This document shows positions 1 through 64,000 of a DNA stretch of 64,000 nucleotides, in pieces; position 1 is the first letter of the stretch; each line of letters opens with the position of its first letter. Under the pieces are notes generated by a model, which saw nothing but the letters and a program-made list of their open reading frames with translations, was not told the DNA's origin and searched no databases. This stretch comes from Candidatus Altimarinota bacterium (GTDB lineage Bacteria; Patescibacteriota; Gracilibacteria; BD1-5; UBA6164): contig JAQTOS010000001.1 of the NCBI GenBank assembly GCA_028713225.1, positions 1-64,000 of the forward strand, given 5' to 3'. Both the position numbers and the translations under genes were made by a program.

Positions 1-190
1 AGAAGGCATAAGTCAAAAGCACAATTAAAAAAATATAAGCTACACGCTTAAAAAATAAAAAACAAACAAAGCCTGGTGAATTCGCTTTGATCAAAAAATA
101 TCACCTAAGAGAGGTATGCAGATTGTCGGAAGTAAGTACTCTGACACGGATATTTTTGGAATACCCAAATTTCGATCCCTTCTCCCTTAG
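1..190 (+). ncRNA. Unidentified structured RNA, 5' end outside the window
   Basis: No protein frame fits here, base composition is richer than the surrounding AT-rich intergenic DNA, and a terminator follows at 249-285. The first six bases (1-6) can pair with 178-183, closing the segment. Inside are a stem of 75-79 with 101-105 and a hairpin pairing 124-127 with 143-146. A short frame ending KYKLHA-stop at about 21-55 recalls a tmRNA tag, but no tRNA-like T-arm pairs around the TTCGATC at 171-177, so tmRNA is not established. 6S-like RNA is another option. The RNA nature is likely; the family is unknown. Confidence 0.35.
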
Positions 191-248
191 GATAACTTAA
201 CATTCTTAAACTTTCCTTTGCTCGTGAGTTGTTGGACATAAAAACTTT

Positions 249-285
249 AACTAAGCCCCTATTACCAAATATGCTTAGTTTTTTT
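249..285 (+). terminator. Intrinsic terminator of the upstream RNA
   Basis: AACTAAGC (249-256) pairs with GCTTAGTT (273-280), followed by a T run. It closes the RNA at the window start and lies before the promoter area of the next gene. Confidence 0.7.
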
Positions 286-342
286 ATTGTCTTTTTTTCG
301 AAACTGAGTACATTTAAAAATATTAAAAATTAAATAAATAAA

Positions 343-729
343 ATGAATAATCTTAGCCAATATATCTTTTTGATATCAGGACTAATAATATGAGTATTTT
401 TCTGATATATAGTATGAAAAACAATCAAACATCTAGAACTCAAAAAACAAAGATGATTATCTGTAAAGAAATCTCGTGAAGTAATACTATGAGAAGTTTA
501 TGAAAAAGTTGCCCCAATGCTAGAAAATTTCCCTTATAACCATAAGGATTTAACTTTTGTTGGTAGATGAATAGATTATATAGTTTTTGACTGATTAGCT
601 GAATGAAATCTGAAAAACATAGTATTTTTAGAAATAAAAAGTGGTAAATCTACACTAAACAAAAATGAAAGAGATATAAGAGATATTGTTGAAAAATGAA
701 AAGTAAGCTATGAAATTTATAAAATCTAA
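343..729 (+). CDS. Holliday-junction-resolvase-like membrane-anchored endonuclease family protein
   Basis: 128 aa read with UGA as Gly (eight in-frame TGA). Residues 1-25 form one membrane segment followed by a basic stretch. The C-terminal half has the pattern of the family annotated as endonuclease related to archaeal Holliday junction resolvase (Endonuc_Holl): FVGRGIDYIVFDGL, then FLEIKSGKSTLNKNE and RDIRDIVEKGKVSYE. The Asp, Glu and Lys of D-(x)n-ExK are present, as in restriction-like nuclease folds. The family's biochemical role is not well established, so nuclease activity is inferred. The start is the first ATG after an A-rich leader; a pilin gene follows 12 bp later and may be cotranscribed. 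Confidence 0.75.
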
Positions 730-741
730 TAATATTATAAT

Positions 742-1155
742 ATGAAACAAAAAAAAGCCTTTACACTCGTGGAAATAATAATTTCTACAATCATTCTTAC
801 TGGATGAGTTTTTGGTATTTATAAGTTGCTTTCTATAAATACAAATAACTTAAATAATTATGATAATCAGTTTCAGATAAATAGTTTATTTGGGAATATG
901 CAAGAATGTATAAAATCAATTTGATATTCTTGATTTTCTGCATGAACAGGTTCTTTCAATTTTTGAGCTGATAACAAATGATGTTTTACTTGATCTTATA
1001 ATCCTACACTCAGTTTTTCATGAGTAAGACTTGATAATAAAGATTATTTTTTATATTGAAATGCTTCAGTATCAGCTAATAAAATAGATTGGAAACTTTT
1101 TATAGAAGAAGCAAGTACGGTAAAACAAGAAAAAAATTTTGTGTTATATAAATAA
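742..1155 (+). CDS. Type IV prepilin-like protein
   Basis: 137 aa. The N-terminus MKQKKAFTLVEIII is a class III (prepilin) signal: short basic leader, cleavage before Phe, Glu at +5 and a hydrophobic helix to about residue 28. The residue before the cleavage site is Ala rather than the usual Gly. The rest is a small globular head with Cys in positions that could form a disulfide (after MQE and at NKGC). It probably is a pilin or pseudopilin processed by prepilin peptidase and assembled by the T4P machinery, whose retraction ATPase pilT lies at 8900. TGA codes for Gly at many positions. It ends just before a bidirectional terminator. Confidence 0.8.
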
Positions 1156-1160
1156 AAAAT

Positions 1161-1184
1161 AAACGGTTTTAAAACCGTTTATTT
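1161..1184. terminator. Bidirectional terminator between convergent genes
   Basis: A perfect palindrome of AAACGGTTTT and AAAACCGTTT (1161-1180) is followed by TTTT-like sequence on the plus side and lies directly after the pilin stop. It also resembles the palindromes just downstream. Confidence 0.6.
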
Positions 1185-1188
1185 TGTC

Positions 1189-1291
1189 GTAAGGAACGCA
1201 GGCCTGCGTTCCTTACATGATTTTGCATTAATATTTTTGGAACACGGGCCCGTGTTTCCTACATGAATATTGGAACGAAAATATTCGTTCC
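1189..1291. repeat. Cluster of three short GGAAC-type palindromes
   Basis: Three perfect or near-perfect palindromes stand in a row: 1189-1216 (arms GTAAGGAACGCA and complement), 1239-1259 (GGAACACG core) and 1272-1291 (GGAACGAA core). All share GGAAC...GTTCC ends with different centres. A fourth relative lies at 58717-58753. They fill the space between the pilin and the convergent protease gene. They look like REP/MITE-type elements or degenerated terminators; no transposase is linked to them. Confidence 0.6.
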
Positions 1292-1307
1292 CTACAATTT
1301 GTTATTT

Positions 1308-4004
1308 CTATTCAACAACTGTATCTTTCCTTTTTGCTAAATCCTTATCAAATAATCAAAAATCTATAGAACTTAACATATCTGTTATTGCTTGAGCCTT
1401 TGTATAAACCAAATAATAAGTTTTATTATTTAGATTTTTATCAACTTCAACATAATATTTAGGATATTTTTTTGATAAATTTTCGATTTCTTGTTTAGCT
1501 TTTTTTGAACAAGCAATATAATTTCAAAAATTCTTATTTTTATCACAAGAATATTTATTTACTATATTTGCATATTCTATGGAGTACATAGTAGAATAAT
1601 CTCACTTGTATGAAAAAGATACTAATTTATTTTCATAAATTGGACTATAAACTAATTTATTTGCACCAATATAATATTTTACTTCTTTTGTAGAAAACAA
1701 ATAAGAACTATAATCTGTATAAAAATCTCGTATATTTATAGCTTTTTTTCCATATATTGAAGTTCTAAAATTATCTATTTTATCTTTTTCTACTTGGAAT
1801 TTTGGTGTATCAATCATATTTTCAAATCTTGCTATATTTTCATCAGTAAATTCTCAAATAGAAACTCAAGCCAATTTATATTCCAAATATTTAGGAAAAT
1901 TATACATATTATTACTCATAATATATTCATTATAATCTATTCCCAAGTCTTTAAATACCTTATCTAAACTAACTTGTTCTCAATTTATTTCTAGTTTATA
2001 TGATTTAAACATGCAAGTATAATCTGATGATTTACAAGTTGCATCAAGTTTAAAATTATAAATTGCTTTTACATAAAGATTCAAATATTCTCACCATTTT
2101 AATCATCTTTCTCAATCAAATTTATCTGAATTTTTTATAATTCCATAACGAACAAGCACTTTCAACATATTTTTATATGAATCAGATTGATTTCACAAGT
2201 CTTTGAATTTTAAATCAATTTGATTTTTTAGAATATTTGGTATTGATACTGTGTTATCATTAGTTCAAACATCCATATATTTTGTTATAAAATCTATAGT
2301 TTTATCTATATCTGCTGACAAATTATTTTTCTTTGCAACTATATCTATATTTATAAAATTATGTCTATTTAAGTCATCATTTTTCGGAAAAAGTATTTTT
2401 ATATTACAGGTTTTTAAATCTACACTATTCCCATTTTCATCAAAATAAGAACTGTAATAATTAGAATTTGCTGAATAATAATAGTTATAATAACCGTTAT
2501 CTGAACAATAAATATATCAATCTAATCATTTAAATTTGATTTTCGCTTTTTTCGAAACGTCTATATCTTTAAGTTCTACATCATAAATCTTGTCCATAGT
2601 TTCCCCTTTTCAATTGTATTCATACAGTTCTCAAACTCACACGTTCATAAGTTCATACAAATTTTTATCGAAGTATAAACTATAATTTCCCGTATCAGCT
2701 ATAGCTTTTGGAAAAGATTTTATAGAAATTTTTGGAATATTTATATCAAAAGAAAAATCAATTTTATCTAGTTTACTAGTATCAAATTTCAAACCTGATA
2801 AAACTAAATCCACTTCTTTTTTTACATCTTTATTTTTCTTTTCATCATAAAATGGAGCTTGAACATCAAGAGAAATCATATATTTTCATCCGCCGATTAT
2901 TGCTTTATAGCTTTTGCCCCAAGATGCTTCTCAATTCGATAAATCAGTTTTATCAACAGTCATATAAAAACTTATTCCATTTATATCTTTTTTGATTAAT
3001 TTTGAATAATCTTTGTTATAGAAACCTGTTTTTTCTAGATAATAATAAATTTTTTTATCTGTATCCAGATTTGGAACTTTCTCTAATTTTACTCATAAAT
3101 TAGTTACTCCAGTATCTTTTTGTCTTTTCAAAACTATTTGAATTGCATTATCTTTGATATAATTTTGAACTTCATAATCACTTGAAATAGAAATATCAAA
3201 GAAATTATCTTTTATTTTATTTTGAGAATTTAAATCTTCTATACTTTTTCTATAAGAATTGAAATCTATCAAATTTGTTATAGGATTTTTCGTAGATTCT
3301 TTTGATAAATTTTCTTCTATAAATGATTTTGCTTCAGAAATTGAAAGTGCATATCACATAGTATTATCGCCATTTCAGCCCATTCCAAAAGTTGGTATTC
3401 CTATAAGTTTGCCATCATGAACAAAAGCTCAACCAGAATTTCCTCAAGCAATTAAAGTATCCGTTTTAATATATTTATAAGAATTATATTCACTTACTCA
3501 ACTCACTATTCATTTTGTCTCGCTTATTGTATCAGCTCCAACCCATGGGTAACCAATCGCAATAGTTTCATCTTGTACTTTTGCAGCATAATCAAAATCT
3601 ATATCTATAGTTTTAAACTGTGAATAATCTACTTTGTTCCCGTAAATATCAACTGGGTCTATTCTAAGCATAGAAACATCCAATTTATCATCCCTATTTA
3701 TCAAACTTGCCGTATAATCACATTTAGGTTTTTGCCCGATTTCTTTTGTGATACAAACAGAAAAAGCTGAAGCTAATGCTCAATTTCCAGCATCAACTAC
3801 ATGGTCATTAGATATAATAACTCAATCACGACTTATAACAGAAGCTGAGCCCCATCACATCATCATAGGATATTTTCCATAAATATCATAATAAGAAATT
3901 ACTTGCACAACAGGAGAAATATTTATACTATCTTGTGCTTTTACTTGGTCAATTCCAAACAAAGAAAATGCTAAAAATAAAAGAGTATATTTTTTGTAAT
4001 TCAT
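1308..4004 (-). CDS. Large secreted trypsin-like (HtrA/S1C-type) serine protease with long C-terminal extension
   Basis: 898 aa with a signal peptide at residues 1-23 (cleavage about KAQ-D). The protease domain spans roughly 30-220: His68 in SNDHVVD, Asp109 in KLDVSML and Ser190 in GGNSGG form the expected triad. No PDZ domain is recognisable. About 650 further residues are rich in Asp, Lys, Tyr and Asn and carry a stretch resembling an SLH repeat (RYGIIKNSDKFDGERGLKGGE), which might attach the protein to the cell surface. It probably acts outside the membrane on exported or host proteins; the target is unknown. Glycine TGA codons appear as tca on the plus strand, including in GGNSGG. It is transcribed alone and ends in TAG. 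Confidence 0.75.
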
Positions 4005-4251
4005 AAAATATTTTTAAATAAATAATTAAACCAAATAAGTATAAGAAGTTTCTATATGTTTGCAAAAAATAATTTTCTATTAAAAAATTAATGTTTTATT
4101 AAGATTTGATAATTATAATGAATTTTTTCATATATTAGTTTTTGGCTTACCAATCAATAAATTAAACAAAAATATTTTGACAATATTTTTTAAAGCAATA
4201 GAATATCTAAGATTTTGCAAAATCATTTTATATTTTAAATTTTTTAATTTT

Positions 4252-4647
4252 ATGAAAAAACTAATTAAAAAAATTATGGGAACATTTTCTATGTTAATAG
4301 TAATGTTGTCTATAATATGAACGGCTTATGCAAGTAGTTATTCAACTTCATACCGATTTTCTGTTTCAGTTACATGAGCAACTAGATATTTTGATGGTTC
4401 AAATATTACATTTACATCTCCATATGCAAGTTCAACTCCTTGGAAAAATAACCTTAATAAGACATATAACGTTGTTCTTTATAGAGATAGAATTATTGAT
4501 GATTATATCGGTACTGTAACTCTTTATAGAGATGAGTCTGGAACAGCAAATTGGAATAATGTATGAGCTGGGAACTATTACTTTATTTTATCTAAAGTAA
4601 ATGACTGAGTAACATTAGTAGACAACAAAGTAACTATTAAAAATTAA
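4252..4647 (+). CDS. Small secreted protein, unknown function
   Basis: 131 aa. A signal peptide (residues 1-27, MKKLIKKIMG then a hydrophobic core ending AYA-S) precedes a Ser/Thr/Tyr/Asn-rich domain with alternating hydrophobic residues (YNVVLYRD, GTVTLYRDE, GNYYFILSKVNDGVTLVDNKV), typical of a beta-sandwich. I recognise no family. The 247 bp upstream is plain AT-rich DNA with no clear signal. It is followed 11 bp later by the VanZ-like gene and may share its transcript. Confidence 0.65.
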
Positions 4648-4658
4648 TAATAATAAAT

Positions 4659-5210
4659 ATGTTAGATTACGAATTTTTATATATCATTTCTGTACCAATT
4701 TATATAGTTTTTCTTATAATATTAATATTAAAGAAAATAAAATTAAATAAACTTATAGTAAGCTCTTTCTTTTATTTTTATATTATTTCGTTATTAGCTG
4801 TAACAATATTTCCTATACCGATACAATGATTAAAAGAAATATGAATGTATTGATGACAAAATAATAATTTTATGCCATTTGCATCAATTTTAGAAATACT
4901 AAGAAATGAAGCCTTAAGTAATTTTATAAAAATAAAACAAATTATATGAAATATAGTTTTATTTATACCAATGTGATTCTTCATTCCTTTTATTTGGAGA
5001 AAATACATTTTTATTAAAAAAGCTATATATATTTGAATTATATCTTCTTTAACAATAGAAATATTACAATATATAATATCTATAATATTATGATTTAATT
5101 ATAAAAGTGCTGATGTAGATGATATATTACTAAATACTATATGATTTATTTTCTGAATTATATTATTTAGATTATTTCATAATTGATTTCTAAATAATTC
5201 TTATGAATAA
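4659..5210 (+). CDS. VanZ-like family membrane protein
   Basis: 183 aa with about five transmembrane helices. The pattern PFASILEILRNE, IIGNIVLFIPMGFFIPF and SADVDDILLNTIGFIFG matches the VanZ-like family, where a conserved Asn in GN-lF-PlG and Asp in the VD-D-i-NT motif recur. The family is linked to teicoplanin resistance in enterococci and to other envelope functions; the role here is not known. The end overlaps the next small gene by 8 bp, in another frame, suggesting translational coupling. Confidence 0.75.
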
Positions 5211-5379
5211 AAATAGCATACTAATAATTAGAATAACATTATATGTAATTATAGTAATTTTATTAACTATTATAATATATTCTAAATATCATACTCCAGA
5301 AATGGATATAAAATTAGCAAATTTCATAAGTAGTTTTCATAAAATTCCAAAAGATTCTACTGAAATAAAGTTATATTAA
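5203..5379 (+). CDS. Single-span membrane micro-protein, tandem copy 1
   Basis: 58 aa: one hydrophobic helix (residues 9-26, LIIRITLYVIIVILLTIIIY) then a short polar tail. The next gene is a close duplicate over the first 31 codons, with nearly the same DNA. It starts inside the last codons of the VanZ-like gene. Function unknown; the coupling suggests an accessory of that protein. Intact duplicated frames support real coding. Confidence 0.55.
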   Translation: MNKNSILIIRITLYVIIVILLTIIIYSKYHTPEMDIKLANFISSFHKIPKDSTEIKLY

Positions 5380-5380
5380 T

Positions 5381-5518
5381 ATGAATAAAAGTAACTTACT
5401 AAAAATTAGAATAACATTATATGTAATTATAGTAATTTTATGAACTATTATAATATATTCTAAATATGCACCTAAAGAATTAGATATGTGGATAGCAAAT
5501 CATGTTTGAGTATTCTAG
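5381..5518 (+). CDS. Single-span membrane micro-protein, tandem copy 2
   Basis: 45 aa: the same N-terminal helix as the preceding gene with one Leu replaced by Gly (TGA), then a divergent shorter tail. It starts one base after the stop of copy 1 and ends in TAG just before a strong terminator. It is a recent tandem duplication of unknown function. Confidence 0.5.
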
Positions 5519-5539
5519 TTTCTATATTTTAAAAAAAAT

Positions 5540-5575
5540 AATCCTTACTTTTCCACAAGTAAGGATTATTTTTTT
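5540..5575 (+). terminator. Intrinsic terminator of the VanZ-like operon
   Basis: AATCCTTACTT (5540-5550) pairs with AAGTAAGGATT (5557-5567), followed by a run of T. Confidence 0.85.
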
Positions 5576-5635
5576 ACTTTTTCCCTTTTTTTAATATAAT
5601 CCTGTGGCTTAAAAAATTAATCTCAAAAAATATAT

Positions 5636-7045
5636 ATGAAGAAAAATGATGTAATAGAAAATCTAACTGTTGAAAAACTAGTTTTTGGTGGGAAATGATT
5701 CACTAGAATGGAGGACGGAAAAGTGATTTTTATCACTGGTGGAGCTGTTCCTGGATCTGTAGTAAATGTCAGAATTATCAAGAAAAAAAGCTGATTTATA
5801 GAAGGACAAATTATAGAAACTGTGAAAAAATCACCTTTAGAAAAAGAAGCTAATTGTGATATTTTTTGACTTTGTGGTGGTTGTAAATGGCAAACTATAG
5901 ATTATGCTAAACAATTAGAAATCAAAGATGCTCAAGTAAAAGAAAGTCTTTTCCATTTGGCAAAATATCAAGAAAATATCAATATTGAAGCAATCGAAGC
6001 TAGTCCTGTGATTTGGGGTTATAGAAACAAAATTGAGTTTTCTTTTGGTAAATTTATTTCTGATAAATTATGAGTAAGAGAAGATTTTAATGTAGGATTT
6101 CACAAACAAGCTGAATTTTCAAAAATAGTTGATTGTTCTTATTGTCATCTTATAGATACTGAATCAAATGCAGTATTTAAAAAAATTAAAGAATTCGCAC
6201 AAAAAAGTTGATTACCTGTTTATGACCAAATGAGACAATCAGGTTTTTTTAGACATTTAATAATCAGAAAGGCTCATTTTACAAATGAAATGATGCTAAT
6301 TTTGGGTTATAATCCTAAATATGATAACTGAAATTTTGATTTAGATTCAATTAAAAAATTTCTATTAACTCTAACTAAAGACTTTGCTGAAATAAAATCT
6401 ATTTATCTGACTTCAAATGCTAATTTAGCTGATGTTGCTCTAGGAGATTTGGAATTAATTTATGGAAATCCTGTTATAGTAGAAGAATTACTTGGACTAA
6501 AATTTGAAATTTCACCAAAAAGTTTCTTCCAAACAAATAGTACCGGAGCTGAAAAACTATATTCTATAGTGCTTGATTATGCTGACAAAGAACATTTAAA
6601 AGACTCTACAGTTCTTGATTTGTATGCTGGAACTGGAACTATTGGTATGACTTTTGCTCCATTTGCAAAAGAAGTTTATAGTGTAGAAATGGTAAGTGAT
6701 GCTTCAAAAGATGGAGAAAAAAACGCTATATTAAACAATATAACAAACATGCATTTTGTTAATGCTAAAGTAGAGGATTTCTTGAAAGATTTCACACAAA
6801 CTGGTATAAAAGCTGATTTACTTATTATAGATCCGCCCCGTGCTGGAATGCATCCAAGTGCTCTCCCAAATATTTTGAAATTTGATGCCGCGCAAATGAT
6901 TTATGTAAGTTGTAATCCTGCAACGCTTGCCAGAGATTTAGAATTTATCCTTGCAAATTCGCAGTATAAAATAGAAAAATTAAAAGCAAAAGATATGTTT
7001 CCTCATACACATCACATAGAAACTGTTGTATCTCTTAAAAAATAA
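5636..7045 (+). CDS. rlmD: 23S rRNA (uracil-C5)-methyltransferase, RlmD/RumA family
   Basis: 469 aa. An N-terminal TRAM domain (about 8-60) is followed by the iron-sulfur Cys set (CDIFGLCGGCKW, with a later Cys), then the Rossmann methyltransferase domain with DLYAGTGTIG for SAM binding, IIDPPRAG and the catalytic nucleophile in VSCNPATLARD. Length fits RlmD/RlmCD (430-470 aa). It forms m5U in 23S rRNA. It uses many GGN glycines and fewer TGA than its neighbours. One base separates its stop from the next start, so it heads a two-gene unit with the ABC exporter, though no functional link is obvious. RlmC/RlmD/TrmA specificity is not decided by sequence alone. Confidence 0.88.
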
Positions 7046-7046
7046 T

Positions 7047-8807
7047 ATGACTTACGCTGAAACTCTTAAAAAAATACTCGAATCTTACAAAAATTTTACA
7101 TGAACAAGGAAATTTTATTTTCTTGTTTTTGTTTGATTGATTACAACTATAATAGCCCGATTTGAACCACTTTTTGCTGCAAAAATAATAGCTTATATAG
7201 AAAATTTTATAAAGAATTGAGTATTTAATACAAATGAAGTAATTATATTTTTCATTGTTTGGATATGATATATAATAATAAATTCTCTTATCAGATATTA
7301 TTTTAGATATAACTTGGTAGCCGAAACTGATCTTTATTTTTACACAAACCAAGCAAATATTTATAAAGACAAAATTTTAAGAATGACTGAATTAGAATTC
7401 TTAAATAAAAAATCTGGAAAAATATATAAAATTTTTGATAGATGAATGGACCGAATGTTTAATGTTATTTTCAACCTTTTTCTTGATATATTTCCTTCTT
7501 TTATAAGTATATTTTTCATAAGTATTTTTCTTATAATAGTAAATCCAATATTAGCTTTAGCAACTCTTATTGTTATTCCAATTGCTGCATTAATATGATA
7601 TCATTTTGGAGGGAAAACAAGTTTTCTTCAAAATGAATTAAATGTAAAACGGGATTCCTTTTTTTGAAAATTATGAGATGCTGTTACCAATCTAACTTTA
7701 GTTAAAACTCTGAATTTTGAGAAAAATATTTCGCAAGATTTAGAAAATATACAAGAAACTTGTCTAAATTTACAATTACCAATTTCAAAAAGATGGGCAA
7801 TATCTGATATTTATATGCAATTCCTTATAAATATTTCTAGATTTTTAGTTATATGAACTGGGCTATATCTTATAAGTAAATGAAGCCTGAATTTTGCAAC
7901 TTTATTCTTGTTTTTCTCTTATATTTGATATATTTATTATCCACTTGGAGCAATTTTTGGACAATTACAAAATATCCAAAAAAATCTAGAATGAGCTAAA
8001 AAAATATATGAAGAATTTGATAATATTGAGCAAGACTCTGAATTAGAAAAATCGAAAGATATAGAAAAAATTATGTGAAAAATAGAATTCAAAGATGTAA
8101 GCTTCATATATAAATGAAGTGAAGAAGAAGTAATAAAAAAAATAAATTTTAATATAAATCCTGGAGAAAAAATAGCACTTGTTTGAAGTACTTGAAGCGG
8201 TAAAACAACTATTGCAAAATTACTTTTAAGACTTTTTGAAATTAACTCTGGAAAAATAGAAATAGATTGAATTGATGTTCAAAATATTACAAAAAAATCT
8301 CTGAGAAAACATATAGGAATAGTTATGCAAGACAATACTTTATTTAATACAAGTATTCTGGAAAATATGCAATTTGCCAAAGTTGATGCAACAAAAGAAG
8401 AAATAGAATCAGCTCTTCACAAAGCAAAAGCAAATTTCGTTTTTTCGTCAGAAAAATGACTTGATACTATTATTTGAGAAAGATGATTGAAACTTAGTTG
8501 ATGAGAAAAACAAAGACTTAATATAGCAAGAATTTTCTTAAGAAATCCTGAAATACTTATTCTTGATGAAGCAACAAGTGCACTGGATAACAAAACTGAA
8601 ATGGAAATTCAAAAGTCACTAGAAGAACTTCTTGAATGAAAAACTTCTATAATAATAGCCCACAGACTCTCAACAATAAAAAAAGTAGACCGTATTTTTG
8701 TTCTTGATAAAGGGAAAATCGTAGAAACTTGAACTTACTCTGAGCTTATAGATAAAAAATGAAAATTTTTCGAACTAGCAAACCCAGATAAAATGATTTT
8801 GAATTAA
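7047..8807 (+). CDS. ABC exporter, fused membrane and ATPase domains
   Basis: 586 aa: six predicted membrane helices (about 20-330) then a nucleotide-binding domain. Walker A is GSTGSGKTT at residues 380-388, signature LSGGE at 483-487, Walker [13 protein letters not shown] and the H-loop in IIAHRLS. Three Walker A/signature glycines shown by family conservation are TGA here, which is direct proof of the recoding. This is the MsbA/MdlB-type half-transporter layout; it should work as a homodimer. The substrate (lipid, peptide or drug) cannot be told. It starts 1 bp after rlmD and ends before a terminator. Confidence 0.9.
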
Positions 8808-8819
8808 ATAACACCTACT

Positions 8820-8852
8820 AAAATAGTCAAACTAAATATTTGGCTATTTTTT
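8820..8852 (+). terminator. Intrinsic terminator after the ABC exporter
   Basis: AAAATAGTCAAA (8820-8831) pairs with TTTGGCTATTTT (8839-8850, one G-T pair), then T. Confidence 0.7.
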
Positions 8853-8899
8853 GTTTATTATGTTAGACTTTTAAAGTATAAATTTTAATAAACAAAAAT

Positions 8900-9991
8900 A
8901 TGACAATCGCAGAATTCTTTACAAAAATACTTGAAATATCAAATGAAAATAAATACCCAGATATCCACTTTGGAACAGGGAAAAAAGTAATTATGAGACA
9001 TCATAATTGAGATTTGGAAACTGTTGAAACTATTGAAATTGATGGAGCAAGCATAGCTACTCCTATTTTAAGTTTAGAAAATATAGAAGAAATTATCACA
9101 ATAATCTCAGAAAAAGAATGACTTGAAAAATTTAGAGCAAATTTTGAGCTTGATACTTCTTATAAATATGAAAACAAAGCAAGATATAGAGTAAACTGTT
9201 ATATGGATACAAATGGTTATTCTATTGCAATGAGAATCATTCCAACTGAAATCCCTACATTAGAAGATTTGTGACTTGGTGATACTATAAAAGAAATGTG
9301 TAATAAAAACAAAGGTCTAATTCTAGTAACTTGACCAACTTGAAGCTGAAAATCAACAAATTTAGCAGCAATGATAGACTATATAAATTCAAATTTTAAA
9401 AAACATATAATCACTGTTGAAGATCCAGTGGAATTTTCTTTTGATTCAAAAAAATCTCTAATAAATCAAAGAGAACTTGGAAACCATACAAAATGATTTC
9501 CAGAAGCTATAAGAGCAGCTTTAAGAGAAGATCCAGATGTAATAATGGTATGAGAAATGAGAGATCCTGAAACTATAAAAGCCGCTATTACTTTGGCTGA
9601 AACCGGTCATCTTGTACTATCAACTCTGCATACAAATGATACAGTACAAAGTATTGATAGAATCATTGATGTATTCCCTTCTGGACAACAAGAACAAATT
9701 AGAATGCAACTTGCCCTAAGTCTTATTTGAATAGTTTCTCAAAGACTTGTTCCAAGATGTGACAAAGATTGAAGAATAGCATCTAGAGAAATTCTTATAA
9801 ATAATGATGCAGTTAGAAATCTAGTAATTACAGGAAAAACTCATCAATTATATTCTGTTATAGAAATTTGAGGAAAAGAATGAATGATAATGATGGATAA
9901 ATATTTATCTATACTATATAAAAAATGAATTATAGATAAAGCAACTCTAGAAAGTTATGCTCGTGATAAAGAGTGAATTTATATGCTTTAA
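8900..9991 (+). CDS. pilT: Twitching motility retraction ATPase PilT
   Basis: 363 aa, the usual PilT length. N-terminal PAS-like domain, then Walker A GPTGSGKS starting at residue 145 (three of its glycines are TGA), Asp box around TVEDPVEF, Walker B DPDVIMVGEMRD and His box STLHTND. It powers retraction of type IV pili, which drives twitching and DNA uptake; the pilins at 742, 15174, 26138, 50365 and 60928 and ComEC at 45619 are probable partners. A cyclic-nucleotide-binding-type protein follows 23 bp downstream. Confidence 0.93.
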
Positions 9992-10014
9992 AAAATCTTT
10001 AAAAATAAAGTTTT

Positions 10015-11037
10015 ATGGAAAAAATAAAAACAAATGAATGCATTAATGAAATCAATGTATTTGATGAACTAAAAAATGAAATATCTCCTAATATAGATAA
10101 AAAATCACTTAATAAGAAAAAATTAAGTACTTTAAAGAATGCTATTTTAAAACATGATGAAAATTTCATTCTAGCAAATATTGAATCATACGAAAAAAGT
10201 CCACTTTTTTCTAAAAAAAATCTAAAAAAATGAGAAAAACTTTTTGAGGAAGGAGACTTTGATTCTAATTTATATATAATAAAATCTGGTAGATTATCAG
10301 TACAAAAATATACTTCTCTAGATAAAGAAAATGTAAAAGAATTAGCTGTATTACAAACTGGTGATTTTTTCTGAGAATGATCACTAAAAAAGAATGAAGA
10401 AAAAAAGACCAATATAATAGCAATAGATAAAACAGAACTTCTACTTATAGAATGACAGAATGGATTAAAAAATTATATAAAAGAAAATCCAGAAAGCTGA
10501 ACTGAATTACTTTTTCATATAATTGATAAAACAAATAATAGACTAAATGAAACCAATGCACAAATAGCTATTAATTATGAAATTGATACGACAATTAGAG
10601 AATTAAAAAGTATAGATCAAAATACAATAATTCCAATTATAGACAAAATTCAAACTCTTATAAATGCTGATTATGCAATCTATATAGAAAAACATTCCGT
10701 TGTAAAAAATTATTTTACAATAAAATATGATTCTAGAATTGCGTGAAAATTTCTTAATATTTGAATAGAAGCTAGCTCTTCTATATTAGATTTAAAAGAA
10801 TTATACAAGCTTGCGAATATAGATGAAAAAGATTTTATAAGTATAAATAAAATAAGTATCGGATGAGATGATTTATGATTCTTACTTATATGAAAAGAAA
10901 CTAGATCTTTTTCAAACAATGAAAAAATTATAGCAAAATCAATAGCAAATTCTCTAGCTTGAGTCATCAAACAAATATTTTTAAATAAAGATGAAAAAGA
11001 AATACTAAGTTTGAAAAATGCAAAAATGGAATATTAA
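10015..11037 (+). CDS. Cyclic-nucleotide-binding-domain protein with GAF-like C-terminus
   Basis: 340 aa. Residues about 65-165 have the cNMP-binding pattern: ANIESYEKSPLFS, KKGEKLFEEGDFDSNLYIIKSGRLSV, LAVLQTGDFFGEGSL. No helix-turn-helix of the Crp type follows; instead about 200-325 look like a GAF-type sensor (IQTLINADYAIYIEK, ISIGGDDLGFLLIGKE). The place right after pilT suggests control of pilus retraction by a nucleotide or by another signal. The phosphate-binding Arg of classic Crp is not clearly present, so ligand identity is open. It is followed by a strong terminator. Confidence 0.65.
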
Positions 11038-11069
11038 AAAACTAGAGACAAAATATTTTTTGTCTAAAA

Positions 11070-11112
11070 AATAAGTAGAGATGTTTTTAAAAAACATCTC
11101 TACTTATTTTTA
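11070..11112. terminator. Bidirectional terminator between convergent genes
   Basis: AAGTAGAGATGTTTTT and AAAAACATCTCTACTT form a long near-perfect hairpin with T runs on both sides, serving the gene at 10015 and recG, whose stop lies inside it. Confidence 0.85.
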
Positions 11113-13116
11113 TTTTTGTCTAAACATATTGTCTATATCCTCTCTAATATCTGAAATCAAAGCTAAATCAGTAAGTGATGCGATTTTTAGGTCTGGAACT
11201 CCTGATTGTTTTACTCAGTAAACTTCCCCTGGTCATCTAAGATTTAGGTCAATTTCCGATAATTCAAATCAGTTATTTGTTTTTTCCATAGCTTTTAATC
11301 TATCTGTTTTTTGCCCTTTTGATGGGAAAAGATAACAATAAGATTGATATTTTCATCTTCCTACTCTTCATCTAAATTGATGAAGTTGTGATAAACCAAA
11401 TCTTTCAGCTCATTCTATACACATTATCGTTGCATTTGGAATATTTATACCAACCTCAACTACTGAAGTTGATGACAAAATTTGAATATTATTTTCTGCA
11501 AATTCTCTCATAATTTCTTCTTTTTCTTTTGGCTTCATTTTACCATGAAGTAGTCAAACTTTGAAAGGTGAAAAAATATCAACTAAACTTTCATAAGTGC
11601 TTATAGCATTTGCTAAATCTAATTTTTCTGATTCTTCTACAAGTGGCGAGATCCAAAAAACTTGTCTTCATTTTTCTAGTTCATTTCTAACAAAAAGTTC
11701 TATTTGTCTTCTTTCTCATTCACTTACTAAAACCTTTGTATGGATAATTTTCCTGTCTTTTGGATATTCATTTAAAATAGATAAATCTTGGTCTCAATAA
11801 ATTGTCAAAGCCAAAGTTCTTGGAATAGGAGTGGCTGTCATATTCAGAGAATGTGGAACAATATAGCTCAAATTTCCAAGTCATTTTTCCAAAACTTCTC
11901 TTTGTTTTACACCAAATCTATGCTGTTCATCTATAACTACAAATCATAAATTTTTGAAAACTACAGATTCTTGTAAAAGTGCATGAGTCCCAACAACTAC
12001 ATCTATATTTCCTTGTTTTATATCAGCCTTTACTTTTTCTTTTTGTTTAGCTGTTGTACTTCATACAAGCAAATGAGATGAAATTCAAAATTGTAAAAGC
12101 ATCTCAGAAATCCCTTCAAAATGCTGACGAGCCAAAATTTCTGTTGGAGCCATAATTGCTAATTGAATAGAATTTCAATTTTTTCTAGTTTGCAAAATAG
12201 CATGGATTGCCGCAATTAAGGCAACTATTGTTTTACCAGTTCAAACATCTCATTCAAGTAATCTTTGCATAGAATGAGTTTTTTCCATATCTTTTAAAAC
12301 TTGGAAAAGTGAAATTTTTTGAGCATTTGTAAGTTCAAATGAAATTTTTGATATTATCTCTTTTACAAGCTCCGGATCAAGAGGAATAGCCAGAGCTTTC
12401 CCTTCTGAAAAATTTATATTTTCATATTTTTTCTCTATAGAAGTGAAGTTGATATTATAAAGTTCCTCATAACCGAGCCTAAATTTAGCAATTTCTATAT
12501 CTTGTTTTGTTTTGGGAAAATGTAGTAACTTGTAAGCTTCTTTTTTAGAAATGAAATTATATTTTTTAATTATGTCATCTGGTAAAGTTTCATCTATATA
12601 ATCTATATATTTAGCAACAAGCTCCATTTTTCATTCTATCCATTTTCCTGGAATATAGTTCAAATCTGGATAAATTGGAACTACTTCTCAAGCAATTTTT
12701 GATAAATCTCGTTCAACTTCTGGCGAAACAAAACTAAGTTTTCCATATTCATATTTTACTTTTCAAATAACAAGAACTTGTTTGTTTGTATGTTTTTCTA
12801 ATTGTCTAGATAAATAATCTCTATTGAACCAAACAGCTTCAGCTAAAAAACCATTTTTATCCTCAAAAATTGCTTTTGTAAGGACTTTATTATTTGCAGT
12901 TCTATTGTTTGAAATATTTATAAGTTTTAATAAAATTGTATTTTTTTCTTTGATATTGATAAGCGAAAAAGTATCCAACACATTTGTTCTATCTTCAAAG
13001 TCTCTTGGAAAATGATTAAGTAAGTCTCAAACACTCAAAATACCGCCTTTATTAAGCGATTTTATATAATTATCAGTTGTGTGTAGCAAAGATTTTGAGA
13101 TAAGCGTAGAAAGCAT
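11110..13116 (-). CDS. recG: ATP-dependent DNA helicase RecG
   Basis: 668 aa, close to the usual 690. The N-terminal wedge/OB region contains the typical [15 protein letters not shown] near residue 30-45. Helicase domain motifs follow: the LLEGDVGTGKT-type Walker A (minus strand near 12250-12210), the DEQHRFG box near 11900 and motifs V/VI near 11350. RecG remodels stalled forks and Holliday junctions, complementing ruvA at 25460 and recA at 30203. The start is the first ATG, with no good Shine-Dalgarno sequence. Convergent with the cyclic-nucleotide gene. Confidence 0.92.
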
Positions 13117-13182
13117 ATTTTTGTATGTTTAAATATTTATCTGATAATAAGAAAAATATAAATAAATTCAAATTTTAAAGAA

Positions 13183-13208
13183 ATAAAAAAGAGCCGGTAT
13201 TAACCGGC
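13183..13208 (-). terminator. Terminator overlapping the stop of the 13200 gene
   Basis: On the minus strand GCCGGT and ACCGGC (13193-13208) form a GC-rich stem containing the stop codon, followed by six T. GC-rich stems are rare among terminators of this window. Confidence 0.8.
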
Positions 13209-13415
13209 AAGTGTACGAACTGTATTTCCCAGGTTCATATAAGTCATAGCTAAATATGAATCGGTTGTTACAAGTTCTGCATTTCTGAAGAAAACCATAT
13301 TATTGTCCCCCTCTTCTTTTTCGCAAAGTGATGTAGTCATTGCGAAAGCGAAACTCGCTCCTTCAAGAACAAACATTTCACCTTCAAGTTTAGGAATTTT
13401 TTTACCTTCAGACAT
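13200..13415 (-). CDS. Cassette gene 1: small protein with no UGA codons, unknown function
   Basis: 71 aa, no family recognised. It has Cys once, a hydrophobic/aromatic middle (FAFAMTTSL, MVFFRNAEL) and no signal peptide. All glycines are GGN; no TGA occurs. A Shine-Dalgarno AAAGGA stands seven bases before ATG, unlike native genes here. It has its own promoter (13450-13477) and a terminator at its stop, so it is a self-contained unit between recG and a LemA-like gene. The same design recurs at 24929, 35705 and 49415. Codon style suggests transfer from a standard-code source or strong expression; which one is not decided. Confidence 0.7.
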   Translation of the reverse strand: MSEGKKIPKLEGEMFVLEGASFAFAMTTSLCEKEEGDNNMVFFRNAELVTTDSYLAMTYMNLGNTVRTLAG

Positions 13416-13449
13416 AATATGTCCTTTCTGTTTTTTATTTTGGATTTTA

Positions 13450-13477
13450 TTTATAACTTTTTTTATTTTTTTGTCAA
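13450..13477 (-). promoter_or_regulatory. Sigma-70-type promoter of cassette 1
   Basis: On the minus strand TTGACA (13472-13477), a 16-bp spacer and TATAAA (13450-13455) stand upstream of the Shine-Dalgarno sequence of the 13200 gene. Confidence 0.7.
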
Positions 13478-13568
13478 TTCTATTTTAAAGAAATTAGCCT
13501 ATAATTTTTGCTAGATATACATAAAAATGATAAAATAGACTCGAACTTAGAAAATTAACGAAAAAAAT

Positions 13569-14081
13569 ATGAACTTAATTATAGTGATACGAATAGTATT
13601 TTTGATTATTTCTTCTGCATTTATAGCTTTTTTATATATGCTTGAAAATAAGATAAATTTACTGGAATCAAAAATAAGAGATTTATTTAAAAAAAGAACT
13701 AATCTAGCTCCTGCTTTGTTTGAAATAAGTAAACATTATATAGAAAAAGAAACTGAGGTATTTGCTGAAATAAATTACTTAAGAAAAATAGAATTTTATA
13801 ATTCTGGAAATAATTCTAGCTTCTCTGAATTTTTAAATAATGAAAAGAAAATTCATTATGAAATAGAATTTTTATTCAAAGTATTTGATAAAAAACCTAA
13901 ATTACAAAAAGATTGAAAATTTTTATACTTAAAAGATTTAATTATAGAAAGTAGTTCTAATATTTGAAAAAATATTTCTATATACAAAAATATAATACAA
14001 ACCTATAATTTACTAGTAAATTTTAAAAATTTAACAATAATTTGATTAATTTTCCCAATATACAAAAAAACAAATATATAA
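13569..14081 (+). CDS. LemA-like membrane protein
   Basis: 170 aa: one N-terminal membrane helix (residues 3-24) followed by long helices. KRTNLAPALFEISKHYIEKE parallels the LemA pattern (R-DLiPNLv--vk-Y--hE), and NIIQTYNLLVNFKNL followed by FPIYKKTN parallels the family's YN--v--FN--i--fP. LemA proteins are anchored with their helical bundle outside the membrane; function is poorly known. It is shorter and more divergent than usual. It ends just before a strong terminator. Confidence 0.6.
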
Positions 14082-14082
14082 A

Positions 14083-14112
14083 AAATCTCCAAATTAATTT
14101 GGAGATTTTTTA
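14083..14112 (+). terminator. Intrinsic terminator
   Basis: AAAATCTCCAAATT and AATTTGGAGATTTT form a near-perfect palindrome followed by T, just after the stop of the LemA-like gene. Confidence 0.85.
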
Positions 14113-14149
14113 TGCGCGTTTTTATATCAACTTAAATCTTTGTTTAGAA

Positions 14150-15058
14150 TTAAGAAATTTTCTTTCTATAACTTATAACTATTAATCCAAGAATCATAGC
14201 AAGAGCAAAGATTAAAAATTGTTCTGGACCAGTTTTTGGTAAAGCTTTTGCATCAGTAGCAACTGCAGCAGCATTTCCTGATCAGCTAGCAGCATCTAAA
14301 GAATCTAAAGTTTCAGGTGTAGTAAATGCAAATTGTCCATCTACTCCAGCTTGAATACTGTTTCCATCTTTATCATTTAATGCTAAAACTGTTAGATTAT
14401 AATCTTTTGAAACTTCAAGAGGAGAAGCTAAAGTCAAAGATAATTTATTAGTATCTGTCAATTCAACAGAAGAAACAACTATTTCAGCACCATCTTTTGA
14501 AGATAATTTAAATTCTCTTTTAGCTGCAGGAGAATTATCCAATTCAGCAGAAAATACAACTTCTAATTTGCTAGCAGATGTAGCATTAACTGATTTAACT
14601 GAAAGAGCTGTTGCTCCTGAAGCTGAATTCATATCAGTTACAGTTGCGCTAGCATCAGTAGTAGTAAAAGTTATTTCATCTGATAGAGGACTTTCATTTG
14701 CATCTTTATCATAAGCAGAAACAGCTACATAGTAAGTAGTTTTAGCTTCTAATTTATCTAAAGTTGCTCATGTTTCAGTAGCGTCTATAAGATCTGAATC
14801 ATTTTCGTATTTTCCATCAGCTTTAGCTGATACTTTACCATAATGAACCATATATCCTGTAGAACCTTCTACTTTATCCCAAGCTATTTTAACAGAATTA
14901 CCTGTTATATCAGATGCAACTGGAGCAGCAGTAAATGCAAAATCAGCAGTAGCTGAAGTAGTAACAGTAGTAGAACCAGTAGCAGCAAAAGCAATAGAAC
15001 TAGTACTAGTTACTATCATCAAAGCAGCCATAAAAATCGCTTTTTGTGTCTTTTTCAT
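14150..15058 (-). CDS. Secreted fibronectin-III-like surface protein with LPKTG-type C-terminal anchor
   Basis: 302 aa. Signal peptide at residues 1-26 (ends IAFAA). A fibronectin-III-like domain at about 45-128 (NSVKIAWDKVEGSTGYMVHYG, then AKTTYYVAVSAYDKD) is followed by a Big/Ig-like domain at about 140-255 (KLEVVFSAELDN, NKLSLTLASPLEVSKDYNLTVLAL). The C-terminus is LPKTG, a hydrophobic helix and YRKKIS, the layout of sortase substrates or LPXTG-CTERM anchors; no sortase is visible in the window. It is rich in Ala/Thr/Ser and uses GCA/GCT and GGA glycines more than its neighbours, suggesting good expression. Probably a major surface or adhesion protein. Confidence 0.75.
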
Positions 15059-15173
15059 AGTTTACAAAAAAAGATTAGAAAATAAAAATAAATTTGTATT
15101 GCGAGGACAATTTAATAAAATAATAAAAAAACACAAATGATTTTTTAACATTTTTTTAACAATTTGCAGCAAT

Positions 15174-15764
15174 ATGATTCCAAAGCCAAAAAACGAGCTT
15201 GACAATAATGTTAAAATATTGTCAAAAACTGCCTTTACTTTAATAGAAATTTTAGTAGTCATAGCAATGATTTGAATACTTCTAATTTGATTATCAAAAA
15301 TAGACTTATCAAAATGACAAAATCAACAAAAATCTCTAGCTTTTGCTAATAAAATTCAAGTACCTATAGAAACAACTATTACAAATGCTTTAATTGGAAA
15401 ATGAGTATGAACAAATCTAACAGTTCCTAATTCTTGGAAAATAGAAGTTTCAAAATCTGCAATTACTAACTGATGAACTTGAATTCTAAATATTTACTAT
15501 AATACTTGATGAACAGATATCTTAAGTACATCTATAAAAGCTGAAAAGTTTTATGAAATAAGTAAAATAGAATGTCTTGATTTAAGTTGAACTACAACTG
15601 ATACTTTCAATACTTGAACTTGAATTATTTCTATTAGTTGAAGCCAATTATCAACAAATTGTAGTGATCAATGAAAAATAATAAAAATATACACTAGATA
15701 TAAAAATACATTTTCTCATACGATAACTATTAATTCTGTTAATTGAATAATAGAAAAGGACTAA
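15174..15764 (+). CDS. Type II/IV pseudopilin
   Basis: 196 aa. A leader of about 20 residues precedes SKTAFTLIEILVVIAMIGILL, a prepilin cleavage motif with Ala at -1, Glu at +5 and a membrane helix. The head domain is Gly (TGA), Thr and Ser rich with two Cys (IECLDLSG, STNCSDQGK) that could bridge. The longer leader than in other prepilins here is unusual; a downstream start is not available before the motif. It is divergent from the LPKTG surface gene and ends before a terminator. Confidence 0.8.
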
Positions 15765-15765
15765 A

Positions 15766-15791
15766 AAATGAAGCTTTTTGCTTCATTTTTT
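15766..15791 (+). terminator. Intrinsic terminator
   Basis: AAATGAAGC and GCTTCATTT with a short T-rich loop, then T7, directly after the pseudopilin stop. Confidence 0.85.
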
Positions 15792-15848
15792 TGATTTTAA
15801 TATGATTTTATGATAAAATTAAGGAAATTTAATAATAAAAATAAAATT

Positions 15849-17684
15849 ATGGCTGAAAATTTAATGCTGAAAATTTCTAAAACCTCAGATTATAAAAAAA
15901 CTGAATTAGAAAAATTGGAAACGAATATATCAGGAATTTCTGATGATGCAAAAAAAGCATTACTTTTGGAAAGATTAGCTAAAATAAAAACAGAATATGA
16001 AAATCAAAGAATATCTATATCAAATGAAACTCAAAATGAATTAAATTTATTAAAAAATGATACTTTTGCTGTTTATTGAATAAAGATGGAATATCAAGAT
16101 TTATCATCAGTATCGTGAAGTGGTGATTTATCATACAACTATATAAACCTAGAAGGTGTTACAGATAAAGATAGCTTGTCAAAAGTATTAAATTTAATTA
16201 AAAACAATAAAGAATTAAAATTAGCACTTATAGATTCATTACAATCTCAAAAATTTTTAAATTCTTTAAATAAACAAAATAATTCAAATTTTAGAAATTT
16301 AATATCTGAAAACTTAGATGATATATTAGCTGCAGCTTGACTATGTAATGAGACTCTAGTTTTATCAATTAGAAATATTCGAGAATGATTTTGAAATTTT
16401 GAAAAAAGTAAAGAAAATCTCATTAAACAATTACCTTTGGATAAACAAGAAACTGTAAAGAATGAAATAGACCTATTTATTAAAAGTACTGGGGTTTGTT
16501 CTAAAACAATAGCTTTATGAATAAAAGATATTTTAAACAAAGAATGAGTAACAAATATAGATGAAGCTAAAATAGCAGAAATAATAAAAACTGGTGCAAA
16601 AATAAAAGGATTCCAAAATGCTAATGAGCTTGCCATCTTACAGGGAAAATATAGTGTAAAAGATAATGTTTGATTAGAAAAATTAAAAAAAGATGGATTA
16701 CTTGAAAAAGAAGATGCTGATAAATATGCTAAAATAATATGAGAAAGTCAAAGATTAGAAACAATTAGTAATGGCTTCACAGCAAAAGATGTACATATTG
16801 CATTAAATTCAAGTGATGAAGAATATAAAAATTATATGAATAGATTAGATACTATAGTATTAGCAAACCAATATCTATTGAGCAAAGATTGAGAAAATAG
16901 GTTTTTAGGGCTTGCAAAAAAAATATGATTTTCTTCTATGGAAGAACTTGTTAACAACAGAGATTTAGCAATTTCAAAATTAAAAAAACTTAAACCAAAA
17001 CCGTGAACTAAAGAAGCTGAATTATTAGCGATCTTATGAATAACTATAGATTTTGAAGAAAAAAATGAAAAATTAGAAAAGAAGATAGAAATACAAGACA
17101 GTGAAAAAGAAAAAATAAAATCAGATGAAGTTAAAAATCAATCATATATACCAAATATTTGAGAAACAAGATATATATCAATTGATAGACGAAACAAAGA
17201 TATAAAAATATCTGTGCTAAATACTTGAGAGAAAGATGTTTATTGAGAAGAAAAATATATAGTTAAATCTGGAAAATCTGAAGAAATATGCTATTGAGAT
17301 AAAGAAGTAAAAAATACAATACGTGCTTGAAAATTCATATCTAATCTTTGATTTTGATTTATTATGAATAATGCAGTAAAAATCAAAAAATTACTTATTG
17401 ATAAATGAATTTTAGACTTCAATCAAAAAGATTGATTAGATGAAAATGAAAAGAAAAAAATGCTTTCAGTACTTTTATATTCTGTATGACAAAAAGAAAA
17501 AGAATGAGAACCTAAATTTATTAATCAAGAAATTCAAGTTTTGAAATCTAAACTTAAGACTATGAAATGAGAATGAGAAATAATTAGTAAAGCTGAAAAA
17601 ACTTGAATAATGAATGAGTGAATATTCTCAATTGAAAGATTTGAAAATATTATAAGTTCTAATATAGAAAAACTAAGAAGTTAA
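15849..17684 (+). CDS. Large cytosolic Lys/Glu-rich protein of unknown function
   Basis: 611 aa. I recognise no domain. It is rich in Lys, Glu, Ile, Leu and Asn, with heptad-like stretches (about 10-70, 395-425) suggesting coiled coils. It has no signal peptide or membrane helix. A repeated theme of helical units with Leu/Ile spacing and short NEELA/EEL elements (for example MEELVNNRDLAISKLKKL) resembles helical repeat or flagellar-hook-like scaffolds, but this is only an impression. The start at 15849 is preferred because the in-frame ATG at 15810 sits on a probable -10 element (TATGATAAAAT). Flanked by terminators, so monocistronic. Confidence 0.6.
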
Positions 17685-17693
17685 TTTTAACTA

Positions 17694-17723
17694 AAAAATC
17701 ATTGCAAATTGCAATGATTTTTA
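17694..17723 (+). terminator. Intrinsic terminator
   Basis: AAAAATCATTGC pairs with GCAATGATTTTT around a short loop after the stop at 17684. Confidence 0.8.
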
Positions 17724-17810
17724 TTTTGCGATTTAAAATTTAAGATTCAAGTTGAAAAATAAATGAGTTTCCCTATAATAAACAAAATTATATTTAACTA
17801 AACGAATTTT

Positions 17811-19625
17811 ATGCAAATTAACTCTAACGATATAAGACACAAATTTTTAGAATTTTTTAAAACAAAAAACCACGCAATAATCCCTTCAGCTTCAGTTGTC
17901 CCTGAAAATGACCCAACAGTTTTATTCAATACTGCAGGTATGCAACCTCTTGTTCCATACCTACTTGGAGAAACTCATCCTCTTGGGAAAAGATTGGCAA
18001 ATTATCAAAAATGTATCAGAACTGGTGACATTGATGATGTTTGAGACAATACTCACTTAACATTTTTTGAAATGCTTGGTAATTGGTCACTTGGTGATTA
18101 TTTTAAAGCTGAATCAATCGCTTGGTCATACGAATTTTTAACTTCAAAAGATTGGTTAGGAATAGACCCAAGAAAAATAGCTGTAACAGTATTTGAATGA
18201 GATAAAGATGCTCCAAAAGATGAAGAATCAGCAGAGCTTTGGAGAGCTCAAGGAGTTACAAATATTTCATATTTAGCAAAAGAAGATAATTGGTGGGGCC
18301 CAGCAGGTTTAACTGGACCTTGTGGACCTGATACTGAAATTTTTTATTGGGTTTGAAAAGAAGAATTTCCAACCGTTTGAAGTACTGTAGGAAATGATGA
18401 CAAAAACTGGATGGAAATCTGGAATAATGTATTTATGGAATACATCAAAACTGCCGAATGAACTTTCGAAAAAGCTGCTCAACAAAATGTAGATACAGGA
18501 ATGGGACTAGAAAGAATAACTAGAACTCTGACTTGAACTCCTTCAGTTTATGAATCTGATGTTTTTGCTGATATTATTGCAGAAATAGAAAAAACTTTAT
18601 GAGTTACTTATAATGACGATACAAGAAAATCAATAAGAATAATTGCTGACCACTCAAGAACTGCGACTATGATGCTATCAGACGGTATCAGACCATCTAA
18701 TGTTGACCAAGGATATATTTTGAGAAGACTTATCAGAAGAGCTGTAAGAGAAGGATACAAACTAGGTACTTCTTGAGCTTTCATGACTCCAATTATTTGA
18801 AAAGTAATAGAGAAATTTGAAGAAATTTACGAATCAGTAAAAATAAACAAACTTGAAATTATTACTGCCCTAGAAAAAGAAGAAAAACAATTTTCAAGCA
18901 CTTTAGAAAATTGATTAAAAGAATTTGATAAATTAATGTTTGGTTTCAAAATAGCTTTTGAAAGAACAGGACAAATTGTTGATACAATTTCTTGAGACAA
19001 AGCTTTTAAACTTTATGATACTTATGGTTTCCCTATTGAAATGACTGTAGAACTTGCGACTGAAAAAGGTTTAAAAGTTGATACTGATGGATTTAATGAT
19101 GCATTTAAAAAACATCAAGAATTGTCTCGTGCTTGAGCTGAACAAAAATTCAAATGAGGTTTAGCTGATGACTCAGAAATAGTAACAGCTCTTCACTCTG
19201 CAACTCATTTGATGCTAGCAGGTCTTAGAAAATATTTAGGAGAACATGTTCATCAAGCTGGATCAAATATCACAGCTGAAAGACTTAGGTTTGATTTCAC
19301 AAATGATGGAAAAGTAGATGCTGAAATTCTTAAAAAAGTAGAAGATTTCGTAAATGAGGCTATTTCAAAAGATATACTTGTTGATTTGAAAAATATGCCA
19401 AAAGATGAAGCAAAAGCTGCTTGAGTAGAAGGAAGTTTTTGGGAAAAATATCCTGATACAGTAAAAGTTTATACTTTTGCTGATAAAGAATGAAATGTTT
19501 ATTCTAAAGAACTTTGTGGATGACCTCATGTTGAGAGAACTGGAACAATCTGAAAATTTAAAATACAAAAAGAAGAAGCTTCTAGCTCTGGAGTAAGAAG
19601 AATAAAAGCAGTTTTAGAAAAATAA
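17811..19625 (+). CDS. alaS: Alanyl-tRNA synthetase, short form without C-Ala domain
   Basis: 604 aa against about 870 in most bacteria. The class II core (1-360) is complete: [52 protein letters not shown] and the helical domain [13 protein letters not shown]. The editing domain follows with LHSATHLML (HxxxH-type), LCGGPHVERTG (Cys and second His) and VRRIKAV near the end. The C-terminal oligomerisation/tRNA-elbow domain is missing; short AlaRS forms are known in reduced genomes. It charges tRNA-Ala and edits mischarged Ser/Gly. The many TGA glycines include CGGPHV. It ends before a terminator. Confidence 0.93.
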
Positions 19626-19639
19626 TTTTAAAAAAATAA

Positions 19640-19673
19640 TTAAAAATCTAGATAATTTCTAGATTTTTAATTT
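19640..19673 (+). terminator. Intrinsic terminator after alaS
   Basis: TAAAAATCTAGA pairs with TCTAGATTTTTA across a five-base loop, followed by T-rich sequence. Confidence 0.8.
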
Positions 19674-19698
19674 GAGATATTTCACAAAAAAGAAAGAG

Positions 19699-20796
19699 AT
19701 GAATAAAGATATTTTCCAAAATTTACTGAAAATTGATCGCGACTTAATTAATGCTGATACAAAATTAAGTATTTTAAAGCATTTTACTCCAATAAATATA
19801 GAAGAAGAAAAAAAGAAATTTATAGATTCAAAATGAACTTATATTCCCAAGTTTAAATATAAAAAACTAAATATTAATTTAAATGAAGTATATGAAAAAG
19901 TTTCTGCAATAAAAATTCCAAGATCTGATTTATCATGAATTTATAAAAGAAAAAAAGAAGAAATTTTAAACGAAATAATGCTTTTAAAGGCCTTTGAAAA
20001 GCAAGATATAAAATGATTGAATAAATATTGCAAACATCTTTACTGAAAAGTTAATGCAAAAAATCTAGAATATTCTAATAATATATTATCTCAAAAAAAA
20101 GATATATATAGAGAAACTGATTTTTTGAGTTTCAATGACTTAGAAAATATAGTAGAAGAATATAATAAAAAATATGATATAAATCTAAAACTAAAAGAAG
20201 CAAATATCGTTTCTAGATTTACAATAATATTTAATGATGTTTTACTCGTAAAATATTGATGTTTAGTTGGTAAAAAGGAAATAAAATCAGTTATAGCTCA
20301 TGAAATAGAATGACATCACCTAAGAAGAGAAAACGCAAAAAATCATAAATTAAAAATATTTTACTATTGAACAGCCTGATATGTAGATACTGAAGAGTGA
20401 ATTGCTACATATAATCAAAATAAATTTATTGACACAAAGGATGAAAAGTATTATTTTAATGCTGAGAGATATTATTTCATAAATTTTATGCTTAATAATA
20501 CTTACTCTAAAACTCTAAAAGAACTAAAAAAATATTATAATGATGATTATTCTAAGATATTTGATAATATTCTTAGGCTTAAAAGATGACTTAAAGATAT
20601 AAGTCAGAATTATTGTTATACAAAGGATTTAATTTATATAAATTGATACCTTGAACTTCTAGATTTTATAGATAATTGATGAGATATAAAAGAATTGTAT
20701 TTCTGAAAAATATGAGTAAAAGATTTGGAAGAAATTAAAAATTCTAAATTGGTAAAAATAGACCTGAGTAAACTAAAAATTCCGCTATTTTATTAA
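19699..20796 (+). CDS. DUF1704-type metallopeptidase (QEGLA family), paralogue 1
   Basis: 365 aa. The zinc motif HEIEGHHLRRENAKNH (His201, Glu202, His205/206) and the downstream DTEEGIA (Glu232-233) fit the DUF1704 family, whose bacterial members are annotated as flavohemoglobin-expression-modulating QEGLA proteins and whose animal relatives (MATCAP) are tyrosine carboxypeptidases. It is somewhat short for the family. It starts an operon with an ATP-grasp ligase (13 bp later) and an N-formylglutamate-amidohydrolase-like protein (2 bp after that), a gene set that recurs in other bacteria. The likely job is removing a C-terminal residue from a peptide or protein; the substrate is unknown. Confidence 0.75.
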
Positions 20797-20809
20797 AAAT
20801 AAAAAAAAC

Positions 20810-22237
20810 ATGAAAATAAATAATATTGATGATGTGAAAGCACTTTTAAGTCAAACTGATAGAAAAATATTTTGAATCTGAATAACAGCATATATGAGAG
20901 TATTACCTGCTTTATTTTTATGAAAAAACTTTGAGATTTTATGTTATAAAAACAGTATAGATAATGAAATTTTAAGAAAAATTACAAAAGTTCATTCTCT
21001 TCAAGAGAACTGAGAAGAAATTCAAAAATTATCTACAGCTGATATTCTTAACTCAAATTATGTAAAAAATCTTTTCACTCAAGAAAAAGAAATAAATTTA
21101 CAAGTTTATAAAACTACTCCTGAAATAGAAGATTTTGCAGTAAGAAATTGATATAATATCATTTGAAATAGTGTAGAAAATAGAGATAGGTATGAAAATA
21201 AAAAAGAATTTAGAGAAATTTTGGCTTCTATTTGAGTTGAAACTATATCTTGAGAAAATATGAATTATGATGATTTTATGGTAAAAAATTATGATTTTTT
21301 TAGTCAAAAATACTGAAATAAAATAGTTATACAATTGCCAGATATAACTATTTGATGAGGACTTTGAACTATATTTATAAATTCAAATGAAGACTTCATA
21401 AAATTCAAGGAAAAAATCGCAAAACAAAGCTATAAAAATACTAAGATAAATTCTTTAAATGTAACAAAATTTATAACTTGAATAAGTTCGAGTATAACTT
21501 GATGTGCTACAAAATTCTGAACACTAAGTACAAAAATACAAACTCAAGTTATAGATATTCCAGAAGTTATCAGCTTAAAAAAATGAAATTGAGTATTTTG
21601 CTGACATGATTGGTCTTTTAAAAAATATAGTGATACTGTAAATAAAAAAGCTTCAGAAATGATAGAAAAAATCTGAAATTTTATGTATCAAAACTGATAT
21701 AAATGAATTTTTGGATTGGATTTGATAGTTAATGAAGAAGAAGAACAAGTCTATATAGTTGAATGTAATTCAAGATATACTTGAGCTTTCCCTATGATTT
21801 CATTTATAGATTTGAAAAACTCTATAATTCCAATGGATGCTTTTCATATTATGGAATTTTTATGAATTGACTATGAAATAGATTTTGATAAGATAAATTC
21901 AAGTTATAAATATGATAAAAGCTGAAGTCATATAATTCTTTCAAACAAAAATGATGATGAAATTACTATAAAAAAAGACTTAATCCCTTGAGTATATAGC
22001 TTCACTTGAACTGAAATATCATATTTAAGAGAATGAATTTGATATAGCGATATCAATTCAGAAAATGAATTTATAATAATTGATTGAAACCCAAGTTCTG
22101 GAGAAAAAATAAGATGAGCTTGAGAATTATCTAGATTTTGTCATCTATTATTCCCTTTTTCTATCATAGAAAATGAAAATACTTTAAATGAAAAAGCCAA
22201 AACTATAATAAATATTATTTATAAACAATATACTTAA
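20810..22237 (+). CDS. ATP-grasp ligase in the DUF1704 operon
   Basis: 475 aa. The ATP-grasp fold is indicated by IQLPDITIGGGLGTIFI (nucleotide-binding strand and Gly-rich loop), GIFGLDLIVNEEEEQVYIVECNSRYTG (Mg-binding Glu and the ExN motif) near residues 300-330. Members form amide or peptide bonds by acyl-phosphate chemistry. Known related operons pair such ligases with DUF1704 peptidases and formylglutamate-amidohydrolase-like proteins. In that set the ligase plausibly adds an amino acid that the peptidase can remove, which is inferred. Several TGA glycines lie in the Gly-rich loop. Confidence 0.75.
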
Positions 22238-22239
22238 AT

Positions 22240-23022
22240 ATGAAAAATATACTATTTAGTTATCCTCATTCTTCTTCTAATATTCCACAGTGATTAGAAA
22301 ATAAATTAAATGTTTCAAAAGAAGATTTAATTATAACTATGGATTTTTGAACTGAAAAATTCTTTTCTGGTCTAGATTCACAAAAACTTTTTGCAGAAGT
22401 CCACTTACTTTTTTGAAACTTAAATAGAAATATTTCTGGTTATCATTTATTTACATGAGAAAAATATAATACTGCGATGTCACTATTTCCTTTAAATCTT
22501 CCTCATAATTGAAAAAATATTTATAAAGAAGGTGAAGAATTAAGTGAAGCAGAAAAATTGGAAATTGCAGAAAAATATTATATTCCATATTATAAAAAAA
22601 TAAGTGAATTTATACTTTCTTGAAAAATAGACCTTTTAATTGATGTGCATTCTTGTGACCCTGTTGCGTCAGGAAATCAAGCTTGAAATTGAGAAAGAGC
22701 TGATATAATTTTATGAAATCGGTGAGATGAAAACTGAAACATAAAAAATTGAAGAGACTATGTTACTTTCAGTCCTGAACTTATTCAAAAATTGAGAAAT
22801 ATGCTTGAAAAACATTGATTAAAGGTTGCTATAAATACACCTTTCTTATGATGAAATATAACTCAACAATTTTGATATAGTGAATGAATTGATTGAAAAA
22901 TTCCAACTCTTCAAATAGAAATCAATAAAAAATTGTATATGGAAGATGATTTATTAAAAGTAGATGAAACTAAATTTGATAATATTAATAATATATTAAG
23001 TGAAAGTATAAAAAGTTTATAA
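22240..23022 (+). CDS. N-formylglutamate amidohydrolase-like protein
   Basis: 260 aa. The family pattern is clear: an N-terminal YPHSSSNIPQGLE (His for metal), DFGTEKFF, LIDVHSCDP (metal-binding Asp/His), then GNRGDENG and NTPFLGGNITQQFGYSEG, with a Glu near TLQIEINKKLY. Family enzymes are zinc amidohydrolases cleaving N-formylglutamate. Because no histidine-degradation genes are nearby and the gene overlaps an ATP-grasp/DUF1704 operon, another amide substrate is more likely. A terminator follows, closing the three-gene unit. Confidence 0.8.
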
Positions 23023-23036
23023 TTTTTGCTTTAAAA

Positions 23037-23071
23037 TAAGCTATATGATAAAATAAGGTCATATAGCTTTT
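23037..23071 (+). terminator. Terminator of the DUF1704/ATP-grasp operon
   Basis: AAGCTATATGA pairs with TCATATAGCTT, followed by TT and A-rich sequence; the short T tract makes readthrough into the second DUF1704 gene possible. Confidence 0.6.
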
Positions 23072-23084
23072 AAAATAATGAAAA

Positions 23085-24533
23085 ATGTCTAATTTTATAA
23101 AAATTACCACTCAAATCCAAGAAATAAAAAAAGATTTCACTACTCCTCTATGAGCAATGGCAAAATATAGCAAATGAGAATGAGTATTTATAAATGAAGA
23201 TTTTTTCTGAAAAGACAAAAAAGAAATAACAGATACAGATATAGCCGAATCTTTGCTAAAAATAGAAAAAGAATTAGAAAATATTAAGAAATTAAAACTT
23301 AGTTTGAAAGATGATGATTTAAGCCCCGTAGAAAAAAAATTTGTACTTAATTCTCTGAATATTGCTTGACTAAAATTTATAATGTTTAAATCAAGTGTAT
23401 ATCTAGAAGCCGAAAAAGCTGGCTATAAATTAAGTATAGAAGATAGAGGAAAATATTTACAAACTACAAATAGACTTCAAAATATATTTTATTGACCAGA
23501 AATCAGTGAAAATCCTGAAGAATCTGCTCAAATAATATCTTCTCTGCAAGATTTGCTTGATAAAAATACTGATAAAATAAGAAGTGAAGAAGCTGAAACT
23601 CTTCAAAATTTCATAGATAGTTTCGGAATTCCAAAAATAGAATTAAAAGAGAATAAAGACAAAAATAATTTTAAAGGTAGATTTATTTCAAAAGAAAAAT
23701 TCAAACAAGTTTTTACTATGGTTTTGGATTTATATACCCTGGATGGATGGGAAATATCTATAGAAAATGTTGATAATTTTTCAGTAAAAAAAGAGAAAAA
23801 ACAAATAGTTTGTCCTGAATCTAAATTAGAGACAACTCATCTAAAAAGAGTTTTTCAGCTTATGGATCACGAAGTGTGAGTACATTGAAATAAGTGATAT
23901 AATACAAATAAAACGACAAAATCAACTTGAGAATGATATACAGAATGAGAAGAATGATTTGCCACAATGACAGAATTACTTTTTGATAATACAATAGATG
24001 AAATTACTGTTTTGCCAACTATTCATCACATTACTACTTTTATAGCTGAAAATAGAAATTGAGAGGAAACAAGAAAAATTCTGGAAATTTATTTCAAATT
24101 AACTTGATTAGGTGAAGAAAAAGCCCAAAAAGAAGCACTTGATAGAATGCTTAGAGTAAAAAGATTTGTTAGTTTAAACGAAATTTGAGCAAATAGAAAA
24201 GATGTATCATATACTAGATGACAAAGCCAAATTGTAGACTTTTTTCAAAAAGCTAGTGATGAAACAAGAAAAGAATTTTTAAAAGATTTTTATTATTCAA
24301 AACTTGCTTTTGAAGATATTTGACTCGTAAAAGAATTCAGAGAAAGTTTAGCAGTAGATGAAAGCGAGCTTAGATATCCACTTTGGGTTTGAAAAATCTT
24401 ATATAAAAAATTATCTGGTGAAAAAATATTTTTAAAATCCTTACAAGAAGAAGATTTTAGGTTCAAAAATATAGAAAAACTTGAATTTAGTACAAAAAGA
24501 AAAATAATTAATATTTTAAATTTATTAAAATAA
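23085..24533 (+). CDS. DUF1704-type metallopeptidase, paralogue 2
   Basis: 482 aa. The zinc motif is HEVGVH (residues 262-267) followed by a GN where paralogue 1 has LRR, and by TEGEEGFA (Glu289-290), the QEGLA-type element. The N-terminal 200 residues are helical, and a family-like FKGRFISKEKFKQVFTMVLDLY precedes the active site. Two paralogues beside one ligase and one amidohydrolase suggest either two substrates or division of labour. The start is the ATG at 23085, since the ATG at 23078 meets TAA after four codons. Confidence 0.72.
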
Positions 24534-24540
24534 AAATCTC

Positions 24541-24858
24541 ATGAAAAAAATACCTGAATTTTTGACTTATTTTCTAGAAGATTGTTTATGATGAGAGCAA
24601 AGTTTTTCTGTAAAATCAATGTTTTCTGGCTACTGAATCTATAAATACTGAAAAATTTTTGCGATTTACCGAATGAGCGAATTATATTTCAAAGTTTGAA
24701 AAAATAACCTAGAAGATTACCAAAAACATAATTCAAAGATTTTTGAATATCAAAGAAAATGAAAAGCTGCACATATTTCATATTATACTCTACCTGAAGA
24801 AATTTTAGAAAACAGAGAAGAATTAAATATTTGGATTAATAAAAGTTTAGAGGTTTAA
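24541..24858 (+). CDS. TfoX N-terminal-domain protein
   Basis: 105 aa. MFSGYGIYKYGKIFAIYRMSELYFKVGK is the typical TfoX-N core, followed by FEYQRKGKAAHISYYTLPEEILEN. TfoX/Sxy regulates competence in Gammaproteobacteria, but stand-alone TfoX-N proteins occur widely with unknown roles. It starts 7 bp after the second DUF1704 gene. Given comEC and pilT in the window, a competence link is possible but not shown. Confidence 0.8.
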
Positions 24859-24868
24859 ACCAGAAATA

Positions 24869-24897
24869 TTGACAATAAAAATAAAATCATTATATAT
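24869..24897 (+). promoter_or_regulatory. Sigma-70-type promoter of cassette 2
   Basis: TTGACA (24869-24874), a 16-17 bp spacer and TATATA/ATATAT near 24891-24897 lie just after the TfoX-N gene and 32 bp before the cassette start. Confidence 0.7.
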
Positions 24898-24928
24898 CAT
24901 ATTACATTTTAGCGAAGAAGGAGTCAAT

Positions 24929-25363
24929 ATGAAAAACTTATTTACAAGTCTTTATTTACTTGGAAATAGTGAAGCTAGTGATGAGAATTTTTTAGAAATT
25001 CTCAAACAAGCCAAAGAATTAGGACATGATGCCACAGAATGTGGAAATCTTGCTCTCAGAACAATCAACGAAGCATATTTTCCAAAATCCTTACATTTCC
25101 TGATATATGAGTGCGGAGTTAATCCTTGTCACTATATGCATGAAGGAAAATATTCGGATTATGCGGCAAGAGATGGATTAGCTACATATGCTAAAATAAT
25201 GTTAGGGGCAATCGCACCTGAACGATATTTAGAATATTGTAAAGTGCTATTTGCTCATCCTAACAGTAAAAAATGGATTTCGGATAATTTTTCAAGCTTA
25301 GATGAATATATTCGGAATTTTCGCAAATTAGATTTTGATATTAACAAAGTATTGGAATTATAA
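24929..25363 (+). CDS. Cassette gene 2: UGA-free protein of unknown function
   Basis: 144 aa. The start is fixed by the Shine-Dalgarno AAGGAG seven bases upstream; the earlier in-frame ATG at 24869 falls inside the promoter. Seven glycines, all GGN, and no TGA. The protein looks helical, with NEAYFPKSLHFLIYECGVNPCHYMHEG and YAARDGLATYAKIMLG resembling ankyrin-like or HEAT-like helical pairs; four Cys. No family recognised. It carries its own promoter and a GC-rich terminator and sits between the TfoX-N gene and ruvA. Confidence 0.75.
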   Translation: MKNLFTSLYLLGNSEASDENFLEILKQAKELGHDATECGNLALRTINEAYFPKSLHFLIYECGVNPCHYMHEGKYSDYAARDGLATYAKIMLGAIAPERYLEYCKVLFAHPNSKKWISDNFSSLDEYIRNFRKLDFDINKVLEL

Positions 25364-25371
25364 CTACATTT

Positions 25372-25395
25372 ACCCGCTTTGCGGGTATTTTTTTT
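25372..25395 (+). terminator. Terminator of cassette 2
   Basis: ACCCGC (25372-25377) pairs with GCGGGT (25381-25386) around TTT, followed by eight T: a compact GC-rich stem unlike native AT-rich ones. Confidence 0.9.
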
Positions 25396-25459
25396 ATAAT
25401 TCTTTGATTTTTTAAATTTAATCATAAAATAAGAAAAATTAGAATTAATCAAAAACTCT

Positions 25460-26056
25460 ATGTTATCTTACCTAAAATGAAATCTAATAGATTTGGAATC
25501 AAACTCAGTTATTGTACTAACTGCTTCTGGAATCTGATATGAATTAATTATAAATGAGCTTACTTATGCTAGATTATTAAATGAAAAAGAAACTGAAATC
25601 TATGTTTATCACCATATTACAGAAAATTCTCAAAGTCTTTTTGGTTTCCTAGAAAAAGAAGAAAAAGAACTTTTCAAAGAACTTATAAAAGTTTCAGGAA
25701 TAGGGTGAAAAGTAGCAAATAATATACTTTCTTTAGGTATAGATAAACTTATCCAAGCCGTAAAAATGGAAGATGAAGTGACTATTACTTCTATTCCAGG
25801 AATCTGAAAAAAAATGGCTTCAAAAATGATTTTGGAACTAAAAGATAAAGATATTTTTAAGCACGCGAATTTAGAAATAAAGAAAGAATGAAAAACTACA
25901 AGAAAAATAGAATCGTCTCTCGGGTCAACAGTTATAGAATCACTTACTAATATGTGATACAAAAAACAAGATATTGAAAGAGTTTTACAAGTGCTTCCAG
26001 AAAATATGACTTCAGTAAGTGAAATAATTCCTTTTGTTATTAAAAATATTGGGTAA
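25460..26056 (+). CDS. ruvA: Holliday junction branch migration protein RuvA
   Basis: 198 aa, the usual size. N-terminal OB fold (MLSYLKGNLIDLESNSVIVLTASGIGYEL, then VYHHITENSQSLFGF), the two helix-hairpin-helix motifs VSGIGGKVA (about residue 77) and IPGIGKKMASKMILELK (about 112), and the small C-terminal domain that contacts RuvB (SSLGSTVIESLTNMGYKKQDIERVL). It binds four-way junctions with RuvB. No ruvB or ruvC is adjacent. Its stop codon overlaps the start of a 109-bp block repeated at 50282. Confidence 0.93.
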
Positions 26057-26163
26057 AATGTCAAGAAACTAAAATTTGCAATAAAAAATAAATGACTAAA
26101 ATTAGCTTTATAGTCATTTATTTTTTACTTTCATTTCATGAACTTACACAAAACAAAAGCCTT
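26055..26163. repeat. 109-bp block, copy 1, identical to 50282-50390
   Basis: The block contains the terminator of ruvA, the leader and the first codons of the pilin-adhesin. Every base matches the copy at 50282-50390; the flanking DNA then diverges upstream and stays only similar in the coding part. It marks a duplication or gene conversion. Confidence 0.9.
26086..26126 (+). terminator. Intrinsic terminator of ruvA inside the repeat
   Basis: AAATAAATGACTA pairs with TAGTCATTTATTT, followed by TTTTTT, in the gap between ruvA and the pilin gene. Confidence 0.8.
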
Positions 26164-27520
26164 CACATTAGTGGAGTTAATCATAGTAATTACTATTTTA
26201 GCAATATTAGCTACTATTGGTTTTATGTCATATCAATCATATACTTGAGATGCTAGAGATTCTTCAAGAATAACCAGTCTAAAAACAGTGTATGATTGAT
26301 TAACAATCTCTTATGTAAAAAAACAAACATATCCAATACCAGATGACTATATAGATATTGTTTGAGTATCAAAACAATGATATGTTTGAGATACAGTTAC
26401 AAAATCAATCAGATGAGATTCATTTAAAGATCCAAAAGATAATACTAGATATTTGTATAGTCTTGATTATACAGGAAAGAAAATAGAATTATCAGGTTTT
26501 CTAGAGAATAAGAATAAAATACTACTATCACAAAATAATAGTCTATTTGTGAATCAAGCATTTGCTTGAAATATAGATTATACAAGTAGATATATCTATA
26601 CTATTTGAAATAATGTATGAATTCTTTTAAATTCAACAACAAATGCTCCAGTAAATGAAACTATTTCTACTTGAAGTATAGATTTAACAACAAATACAGG
26701 AAGCTATACTGTGATATTTGCAGATACAGGGGCTATTTCATGAAGTGGTCAAACTCTATTAACAAATATTTCATCTATCCAAAATGCATCTACATCTTGA
26801 ACATCAGAAACATCAAATATACCTAGTACTCCAACAACACAAACGTATACTTGTACATGATTACCAACAAATGCATCATGGAATATAGTATCAAGTTATA
26901 CGCAAACATGGGATTGAACATCTTGGAGTCCTGCTAATAGTACAGCAACTTACAATACAACAGCAAGTACAACATCTTGTAATTATACTTGTAATACTTG
27001 ATATACTTGGGATAATACTAATTGTTATAAGTTAGCTTGTACAAGTTGAACTTATAATTCTTCTACTAATAAATGTGATACAACAATAAGCACCACTTGT
27101 AATTATACTGCAACTTCAACAAATTGATTAACTTGGGATAATTGTGAAGGTTGAAAATGAAATCGGTCTACATTATCTACATATTGTTCTTCTAAATGAA
27201 TGAGGTTAGCAAAATTATCTGAAGTTATTCCATCATGATGAGTTGTTCCATCTTGTTCATGACCAACTTGGACTAGTACAATAGGTATATATTTTTATGA
27301 TTACAGGCAATGGAATTGAAGTACAATAATTTATACAAATCGAACAACTGATATAGTAAATGTGTATTGAAGATGTGTTGTTGATGCAACGTCTTATTCT
27401 TGTCCATCATGATGAACATTATCTTGAACAACTTGTTTGAATACTTGTAGTACGACTACATCTGTATCTCCAGCTTGTACTACGCCAGTATTGAATTGAT
27501 GAATACGGAAATGTTATTAA
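26138..27520 (+). CDS. Pilin-adhesin 1: type IV prepilin with Cys/Thr-rich region and lectin-like tail
   Basis: 460 aa. Prepilin start MNLHKTKAFTLVELIIV (Ala at -1), membrane helix and a head (about 30-215) closely similar to the protein at 50365. Then a Ser/Thr-rich linker and repeats of the form CNYTCNTGYTWDNTNC. The last 115 residues (CSSKGMRLAKLSEV, PTWTSTIGIYFYDYRQW, RCVVD) resemble the DUF1566/Lcl-C or FSMD type of tail, known in adhesins. It is probably a tip or minor pilin that binds a surface. Cys-rich, so disulfides are expected outside the cell. TGG Trp and TGA Gly are both frequent, showing they differ in meaning. Confidence 0.8.
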
Positions 27521-27525
27521 AAACA

Positions 27526-27559
27526 AAAAACCAGAAGAAAATTTCTTCTGGTTTTTTTT
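27526..27559. terminator. Bidirectional terminator
   Basis: AACCAGAAGAAA pairs with TTTCTTCTGGTT, followed by eight T; it sits between the pilin gene and the convergent transporter. Confidence 0.88.
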
Positions 27560-29063
27560 ATAACTTCCATTCTTTCCCTTTCACAACGCTTACTACAAAT
27601 ATTGCTATTAATATTCATCAAAATACGAAGAAAGTTCCGGCGTAGCCAAATACTCATACTAGCATTCATCAGACGAAAAGTCCTAGTACATTTGCCAGAT
27701 TTAGAAGCATTTTTAGTGGTGCTGATGAGGCATTTGAATCTATTTGTTTTAGTTGTTTTTTATCTGCATAAGTATTGTTGTATTCAGTTGAAAATTCTCA
27801 TTGTGCTGTTGGCATACCTGCTGCATAACCTATACTATTTAAAAGTCCTAGTAATAAAACAATTAAGAAAGTATCAAATAATCAAAATAAAAATACTGAG
27901 ACTCAAGAAAGTAAAACTCAAGAAAGGATTACCTTCATAACTCAAATTTTATTTCAAAGAGCAATAAGCGGAATTTGTGCTCCATAAGCTGGAACTGCTA
28001 AAAGTGCTATAAATACATAAGCTGAAATAAGTGTTGGAACCTGATTAGTTTTTAAAATTCAGTTTAGAAAATCTATCAAGAATGATGTTACAAATGTATC
28101 CCAAAAACCAAAAAGTGTCAAAACTGCTCACATTATAAGAAGTCTATAATTATAAGGAGCTTGGAATAATATTTCAAAAAAATTATGAATATCCGACTTT
28201 GCTATAGTATAAACTTCCGTCCAATTTACAGAATTTTTCATCTCAATTGGTTTCAAAAATAAAACTTTCGCTCATTTTGCTTTTTCAATTATTTCATCTT
28301 TATTCAACACTTTTGTTGTATAATCCTTTATAGAATTCAAAACATTTTCTTTTGTAATATATTTTAGCTTTTGTATATCTTTAAATTCTATGTGATTCTC
28401 TGAACTATCAAAATATTTTATTATAAAAAACATAAATAAAGATATTATGATAACTAATATTATTATAGCTACAAGAGTATTAAAAGACAAAATTATACCA
28501 GATGATACAAGTCAAGTTAGAGCTCAAAGACCTGCAAATATGTTATTTTTAGAAAGTAAATCTGAATATTCACTTGGATCTGCATTATTCATTATATAAG
28601 ACAAACTAGTTACATCACTTAGTTCCTTTATTATTCAGTAAAACAAAACAGATATCAAAAGTAGGATAACATTTATAAAAGAACCAAATAAATTTTGCAA
28701 AGCTACAACTGAAATGTCCATATTTTGAACAGCATCTGTAAGCGGAAGATTATTAGCTTTGTATATGAAAAATACAAAAATAAGAGCAACAATAAACATC
28801 AAAATATTTCAAAATAAAAATATTTTTTTAGGTTCAAAATACTTTTGTAATACTCAAATTGGACTATCAGCCAAAAATGAAACTAGATTTCATAAAGCCA
28901 AAAATATACCAACTAGCATAGGACTTTGTAATTGTAACAAAAAGAAAAATACAAGTGTAAAATGGAAACACATCCAAACAAAAGAACTAATAAAAGAATA
29001 AAAGAAAAAGTTTTTTCTCTTAATCTCATCAAATTCAGATTCTGTAGTTATATAATTTTGCAT
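27558..29063 (-). CDS. Major-facilitator-type membrane transporter
   Basis: 501 aa with about 12 hydrophobic helices and a large cytoplasmic loop in the middle (residues about 205-260, charged, KDIQKLKYITKENVLNSIKDYTTKV). Features of MFS proteins: LALWNLVSFLADSPIGVLQKYFEPKKIFLFG (loop 2-3 pattern D-x-G-x-l----pkk) and GYAAGMPTAQGEFSTEYNN in the second half. The substrate is unknown; nucleotide, sugar or drug transport are all possible. It is monocistronic and convergent with the pilin gene. Confidence 0.65.
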
Positions 29064-29209
29064 AAATTCATATTAAGGATTATCTATTTCATTATATCAT
29101 TTTAGTCGCGAATTTGCAAAAATTTGAAATAAAAATATTGTTTTAAAAGCTCTTTTTCATATAATCGAAGAAATAAACAAACTTATATTTTAAAATACTA
29201 GAAAACGAA

Positions 29210-29818
29210 ATGAAAATCTTTGTATTTGATACTGAAACCACTTGATTTATAGATAAGAAAAATCCTGACTTAAATGCACAACCAAAAATAGTACAATTTT
29301 CTTGAATAATGTGAGAAATAAAAGACTGAAAATGGACAGAACTTGAAAGAATAGACCAATATATAAATCCAGGAATAAAAATACCATTTGAAACAAGTAA
29401 AATTCACCACATATATGATATAGATGTGAAAGATGCACCAAAAATGGATGAAGTTATTGATAGAATTCTATATTTTTTAAATACTCCTGATTTGCTAGTT
29501 TGACACAATATTGAATTTGATGAAGCGATGATAAAAGTTGAATTAAAAAGATTAGAAAGAGAACACGACTATAAACCAAAAGATACTTACTGTTCTATGA
29601 AAAATACAGTAGAATTTTGTGCAATTATGTGAGATAGAGATAGATATAAATATCCAAAACTTGGAGAATTACACAAAAAACTTTTCTGAGAATACTTTAC
29701 TGGAGCTCACAATGCTATAATAGATGTAGAAAATACTCTTAAATGTTTTCTGTCACTTTACGAAAAATGAGTTGTAAAAATAGCAGAAAAAAAAGAAACC
29801 GTAATGAGTCTATTTTAA
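29210..29818 (+). CDS. DnaQ-type DEDDh 3'-5' exonuclease
   Basis: 202 aa. FVFDTETTGF (Asp-Glu of motif I), LLVGHNIEFDEAMI (motif II Asp) and GAHNAIIDVENTL (motif III His and Asp) form the DEDDh set. It is alone, not fused to a polymerase, so it may be the proofreading subunit of DNA polymerase III (epsilon-like) or a repair nuclease. TGA glycines occur in TTGF and VGHN. A zinc-ribbon gene and recA follow. Confidence 0.85.
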
Positions 29819-29870
29819 AAATACTCAAAAAAATTAATAAAAAATTAATATTTCCTAATTAAAATAAATT

Positions 29871-30098
29871 ATGCCAAATTATTCAGACCTTATAAATATC
29901 GAAGAATTCGGGGATAAAAAAGAAGGTTTTAACCCAGAAAGATGAGATGTATCTTTTTATTGTAAAGACTGTAAAGAAATAGTAGAAACTGATAGACCAA
30001 ATCCAGATAAGTATGTATTTATTTGCAAAAAATGTGGATGAAAAAATATAGTTTTGGGGACACTAGAGGGATTGAAATCAAATTACAGAATAAAATAA
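29871..30098 (+). CDS. Small zinc-ribbon protein
   Basis: 75 aa with two Cys pairs, FYCKDCKEIVE and FICKKCGGKNIVLGT, the classic zinc-ribbon knuckles about 20 residues apart. After them the chain is short and basic. It is common in Patescibacteria-like genomes but without a defined role. It could bind DNA or RNA. It lies between the DnaQ-type gene and recA in the same direction. Confidence 0.75.
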
Positions 30099-30127
30099 AA
30101 AAATAATTTGCAAATAAAAAAACTGTG

Positions 30128-30175
30128 TATATACTCAAGTCTGTAAATATATACTTTCGTGTATATGAGTATATA
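30128..30175 (+). promoter_or_regulatory. Nested inverted repeats upstream of recA
   Basis: Outer arms TATATACTC (30128-30136) and GAGTATATA (30167-30175) enclose an inner hairpin TATATAC-TTTC-GTGTATA (30148-30165). It could be a terminator of the zinc-ribbon gene without a good T run, or an operator/attenuator for recA. It is not a LexA box of the known bacterial types. Confidence 0.45.
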
Positions 30176-30202
30176 AAAATTATTAATTAATTATTTTAAA
30201 TT

Positions 30203-31192
30203 ATGGCTTTTGACAAAAATGAAGCACTTGCAAGTGCATTAGCTCAAATAGAAAAACAATTTGGTAAATGATCTGTAATGAGACTTGGAGATAAAGAAGT
30301 TCAAAAAGTAGAAACTTTTTCATCTGGTTCTATTGGACTTGATATCGCTCTTGGTGGTTGATATGCAAAATGAAGAATTGTTGAAATTTATGGACCAGAA
30401 TCATCTGGTAAAACTACTCTTACTCTTCATGCTATTGCTGAAGTACAAAAAATTTGAGGAACTGCAGCTTTTATAGATGCAGAACATGCTCTAGACCCAG
30501 AATATGCTAGAAAAATAGGTGTTGATACAGATAGTTTAATTATTTCTCAACCAGATTATGGAGAACAAGCACTAGAAATAGTTGATGCTCTTATTAGATC
30601 TGGAGCTGTTGATTTAATTGTAGTTGATTCTGTTGCTGCTCTTACTCCAAAAGCTGAAATAGAAGGTGAAATGTGAGATTCTCATATGGGACTTCAAGCT
30701 AGACTTATGAGTCAAGCTCTTAGAAAAATCACTGGACCAATATCAAAATCAAATTCTACAGTTATATTCATCAACCAAATAAGATCTAAAATCTGAGTAA
30801 TGTTTGGTAGTCCAGAAACTACAACTTGAGGAAATGCTTTAAAATTCTATGCTTCTCAAAGACTAGATATAAGAAGAAAAGATAAAATCGAAACAGGAAC
30901 TTGAGATGATAAAGAAGCTACTTGAAACAAAACTAAAGTAAAAGTAGTAAAAAATAAAATTGCTCCTCCATTCAAAGAAACTGAGTTTGATGTTATGTAT
31001 AATGAAGGTATCTCAAAAGTTTGAGAAATCATTGATACTTGAGTAGATTTATCAGTAATTAAAAAATCTGGTGCTTTCTATTCTTATGCAGAAACTAAAC
31101 TTGGTCAAGGAAGAGAAAATGCTAAACAATTTTTGAGAGAAAATCCTGTTTTAGCTAAAGAAATAGAAGAAGTAATTAGAAATAGTTTGTAG
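30203..31192 (+). CDS. recA: Recombinase RecA
   Basis: 329 aa. LDIALGGGYAKGRIVEIYG, Walker A GPESSGKT at residues 64-71, [22 protein letters not shown] (Walker B), [19 protein letters not shown] and [16 protein letters not shown] are all present, so the core is complete. The C-terminal acidic tail is very short compared with E. coli. It mediates strand exchange, likely also with DNA taken up through ComEC. Gly codons mix GGN and TGA. It ends in TAG and has its own terminator. Confidence 0.97.
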
Positions 31193-31206
31193 TTGCATAC
31201 AAAAAT

Positions 31207-31235
31207 AAAAATCCCTTAAGGGATTTTTATTTTTC
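31207..31235 (+). terminator. Intrinsic terminator of recA
   Basis: AAAAATCCCTT pairs with AAGGGATTTTT, followed by T-rich sequence. Confidence 0.88.
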
Positions 31236-31304
31236 TTTCTTTACATTTTTATAACTTATATAAAATAGAATTAAAATTAACAATTAATAGATTATATAAA
31301 ATTT

Positions 31305-33371
31305 ATGGAATTAAGCTTATTAAACCCCTTATTATCTCTGATTTTTCTACTAGCAGCTTCTTGTATAGCCTTTATTTTTTCAAAGAAAATAAATTTTCCA
31401 TATACAGTTATGCTTGTTTTGGTTTGAATATTACTTGTTCCATTGATAAAAATGTGACATCTTACATTTATTAGAGATTTTAAACTTACTCCTGATATGT
31501 TATTTTTCATATTTTTACCAATTCTGATTTTTGAATCAGCATATAATATGAATTATAAAGATTTACTAAAAAATTCACTTCCAGTATTTTCTCTTGCTAT
31601 TGTTTGACTTATTATATCAGTTGTTGCAATTGCTAGTATAATGTTTTTTAGTCTTTGATTTTTAGGAGTTTCTATCCCTTTTATAGTGTGTTTACTATTT
31701 TGAGCAATAATTTCTGCTACTGATACAGTTGCTGTTTTATCACTTTTTAAATCTGTCTGAGCTCCAAAAAGATTAATAAGCATATTTGAATGAGAAAGTC
31801 TTTTTAATGATTGAACCGCTATTGCCCTATTTTTGGTAATTCTTTGAATAATTTCTGAAAGTCAAAATATAGATTTTTCAGTTATCTCTGAATGAACTGT
31901 TTCTTTTCTATCTATGTTCTTTGGTTGAATATTATTTTGAGCTTTTACTTGAGTATTATTTTCAAAAATTATAGAAAAAATTAAAAATAATGAATCTGTA
32001 GAAATAACTTTGACTATGATACTTGCTCATCTTACTTTTATTATAGCTGAACTTATTAAAAATGTGAGTATATTTTGACATAATATTCATATTTCTTGAG
32101 TTATAGCAACTGCTGTAGCTGCGATTGTTATGGGAAATTATGGTAGGTACAAAATAAGCCCAAAAGTAGAAGAGTATATGGAGAAATTTTGGTGATTTTT
32201 TGCATTTATTGCCAATTCTCTAGTTTTTATACTTCTTTGACTTATCTTATCAGATATAAAAATGGACTTGTTTAACTGATTTATAATTATAGCATTTATC
32301 GCTATAGCATCAGAAATTATTTCTAGAGCACTATCAGTTTATATTCCAATAAATTTAGTAAATTCATTTAAAATTACCAAAAAAATACCAGCATCTCGGC
32401 AACATATATTTGCTTGGGCTTCACCTAGATGAGCATTATCAGTTATGATGCTGATTATGATTCCTAGTGATTTGACTGTCTCTTGATGGAATATGCCTTT
32501 TTCTGTTCAGGATTTTCTTACTCTGACTATTATCTCTACGATAATGTTTAGTTTATTTGTAAAAGTACCTACTGTTCCTCTTCTGATAAAAAAACTTAAA
32601 TTAAATAAATTAAATAGATTAGAAGAACTTGAACTAGAATTAGCTAGAATAATAATTTTTTTAGAAGATATAGAAAAACTTAAAGAATCTTATAATAAAT
32701 GAAATATAGGGAAAATAGAATTAGAAACCTTAAAGAATAAATTTGAAAAAAGAATTGAAAATTCTAGAGAACTTGTTAAAAAACAAACTTCCAGTAATAG
32801 AAATAATATAATAGAAAGAGCTATTTCTCTAAGTGCTCTATCTATGCAAAAAAAATATTTGATAGAATTACTTACTTTTAATGAAATAGATGAAAGAAAT
32901 TTCAAACATTTACTTGTAAGATTTGAAAATAAAATCAAGAAACTAGAAAATGCTGAAGATTTTGTAATTAGTGACTCCGATAATTATACTTATAATATTT
33001 TTGAGAAACGAACAAATATTTTCAGAAAACCAAAAGAATCAGATAGATTTATCAGAAATAGAGCTAGAAAAATAACTATAAAAAAAGTTTTAAAAGAGCT
33101 ATGAATGTTAAAAAAAATAGATTTCTGATTTGATTCAAGTCATTTTGATGAAGTTATTTCTATATATAATAACATCTATACAAATATTCAAAAAGAATCT
33201 ATAAAAAATGATGATTTAACAAAATTAGAAAATAATTTATTTGAAAAATCACTACTTAAGACAACAGCAAATACTATAAATGAGCTAAGAAATAAATGAA
33301 TAATAGACCAAAAATTATATGATTTATTTTCTGAAAAAATAGAAGATAGGATATATGATAATAATTTTTAA
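31305..33371 (+). CDS. CPA1-type Na+/H+ antiporter with long cytoplasmic tail
   Basis: 688 aa. Residues 1-400 hold about 12 membrane helices with the CPA1 signatures PDMLFFIFLPILIFESAYN, GAIISATDTVAVLSLFK and FEGESLFNDGTAIALF (the ND ion-binding pair), and SPRGALSVMML. A coiled, charged tail of about 290 residues follows with ELELARIIIFLEDIEKLKE, possibly regulatory, as in NhaP/NHE relatives. It exchanges protons for sodium (or potassium). Monocistronic upstream of the tRNA cluster. Confidence 0.9.
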
Positions 33372-33456
33372 AAAAGTTTCAAAAAAAATTTGACTTATAC
33401 AAAGTTTTAAATAAAATCTGTCTCGCTTAATTAAAAAAAGCAAGACAGAATAATAG

Positions 33457-33532
33457 GCCACTTTAGCTCAGCTGGTAGAGCGCCCGCCTTGTAAGCGGAT
33501 GGTCGTCGGTTCGATTCCGACAAGTGGCTCCA
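33457..33532 (+). tRNA. tRNA-Thr (anticodon TGT)
   Basis: Acceptor GCCACTT/AAGTGGC, D-loop AGCTCAGCTGGTAGAGC, anticodon loop with TTGTAAG (TGT) and T-loop GGTTCGATTCC are all present. CCA is encoded. It reads ACA and, by wobble, ACG/ACU. Confidence 0.95.
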
Positions 33533-33611
33533 TTATAAAAATAACGAAAATTACGAATTACGGATTTTTTTCTAAAACAATCGTAGTTCGTAATTTTTAA
33601 TTAAAATCTAT

Positions 33612-33696
33612 GGGTAGGTTCCAGAGCGGTCAAATGGGACGGACTGTAAATCCGTTGGCTACGTCTTCGAGTGTTCGAATCACTCCCTGCCCACCA
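33612..33696 (+). tRNA. tRNA-Tyr (anticodon GTA)
   Basis: Acceptor GGGTAGG/CCTGCCC, anticodon loop ACTGTAAATC (GTA), long variable arm and T-loop GTTCGAATC; CCA encoded. The 85-nt length with class II variable arm fits bacterial tRNA-Tyr. Confidence 0.95.
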
Positions 33697-33783
33697 TTAA
33701 GTTTCACTTGCGATGATTGACGAAGTCAAGAATCGGAAGAAAAGTTACATCGAGCGATAGCGAGATGAACAGCAATTTAAAAA

Positions 33784-33868
33784 GCCGGAATGGTGAAATT
33801 GGTATACACGTTGGTCTTAGAAACCAATACCGCGAGGTGTGAGAGTTCGAGTCTCTCTTTCGGCACCA
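33784..33868 (+). tRNA. tRNA-Leu (anticodon TAG)
   Basis: Acceptor GCCGGAA/TTTCGGC, anticodon loop TCTTAGAAA (TAG), long variable arm, T-loop GTTCGAGTC and encoded CCA. It reads CUN codons. The 87 bp before it shows no other gene. Confidence 0.95.
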
Positions 33869-33923
33869 TAAAAATCCTTATTTTTTGCATCGTATTTAGC
33901 GAGCAACTAACTAAAATAAAATT

Positions 33924-34142
33924 ATGAAAACTTGAATACACCCACAATCAAGACTAGTAAAATTCGTATGTTCTTGTGGTGCATCTCACGAAGCACAAAG
34001 TACAGTAAAAGAAGATCTACTTAGAATAGAAGTTTGTTCTAAATGTCATCCTCATTATACTGGTGAACAAAAAATACTTAAAACTGGTGCTGTTGATAAA
34101 TTTTATGCTAGACAAAAGAAAACTGAAACTCTTAGTAAATAA
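33924..34142 (+). CDS. rpmE: 50S ribosomal protein L31
   Basis: 72 aa. MKTGIHPQSRLVKFVCSCGASHE and LRIEVCSKCHPHYTGEQK are the typical L31 blocks; the CSCG and CSKC pairs show the zinc-binding C+ form. GAVDKFYARQKKT is the usual end. It belongs to the large subunit. One TGA glycine (TGIHP) stands among GGT glycines. Confidence 0.95.
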
Positions 34143-34204
34143 TTTGCTTTTTGTTTTAATCTGCATAAGATACACTAACTAAATAAACAAAATTTTAAAA
34201 AAAT

Positions 34205-34255
34205 AAATCGTAGAAAGTAGGCATCCCTTAAGTCCTGCCGAGATTTAGAGAATAA
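34205..34255 (+). ncRNA. Ribosomal protein L10 leader RNA
   Basis: GTAGGCATCCCTTAAGTCCTGCCGAGAT has the conserved paired elements of the L10 leader (GUAGG...CCUGCCGAG), which binds the L10/L12 complex. It lies 125 bp before rplJ with a terminator-like hairpin in between, so autoregulation by attenuation is likely. Confidence 0.75.
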
Positions 34256-34292
34256 AAATTGTTTTCCCTTTTTATCATGAACTGGAAAATAA

Positions 34293-34324
34293 AAAACTCT
34301 AAACCCTTTGGCTTAGAGTTTTTT
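34293..34324 (+). terminator. Terminator/attenuator before rplJ
   Basis: AACTCTAA (34295-34302) pairs with TTAGAGTT (34313-34320), then T. It stands between the L10 leader and rplJ, which fits a leader-controlled attenuator. Confidence 0.7.
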
Positions 34325-34379
34325 ATATTTTAGTTTTATTGAAAAAAGATATTTATAATATTAAAAAAGATACACGATT

Positions 34380-35063
34380 ATGGCTGTAACTAAAGAAAAA
34401 AAAGTAGCAATACTTGAAGACCTAAAAGCTAAAATGGCTTGAGCACAATCAATAGCTTTCACGAAAAATGAAGGATTAACTGTTGAAGAAATAACTAAAG
34501 TAAGAGTAGAATTAAGAAAAGCTAATTCATCATTTACTCTAGCTAAAAAAACTCTTATCAAAATTGCTTTGAAAGAAGTTTATGGAGCTGATATTGATAT
34601 GTCTATGCTTCCTGGACAAGTTGCAATGCTTTGTTCAAACAAAGATGCAGTTGAAGGTCTTGGAAAATTAAATGAATTAACTAAAGAAATCGTAGTTAAA
34701 AAAGTACCAAAAATGGTTTTCGTAGCATCTTACTTCGAAGGTTCTGTAAAAGGAGCTGATGAAACTAAAGCTATTGCTAACTTACCATCTAGAGAAACTT
34801 TACTTGGAAGATTGGTTGGTTCTATGATGTCTCCTCTTTCTGGACTTGCAAGATTTCTTGATGCTGCAAAAACAGAACTTGAAACTACTGGAAACTCAAA
34901 AGTTTGAGATCTTATCGGTGCTGTTAAAGCTGAAAAAGCTCCAGTTGCTGAAGTAGCTGCACCAGTTGAAGCTCCTGCTGTAGTTGAAGAAACTCCAGTT
35001 GCTCAAGCTGAAGAAGTAGTTGCTGAAACTGCTACTGAAACTACTGAAGAAGCTGCTGCTTAA
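34380..35063 (+). CDS. rplJ: 50S ribosomal protein L10
   Basis: 227 aa, longer than the usual 165-175. The core has KMAGAQSIAFTKNEGLTVEEITKVRVELRKANSSFTLAKKTLIKIAL, LPGQVAMLCSNKDAVEG and LLGRLVGSMMSPLSGL. The extra 45 residues at the end are an Ala/Glu/Val/Thr-rich acidic tail (APVEAPAVVEETP-type repeats). L10 anchors L7/L12 dimers on the stalk. Only two of about twenty glycines are TGA, matching high expression. rplL follows 114 bp later. Confidence 0.95.
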
Positions 35064-35078
35064 TTTTGTAATTAAACA

Positions 35079-35110
35079 CTTAGTTTCTGGTAATTTTACT
35101 AGAAACTAAG
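35079..35110 (+). promoter_or_regulatory. Hairpin in the rplJ-rplL gap
   Basis: CTTAGTTTCT pairs with AGAAACTAAG around a 12-base loop. With no T run it is more likely an RNA processing or stability element than a terminator, tuning L7/L12 excess over L10. Confidence 0.5.
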
Positions 35111-35177
35111 AATTTAGCTACAAAGCTAAGTTTAAAATGTATTTTTAAATATTTTTATTTTGTAATTTTAGAACAAT

Positions 35178-35558
35178 ATGTCTGAAATAACTCTTGGTGC
35201 TAATGCACAAAAAGTAATTGATTTAGTTGAAGGTTTAACTATCGTAGAATTAGCTGATTTAGTTAAAGCTATGGAAGAAAAATTTGGTGTTTCTGCTGCT
35301 GCTCCAGTTATGATGGCTGGTCCTGCTGCTGCTGCTGGTGACGATGAAAAATCATCTTTTGATGTTATCTTAACTTCTGCAGGTGGTAATAAAATAGCTG
35401 TAATCAAAGCTATCAGAGAAATTACTGGTCTTGGATTAAAAGAAGGTAAAGACTTAGCTGATAACGGAGGTGAAGTTAAAAAAGGTGTTTCTAAAGAAGA
35501 AGCTGAAGAAATCAAAGCTAGATTAATGGCTGAAGGTGCTTCTGCTGAAATTAAATAA
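35178..35558 (+). CDS. rplL: 50S ribosomal protein L7/L12
   Basis: 126 aa. N-terminal dimerisation helix ([28 protein letters not shown]), Ala-rich hinge, and the C-terminal domain [39 protein letters not shown]. It recruits elongation factors. Not a single glycine is TGA, in contrast to most native genes, so it is intact even under the standard code; this suits its very high expression. Terminator follows. Confidence 0.98.
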
Positions 35559-35578
35559 TTTTTTAAAAAAATTATCAA

Positions 35579-35611
35579 AAAAAATCGTATACGAAAGTAT
35601 GCGATTTTTTT
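35579..35611 (+). terminator. Intrinsic terminator of rplJ-rplL
   Basis: AAATCGTATAC and GTATGCGATTT close a GAAA tetraloop, followed by seven T. Confidence 0.9.
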
Positions 35612-35637
35612 ATTGTTCTATAAATATGTAAAAGAAT

Positions 35638-35665
35638 TTGACAATTAAAAATATATAACTATAAA
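35638..35665 (+). promoter_or_regulatory. Sigma-70-type promoter of cassette 3
   Basis: TTGACA (35638-35643), a 16-bp spacer and TATAAA (35660-35665) precede the Shine-Dalgarno of the 35705 gene. Confidence 0.72.
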
Positions 35666-35704
35666 TAATTAGCTTTTTCAAAAAAAATATAAAAAGGAGA
35701 GCAA

Positions 35705-35977
35705 ATGAAAGTAAATTTGCCCACAATTGACATTAAAAAAGCTAGTAAAACTAGCTTGGAAGTTACGGCTTGCTTGATAGCTATAGCACTTGAAATCAAA
35801 AACAAGAAAAAAGAAAAAGCTTGTAGCTATCAGTTAAACAAAAAAGAAGGTAAACATCTTCCCGTAATAAGCTCTTATTTGAAAGAACAGAACTATTCCG
35901 TAGAATCGGAGAAAAAAACTGTTCTCAAAGATGCTTGTGGTACTGAGGAAGTTATTCAACTAAGTATATCTTGGTAA
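35705..35977 (+). CDS. Cassette gene 3: small UGA-free protein, unknown function
   Basis: 90 aa, basic, with a Lys-rich middle (IKNKKKEKACSYQLNKKEGKH), three Cys and no signal peptide. No family recognised. Only two glycines, both GGN. The Shine-Dalgarno AAGGAGA stands eight bases before ATG. It has its own promoter and hairpin terminator and sits between rplL and a convergent nucleoside kinase. It belongs with the genes at 13200, 24929 and 49415 by design, though the proteins do not resemble each other. Confidence 0.7.
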   Translation: MKVNLPTIDIKKASKTSLEVTACLIAIALEIKNKKKEKACSYQLNKKEGKHLPVISSYLKEQNYSVESEKKTVLKDACGTEEVIQLSISW

Positions 35978-35979
35978 AA

Positions 35980-36003
35980 CAAAGGGGCTCTTTAGCCCCT
36001 TTA
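35980..36003. terminator. Hairpin terminator of cassette 3
   Basis: AAAGGGGCT and AGCCCCTTT form a GC-rich stem with a TCTTT-type loop just after the stop. The T tract is short; it may also serve the convergent kinase gene. Confidence 0.7.
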
Positions 36004-36004
36004 A

Positions 36005-36715
36005 CTATGCAGCTTCATCTAAAAGTTTTAAAACTCTTGCAAGTATATTACTTTTTTCTGGCTCATATTTATTATTATCAAATTTTAATACTTTCGTATC
36101 CTGATAATTTTCATCTACTAAACCATTTTTATAATAAGAATTTATTAATTCTGTTATCTTAATAACTCATTCATCTATATACTTTCATCTTTTTGCTAAT
36201 CTATCAATTATTATATTAGAATCAGCTTGAACCTCTATAACAATATCTGGTTTTGGCAAACTATCAAATTGAGCCTCATACATAGATTTAAATGTTTTTA
36301 AATAATGTCATTTTAATTTTATATCAGCAAAAATAAGAGTTTGAGATAAAGCAAAATCAAAAACTATTGGTTTTTGATTGGCTTCTATAAAAGCTTTTGT
36401 AATCTGAGATACATCTGTAGCTAAAAAATAATTTTGATTATTCAACCATAATGTAATATCATTAACCTTATAATTTGTTGCATCAATGGTTTTTAAAAAT
36501 GGATTTGTAGCTGGAAGTTCTGTGTAAATTTTTGCTCACAAATATTTTGCTAATTCTTTAGTAATAGTACTTTTACCTATTCAAGCTGGTCAAGTAATAG
36601 CTATAACTGGATATCTCTTATAAGTTTTTAAAAAATCTTTTAACACCATATCTACTTCTGGTGTTCTTATAAGAGCGATATATTCTTCTTGATTTATTGT
36701 TTTCTTCTTTTCCAT
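36005..36715 (-). CDS. Deoxynucleoside kinase family protein
   Basis: 236 aa. The P-loop GPAGIGKSTITKELAKYLGAKIYTELP fits dNK/dGK enzymes (Glu after the loop), followed by NNQNYFLATDVSQI, FDFALSQTLIFA (DR-S-like box with divergence), LPKPDIVIEVQAD and RLAKRGKYIDE (Arg-rich lid). Such kinases phosphorylate salvaged deoxynucleosides. The usual DRS triplet is altered to FDFALSQ, so specificity is uncertain. Salvage suits an organism taking nucleosides or DNA from others. TAG stop; convergent with cassette 3. Confidence 0.75.
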
Positions 36716-36804
36716 AAAAAATTGATAAATTTATATTTTCTATTTGATTATATTATATTTTGCATAAAATATCAAAAATTGATGCATTTTAAACAAAAAA
36801 ACTT

Positions 36805-37341
36805 ATGAAAATAGCAATTTGAACTACAGCAGCTCCAAAAGTTGCAGCAATAGAGGAAGCAGTAAAGAAATGTCCTTATTTTGAGGGACTTGATATAGAA
36901 ATAATTCCAATGAGTGTAAAATCTGGAATTTCAGATATGCCACTTTCTGAAGAAGAAAATATGACTTGAGCTAGAAATAGAGCAATAGCTTGTAAATCAG
37001 AAATAGAAGCTGATTTTTATGTATGAATGGAAGGTTGAACTACAATGATTTGAGAAACTGCTTATTTATTTTGAGTTGTTTATATAATGGATAATTCTTG
37101 AAAATGACATTTTGGATTTTCAAATAGAATGGAAGTTCCTGAACTTTTCAGAAAAAGAATTTATGATAATTTAGAAGATTTAGGTCCAGTTTTGACTGAA
37201 ATAACTTGAGTTGAATGAGCAAGTAAGAAAACTTGAGCATTTGGAGCTTGGTCAGATGATATGCTTACTAGAAAAGATCAATTTTTACTGGCTTTCTTGA
37301 GTGCAATTCCAGCTTTTTACAATAAATACTACGAAATGTAG
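36805..37341 (+). CDS. DUF84 (inosine/xanthosine triphosphatase, YjjX-like)
   Basis: 178 aa. MKIAIGTTAAPKVAAIEEAV, SGISDMPLSEEENMTGARNRA and YVGMEGG are the DUF84/YjjX signature, followed by AFGAWSDDMLTRKDQF. Family enzymes hydrolyse non-canonical ITP/XTP to protect nucleic acids. Nearly all glycines here are TGA. The tRNA-Gln follows 10 bp after the TAG stop. Confidence 0.88.
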
Positions 37342-37351
37342 TATTTTATAT

Positions 37352-37425
37352 TCGGAATTCGCCAAGCGGTAAGGCCGAGGACTCTGAATCCTCTATCGTA
37401 GGTTCGAATCCTACATTCCGAACCA
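37352..37425 (+). tRNA. tRNA-Gln (anticodon CTG)
   Basis: Acceptor TCGGAAT/ATTCCGA with a U1-A72 pair typical of tRNA-Gln, anticodon loop CTCTGAA (CTG), T-loop GGTTCGAATCC and encoded CCA. It reads CAG. With gatA in the window, charging through Glu-tRNA-Gln amidation is expected. Confidence 0.93.
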
Positions 37426-37442
37426 TAAAGAAAACACATAAA

Positions 37443-37470
37443 AAAAGGACTTTGGAAGTCCTTTTTTTAA
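37443..37470. terminator. Terminator after tRNA-Gln, shared with the convergent gene
   Basis: AAAAAAAGGACTT pairs with AAGTCCTTTTTTT around TGG; T/A runs on both sides allow use in both directions. Confidence 0.85.
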
Positions 37471-38894
37471 TCTATAAAATTATCAATTTTTAAATATCTT
37501 TCATCCATATAATACTTTTTATTTGTTCATGGTGTTTTAAACTCATGTAACTTAGATTTGAAATATTTATAAAGACCTAAAGCTAAAATTTTTTCATTTT
37601 CCTTATTATATTTTCACAATTCTTGATCTTTTATAAATCATTGTTCTTTCAAATCACTCCATAATTCAATATAATAATTTTCTTTAGTTTTATTTTTCTT
37701 TTTCAAAACATAATCTATTTGTTCAAAAAAAGCATTTGTATAATTTAAAATATCAATTTCTCTTATTGGTAAACCAAGTCTAGATAATTCTCTAAATCTT
37801 TTTTGATAATCATATACTGACTGCAAGTTTAATCATTTTTCATTATCTTGTCAACCAATGACAAATTTTATTTCTACTCAAACTGGAAATCTTGAAGCTT
37901 CTTTTCATTCTTCAAAAGGTAAAGGAATATTTCATACTAATTTTATTTCCCTGTAATTATCTGATGTAGTTTTTTTCTTTGTATTCTTTCAAACAAAATT
38001 ATCTATTTTGTCCTTAAATCATTTATTTAATCAGGCTTTTTTAACATCTTCCTCTGTTATAGCATTTTTGTTATCTATTTTAGCCGTTCATTCAAATATC
38101 GTCTGGTCTATATATTGCATAACAAGTAAGGCATCAGTTTCATTTTCTACATAAAAAGTCACTCAAACTATATCCTTAAATTCCTCTACAGAATAATATT
38201 TTGGGTCTGAAATCTCTTTTCAAATAATAGAATTTATTCTTTTTTCACGAGCAATTATAGAAAAATTTATTATTTTTTGGTTTATTACAACCAGTCATTT
38301 ATCAAATATATTTCAACACTTATCTTCATAAGACTCCAATATTTGAAAAGGTTTTTGTAAATATTCCTCTACAAATTTTTTATCTAGCAAATGCCTTCTT
38401 CAAATTCTCTCATTTGAAAGTATATTTTCTACTACATACACCATTTTAGAAATGGCACAGTTCAATATTCAAGTTTTTTTAGAAGTTTTTGTTTCTTTTA
38501 TAAATTTTATTATTGAATCACAAGTAGAAAATTTCATTTTTTCAAATTTTGCTGGAACCTTTCTCAAATACCTTTCTCTATAATATTTTATAGCTTCATT
38601 AAATAAGAAATTTATTTGTTCTATTCATTCTTTTTCTTTTATATTTATTTTTAATCTATCTTTTATAAACTTAATTATTTCTTCTTCTTTCTCAAAAGGT
38701 AAATTAAATAAATCCAAAATAGTTACTTCCATTTTATCCTCAGATTCTCCTATATTTATAGGTTTTAAATGTTTTAAGATTTCTGGAGTCTGTTTTAAAT
38801 TAACTTCTGTCATATCATTAAATAATTCTTCGGATGATATTTCTACCTCTCATTCTGCCTGTATATCATTATTATGTAAAGCTAATCTATGCAT
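37467..38894 (-). CDS. Unknown protein with possible RelA/SpoT-like synthetase domain
   Basis: 475 aa. N-terminal half is helical and not recognised. Residues about 250-420 show a pattern like the RelA/SpoT nucleotidyltransferase: REKRINSIIGKEI, VEEFKDIVGVTFYVENETDA (like the D-x-x-G-x-R strand, but the Arg is Thr), then DNYREIKLV and VGVEIKFV (like Y-x-x-IH...EIQ). If true it would be a strongly divergent alarmone synthetase; the missing Arg argues for altered activity. Monocistronic, 98 bp from the next minus-strand gene upstream. Confidence 0.4.
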
Positions 38895-38991
38895 ATTTTT
38901 AAATTTTTAAGATTTAAAAAAGCTCCAATTATGAAGCTTTCTAATTTTATTTATTTTATCACATTTACTGCACTTTTTGCAAATATTTTGC

Positions 38992-40194
38992 CTATTTAAT
39001 TTTTAATTTAAAAATTTCTCTACCTACAAGTTGATTGTCTCTTTTATAAAGCAAACTGCCAGCTTTTGAAACTTCTATAAAACTATGATATTCTCATACT
39101 TCTCTCTCTTTTGCTTTTTCCTGGTTCCCAAATTCTAGATTTTTTGGAAGTAATTCTTGCACAATACAGAATTTGTTAACTATTTCGTAAACTTCTTCAA
39201 AGTAAAAATATTTTTTATTCATTTCCCAGAAAGGAAAACTTATAACTATATTTCATTTAAATTGTAAGCGTTGAAGCCCTGAAAAAAATCAAATATATAA
39301 ATCTCGTAATTTTTTCTTTTGAGCATCAATTCTCTCTAAACTTATATTTTTTTGAGTCATTACTTCTCATAAATAACCTTCTGTTACTATAGAATCTACT
39401 TCTTTTATGAAGTCTATTTCGCTGATATATTTAGAATTTTGTTCTATTATTTTGTGAGAAAAATCTCCTCTTAATCAATCTAGATTTCTAGAACTTGTAA
39501 TCACCATTTCTTTACTTAAATCACTTCAAAAAACTTTTTTAGAACCAGCTAAGGCAGCTTCAATCAAAACTGTTCCAAGTCAAACAAATGGGTCATAAAT
39601 AGCTTTTCATCCTGCTAAATTCAACATAATTTGAGCAAGTTTTGGAGGAAGCATCCCAGTTTGCATACTTCTTTCTTTATCAAAATCTCTTTTCCCATAT
39701 CATTCTATATCTTGCACAAAAATACTTGTAGCAAAATATACATTTTCTGAATCAAAAATGAAATTCAAATCTGTCTCTTTTCTGATAAGTTTTTCGTGAG
39801 TTATTTGTACGCTCGTTATGTTTCTAAAATCTTTATTTACAAATCTTGATGAAATACTATTTGCTTGAAGGATTTTTTTTGTATCAATAAGAATTTTCTT
39901 AAGTTCTGGTTTTTCAGGAAAAGTATTTATTCCATAATCGATTTTACCAGTTTTCCCTTCAAAATAATCTCTAATAATTTCAGGAATTTTTGCATCCTTT
40001 TCAAAAACTTCTCTGATTTTCATAATTTTTATAGTTCCTCCAATTTTCAAAGCTTTTTCCATAAGAGTTTCTTCACTTACTCCATCAAAAATAGTTACTC
40101 ATTTAGAAACTGAAACTATTTTTATTCCAGGAAAAACTGCCAAAATTTCAGCTATCGATAATTTAAATTCTCTTCCGTTTTGTATTGCAAACAT
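38992..40194 (-). CDS. TRM11/Trm-G10-like tRNA (guanine-N2) methyltransferase
   Basis: 400 aa. An N-terminal THUMP-like region (about 1-175, with NGREFKLSIAEILAVFPG at the start) precedes the Rossmann domain with YDPFVGLGTVLIEAALAG (SAM loop) and GSDLSKEMV. The DPPY/NPPY-type catalytic motif is not obvious; VTEGYLGE (like the TxPPYG position, altered) stands there as in TRM11-like relatives. It likely forms m2G in tRNA. Conservation of the SAM loop, with its Gly partly as TGA, supports the call. Confidence 0.7.
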
Positions 40195-40326
40195 TTATTT
40201 AGTATTATTTTTAATTAGGTCTTGATTATATGAAAAATACTATTAAAAGCAAAAAAATGATAAATTCTTGAAAAAACTATAAAATAATATAGAATATCTT
40301 GGAATTTATATTTTTATTTTAATATT

Positions 40327-40830
40327 ATGAAAAATTTAAAACATTTTTTCTTATGATGATTAGTTTTTTCAGGAACAGTTATTATTTCTTTTATTTGATT
40401 TGCTGCCTACACAAGTTTACCAACTCAAGAAAATTGAGCTACTTTAAACAAAGATATATGGAATACAGTAATTGATAGAATTAATCTATTATGAACTGAT
40501 TTAGATTCAGTAAAATCTTCTTATTCTCAACTATGAGTATGACAAACTCGGCAAGCTATGGATATAGTTAATACTAGTTCACCAAATTATAGAGCTATAT
40601 GAACAACTTATACAAATAATACATGAAAACCTATTATTGTATCTGTTTTTTCTCTTATAGATTCAAATACAAAAACTTTTTCTCTTACTGTATCAGGAGT
40701 AATTATAAGTTCAGAAGCAATGACATCTTGATATAATTCTCGTGTACAATCTATTGGTATTGTACCAAATGGTGCTACTTATAGTATATCAGCAAATACA
40801 GGGATACAAACCTGGGCAGAACTTAGATAA
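40327..40830 (+). CDS. Secreted or membrane-anchored protein, unknown
   Basis: 167 aa. N-terminal hydrophobic segment (residues 8-29, FFLGGLVFSGTVIISFIGFAAYT) as signal or anchor. The motif DIWNTVIDRINLLGTDLDS followed by a beta-rich domain (GKPIIVSVFSLIDSNTKTFSLTVSG) is reminiscent of small proteins found next to type IV pili and of phage tail-fibre-like ends, but no family is certain. Monocistronic with a good terminator. Confidence 0.6.
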
Positions 40831-40832
40831 AA

Positions 40833-40870
40833 AAAATTCGCAAGAGAAATTTCTCCTGCGATTTTTTTTT
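40833..40870. terminator. Intrinsic terminator
   Basis: A long hairpin of TCGCA-x-GAGAAA with TTTCTC-x-TGCGA (single mismatched bases) is followed by T8-9. It lies between convergent genes. Confidence 0.85.
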
Positions 40871-41924
40871 ATATATATTTTTTAAATCCAAGTGCTATAT
40901 CTGAATCAAGTCAAAATTTAACATAGGTTTTATGAAATTCTGTATGTCTTTTGTTTGATAAAAGTACCATTTTATAACATCAGTAAGCTTTTGCTATGCT
41001 TTCAGATTTTTCAAGTAATGCTTTACCAATACCAATTCATCTATATTTTTCATCTACACAGAAATTATCTATCATCATATATGGTTTTTTACCAGCACTC
41101 AAACACATACTCAAACTTATAGTTCAAACAAGCTTTTCATCAAGTTCGTAAGCGAATAAATAATCTCTTGGAGAATTATAGATAAAACCTACATTTCTAG
41201 ATGAAATTTCATAACCTTCACCAAAAATTTTGTATAATTTTGATAGCTCACTCAAATCTTTTTCGCTTGTTGTAACTTCCCTGATTCTTGAAGTTTCTAT
41301 TTCTTCCAAGTTTAGGGCTTTTTCTATTTGTTTGTTTACTTCTTCTGGTTCAAGAGATGCATCTATATCTATTACTTTTCACTCTTTTCTATATGATTCA
41401 ATAACTGGAACTGTTTGAGCGAAAAATATATCAATTCTTTTTTGTAGGGCTGCATCATCACTATCATCTACTCTTACTCATAATTTACCTCAACATTTTT
41501 CACAAAATTTATGTTCATAATTTCTTGGATAAGTCGCTCGACAAGAAAAACACATTCTTCTTCCGATTACCCTATTTTCTCATTCTTCTTTTGATAGATT
41601 CAAATAAACTACTTGAAAATCTTTTACTACTCTATCAAAAAAAGTTTTTTGTTCTAAATTTCTTGGGATTCCATCAAAAATTATATTAGCATCAGGTGAA
41701 TGATTTGCTATGAATTCTCAAACTACTTTTTCTAAAATTTCAATAGTAACTAAATTTCAAGCATCTATTGTTTTTTTAATTTCTTTTCAAAGCTCAGTAT
41801 CTTCTTTTGCTAATTCTCTAATATGTGCACCTGTATCAAAAATCTCAAAATTATATTTTTTCTCCAAGATTCTTGCCTGTGTTCCTTTTCCAGATCATTG
41901 TATTCAAGCTAAAACTATGTACAT
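40869..41924 (-). CDS. adk: Adenylate kinase fused to a GNAT acetyltransferase
   Basis: 351 aa. Residues 1-195 are adenylate kinase: GIQGSGKGTQARILE (P-loop), FDTGAHIREL, FDGIPRNLEQ and a four-Cys zinc LID (CFSC...CEKC). Residues about 205-351 are a GNAT domain: ARIREV-like start, LVGTISLSM, FCVDEKYRGIGIGKALLEKSE (acetyl-CoA loop) and GLDSDIALGFKK-type end. The kinase balances AMP/ADP/ATP; the acetyltransferase target is unknown. No frame change or stop lies between the domains, so the fusion seems real. Confidence 0.88.
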
Positions 41925-41955
41925 AAAAATTGTTTATTATTTATTTTTTAAAATT

Positions 41956-42363
41956 GTGAGAGTAATAAGCCGGATTCTGTATCTCGATATCAATCTATCT
42001 AGGCTTATAATCACTCATAAGCTCAAGCCGAGTATATTTTTATATGACAATAGGGAAAGTGAATCTCATAAAAATACCATTCTCGTTGCATCTCCTAAGG
42101 TTTACCAAGCTTCTTGCATTAAACAAGTCTCCAAAAATAGCAGATAATATCTTACTTGAAAATAAATCTCAAAATTAGTTATTATTACACTTTTTGGCTT
42201 TTCACTTTTCGGAAGTAAACTTCCTAGTATTGTCTCTGTGGCACTAGCTGTATCCTAATTTTATTGATTATTATAGGACCGCAGTTGTTATCTGCTAGGA
42301 TTTTCCCATGATGTCCAGACTTTCCTCTCGCTAAGTAAATAGCCAGTAGATATCTCCTCTCAC
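41956..42363 (-). ncRNA. rnpB: RNase P RNA
   Basis: On the minus strand the P1 ends GUGAGAG (42363-42357) and CUCUCAC (41962-41956) pair. The conserved GAGAGGAAAGUCUGGACAUC is at about 42330-42310, AGCAGAUAACAACUGCGGUCC lies near 42297-42277, the GGUAAACC...GGAGAUGCAACGAG block near 42110-42080, and ACAGAAUCCGGCUUA near 41984-41970. It is 408 nt, type A-like. It processes tRNA 5' ends. It is head to head with rny. Confidence 0.95.
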
Positions 42364-42555
42364 GCACAGCATTATATTGATAAATTCAAATTTCTGAAAT
42401 TTTTATTCTGCGTATTTTTTTAAATCTTTTTTTTTCTTGACTTTTTCAATAAAAAAGTATTATTTAAGAGCACTAAATAACGCAAAATCATATATAAAAA
42501 ACTAAAATTATAATAGAAGATTAAGCCGATTTTTTAATTAATTACTACAAAAATA

Positions 42556-44109
42556 ATGTTACAAGCAATACTTGTGTTACTATGACTAGTTCTTGGATGA
42601 GCTGTCACTTTTGCCGCGCAAAAGATAATAGAAGATAAAAATGCCAAAAATGGTGTTTCTAAATCTGAAAATATGTTAAAAGAAGCTCAAAATAAAAGAG
42701 AAGAGCTTATAAGAGATGCTGAAAAAAAGAGAGATGAGATTCTAGACAGTGCTAGAAAAGAATCTTCTGAGACTCTAAATTCAGCAAAATCTGAATCAAA
42801 TGAACTTCTAAAAAAAGCTGAAAAATTAGAAGAAAGACTTCTGGAAAAAGAAGAAAAGCTTGAAAAAAAATTAGAAGAAATAGAAAAAAAACAAAATTTT
42901 ATTCTAGAAAAAGAACAAGAAGTTGAAGAATCTAAGAAAAAATTAGTTGAAAAAAATAATGAACTTGATAATAAATTAGCTGAAATTTCTAAATTATCTG
43001 AAGAACAAGCGAAAGAATTATTTTTAAAACAAGTTTCAAGTAGATATTCTGACGAAGGAATTGCATTAATTGAAAATGCTAGAAAAAGAGTAGAAGAAAG
43101 AAAAGTAGAAATGGCTCGTGAAATACTAATCAAATCTATTCAACAATATGCTTGAGATGTTACAAATGAAGTTACAACTACTGTTATAACTCTTCCAAAT
43201 GATGAAATAAAAGGTAAACTTATCGGTAAAGAATGAAGAAATATAGTAGCTTTTGAAAGAGCAACTTGAGTAGCTTTGATAATAGACGATACTCCAGATA
43301 CTGTATTTATTTCTGCTTTTGATTTATTCAGAAGATATATTGCAAAAAAATCTCTAGAAAAATTACTAGAAGATGGTAGAATTCAACCAGCTAGAATAGA
43401 AGAAGTAGTAGAAGCAACAAATGCAGAAAGCCAAAATTTATTAAAAGAACTTGGACAACAAGCTGTTGATGAACTTGGAATTACAGATATTCCTTCTGAT
43501 TTACTTCCTATAATTGGTAAATTAAGATTCAGAACTTCTTATGGACAAAATATTTTGAAACATTCTATAGAAGTTGCTGTTATTGCTGAAAGCTTAGCTA
43601 AAGACTTGAAATTAGATGTAAATTTAATCAAAAAATGAGCTTTACTTCACGATATAGGAAAAGCTCTAGACCATGATATAGAATGAACTCATCCTGAAAT
43701 TTGAGGAAAATTAGCTAGAAAATATGGAATGAATGAAAAAGTTATTGATATGATAGAAAATCATCATGGTGAACATTTTTCTATTTCTATTGAAGCTCTT
43801 GTAGTTCAAATAGCTGATGCGATAAGCTCTGTTAGACCTGGTGCTAGAAGAGAAAATATTGAACAATATATAAAAAGAGTACAAGAAATGGAAGCTTTAG
43901 TTCAAAGTTTTTCTGGAGTATCAAAAGCTTATGCAATAAGTGCTTGAAGAGAAATAAGAGTTATAGTTGATGCTGATACGGTAAACGATATGGAAGCAAT
44001 GGACTTGGCTCGTGAAATAGCAATGAACATAAAAGATAATCTAAATTATCCAGGTGAAGTAAAAGTAAACCTAATAAGAGAAAAAAGAGTAATCGAATAC
44101 GCTAAATAA
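42556..44109 (+). CDS. rny: Ribonuclease Y
   Basis: 517 aa, standard size. One N-terminal membrane helix (residues 3-22), a long coiled coil (about 30-180), the KH domain (about 190-260; LPNDEIKGKLIGKEGRNI with GKEGRN) and the HD domain with LLHDIGKALDHDIEG and ENHHGEH. It starts mRNA decay at the membrane. efp follows 24 bp later. TGA glycines are few and mixed with GGT/GGA. Confidence 0.97.
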
Positions 44110-44133
44110 TTTAAAACTTAACAAAAAAATATT

Positions 44134-44694
44134 ATGATATCTGGATCTGAATTAAAAAATGGTAAAAAAATAATCTATGAAGGAGTTCCTCATGAAGTTA
44201 CTTCATCTGAACATTTGAAGGTAGCAATGGGAAAATGAATGGAAAAAATAACTTTGAGAAATCTAGTTACTTGAAATTCACTTTCTGGACTTACTTTTAG
44301 AGAAGTTGATAAATTTGAAGAAGCTGAAGTTTCATCTTCTAATTATGAATATTTATATTCTGATGGAACTGAATATTTTTTCATGAATAAAGAAACTTAT
44401 GACCAGGTTTCGCTTAGTGAAAAAGTAGTTGGAACTGCTAAATTATTCTTAACTGAATGAGATAAAGTAGTTTTACAAGAATATAACGGATTACCTATAA
44501 ATATCACTTTAGAACCAAGTGTAACTCTAGAAGTAACAGATACTCCACCAGGAGAAAAAGGAAATACAGCAACAGGTGGTAAAAAACCTGCGACTCTATC
44601 TACTGGTCTTGTTATTCAAGTTCCACTATTTGTAGCTATCTGAGATAAAGTAAAAGTAGATACAAAAGAAAAATCATATCTAGGAAGAGCTTAA
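44134..44694 (+). CDS. efp: Elongation factor P
   Basis: 186 aa with three OB-like domains. [34 protein letters not shown] holds the loop where the modified residue sits: the tip is the Lys/Met-Gly-Lys area, here KVAMGKGM. The C-terminal [34 protein letters not shown] is typical. It relieves stalling at proline runs. TGA occurs in MGKGME, VTGNS, TEGDK and AIGDK. Confidence 0.93.
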
Positions 44695-44765
44695 TAAACC
44701 AAGCAAAAAAGATGGAAGACTAAAAGCTTTCATCTTTAATCTTTTAAATTTAATAAATAAAAATC

Positions 44766-45548
44766 ATGTTTCCATTTTTTGAATTATTTTGAATAAATAT
44801 CTATAGCTTCTGACTTGCTCTGACTATGAGTTTTTTCCTATTTTTATGGATGCTGAAAAAGCTTTGTCATAGATTTGGGATAAATGAAACTTTCTTTTTA
44901 AATAGACTTATCTGGTATTTCTTATCAGTATTCTTTTTTTCAAGACTTTTTTATATAATCAGCCAATGGAGTGATTTCAAATTTATAAAAAATCCAATAG
45001 AATTTTTCATAATGTCTGATTATAATTTTTCGCTTGTTTGAGCTATGTTTTGATTTTTAGTAATGTTATTTACTACATTAAAAATATATAATCTAAAAAG
45101 TGGGAAATATATAGATGCTTCTGTTTTAGCTTTCTTATTTGTAGCAATTTTTGCTTATATTTGAGCTTTCATGTGATGACAAGTTTATGGAAAAGATACA
45201 AGTTTTGGAATAGAAATGCTCTACACAAACCCTTTCTCACCAGTTCCTTATGAAGTACCAATTTTCCCTCTTGCATTATTTTATTCTTTTTTTAGTTTAT
45301 TACTATTTTCAGGATTTTATATACTTGCACTTTTTGTGAAAATTAGATGATTAATAGGATATTTAGCCATTTTTGTATTCTCTAGTTTACTTCTGATTTT
45401 AGAAGTTTTCTCAGGAAAAATTGATTTTTTCAAAACTTACATTTGAATAAATTTCACACAATTTGTAGCAATATTTTTTATAATATTTGCTTGATATCAA
45501 CTATATACAATATACAAATCTCCAAAAAAATACGAAGCTGTTGATTAA
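44766..45548 (+). CDS. Lgt-like membrane protein (prolipoprotein diacylglyceryl transferase family)
   Basis: 260 aa with seven hydrophobic segments. NIYSFGLALTMSFFLFLWML at the start, VGAMFGFLVMLF, YIGAFMGGQVYGKDTSFGIEM and VPIFPLALFYSF parallel the Lgt order (Lgt signature GGR--N-----YG), but the catalytic His/Arg set is only partly visible. It would attach diacylglycerol to lipoprotein Cys. Divergence keeps confidence moderate. It is followed by a GC-rich repeat and comEC. Confidence 0.55.
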
Positions 45549-45556
45549 ATAAACCT

Positions 45557-45589
45557 CACCCCTAGCCCCTCTCCTTTCTGGAGAGGGGG
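45557..45589. repeat. GC-rich hairpin repeat, half of the 63178 type
   Basis: CACCCCTAGCCCCTCTCC and GGAGAGGGGG form a hairpin with a TTTCT loop in the Lgt-comEC gap. The start CACCCCT-x-x-CCCCTC and hairpin match the 5' half of the element inside the gene at 62959. Confidence 0.6.
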
Positions 45590-45618
45590 AAAAGATTACA
45601 AAATAACTTCTTTTTAAG

Positions 45619-47121
45619 ATGATAGAAAACAATATAAAATTATATCACTATAGCTTTGTATTTTTTATATCATCTTTTATTTGTGCAATTTTTCTGAATA
45701 ACATAATATCAAATTTTTATATTTCCCTTATTATTGTAATAATATCAACTATTTTTATGTTGATATTATTTTTGTATTCAAGAAAATTTTGAGTATTTTT
45801 TATTATAAGTTTTATTTGAATGCTTTTGTGACTAGCTTATTCTAGCTATAATTTAGATAAAATAGAACATTCTCAAAACTATATAAATCAATATATCTGA
45901 AAAAATCTTGAAATTGAAGCAAGTATAGAATCTCTTTATAAAAAAACTCCTGATTATACTAGTTATATAGCTAAAATAGAGAAAATTAAATCTCGAGATT
46001 TTAAATGAAAACAGATAAAAGTTCTTCTTAAAATTCCTGGAAATTATCCACTTGCAGATAAAAGTATAATAAAAACGAAAACGAAATTAGAAAAAATAGA
46101 AAATTTCTCGCAAAATTTCAATTATGAAAAATTTTTAAATTCAAAATGAGTTTTCGCTACAAGTTACCTATATTCTTATGAAACAATCTGAGCTTATCCA
46201 AAAAATAAAATAGAAACAAGTCTTGATTTTATCAAAGAAAAATTCTTAAATTCTATAAAATCCATTTTCCCTCCTGATGAAGCAAATCTACTCAGCTGAA
46301 TTTTGATTTGAGAAAGGACTGAAACTTCAAAAGAAATCCAAAGTGATTTCAATAATTCTGGATTAACTCATATAGTTGCGGTAAGTTGATTTAATATAAC
46401 AATAATAATAGTTTTCTTAAGTTATATTCTGAAAATTTTTCCAATGTTTTTCAGAAGCACACTCATAAGTATTTGAGTTATATGATTTGTAGCAATAGTA
46501 TGAGATAATATTGCCGCAATTAGGGCTGCGATTATGTGACTTTTAGCTTATTACATACTCGTTTCTGGAAGAAGTTGAAATAGTTTTGTAATCTTGCTTA
46601 TTTCAGCTTTTATAATAGTTTTATACAATCCTTTGATTCTAAATTATGATATAAGTTTCCAACTTAGTTTCCTAGCTGTTCTTGGTTTGATTTATACAAA
46701 AAATTTCTTTGATAAGATATTTTCTTTTATTCCAAAAATACTCGCAATAAGAGAAAGTTTCGTTTTAACTCTATCCGCTTTTTCTTTTACTCTTCCCATA
46801 ATGATAGTATATTTTGGCCAAGTTTCAATTCTATCACCACTTGCAAATATTGCAGTTTGATGGACATTACCTTTTACTATGTTATTTTGATTTATATCTG
46901 TAATTCTAGATTTTTTCTCTCATCAAGCCTCCTATATTATCTGATTTATTGCACGGGGATTTTTGGCTTATATACTAGAAGTTACACATTTTTTCTGAAA
47001 TTTTTACTATTCTACTTTGAAAATAGATTTTGCTGAATATTCTTTTTATTTTCTAAGTTTCTACTATATAATTTTAATATTTTTGATTCTCTGGTTTTTG
47101 CCAATAAAAAAAGAAGCCTAA
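45619..47121 (+). CDS. comEC: ComEC-type DNA uptake channel, N-terminal and channel domains only
   Basis: 500 aa. Membrane helices at 13-70, an OB-like extracellular domain (about 75-190) and the competence domain with GLTHIVAVSGFNITIIIVFL, AAIRAAIMGLLAYYI, DISFQLSFLAVLG and PIMIVYFGQVSILSPLANI. The C-terminal metallo-beta-lactamase nuclease domain of long ComEC proteins is absent. It should import single-stranded DNA. It works with type IV pili (pilT, pilins) and RecA. The stop overlaps the stem of a terminator. Confidence 0.9.
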
Positions 47122-47136
47122 GCTTCTTTTTTTTAT
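47110..47136. terminator. Terminator overlapping the comEC stop
   Basis: AAGAAGC and GCTTCTT around CTAA, followed by T6; the stop codon lies in the loop, and the convergent gene also ends here. Confidence 0.85.
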
Positions 47137-47714
47137 GATTTTTTTTCACTTGCTACTCATGGATTTTTTTCTGAAACCATTCATTCTAATGGATTTCAAG
47201 TAGGTTTTTCTTCTTCCGGAGTTTTTACTTTTAATTGAGCTGCAACTTCTTTCATTTTTTTCTCATGATTCCCTTTTAAAAAAGTATCCAAACTTTTAAC
47301 TGCATCTAATAATTTTGTATATTTATCTTTATTTTCAGTTTCTTTGTCTTGAAATCATTTAGTAGCTGCTGCATTTTCACCACCCTCAGTTCCTAATTTA
47401 CCATCTATTTTTTTATAAATATCTGATAATTCTTTTGCTTGATCATCTGATAATTTTCATAATTTAGCATATTTATCAAATCATTTTATAATTTCTTCTA
47501 TTTCTTTTTTTGTTTTTTCATCATTTATATTTGCTGTTTTACTAGAAATATCTGATTTCATAGCATCAACAACATCACTTCATTTGGTCTTATTCAAAAA
47601 TTCTTGTGATTCTTTTGAATCAGTATTAAAATCAAGAATTCATTTCAAAGTTTCTTGTTCTTTTTGTTTTTGTTCTTCAGGATTTTGTTCAAGTTCTTTT
47701 TTTTCTATAGACAT
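47133..47714 (-). CDS. Charged helical protein, unknown function
   Basis: 193 aa, very rich in Lys and Glu, without signal peptide or membrane helix. Predicted helices throughout, a Gly-poor middle, and a Pro/Glu-rich tail (KTPEEEKPTGNP). No recognised domain. The protein may be a coiled-coil partner or stress protein; nothing more can be said. Its start ATG follows an A/T-rich leader between gatA and this gene. Confidence 0.6.
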
Positions 47715-47785
47715 AATTTTTTAATTAAAAATAAAACTAAATACATTTTACTATATTTAGTTTTATTTTGCAAAAATTTGGCATT

Positions 47786-49246
47786 TTAATCTTCAAATCA
47801 TTTTGGAGATATTTTTGAGTAAGGAGTAGAAGTTTCAAAAACATGAGCGATTTCAAGTAATCTTTCTTCTTCAAATTGAGGAGTTAAGATATGTAATCAT
47901 ACTGGTAATTCTTCTTTTTCAGCATCTTCTGAAATGGCAAAACCAGCTGGAACTGAGATTCCTGGAAGTCCTGCTAGAGAAGCTGGAATTGTGTAGGCAT
48001 CTGATAAGTACATTTTTAATGGATCATCGATTTTTTCACCTATTTTCCAGGCAACATTTGGAGAAACTGGAGAAATTATTGCATCAACTTGCGTAAATGC
48101 TTTATCAAAATCTTCTCTGATTAGAGTTCTAACTTGTGAAGCTTTTTTATAATAAGCATCATAGAATCAAGCTGAAAGTACATAAGAACCAAGAATTATT
48201 CTTCTTTGTGCTTCATCACCAAATCATTCTCATCTATTATTTTGGTAAACTTCTTCTAGGTTTTCATGAGGCAAAGTACTATTATGTCCATATCTAATAC
48301 CATCATATCTAGCTAAATTTGTAGAAACTTCGGCTGGCATAAGTATATAATAAGTTGCAATTGCATATTTTGTCATTGGTAAGCTAATATCTACGATTTC
48401 AGCTCACAATTCTTTCATTTTTTCTACTGATTCTAAAATTACTTTTCTAACTCCCTCATCTAGTCATTCTTCCATATATTCTTTTGGAAGACCAATTTTA
48501 TATCATTTTAAATCTTTTTTATCCCAAATACTAGGATTTATAGTTTGTTTCCCTTCGATTGAAGTGTCTTCTTTTTCGTCGTATCAGTTCATAATATCAT
48601 ATAATAAACCTGCATCTTTTACAGTTTTTGTAAATGTCCCTGGACAATCTAGACTCGATGCCATAGCCATTACTCAGAATCTAGAATTTCTACCATAACT
48701 TGGTTTGAAACCTACGATTCCACACATACTTGCTGGTTGTCTAATAGAACCTCCAGTATCAGTTCCAAGCGATGCTGGAGCCAAACCTGCAGCAACTGCG
48801 GCAGCTGAACCTCCTGATGAACCACCAGGAATTCTATTTATCCCCCAAGGATTTTTTGTTTTTCTAAAAGCTGAACTTTCTGATGTAGAACCCATCGCAA
48901 ATTCATCCATATTTAATTTTCCAAGAGAATTCATCCCCGCTGTTTTCAAATTTTTGATAACTGTAGAATCATAAGGTGGAACAAAATTTTCTAGCATTTT
49001 TGATGCACAAGTTGTAGGAATTCATTTTTCGCAAAAAATATCTTTTACTCAAACAGATACTCAAGCCAAAGGAGAGTTAATATCTGCTTCAATAAAACCA
49101 TTTTCATTTACAAAATTATAAGCTTGTACTTTTTCATCATATTTTTTTATTCTATTTGCAAAATAATCCCAAACTTCCTTTTGAGAAGTTTCTCCTGATT
49201 TAATTTTTGCTATTATTTCTTCTAGACTTAAATCTTTAAAATTCAT
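47786..49246 (-). CDS. gatA: Aspartyl/glutamyl-tRNA amidotransferase subunit A
   Basis: 486 aa. The amidase signature region: [11 protein letters not shown] holds the catalytic Lys, and [42 protein letters not shown] carries the Ser-cisSer-Ser chain. It releases ammonia from Gln to amidate Glu-tRNA-Gln (and Asp-tRNA-Asn) with GatB and GatC, neither of which is adjacent. TGA glycines are scattered. Divergent from cassette 4. Confidence 0.95.
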
Positions 49247-49349
49247 ATTTATTTTTACTTAATTTTTAAAATTTTGGCTTATTATATTGCAGATTGCTTT
49301 TTTTGCAAAAAAAGCTTAGAAAAAAATTATTAATGCTATTTTATTAGTC

Positions 49350-49377
49350 TTGACTTAATTTTAATTAAGGATATAAA
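49350..49377 (+). promoter_or_regulatory. Sigma-70-type promoter of cassette 4
   Basis: TTGACT (49350-49355), a 16-bp spacer and TATAAA (49372-49377), 37 bp before the start of the 49415 gene. Confidence 0.7.
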
Positions 49378-49414
49378 TAATCTTGCAAAATAATACCGAA
49401 ACAAAGGATACAAA

Positions 49415-50161
49415 ATGGAAAAACTTTTTCCTATTCCAGCAAAAGTAAATTTTTTCGAAGGAGGTTGTGACTATGGTTATTTAATCTATGCCGATGAATG
49501 GTTAACCACAGAAAGTAATGATTTTGAAAAAAAGTTTCTCGGGAGATATGTTATTATCCCTAGCTTATTCTCAAATAATCATAACTTCAGTTACAAAAAT
49601 GTTGTTATTGGCAGAGAAATCGGCTTCTCTTCCAACGGTGAGAGAGCTCTAAAAATTGGAGTTTTGTTAGGTACTAAAAAACCTAATCTGCTTAGAAAAG
49701 AAAATTACAATGAAAGCTTTAGTATAAATAATCGGTTCAATTCTAAAATTGATACTGAAACTTTCAAAAATTGGGCTTTTTCTGATAAAAGTGCGAATAT
49801 ACCCGATGAGGAGCTTGAAACGAATTACTATATTCAAATCGGAAATAAAGTAAGTCGTGATGTGTCTAGAATCAAAACAGTAGATATTGAAAACTCGGTT
49901 TTTCTACTAGATGAAATTCTAGAAAATCCTGTTGAACTTGACCGGTTAACAAAAACTTACAGTTTCTCAAATATATTGAATACGTTCAATGCATTAATAG
50001 AAGAAGGAATTTTGGAGGATTTTCCTTCATTAATAAAAGAAAAATTCGCTCATGTTTTTGATGCTATAGATCTCATCAATAACAATGATGCTTACGAAGT
50101 ATTGAACTTGTCAGAATATGATAAAATTCAGTATATACAAAATTGTGACGAACAAAAGTAA
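49415..50161 (+). CDS. Cassette gene 4: UGA-free protein of unknown function
   Basis: 248 aa. All eleven glycines are GGN. Shine-Dalgarno AAAGGA six bases before ATG. The N-terminal 100 residues are beta-rich (NVVIGREIGFSSNGERALKIGVLLGTKKPNL), the rest helical and acidic; no signal peptide. No family recognised. Base composition is slightly higher in GC than neighbours. It has its own promoter and terminator between gatA and the second pilin-adhesin. It is the longest of the four cassettes. Confidence 0.75.
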   Translation: MEKLFPIPAKVNFFEGGCDYGYLIYADEWLTTESNDFEKKFLGRYVIIPSLFSNNHNFSYKNVVIGREIGFSSNGERALKIGVLLGTKKPNLLRKENYNESFSINNRFNSKIDTETFKNWAFSDKSANIPDEELETNYYIQIGNKVSRDVSRIKTVDIENSVFLLDEILENPVELDRLTKTYSFSNILNTFNALIEEGILEDFPSLIKEKFAHVFDAIDLINNNDAYEVLNLSEYDKIQYIQNCDEQK

Positions 50162-50189
50162 GTTGTTTTTCACAACTTAAAAAACATTG

Positions 50190-50219
50190 GTGTAGCATTA
50201 ATTTGCTGCACTTTTTTTA
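50190..50219 (+). terminator. Terminator of cassette 4
   Basis: GTGTAGCA pairs with TGCTGCAC (G-T pairs tolerated), followed by seven T. A weaker hairpin AAGTTGT/ACAACTT stands at 50159-50178. Confidence 0.75.
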
Positions 50220-50281
50220 TTAAATATAGATTTACCATCAAATAATATGGTTTATTATATATAAATTGCTTAATATTTGCG

Positions 50282-50390
50282 AAAATGTCAAGAAACTAAA
50301 ATTTGCAATAAAAAATAAATGACTAAAATTAGCTTTATAGTCATTTATTTTTTACTTTCATTTCATGAACTTACACAAAACAAAAGCCTT
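50282..50390. repeat. 109-bp block, copy 2, identical to 26055-26163
   Basis: Same block as downstream of ruvA, including the terminator hairpin and the first pilin codons, but here without ruvA upstream. Its presence shows the pilin gene was duplicated together with its leader. Confidence 0.9.
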
Positions 50391-52158
50391 TACCTTAGTG
50401 GAACTAATCATAGTAATAACAATTTTAGCAATACTTGCTACTATTGGATTTATGTCATATCAATCACATACATCTGATGCTAGAGATTCTTCAAGAATAA
50501 CTAGTCTAAAAACAGTTTATGATTGACTAACAATCTCATATGTAAAAAAACAAATATATCCAAGTCCAGATGATTATATAGATATAGTATGAGTTTCAAA
50601 ACAATGATATGTTTGAGATACAGTTAGTAAATCAATCAGATGAGAATGATTTAAAGATCCAAAAGATAATACTAAATTTTTGTATAGTCTAGACTATACG
50701 TGAAAAAAAATTCAACTATCAGGATTTCTAGAAAATAATAACAAAATAGTATTATCTCAAAATAATCCATTCGTAAATCAAGCTTTTGCTTGAAATATAG
50801 ATTATACAAGTAGATATATCTATACTATATGAGATAAAGTAGGAATACTTCTGGATTCAAGTACAAACTCTCCAGTAAATGAAAGAATATCTACTTGAAG
50901 TATAGATTTAACAACAAATACAGGAACTTATACTGCAGTTTTTTCAAATAATAGTACAAACTCATGAACAATATCAGGTTCTGGACAAAGTCTATTAACA
51001 AATATTTCAATAATACAGAATTCATGTGTACTTGGAAATACAGTAGTTACAAACTGATGACAAATAAGTGCATATAATACAACAAGTGTAGCTTATAATC
51101 AAACTTGTATTCCTATTTCTAGAACTTGTAATGCTTGAGTATTATCTTGAGATACTAGTTATAAATATGATATTTGTTCGCCTGCTACCGCATTAAGTTG
51201 TACATCTACAACATATAACTGATATACTATTCCTGCGATAAATCATGGAATAACACAAACTATATCTAAAGCTATTACTTGATGAACATCTAATATAGAT
51301 ACAACATGTACAAACTGAACTTTATCTTATGGAACTGAAACTACTACTTGTAGCACAAATTACACATTAACTTGAAATTCTTGTGTAGCTAATACAAGAT
51401 TAACAACTTGTTGATGAACTATTCCAAGTAATGCAACAGCAGCTACACGAACAACATATACACAAACATGGAATTGAACTATATGGACTCCAACTACTAG
51501 TTGGTGACAAAGTCAAGCTACATGTGATTTTAATTGTAATACAAATTATACTTGGAATTGAGCTTCCTGTGTAACAACTTGAGCTTCAAGTTCAAGCCCC
51601 TGATTATCTTGCTTAGATATAAAAACAAACATACCAAGTAGCACTGATTGAATTTATTGGGTAAAACCAGTTTGAGTAGCAACTTCTTTTCAAATTTATT
51701 GTGATATGACTACCGATGGTTGAGGTTGGGGTCTAGTTGTTTATAATACTTCTAAATTTTATCTAAATCAACTAACTGCAAATATTACAACACCTTCTTT
51801 AGAAGGAATAAATCAAAATAGGCAATATATCCCATCTGATCTGAATCAATTTAGGATCCAATGATATTACAATTCAAAACTAACTAGTGTTTATACTACA
51901 AATTCAAGCATAACAAACCAAATAAAAAATTGAGCTTGAGTTAATATATGAAGCATTACATGGACAGCTTGAGAATGAAACCAATGTACAACATTGCCTG
52001 CATGAACATATAATGCATTTGACGATTCATATCATTATTATGTTTTCAACCATACATTATGATCTCAAACGTGAATAGTAACAATAGCTTGAACTTATAT
52101 GGTATCTTGCAATATAGTATTTACAAGTTGATGATGGCATAGAATTTGGCTAAGGTAA
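50365..52158 (+). CDS. Pilin-adhesin 2: type IV prepilin with fibrinogen-like tail
   Basis: 597 aa. The first 215 residues closely match pilin-adhesin 1 (same prepilin start, KDPKDNT, NIDYTSRYIYTIG). Beyond that the chain changes to Cys/Thr-rich repeats (CNTNYTWNGASC, SWGQSQATCDFNC) and a C-terminal domain from about 415: IYWVKPVGVATSFQIYCDMTTDGGGWGLVVYN, the hallmark of fibrinogen/ficolin-like sugar-binding domains. It likely binds a surface ligand. Shared leader and diverged tail suggest a family of exchangeable adhesin ends. Confidence 0.82.
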
Positions 52159-52164
52159 AAAACA

Positions 52165-52199
52165 AAAAAAGGCTTATTTTAAAATAAGCCTTTTTTTGT
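52165..52199 (+). terminator. Intrinsic terminator
   Basis: AAAAAGGCTTATTTT and AAAATAAGCCTTTTT form a perfect hairpin with a T run after the stop at 52158. Confidence 0.9.
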
Positions 52200-52261
52200 T
52201 TTTCCTTTGCTTTTTAATCAAGTTTTTTTATAATAGCAGTCGTAATTTAAGTAAGATAAAA

Positions 52262-54475
52262 ATGGCTAAAAAGAAAAAACAAAGTGCTAATTATAAAATC
52301 CCAAAAGAACAAAAAAAAGCAATCATTGCTTTAGTATTATTTTCGCTTTCACTTATGACACTATTTATAGATACAAATAGTGTTATTTGAAGCAATATGT
52401 ACTCTTTTTTGAGTGCTGTTTTTTGAAGTTTTTATAAAGTGATTTTTTCTCCAATTCTATTTTTACTTTCTATATTTTTATTTAAAAGAAAAGATTTGAG
52501 TTTCAATTCTGTAAGATTTGTTGGGCTTATCTTATTTTTCCTTTCTATCACAAGTTTAGTTTGAAGTATTTTTAGTCCTTATGATGCGATATTAAACTTT
52601 TATTGAGAATTATTTATCTATTTTGGACAATCAACAACAATTATATTTTCTGTGATAATCTTATTTTTATCTATTTTGATAACATTTAAATTATCTTTTG
52701 CAGACTTCCTTGAATGACTTTTAGTTTGAGTAGAAAAAGTAAAAGAACTTAAAAAAGAAGAATTTGAAGAGAAAAAATCTAAAAATAAATTAGAAAAAGT
52801 ATCAAAAGAAAAAAATCATAAAGAAGATTCTTATGACAAGAAAAAAGATGAATTACAAGCTATGATTGATGACTTAAAAAAACAAAAAGAAAGTACAAAT
52901 AAAAAACAAATGACTATCGAAGAAGCTCCTAAAAAAATTCCAGTTGAGAAAAAATGAGATTCAATTCTAGGAAATATTTTCGGTAAAAAAGATGAAGAAA
53001 CAAAAAAAATAGCAGTAGCTGCCAAAAAAGAAGATGCTTATTCTCCTGACTTCTCTAAATGGGTTTTACCAAGTTTAGATTTACTAAAAACTAGAATAGA
53101 AAAAGTAAAAACCGATGAAAATAGCATAAAACAAAAAATGTTAGAAATTCAACAAAAATTGCTTCAATTCAAGATTGATGTAACAATGGAAGATTACAGA
53201 ATCTGACCAACAGTTGTGCAATATAGATTGAAACCAAAAGAATGAATCAAATTAAATAAAATCGAAAATTTAAAAAAAGATTTAACTCTAGCTCTTCACG
53301 CAAAAAGCATTAGAATACAAGCCCCAATTCCTGGAGAGTGAGTAGTTTGAATAGAAGTTCCAAATGAAAACAGACAAGTAGTTTCCCTAAAAGAAATTTT
53401 GGCAAGTCGCGAATTTAACGATTCAAAACTTGAATTACCAATCGCAATGTGAAAAGATGTAAATGGTGATATAATAGTTTGAGATTTGACGAAAATGCCT
53501 CATTTACTTGTTGCCGGACAAACAGCATCTGGAAAATCTGTATGAATGAACTGATTTTTGATTTCTCTTCTATATAAATTTTCACCTAGTGAATTAAAAA
53601 TGATAATGGTTGATCCGAAAATGGTTGAACTATCTATTTATAACGGAATTCCTCACTTACTTTGTCCAGTTGTAACTAATCCTGACAAAGCTACGAATGC
53701 TCTAAAATGGGCTGTTGCAGAAATGCTTAGAAGATATGATTTAGCTAAACAAATAAATGCTAGAAATCTAAAAGAGTATAATGCAAAAGTAAAATGAAAA
53801 GATAAACTTCCTTATATTGTGATTGTTATTGATGAGCTTGCTGATCTAATGATGAGCTGAAATAAAAAAGAAGTTGAATGAAGTATTGCAAGAATTGCAC
53901 AAATGGCCAGAGCCGTAGGAATGCATTTAATTGTTGCAACACAAAGACCTTCAGTTGATGTAATTACAGGGCTAATAAAAGCAAATATTCCATCTAGAAT
54001 TGCCTTTACTGTAGCAAGTCAAATTGATTCAAGAACTATTATAGACAGAGCTTGAGCAGAAGATTTACTTGGTAGATGAGATATGCTTTATTATCCAACA
54101 GGTCGAGCTGCCGCAGCTAGAGTACAATGAGTTTTGGTAGAAACTGATGAAATAGAAGATATCGTAAATCATATTAAATTAACAGTAGATCCAGACTTAA
54201 TAGAAAATATGTATGATAATTCTATTATGAACTGAACTAGTACAGCTGAATGAAGCTTACTAGAATGAATGGAAAATTCGGATGAAGATCCAAAAGTCTT
54301 AGAAGAAGCAATAAAAGTTTTAAAAGAAGCTTGAAAGGCTTCAACTTCACTTATACAAAGAAGATTAAAACTTGGTTACGGAAGAGCTGCGAGAGTGCTT
54401 GATATACTTGAAGAAATGTGAATAGTATGACCTGCAAACTGAAGTAAACCAAGAGAAGTATTTATAAAAGATTAA
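52262..54475 (+). CDS. ftsK: DNA translocase FtsK/SpoIIIE
   Basis: 737 aa. Four membrane helices (about 20-165), a charged linker, then the motor with Walker [15 protein letters not shown] near residue 420, Walker [36 protein letters not shown] and the C-terminal gamma winged helix ([29 protein letters not shown]). It moves chromosomes through the septum. A gene of unknown role starts 6 bp downstream. Confidence 0.95.
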
Positions 54476-54481
54476 GAAAAA

Positions 54482-55261
54482 ATGGTAGTACAAACTAATT
54501 CTCATAATTTGGCAACTTTTACTACAGTAGAAATTATGAGACATAAGCTTATAGCAAAAGAGTCTTTAGAATTAGAAATAATAGATATACTAAGTAAAGA
54601 AAATCATATACAAGAAGTTTATAAAAGAAAAGCTAATTTTATTTTATGAGTTTATCCTGAAATTTATAAAAATATAAAAATATCAGATTCTGATAAAATA
54701 CGAAAGATAATACCTAAAGATATAGAAATAGTTAATAATGAGGAGATAAATAAAGAAAATTTAAATATATGGTTAAGGAAAAAAATGATAGAGCGATGTA
54801 TTGAATGAAGAACTTTCTATGCAAAAGAAGAATTAAAAAAATTAAGAGATAAAAGATGATATGAAATGATAAGTGTTGATGATTTTGTTTCCAAAATAAT
54901 TTCTGGGGAAATTGTTTTAGAAAAATATATAAAATATAGACCATTAGAAAATTATGAAAAAATAGAAGATAAAAAACTTTTTAAAAATATAAACTCAATT
55001 AAAAGTAATTTAAATGCTATTATAAAAATAATAAATAATGACATTAAAAAACATCATTATTTTCTTGTAGAACATTTAAGCGATATAACTCCTTTAATTG
55101 CAAAAATACAAAGATCATTACAAATACTAAATAGAGAATCTGATAAAATAGATGATCATTTTAAAGATTTGAAAGATGAATTAGTTAAATGATTAAATAT
55201 AGATGAATGATTCATAAAATCTTGTTTATTTCAAATAAATCAAGTAATAAATACTTTATAA
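54482..55261 (+). CDS. Unknown protein downstream of ftsK
   Basis: 259 aa, mostly helical and basic, with no membrane segment. The first half (ATFTTVEIMRHKLIAKE, NFILGVYPEIYKNIKISD) and a Lys-rich middle lead to a helical end. No family recognised. It sits 6 bp after ftsK and 9 bp before rlmE, so it belongs to their operon and may act in cell division or RNA work. Few TGA codons. Confidence 0.6.
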
Positions 55262-55270
55262 TAAAAAAAC

Positions 55271-55900
55271 ATGGAACAAAAAAGAAAGAAAAGACCTACT
55301 CCTTATATAATACATGATGAATATTTTCATAAAGCAAAACGACAAGGATATAGAGCAAGAAGTGCTTTTAAATTACTTGAATTACAGGAAAAATATGCTT
55401 TAATAAAACCAGGGATGAAAGTTTGTGATGTTGGGCGAGCTCCTGGTAGTTTTTTGCAAGTTATAAGAAAAACTATTTGAAAAGACTGACTTATTGTATG
55501 AATAGATTTGAAAGATATAGATAAACTTAATTATGACAATGTATTTACATTAAAACATGATATTTATGAGTTTGAAACTCTAAAACCAAGAGTTGATGCT
55601 ATAATCTGAGAAGGAAAACTATTTGATTTGATAACATCAGATATTGCTCCAAATACAACAGGAAGAGCTGATGTAGACCAATATGCAAGTGTAGAATTAA
55701 ACATTTGAATTGTGAAGTTTGCTGATGTTTTCTTAAAGAAATGATGAAATTTAGTATTGAAAGTTTTTATATGAGAAGATTTTAATGATTTACTTAAAGA
55801 AATAAAAAAGAGTTATAAAAAACTGAATGTTTATAAACCTTTTGCTTGTCGTGACAGAAGTCCTGAAGAATACGTTATTTGTTGGGATAAAATTAATTAA
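55271..55900 (+). CDS. rlmE: FtsJ/RlmE-type 23S rRNA 2'-O-methyltransferase
   Basis: 209 aa. GYRARSAFKLLELQEKYALIKPGMKVCDVGRAPGSFLQVI holds the catalytic Lys and the SAM motif, with GRAPGS instead of GAAPGG. DLITSDIAPNTTG and LVLKVFIGED follow, giving the K-D-K-E set. RlmE modifies U2552 of 23S rRNA. The SAM loop difference is mild. It is in the ftsK operon. Confidence 0.9.
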
Positions 55901-55916
55901 AAAAATAAAAATATTT

Positions 55917-56672
55917 ATGCAAAATATAATAGAATTTTTTAAACATACTCTGATTCAAGATTATATATTATTTTTTGTATCTATTTTTTTGGTTCTAATA
56001 TTTTTTGCTCTTGGAATAAATAAGTTATATAAAGCTATTTTTTGAGTTTTAATTTGATTTTTTCTTTTCCTCATGTTAAATATGTGATTTCATTTTTTGA
56101 ATACAAATGCAGATCTATATATGTTGAATTGACTTAGAGACTATCTAAAATCACATAAAGATTTTATACTTGTATTATCATTTTTCTCTATTCCTATTTT
56201 TCCAATAATGATGATGTTTAACAAAAGTGTAGACTTTCATTCTAGAAGTAATAAATACCTTAAATACTTTAAAATTTTTATCGGGTGATTATTTCTGGTT
56301 CCATTAATTCTAGCAATTTTAAACTCAATTTTAAAAAATAAACTGCTTTTTTGAATAGATTATTCTATTATAGAAAAATTAAATTCATATGAATTTCTAA
56401 GAAAATTTATAGATTATTTTGCATCATCACTTATTTATCAAAATATTGATAGATTTGGTTATGTATTACTAGTAATTCTATTAATATATGTATTTTATGA
56501 ACTAATATTTTCATGACTTTTTTCTTTTATATACACAATACTTAGAAAAGTATTTATTTATATTGCAGAAAAAATAAAAGCAGATATGAAAAAAGAAGCA
56601 TCAAATGTTCATGAAGAAGATGATAATGAAGAAGACGAACACTGACATGATAATCACTACACACACCATTAA
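55917..56672 (+). CDS. Membrane protein with His/Glu/Asp-rich tail
   Basis: 251 aa with about six hydrophobic segments and a C-terminal tail rich in His, Asp and Glu (ending HGHDNHYTHH). The tail could bind metal ions. No family recognised. It sits between rlmE and the M3 peptidase with 16-bp gaps and may be part of the same transcript. Confidence 0.6.
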
Positions 56673-56688
56673 AATATAATTTTAAAAC

Positions 56689-58716
56689 ATGACAAATACT
56701 GAAATAAAAAATAAAATAATTGCTGAACTAAATAGAACTGATTTTCCAAATCTAGAATTTTTATTTTCTAAAGAAGTGCTTGATAATGCTCTAGATTTAC
56801 TTAGAGAATTACTTTCAATAGAAAAAGAAAAATTTGAAAAAACACTGAAAACTCCAAATGAAAAATTAAATTTTATAGAAATTTTTTATAATCCTGAAGA
56901 TAATGATAATCTTGGATATTTTTGGGCATTATTAAACCATTTATCTGCTGTGAATGATAGTGAAAAAATCAGAGATATTATAGATAGTTTTGAACAAGAA
57001 TACCAAGAATTTGCTGATTATGTAGGATTTAATAAAGCTTATTATGATAAAATAGTCTATATTTTTGAAAATGAATGCCTAGATGAGGAACAAACAAGAA
57101 TAGTATCAGAAACTATAAAATGATTTAAACTAAAATGAATAGATTTAAATGAGGAAAAAGCAAACAAAATCAAGGAAATAAATATAAAGTTGGCTGACAT
57201 AACAAATAAATTCAATAAAAATTGTCTTGATAGCCAATCAGAATATGAATTTATAATCACAGATTTTGAAATTATAAAAGAAATGCCTGCTGATGTTTTA
57301 AAATTAGCTGAAAATCTAGCTAAAGAAAAAAATATTGACGGATGGCTATTTACTGCTGACCCAACTTTTTATTCAAATTTGATGAGTTATTGTTCAGATG
57401 AAAAAGTAAGAGAACAATTACTAAAAGATAGAGCTAGTTTTGCATCATCTTGAAAATTTGATAATAGAGGGATCATCTTAGAAATTTTGAAATTGAAACT
57501 AGAAAAAGCTAAAATTCTTGGCTATAAAAATTATGCAGAATATAATATGCAATCAAAAATGGCATCTAGTCCAGAAGAAGTAATAAATCTAATAGAATGA
57601 ATTTCAAAAAAAGCCAAAGCAAAAGCCAAAAAAGAAGTAGAAAACATAAAGGATTACTTTAAATTAGATAAATTAAATCCTTGGGATCTTGGATATTTTG
57701 AAACTAAACTTGTAAAAGAAAAATATGAAATAGATGAGAAGGAAATCAAGAAATATTTTAAATATGAAGATGTTTTAGCTTATTTATTTGATTTTGTTTC
57801 TAAATTTTATTCTCTAGAATTAAAAGAAATTAAAACTCCTGTATATAATAATGATGTAAAAGTTTTTGAAGTATGGAGAAAATGAAAATTTATATCTTAT
57901 TATATGATAGATTTATTTTATAGAAAGGAAAAAAGAGCTTGAGCTTGGGCTGATAATTTAAGAAGCAGAGATTATTCTTGAGAAAACAAGAGAGAACCTC
58001 TAATAATAAATTGTTGTAATTTCCAAAAACAAACTGAAACTGACACTCTAATATCAATGAGAGATGCAGAAACTATTTTCCATGAATTTGGACACGCTCT
58101 TCATGAAATGTTATCAGAAAGTAAATATTCATCTTTGTCTTGATTTTCTGTAGAATGGGACTTCGTAGAATTACCTTCTCAAATACACGAAAATTGGGTA
58201 TCAGAAAGAGAAAGTTTGAAGTTATTATCAAAACATCATATAACTTGAGAATCGTTATCTGATGAAATTTTAGATAAATTTAAAAAATTAAAGAACTTAT
58301 CTAGTTGATACTGGACAATTAGACAAAATGAATTTGCATTACTCGATATGATGCTTTATACATTAGAAGAAATTCCAGAAAATGTATGAGAACTTGATAA
58401 AATGATTTTGGATTTTATAAACAAAGTATGATTTTTCAAAAGATGAGAATATTATAAAACATATGCAACATTCTCTCATATATTTTGATGATGATATGCA
58501 GCTTGATATTACTCTTATATGCGGGCTGAGATACTTGAAGCTCAAGCTTGGGAACATATAAAGGCAAATGGTATTTTCGAACCAGAAATTGGCGAAAAAT
58601 TCATTTCTAGCATACTTGGGCAAGGCTCTAGAAAAGATGCTTCAGAATTATTTAAAGATTTTGTATGAACAGATGTTTCATCAAATGCTTTTATGAAAAG
58701 AAAATGATTGGTATAA
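56689..58716 (+). CDS. M3 family oligopeptidase (OpdA/Dcp-like)
   Basis: 675 aa, standard for M3A. The active site [12 protein letters not shown] with a second zinc Glu downstream and the M3A pattern [20 protein letters not shown] place it with oligopeptidase A/Dcp rather than PepF. It cleaves short peptides in the cytosol, useful for an organism living on imported peptides. A palindrome and a terminator follow. Confidence 0.9.
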
Positions 58717-58753
58717 TTTTGTAGAGAACGGTTTAAAACCGTTCCCTACAAAA
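58717..58753. repeat. GTAG-GAACGG palindrome
   Basis: TTTTGTAGaGAACGGTTT and its complement AAACCGTTCCCTACAAAA form a near-perfect 37-bp palindrome. It shares GGAACG ends and GTAG/CTAC flanks with the cluster at 1189-1291. Confidence 0.65.
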
Positions 58754-58761
58754 TTAAAACA

Positions 58762-58795
58762 AAAAAAAGATGAAATTTAATTTCATCTTTTTTTA
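58762..58795. terminator. Bidirectional terminator
   Basis: AAAAAGATGAAAT and ATTTCATCTTTTT with long A/T tracts, between the peptidase and the convergent sigma-like gene. Confidence 0.85.
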
Positions 58796-59857
58796 TTAAG
58801 CTTTTAATTGATAAAAATTTCTTCAAACTCTTTCAATATATTTTCTATTTTGTAAATTCATATAAATAGTAGTTGCTTTAACTTTTCTTATTTTTTGAAC
58901 TTTAGCGATTACATCTTCTGTAGTCATAGGGTCTTTGTTTTTTCTCATTATATCAGAGATAACATCTATAACCGTTCCAGGTTTGAATCCCCATTCTTTT
59001 AAAGCATATATTCATCTACCAACTAAAACGAATTCTTCGTTTCTGATAAGTTCATTATGTATAGTATTTACTTTAACTGATTCTCAAGTTTGGTTTGTAA
59101 TCTTATTTGCGATATCTACGAAATGCATAGGAAGTTTTTCCTTTTTCATTATGTAAATAGCTTTATCTTTAAGAGTTTTTGGATTTAATATTTTCCATTT
59201 TGATAGACCAATAAGAGTTTCTTCTCATTTTACAACATCTTCAAATAAATCTAAAACTGAATCTATGAAAACATTTTTTAAATCAGCAAAATCTTTTTTC
59301 AAATCTAATTTAATCATTTCATAAAGATTTGTCTTATCCATTATGTCTTTTCTCTTTTTCAGTATTGAAACAGCTCGAGAATGTATTGAATCAACAGATT
59401 TTTTATTTATACTAGGTAAGAAAAAATAAGTGTTAACTCAAAGTTTTGGTTTAGATTTTTGCATATTGAAATCAGATTGAATTATGATTTCAATGATTCC
59501 TTGTTTCATAGAAGCATCTAAACTTAAATCTTTTATTATAGCATTTATAAGTTTATCTTTAACTAAAACTCCTCCATGCATTGATATTATTGAATTTGCA
59601 GCCTCTTGAATAGCCGTAAGACTAGTTCATTTAATAACTCTACCTATTTTTTTGATTCAAGAATCTTCTATTTGTCTAACTCTTTCTCTAGTTATAGCTG
59701 GTTTAAAAGAGTCACCTATACTTTGAAGAGTTTCTTTTTCTCCACTAAGTCAGATTCTTCTTTCTATTACCATTTGCTCTTTATCTGTAAGAGATTGAAG
59801 CATACTTGCAAAAGATGTTTGTAAGTCCTTAGAATTTATTTTTTCTGCTAGCATCAT
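58796..59857 (-). CDS. Sigma-70 region 4 protein with HARE-HTH domain
   Basis: 353 aa (352 from the second ATG at 59854). The N-terminus has the sigma region 4 pattern: LTDKEQMVIERRIGLSGEKETLQSIGDSF followed by TRERVRQIEDSGIKKIG, a complete -35-binding helix-turn-helix. No regions 1-3 exist. The C-terminal 80 residues (LPMHFVDIANKITNQTG, GRGIYALKEWG and MTTEDVIAKVQKIRKVKATTIYMNLQNRKYIERVGRNFYQL) resemble the HARE-HTH (HB1/ASXL) module of RpoE-delta. Such proteins act in Patescibacteria as specialised regulators; the exact role is not known. Its promoter targets cannot be read from sequence. Confidence 0.75.
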
Positions 59858-59935
59858 CTTGAAAAATTATTAAGTATATAAGTTATAACATATAAGTATT
59901 TTTATTTAAAAGTCAATTTAAATTTTGACTTTTTT

Positions 59936-60535
59936 TTAAAAAGGTAGTTTCATATTATTTTTATCTACGATTCAATTGTTTATATCACTTATTTCTGAGC
60001 TTGTTTCATTTGAAAATAATATATCTTCTGATATATCTTTATAAGTTTTTATCATAGAAATAGCTCAAGCAAAATTTATAATGGCTCAAACAAAAGCAAT
60101 TATTATTCAATTCCCAAAAACTATATTCTCAGAAAAAGCAAATAATCCTTTAGTAAAGCTGAAAACCATAAAAATAGTAAGTATTTGAAATATAGCTCAA
60201 GCTAAAAATATATTTGGTTCATTTATTTTCATAGGTGAATTTAATTTCAACTTTTCTTTACTAGAAGAAGATAAAAGAAAAAACAGATTTACTCAAGAAT
60301 TTAATATAATAAAATATCAAATATATCCTGTTAAACTAGAAAAAGCTGTATTTGTAAGATCTAAATTCGTAGAATATGACCAAACTAGGAATAGTGAGAT
60401 TAAAACTAATATATTTCAAATTATAAGTAATTTGAAATATGCACTAGAATTTGCTCCTCTAAATTTCAATGCTCTTAAGATTTTTATTATTTTTGCTTTA
60501 AATTTTCTATTTTTAGCACTCAGCTTATATGACAT
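59936..60535 (-). CDS. Small membrane protein, unknown function
   Basis: 199 aa with four membrane helices (about 40-58, 68-90, 110-130, 138-158) and basic ends. No family recognised. Its stop shares the T run with the next gene's leader. It is near the sigma-like gene but in the same orientation, possibly cotranscribed. Confidence 0.55.
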
Positions 60536-60663
60536 AAAATTTCTTTAATTATTTATAACTGCTATATTTTATACATAAATTTAAAATTAAGTAAAGTTTC
60601 TAAATATTTACTATATTTTATTATCTAGTATAATAGAAAAAATTAAAAACTAACAAACAAGTA

Positions 60664-60921
60664 ATGATTAAGCAATTAAAAGAAAAAATCGATAATAAAT
60701 TTTTAGACTTAATTTCATATATACTAAGTTTAATTTTATCTATTTTTAGAAGTGTTAAGTTATTATTTTGATTTAAAACACAAAATAATTGAAAATTTTT
60801 AAACTTTTTTAATTTTCTGTTTATAATATGGCCAAAATATTTTTGGGAGAAACCAAGTGCTTATAAAATATTTTCATTTGGTGAAAAATTTATAGATTAT
60901 ATTTTTTATAATAAAAAATAG
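60664..60921 (+). CDS. Small protein preceding the prepilin operon
   Basis: 85 aa with two short hydrophobic stretches (residues 14-28 and 45-60) and a basic tail. No family recognised. It ends six bases before the prepilin at 60928, so it is the first gene of that operon. TAG stop. Confidence 0.5.
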
Positions 60922-60927
60922 AAACAT

Positions 60928-62052
60928 ATGTATATACAAAAAAAATGATTTACTTTAATAGAAATAATGATTTGAATAACTATATTTTCAATGCTTATTT
61001 TAGTTTGATTTCAGGCTTTAACTCGAGTAAATATAGGAAAAATTAAATTATATACTGAAACTGATATAGAAAAACAAGCATTTTATTTTTCAGAAAAAAT
61101 GTTTGAAATGATAAAATCCGCTGGTAGCATAGATTATGAAGAATATTTTGATAGAAAAGTTATTTGAGACACAAATTTTTCATCATGACATTTTTCAGTT
61201 CCTAGCTGATTTGGTAATTTCTGATCTTGATGAAATTTAGCAAGCTCTACTTATTGAGATTTATTTTATTATTGTCTTAGCTGAAACTGAACTTCTATGT
61301 GAACTTGAGGATGTTATGATAATAATTTTAATAATTATTCTTCTCCTTTAACATGAATATATCAAAGATTTTGAGAATACTATTATCAATTTATCGATTA
61401 TAATTCTAATCAAAATTGAGACTCTTGAGATGAAGATTGAAACTGAAGTTTTATATGAGATGATGATGATGAATATCTTGGAAACTGACCAGAAATATTT
61501 ACATGAGGAACAAATATTCATGAATTATATCTAATAACTAAAGATAATAAAAAAAGAACTTTCTTCAGATGGAATGTTATAAATGATCCTAAAAAACCAT
61601 CTACTGTTGCAAATTGTGATTTTACAAATCCAGAAAATCCTACTTGATCTGGATGTCTTTGAAATATACAATTTTTAAAATTGGATTGAAAAGATTGGTG
61701 AGTTTCACATAATAAGTCTTGAACTTGATTGTATGATTGAATAACTGATACTTGGCTTTATGATGAATCAATTTATTGAAGCTGAATTATAGCTTGAGTT
61801 TGAAGTGATTCACTTGATAAAAATTGGATGGGTTTATTTCCCGATTATATAAATGTAAAGAATGTGCAATTCTATGTTTATCCAAATAAATACAATAAAT
61901 ATGCCTGGGCAGACTCTGATTCACAATCAAATATAGCTCCATATATAAGAATTAATATGATTCTTAGTCCTTCTCGGGGAAAAAGATGATGAATAAAATG
62001 AACTGTTCCAGAAATAAAAATATCAACTACTATAGCTCTTAATTCTTTTTAA
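60928..62052 (+). CDS. Type IV prepilin-like protein, large head
   Basis: 374 aa. The start MYIQKKGFTLIEIMIGITIF is a prepilin signal with the common Gly at -1 (encoded by TGA) and Glu at +5. The head is large, rich in Gly, Asp, Asn and Tyr, with Cys pairs (FYYCLSGNG...GGCYD, ANCDF...SGCLG) that may form disulfides. It may be a PilV/FimU-like minor pilin or adhesin. The next gene starts 3 bp later. Confidence 0.75.
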
Positions 62053-62055
62053 ATT

Positions 62056-62946
62056 ATGTTACAAAAAAATAAGTGAGCTTTTTCTATAGTACTAGCTATG
62101 ATGCTTGTTATTATAATGCTACTTGTAGCTTATAATTTGCTTGATTTTTTAATACCTTTCTCAAAAAACACAAAAGGTATAGAAAATTCTTCAAATGCTT
62201 ATTATCAATCTTACTGACGAGTAGAACAATCTATAAATTTTATAGCTAAAAATCCTATTTGAAGCGCAACTTGAACTAGCATGGCTTCAAATGCTGTATG
62301 ATATTCCATTTCTATGGATTCATCTGGAATAACAATTCCGAAAGCTTGAAACTGAAATAGTGAATTTGATTCTAATCGGAATAGGATATGACCTGGAGAA
62401 CCTATACAATTATATATAAACTGAACTCAGACTTTTAAAAAATTTAGATTTAGAGTACCTGATTTAAATAGAAATTGAACTCTTGACTGAGCTAGTGAAA
62501 CTCTATCTTGAAACTCTAGTTTCCCTATTATAAACTGGCAAATATCTGGTTCATGACTTACTCTTAATGCTTCTTGATCTCAAATAATAGCTAACAAAAT
62601 TTGAAATATATGATGAACTACTAATATAGATATATCTTGATATAATTGACTAGATTTAAATTGATCTTGATATACTTTAACAAATTTCTATTCTAATACT
62701 GCATTATTAAATAAATGTATTTCTGCTCCATGTTCACTAAAACTATCAATTGTAAATCAATTATCAACAAATAATTGAACTCAAATTCCATATTTAGAAT
62801 ATCAAATAGATTTTGATACAGCAGTTCCACAGCAATATGTAGATATAACAAGTGAGTGAAAATCTTACTGATTTAAAAAAACTATAAACACAAAATATAG
62901 AGTCGATACTACAAGTGAGGCCTTTGATTTTACAGTATTCCAATAA
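62056..62946 (+). CDS. PilX-like pilus assembly protein
   Basis: 296 aa. MLQKNKGAFSIVLAMMLVIIMLLVAYNLLDFL is a prepilin-like N-terminus lacking Glu at +5, as in PilX/GspK-type minor pilins. The head is Ser/Asn/Gly rich with two Cys (CISAPC). It completes the operon with the prepilin upstream and lies 12 bp before rluA-type gene. Confidence 0.65.
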
Positions 62947-62958
62947 TAAATAATAAAA

Positions 62959-63948
62959 ATGAAACAATTTACGATAGAAGAAAATGATGCAAACCAAAGA
63001 CTTGATAAATTTTTGAAAAAACTTTTTCCTAGTGCTACAAGAAGCTTAATATATAAGCTAAATAGAAAAGGTAATATAAAAATAAACTGAAAAAAACAAG
63101 ATAATGAATATAAACTTCAAATATGAGAAGAAATAAAAATTTTTGTATCTGATGATGATTTTATAAAAATGTCAGCACCACCCCTTAATCCCCTCCTTGA
63201 TAAGGAGGGGAAAGTTAGCGAAGCTAACAGGGGTGGTATTGATAAAAAAGATATCGTATTTGAAGACGTGGGACTTCTAGTAGTTAATAAAAATCCTGGA
63301 ATGAATGTACATCCTGGAGACCATAAAACAAAAGAGCTTTCACTAATTGCTTTGGTTCAAGATTATTTTTCTGGTAAGTTAGATAGTTTGACTTTCAAAC
63401 CAAGTTTAGTTCATAGAATAGATAGAGATACTTCTGGAATAATAATGATAGCAAAGAAAAAAAATGTGCTTGATTCTATGCTCTCTCAATTACAAAATAA
63501 TAAAATCAAAAAAACTTATTTTACTCTAGTTTTCGGAAAACTTCCTGCTAAATCAGGAACTATAAATAAAAGACTTAAAAGAATAGAGTGAGCAACAAAA
63601 GAAGATAAGGTTCAAGTAGCAGATGACGGACAAGTTGCCATTACTCATTATAAAGTTATTGATGAGAAAAAAGCTTGAGACTTAATCATTTCATCTGTGG
63701 AAGTTACAATTGAAACTGGTAGGATGCATCAAATAAGAGTACATATGGCCTCTATGTGAACTCCTGTTGTTTGAGATGATAAATATTGAGATAAAAAATT
63801 AAACTCCTTTATAAAGAGAAATTATGGACTAGCAAGACAAGCTCTTCATTCTTGGAAAACAGAATTTATAAATCCTAGCTCAAATAAAGAAATAAAACTT
63901 GAAGCCAGATTAAAAGAAGATTTGACAAAATTTCTAAATTCATTATAA
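62959..63948 (+). CDS. RluA-family pseudouridine synthase with in-frame repeat insertion
   Basis: 329 aa. N-terminal S4-like domain (about 1-70), then the catalytic domain with LVVNKNPGMNVHPG, VHRIDRDTSGIIMIAKK (Asp in HRIDRDTSG) and GRMHQIRVHMASMG, the RluA/RluC/RluD signatures. It makes pseudouridine in rRNA. Between the domains, codons covering 63172-63240 (SAPPLNPLLDKEG... NRGG) are encoded by a GC-rich repeat (63178-63236) and have no counterpart in the family. The frame and all downstream motifs are kept, so the protein is likely active. Confidence 0.9.
63178..63236. repeat. 59-bp cloverleaf-type repeat inside a coding sequence
   Basis: Outer arms CCACCCC (63178-63184) and GGGGTGG (63230-63236) enclose two hairpins: CCCCTCCTT-GAT-AAGGAGGGG and GTTAGC-GAA-GCTAAC. 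It is much more GC-rich than the genome. A related half-element lies at 45557-45589. Similar elements occur in many bacteria as REP-like repeats. Confidence 0.85.
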
Positions 63949-63987
63949 AAAGATGGAAATATTTTATATTATAATTTTAAGAATTTT

Positions 63988-64000
63988 ATGGCTTTAGATT
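63988..64000 (+). CDS. Start of a further gene, cut by the window end
   Basis: ATG GCT TTA GAT after a leader with a TATAAT-like box (about 63969-63974) suggests a gene starting here, but only four codons are visible. Confidence 0.3.

Follow-up and report, generated by a model that had tools for sequence, protein, structure and literature searches.

A candidate amide-ligase and amide-hydrolase module with a predicted MATCAP-type metallocarboxypeptidase in a Candidatus Altimarinota bacterium

The MATCAP enzymes were recognised as carboxypeptidases of tubulin tails only in 2022-2023, and Iyer et al. 2009 reportedly proposed, in general terms, that combinations of ATP-grasp ligases with peptidases are tagging or peptide systems. 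The locus described here resembles those predicted amidoligase/peptidase systems in joining a ligase to a peptidase. Characterised MATCAPs work on protein tails; human TMCP1 (MATCAP1, KIAA0895L) and TMCP2 shorten polyglutamate chains, and TMCP1 removes a terminal Tyr, Ala, Glu or Gly about equally well (PMC10499314). The rlo system of Pseudomonas comprises the retropepsin RloA, the 7TM inactive transglutaminase RloB and the ATP-grasp protein RloC, and polyglutamate is cleaved by both RloA and RimB (PMC12239564). In Photobacterium at low salinity, a QEGLA gene is induced 27-fold and a numerically adjacent glutathione-synthase gene 38-fold (PMC10308900). Among the papers searched, none covered both DUF1704 (the MATCAP domain) and ATP-grasp.

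The locus lies in a 64,000-nucleotide stretch of contig JAQTOS010000001.1 (the window) from a Candidatus Altimarinota bacterium, and all of its features are on the forward strand. Translation with code 11 shatters the reading frames of the region, and under table 25 (TGA = Gly) four open frames appear: PEP (19,699-20,796; 365 aa), GRASP (20,810-22,237; 475 aa), FGAH (22,240-23,022; 260 aa) and PEP2 (23,085-24,533; 482 aa). The reassignment is supported by conserved motifs, as in the EEG of the PEP metal site, whose glycine is encoded by TGA; GRASP, FGAH and PEP2 contain 31, 18 and 19 TGA codons, respectively. Read in this way, the three-gene operon of the original prediction, with gaps of 13 bp between PEP and GRASP and 2 bp between GRASP and FGAH, is real, and the identities it gave to the four genes are borne out by matches to PF08014 (PEP and PEP2), ATP-grasp_3 and NF005096 (GRASP) and PF05013 (FGAH). 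Terminator-like hairpins stand at both edges of the unit, one between alaS and PEP (19,638-19,672; 15-bp stem, 5-nt loop, -14.7 kcal/mol, z -4.8) and one 3' of FGAH (23,039-23,068; 11-bp core stem, surrounding fold -14.6 kcal/mol, z -4.6), neither being equalled in stability by any of 200 shuffles. The second was missed by a strict terminator rule and found by shuffle-based folding. Their positions suggest a transcription unit of PEP, GRASP and FGAH with PEP2 separate; a simple promoter scan of the locus performed no better than on shuffled sequence.

PEP is an unfused MATCAP/DUF1704 domain, a predicted metallocarboxypeptidase, that matches PF08014 with an E-value of 2.9e-27 (96 bits, cut-off 27) and human MATCAP1 by phmmer with 4e-10, and its score as a TIGR02421 QEGLA equivalog, 125.8 bits, lies below the 338.65 cut-off. 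It carries HEIEGH at residue 201 and EEGIA at 232, and H201, E202, H206, E233 and G234 are invariant in the alignment. The predicted structure (pLDDT 87) returned human MATCAP as its five top Foldseek matches (E 1.4e-9 to 5.7e-9, probability 1.00), so that the likeness to human TMCP1 and TMCP2 extends over sequence and fold and includes the HExxxH, the EEG and the RxKRGxxDxS/KD..Y..G region. PEP differs from the human enzymes in being bacterial and in sharing an operon with a ligase.

GRASP is a predicted ATP-grasp carboxylate-amine ligase of PRK06524-like type, matching ATP-grasp_3 (E 1.4e-7) and, over its full length, NF005096 (E 1.4e-44), there at 152 bits and below the 684-bit cut-off. All marks of the ATP-grasp superfamily (the glycine-rich loop, the lysine, and the Asp and ExN metal ligands) are present: GGGxGT occupies residues 182-187, K131 is invariant over 10 sequences, and G183, G184 and G186 (at least 90%), T187, D304, E318, N320 and R322 are conserved over 39. 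The model (pLDDT 94.6) has the ATP-grasp fold of the biotin-carboxylase/PurK/PurD/PurT type. The catalytic glutamate of biotin carboxylase (E296 in E. coli), eight residues after the ExNxR glutamate, aligns with A326 of GRASP, a position not conserved as Glu in the family; with the NF005096 cut-off missed as well, assignment as a biotin carboxylase was rejected. No viral relatives of GRASP were found. FGAH is an N-formylglutamate-amidohydrolase-type enzyme (FGase PF05013, E 2.7e-30, 107 bits, cut-off 28.9) in which H10, D35, N62, R63, H137, N199 and E227 are invariant in a seven-sequence alignment; with 52 bits against a TIGR02017 cut-off of 279, it was rejected as a HutG N-formylglutamate deformylase. 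The catalytic motifs are intact throughout, the metal- and ATP-site residues of PEP, GRASP and PEP2 included.

In most relatives, the PEP-type MATCAP domain makes up the last third of a protein of about 800 aa, after an ATPgrasp_ST ligase and a retropepsin fold. PEP falls inside a clade of 24 sequences (support 99/99), every other member of which is either a fusion or truncated at the edge of its contig, with L039, L050 and L054 as its neighbours in the tree (93/90). As PEP nests within fused proteins, it has lost its ligase and now stands beside another one, GRASP, the sole ATPgrasp_ST of the genome being a fusion on contig C10. The ExN, HExxxH and EG motifs are present in every one of the 39 complete fusions examined. 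Their middle domain is a retropepsin fold by hhalign (99.6%), but the DTGA motif occurs in none of the 39, against 28/28 unfused homologues with an alignable motif, and an active retropepsin inside the fusions was rejected. The gene that precedes the fusions in this family was considered as a 7TM partner and rejected too, since it encodes FtsX; its adjacency may therefore be synteny only.

Five families of ATP-grasp ligase supply a fused or adjoining partner to nearly all of the MATCAP genes examined in CPR bacteria and rhizobia. A MATCAP gene lies within about 1.5 kb of GRASP in 7 of the 11 genomes with a strong GRASP, compared with MATCAP presence in 86 of 380 genomes, a pairing with a binomial chance probability of about 1e-16 when genomes are treated as independent. 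Independently, GRASP is found with MATCAP, FGAH or rlo-like genes (7TM-transglutaminase, ATPgrasp_ST, retropepsin) in further CPR lineages and among Deltaproteobacteria: GRASP and FGAH directly adjoin each other at three deltaproteobacterial loci, MATCAP, FGAH and GRASP are consecutive at L204, and at about 21 of 51 GRASP loci the preceding gene is ATPgrasp_ST+retropepsin, in most cases itself preceded by 7TM_transglut. The CPR loci with this gene set and a locus on contig C10 of this genome (L034), which has a 7TM gene and a fused ATPgrasp_ST gene with DTGA lost, share the component families of rlo. They differ from it in that ligase and retropepsin form one chain, in the addition of GRASP and often MATCAP, and in the missing retropepsin motif of the MATCAP fusions. 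The window trio itself contains no retropepsin, 7TM inactive transglutaminase or RloC-type ATP-grasp. In rhizobia, FGAH, a MATCAP gene (QEGLA, TIGR02421) and a glutathione-synthase gene are clustered (L166, L167), the same three functional classes as in the window, but there the ATP-grasp is of the GSH-S type, the MATCAP protein is about 630 aa with an N-terminal extension, and at L166 group II intron genes separate FGAH from the rest. In unrelated lineages, MATCAP or rlo-like genes have GRASP or FGAH beside them. The trio is not conserved among close relatives: it was found in no other genome among 147 relatives, and a same-genus genome matched neither MATCAP nor FGase, and ATP-grasp only weakly. 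The trio may consequently be a recent accessory gain, and the argument that its retention in a reduced genome implies importance is left unsupported.

The reading we tentatively favour, at a little under an even chance, is that PEP, GRASP and FGAH are a compact module of amide ligase and amide hydrolases, by which a short acidic chain, probably rich in glutamate, is built and trimmed. The writer, GRASP, would use ATP to turn a carboxylate into an acyl phosphate and couple it to an amino acid's amine group; the eraser, PEP, would take off C-terminal residues singly; and FGAH, as a metal-dependent amidohydrolase, would cleave a leftover N-acyl-amino-acid amide or recycle the freed conjugate. PEP would descend from the eraser domain of an rlo-like fusion (ligase, decayed retropepsin, MATCAP) parted from its first ligase, and GRASP would be a ligase that serves like partners in other lineages. 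The basis of the module is its gene content, intact motifs and folds, the fission of PEP, the recurrent pairing of ligase and eraser, and the decay of the retropepsin in the fusions; from these we infer the glutamate-like chemistry, a common substrate and the order of the steps. Acidic chains are favoured because polyglutamate is trimmed by retropepsins of the rlo type as well as by the human MATCAPs, and these anchors (RloA, RimB, TMCP1/2) are better guides than the removal of C-terminal Tyr suggested originally, which the analysis does not support; as TMCP1 trims several end residues alike, the MATCAP family does not force Glu. Of the proposed write-and-erase system, what stands is the union of ligase and hydrolases in one module, with recurrent pairing, intact active sites and the MATCAP fold of PEP, and what does not is conservation of the trio in close relatives. 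Polyglutamylation of S6 by RimK/RimB likewise opposes an ATP-grasp writer to a protease eraser, although ligase and protease in the window belong to other families. S6, the known RimK target, was rejected as a target here, since in this genome it ends in FVKLEK, read by hand from the sequence, with no acidic tail.

The substrate could instead be a small molecule, with GRASP making a dipeptide or amide (an osmolyte, storage or signalling compound) that PEP and FGAH degrade or salvage and no protein tagged, a plausible reading although we place it below the module. The deltaproteobacterial GRASP-FGAH genes come after those of an oligopeptide ABC transporter (SBP_bac_5/oligo_HPY), and beside the closest GRASPs lies a gene that has features of an L-amino-acid ligase, two observations that suit small-molecule metabolism no less than protein tagging. 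In rhizobia, GRASP has an AAT-family gene next to it or an Orn/Lys/Arg-decarboxylase-type gene nearby, and the low-salinity induction in Photobacterium is of the same tenor. Set against these, GRASP in CPR bacteria keeps company with MATCAP, retropepsin and 7TM proteins and not with transporters, and the characterised MATCAPs act on protein tails. That the trio is left over from an rlo-like locus, decaying or gathered at random and of little present function, is improbable: PEP has lost its fused ligase, the same-genus genome is without PEP and FGAH, and the trio is seen in this genome alone within its family, but all catalytic motifs are intact in open, tightly spaced frames flanked by hairpins, and random assembly would not choose partners that co-occur elsewhere. 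Chance neighbourhood of unrelated housekeeping genes, with GRASP a biotin carboxylase, FGAH a deformylase of HutG type and PEP a general peptidase, is very improbable, for although biotin carboxylases are the top fold matches of GRASP and annotation pipelines so label its relatives, GRASP and FGAH score far below the respective cut-offs, the catalytic Glu is replaced, and the same partner genes recur across lineages.

Beyond the module, the travelling of the MATCAP family with ATP-grasp ligases, and the coincidence of fusion with loss of the neighbouring retropepsin catalytic motif, admit a wider proposal that we regard as rather unlikely. In it, the CPR fusions are single-chain writer-erasers for glutamate chains (ATPgrasp_ST, dead retropepsin, MATCAP) in which MATCAP replaced the ancestral retropepsin as eraser, and the operon in the window arose when such a fusion was split again, its released MATCAP eraser now working with another ligase. 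If true, this would give a bacterial setting to an enzyme family used by eukaryotes on tubulin tails. The module reading, if correct, would suggest acidic chains as a substrate class, supply complete ligase-eraser enzymes of assayable size and make bacteria a way into what the human MATCAP family did ancestrally.

PEP2 is a distant MATCAP paralogue, extended at its N-terminus; it matches PF08014 over its C-terminal half only (E 3e-10, 40 bits, cut-off 27), keeps HEVGVH at 262 and EEGFA at 289, and is 26% identical to PEP over 203 BLASTP columns (E 4e-9). The second DUF1704 paralogue of the original prediction is therefore real and its metal motif intact, but, lying 62 bp from FGAH beyond the hairpin, it was rejected as an operon member and is probably its own transcription unit. 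A third MATCAP gene of the genome lies outside the window, on contig C10. A close PEP2 orthologue in genome G022 (L071) stands without PEP, GRASP or FGAH alongside, and in G027 and G038 (L050, L054) PEP2-like genes adjoin the fusion gene.

The source genome comprises 1.24 Mb in 19 contigs with a completeness of 97%, and the reading frames of the window are open only with TGA as glycine, as in the Gracilibacteria and SR1 code. All four genes of the original prediction, the second DUF1704 paralogue included, are present, namely PEP (19699-20796), GRASP (20810-22237), FGAH (22240-23022) and PEP2 (23085-24533), with spacings of 13, 2 and 62 bp. Profile searches assign PEP to the MATCAP/DUF1704 family, GRASP to the ATP-grasp enzymes and FGAH to the PF05013 hydrolases; PEP2 is a MATCAP relative with a weak score, yet above the cut-off. 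One stable hairpin separates alaS from PEP and another separates FGAH from PEP2, and thus PEP-GRASP-FGAH is taken as the unit and PEP2 as its neighbour. The alaS gene (17811-19625) encodes only 604 residues; its product stops after the editing-domain region and lacks the C-terminal extension usually present. Two proteins flanking the operon (15099-15764 and 26138-27520) bear type IV pilin-like N-termini (AFTLIEILVVIAMIG, AFTLVELIIVITILAILATIG), and a TfoX_N-domain protein (24541-24858; PF04993, E 2e-22) is encoded 7 bp 3' of PEP2.

With phmmer, PEP hits human MATCAP1 directly (E 4e-10); its model (pLDDT 87) has human MATCAP as best structural match, and no aligned sequence departs from its HExxxH and EEG residues. 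The ATP-grasp residues of GRASP are kept across 39 homologues, and the fold modelled for it (pLDDT 94.6) is like that of biotin carboxylases, PurK, PurD and PurT. Loss of metal- or ATP-binding residues had been named as grounds for abandoning the prediction; at the level of sequence, these are retained. GRASP is not assigned as a biotin carboxylase, missing the NCBI equivalog cut-off by a wide margin and carrying Ala at the position of the catalytic Glu, nor is FGAH assigned as HutG, whose equivalog cut-off is missed as widely.

The expectation of a neighbourhood conserved in relatives was not borne out. While 103 of 147 relatives have a MATCAP match, none showed the PEP-GRASP-FGAH trio, and the same-genus genome matches neither MATCAP nor FGase, and ATP-grasp only weakly. 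In most relatives MATCAP forms the C-terminal third of a protein of ~800 residues, with a PF14397 ATPgrasp_ST ligase at the N-terminus and a retropepsin fold between them (hhalign probability 99.6). PEP falls within a 24-member clade of the MATCAP tree (99/99), nearest to loci L039, L050 and L054 (93/90), and all other members are fused except L045, which is cut by a contig end. Because of this nesting, PEP is best read, from sequence, as a product of fission from such a fusion. The third MATCAP gene of the source genome lies on contig C10, where the genome's only ATPgrasp_ST ligase occurs within an ATPgrasp_ST/decayed retropepsin/MATCAP fusion 3' of a 7TM_transglut gene (locus L034:3174-7058), with DFTKT replacing the retropepsin motif DTGA. 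PEP2-like genes lie directly 3' of the ATPgrasp_ST-MATCAP fusion in L050 and L054, from two family relatives (G027, G038), an arrangement that may tie PEP2 to PEP. Another genome (G034, contig C29) has three clustered MATCAP-like genes with an ATP-grasp gene nearby (L093).

The ligase ExN and the MATCAP HExxxH and EG motifs are kept in all 39 complete fusions, DTGA in none, whereas DTGA is kept in 28/28 unfused ATPgrasp_ST-retropepsin proteins with an alignable motif. Neither count is of independent events, because the sequences are related to one another and some loci were drawn from more than one collection (e.g. L182 and L146). The sample holds no exception apart from L067, L083 and L090, labelled unfused, which lack DTGA and are split fusions with MATCAP in the next frame. 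Since DTGA persists at loci that are unfused and encode MATCAP as its own gene (L146, L147, L148, L150, L207), retropepsin decay tracks fusion rather than the mere presence of MATCAP.

Homologues of GRASP, at 30-43% identity, are found in other CPR lineages, Deltaproteobacteria/Thermodesulfobacteriota and Aenigmatarchaeota, with more distant ones on rhizobial plasmids. In a tree of GRASP proteins, the operon's copy clusters at moderate support (87/87) with a Falkowbacteria/Uhrbacteria/Buchananbacteria set and with proteobacterial copies, among them those of the GRASP-FGAH pairs. As no strong homologue was found within the source genome's own family, GRASP was likely gained from outside, perhaps together with FGAH. 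Among 51 GTDB loci, GRASP lies 3' of an ATPgrasp_ST-retropepsin gene in ~21, usually preceded by a 7TM_transglut gene; MATCAP adjoins or is near GRASP in L182, L196, L204, L207 and L208, and FGAH adjoins it in L181, L185, L188 and L204, the last running 7TM, ligase-retropepsin, MATCAP, FGAH, GRASP and a second ATP-grasp. MATCAP is also adjacent in 7 of 11 strong GRASP genomes of the phylum sample. As a rule, then, MATCAP accompanies an ATP-grasp ligase of varying family (ATPgrasp_ST, GRASP, RimK, ATP-grasp_4 or GSH-S type), with exceptions: no ligase was detected at MATCAP loci L082, L085 and L088, nor beside several PEP2-like genes (L036, L092). The closest GRASP relatives, in L172 and L173, adjoin L-amino-acid-ligase-like and glutathionylspermidine-synthase-like ATP-grasps, with a radical-SAM gene also in L172, possibly a peptide-biosynthesis cluster.

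The proposal of a write-and-erase tag system, comprising a ligase, an amidohydrolase and two metallopeptidases, is thus partly supported, strengthened by the recurrent pairing of MATCAP with a ligase and weakened by the absence of the trio from close relatives. The trio represents a variant form of the ligase-plus-eraser systems already known; the possible novelty lies in the fusion of MATCAP to a retropepsin that has decayed, and in the splitting of that fusion again in the source genome. Polyglutamate is cleaved by RimB and RloA retropepsins (PMC12239564), and polyglutamate chains are shortened by human TMCPs (PMC10499314). That one ligase family bears either eraser suggests that both meet a shared acidic product, on which GRASP would act as writer and PEP as trimmer, with FGAH splitting the last N-acyl-amino-acid bond or recycling the product. 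Nearly as likely, given the oligopeptide-transporter genes 5' of the GRASP-FGAH pair in Deltaproteobacteria and the L-amino-acid-ligase-like neighbours of the closest GRASPs, the trio makes a small molecule and tags no protein. As to setting, the genes most strongly induced in Photobacterium at low salinity include one of the MATCAP-type QEGLA family together with a numerically adjacent one for glutathione synthase (PMC10308900), and mutants in the rlo protease do not cope with hypo-osmotic stress (PMC12239564), parallels that hint at osmotic physiology.
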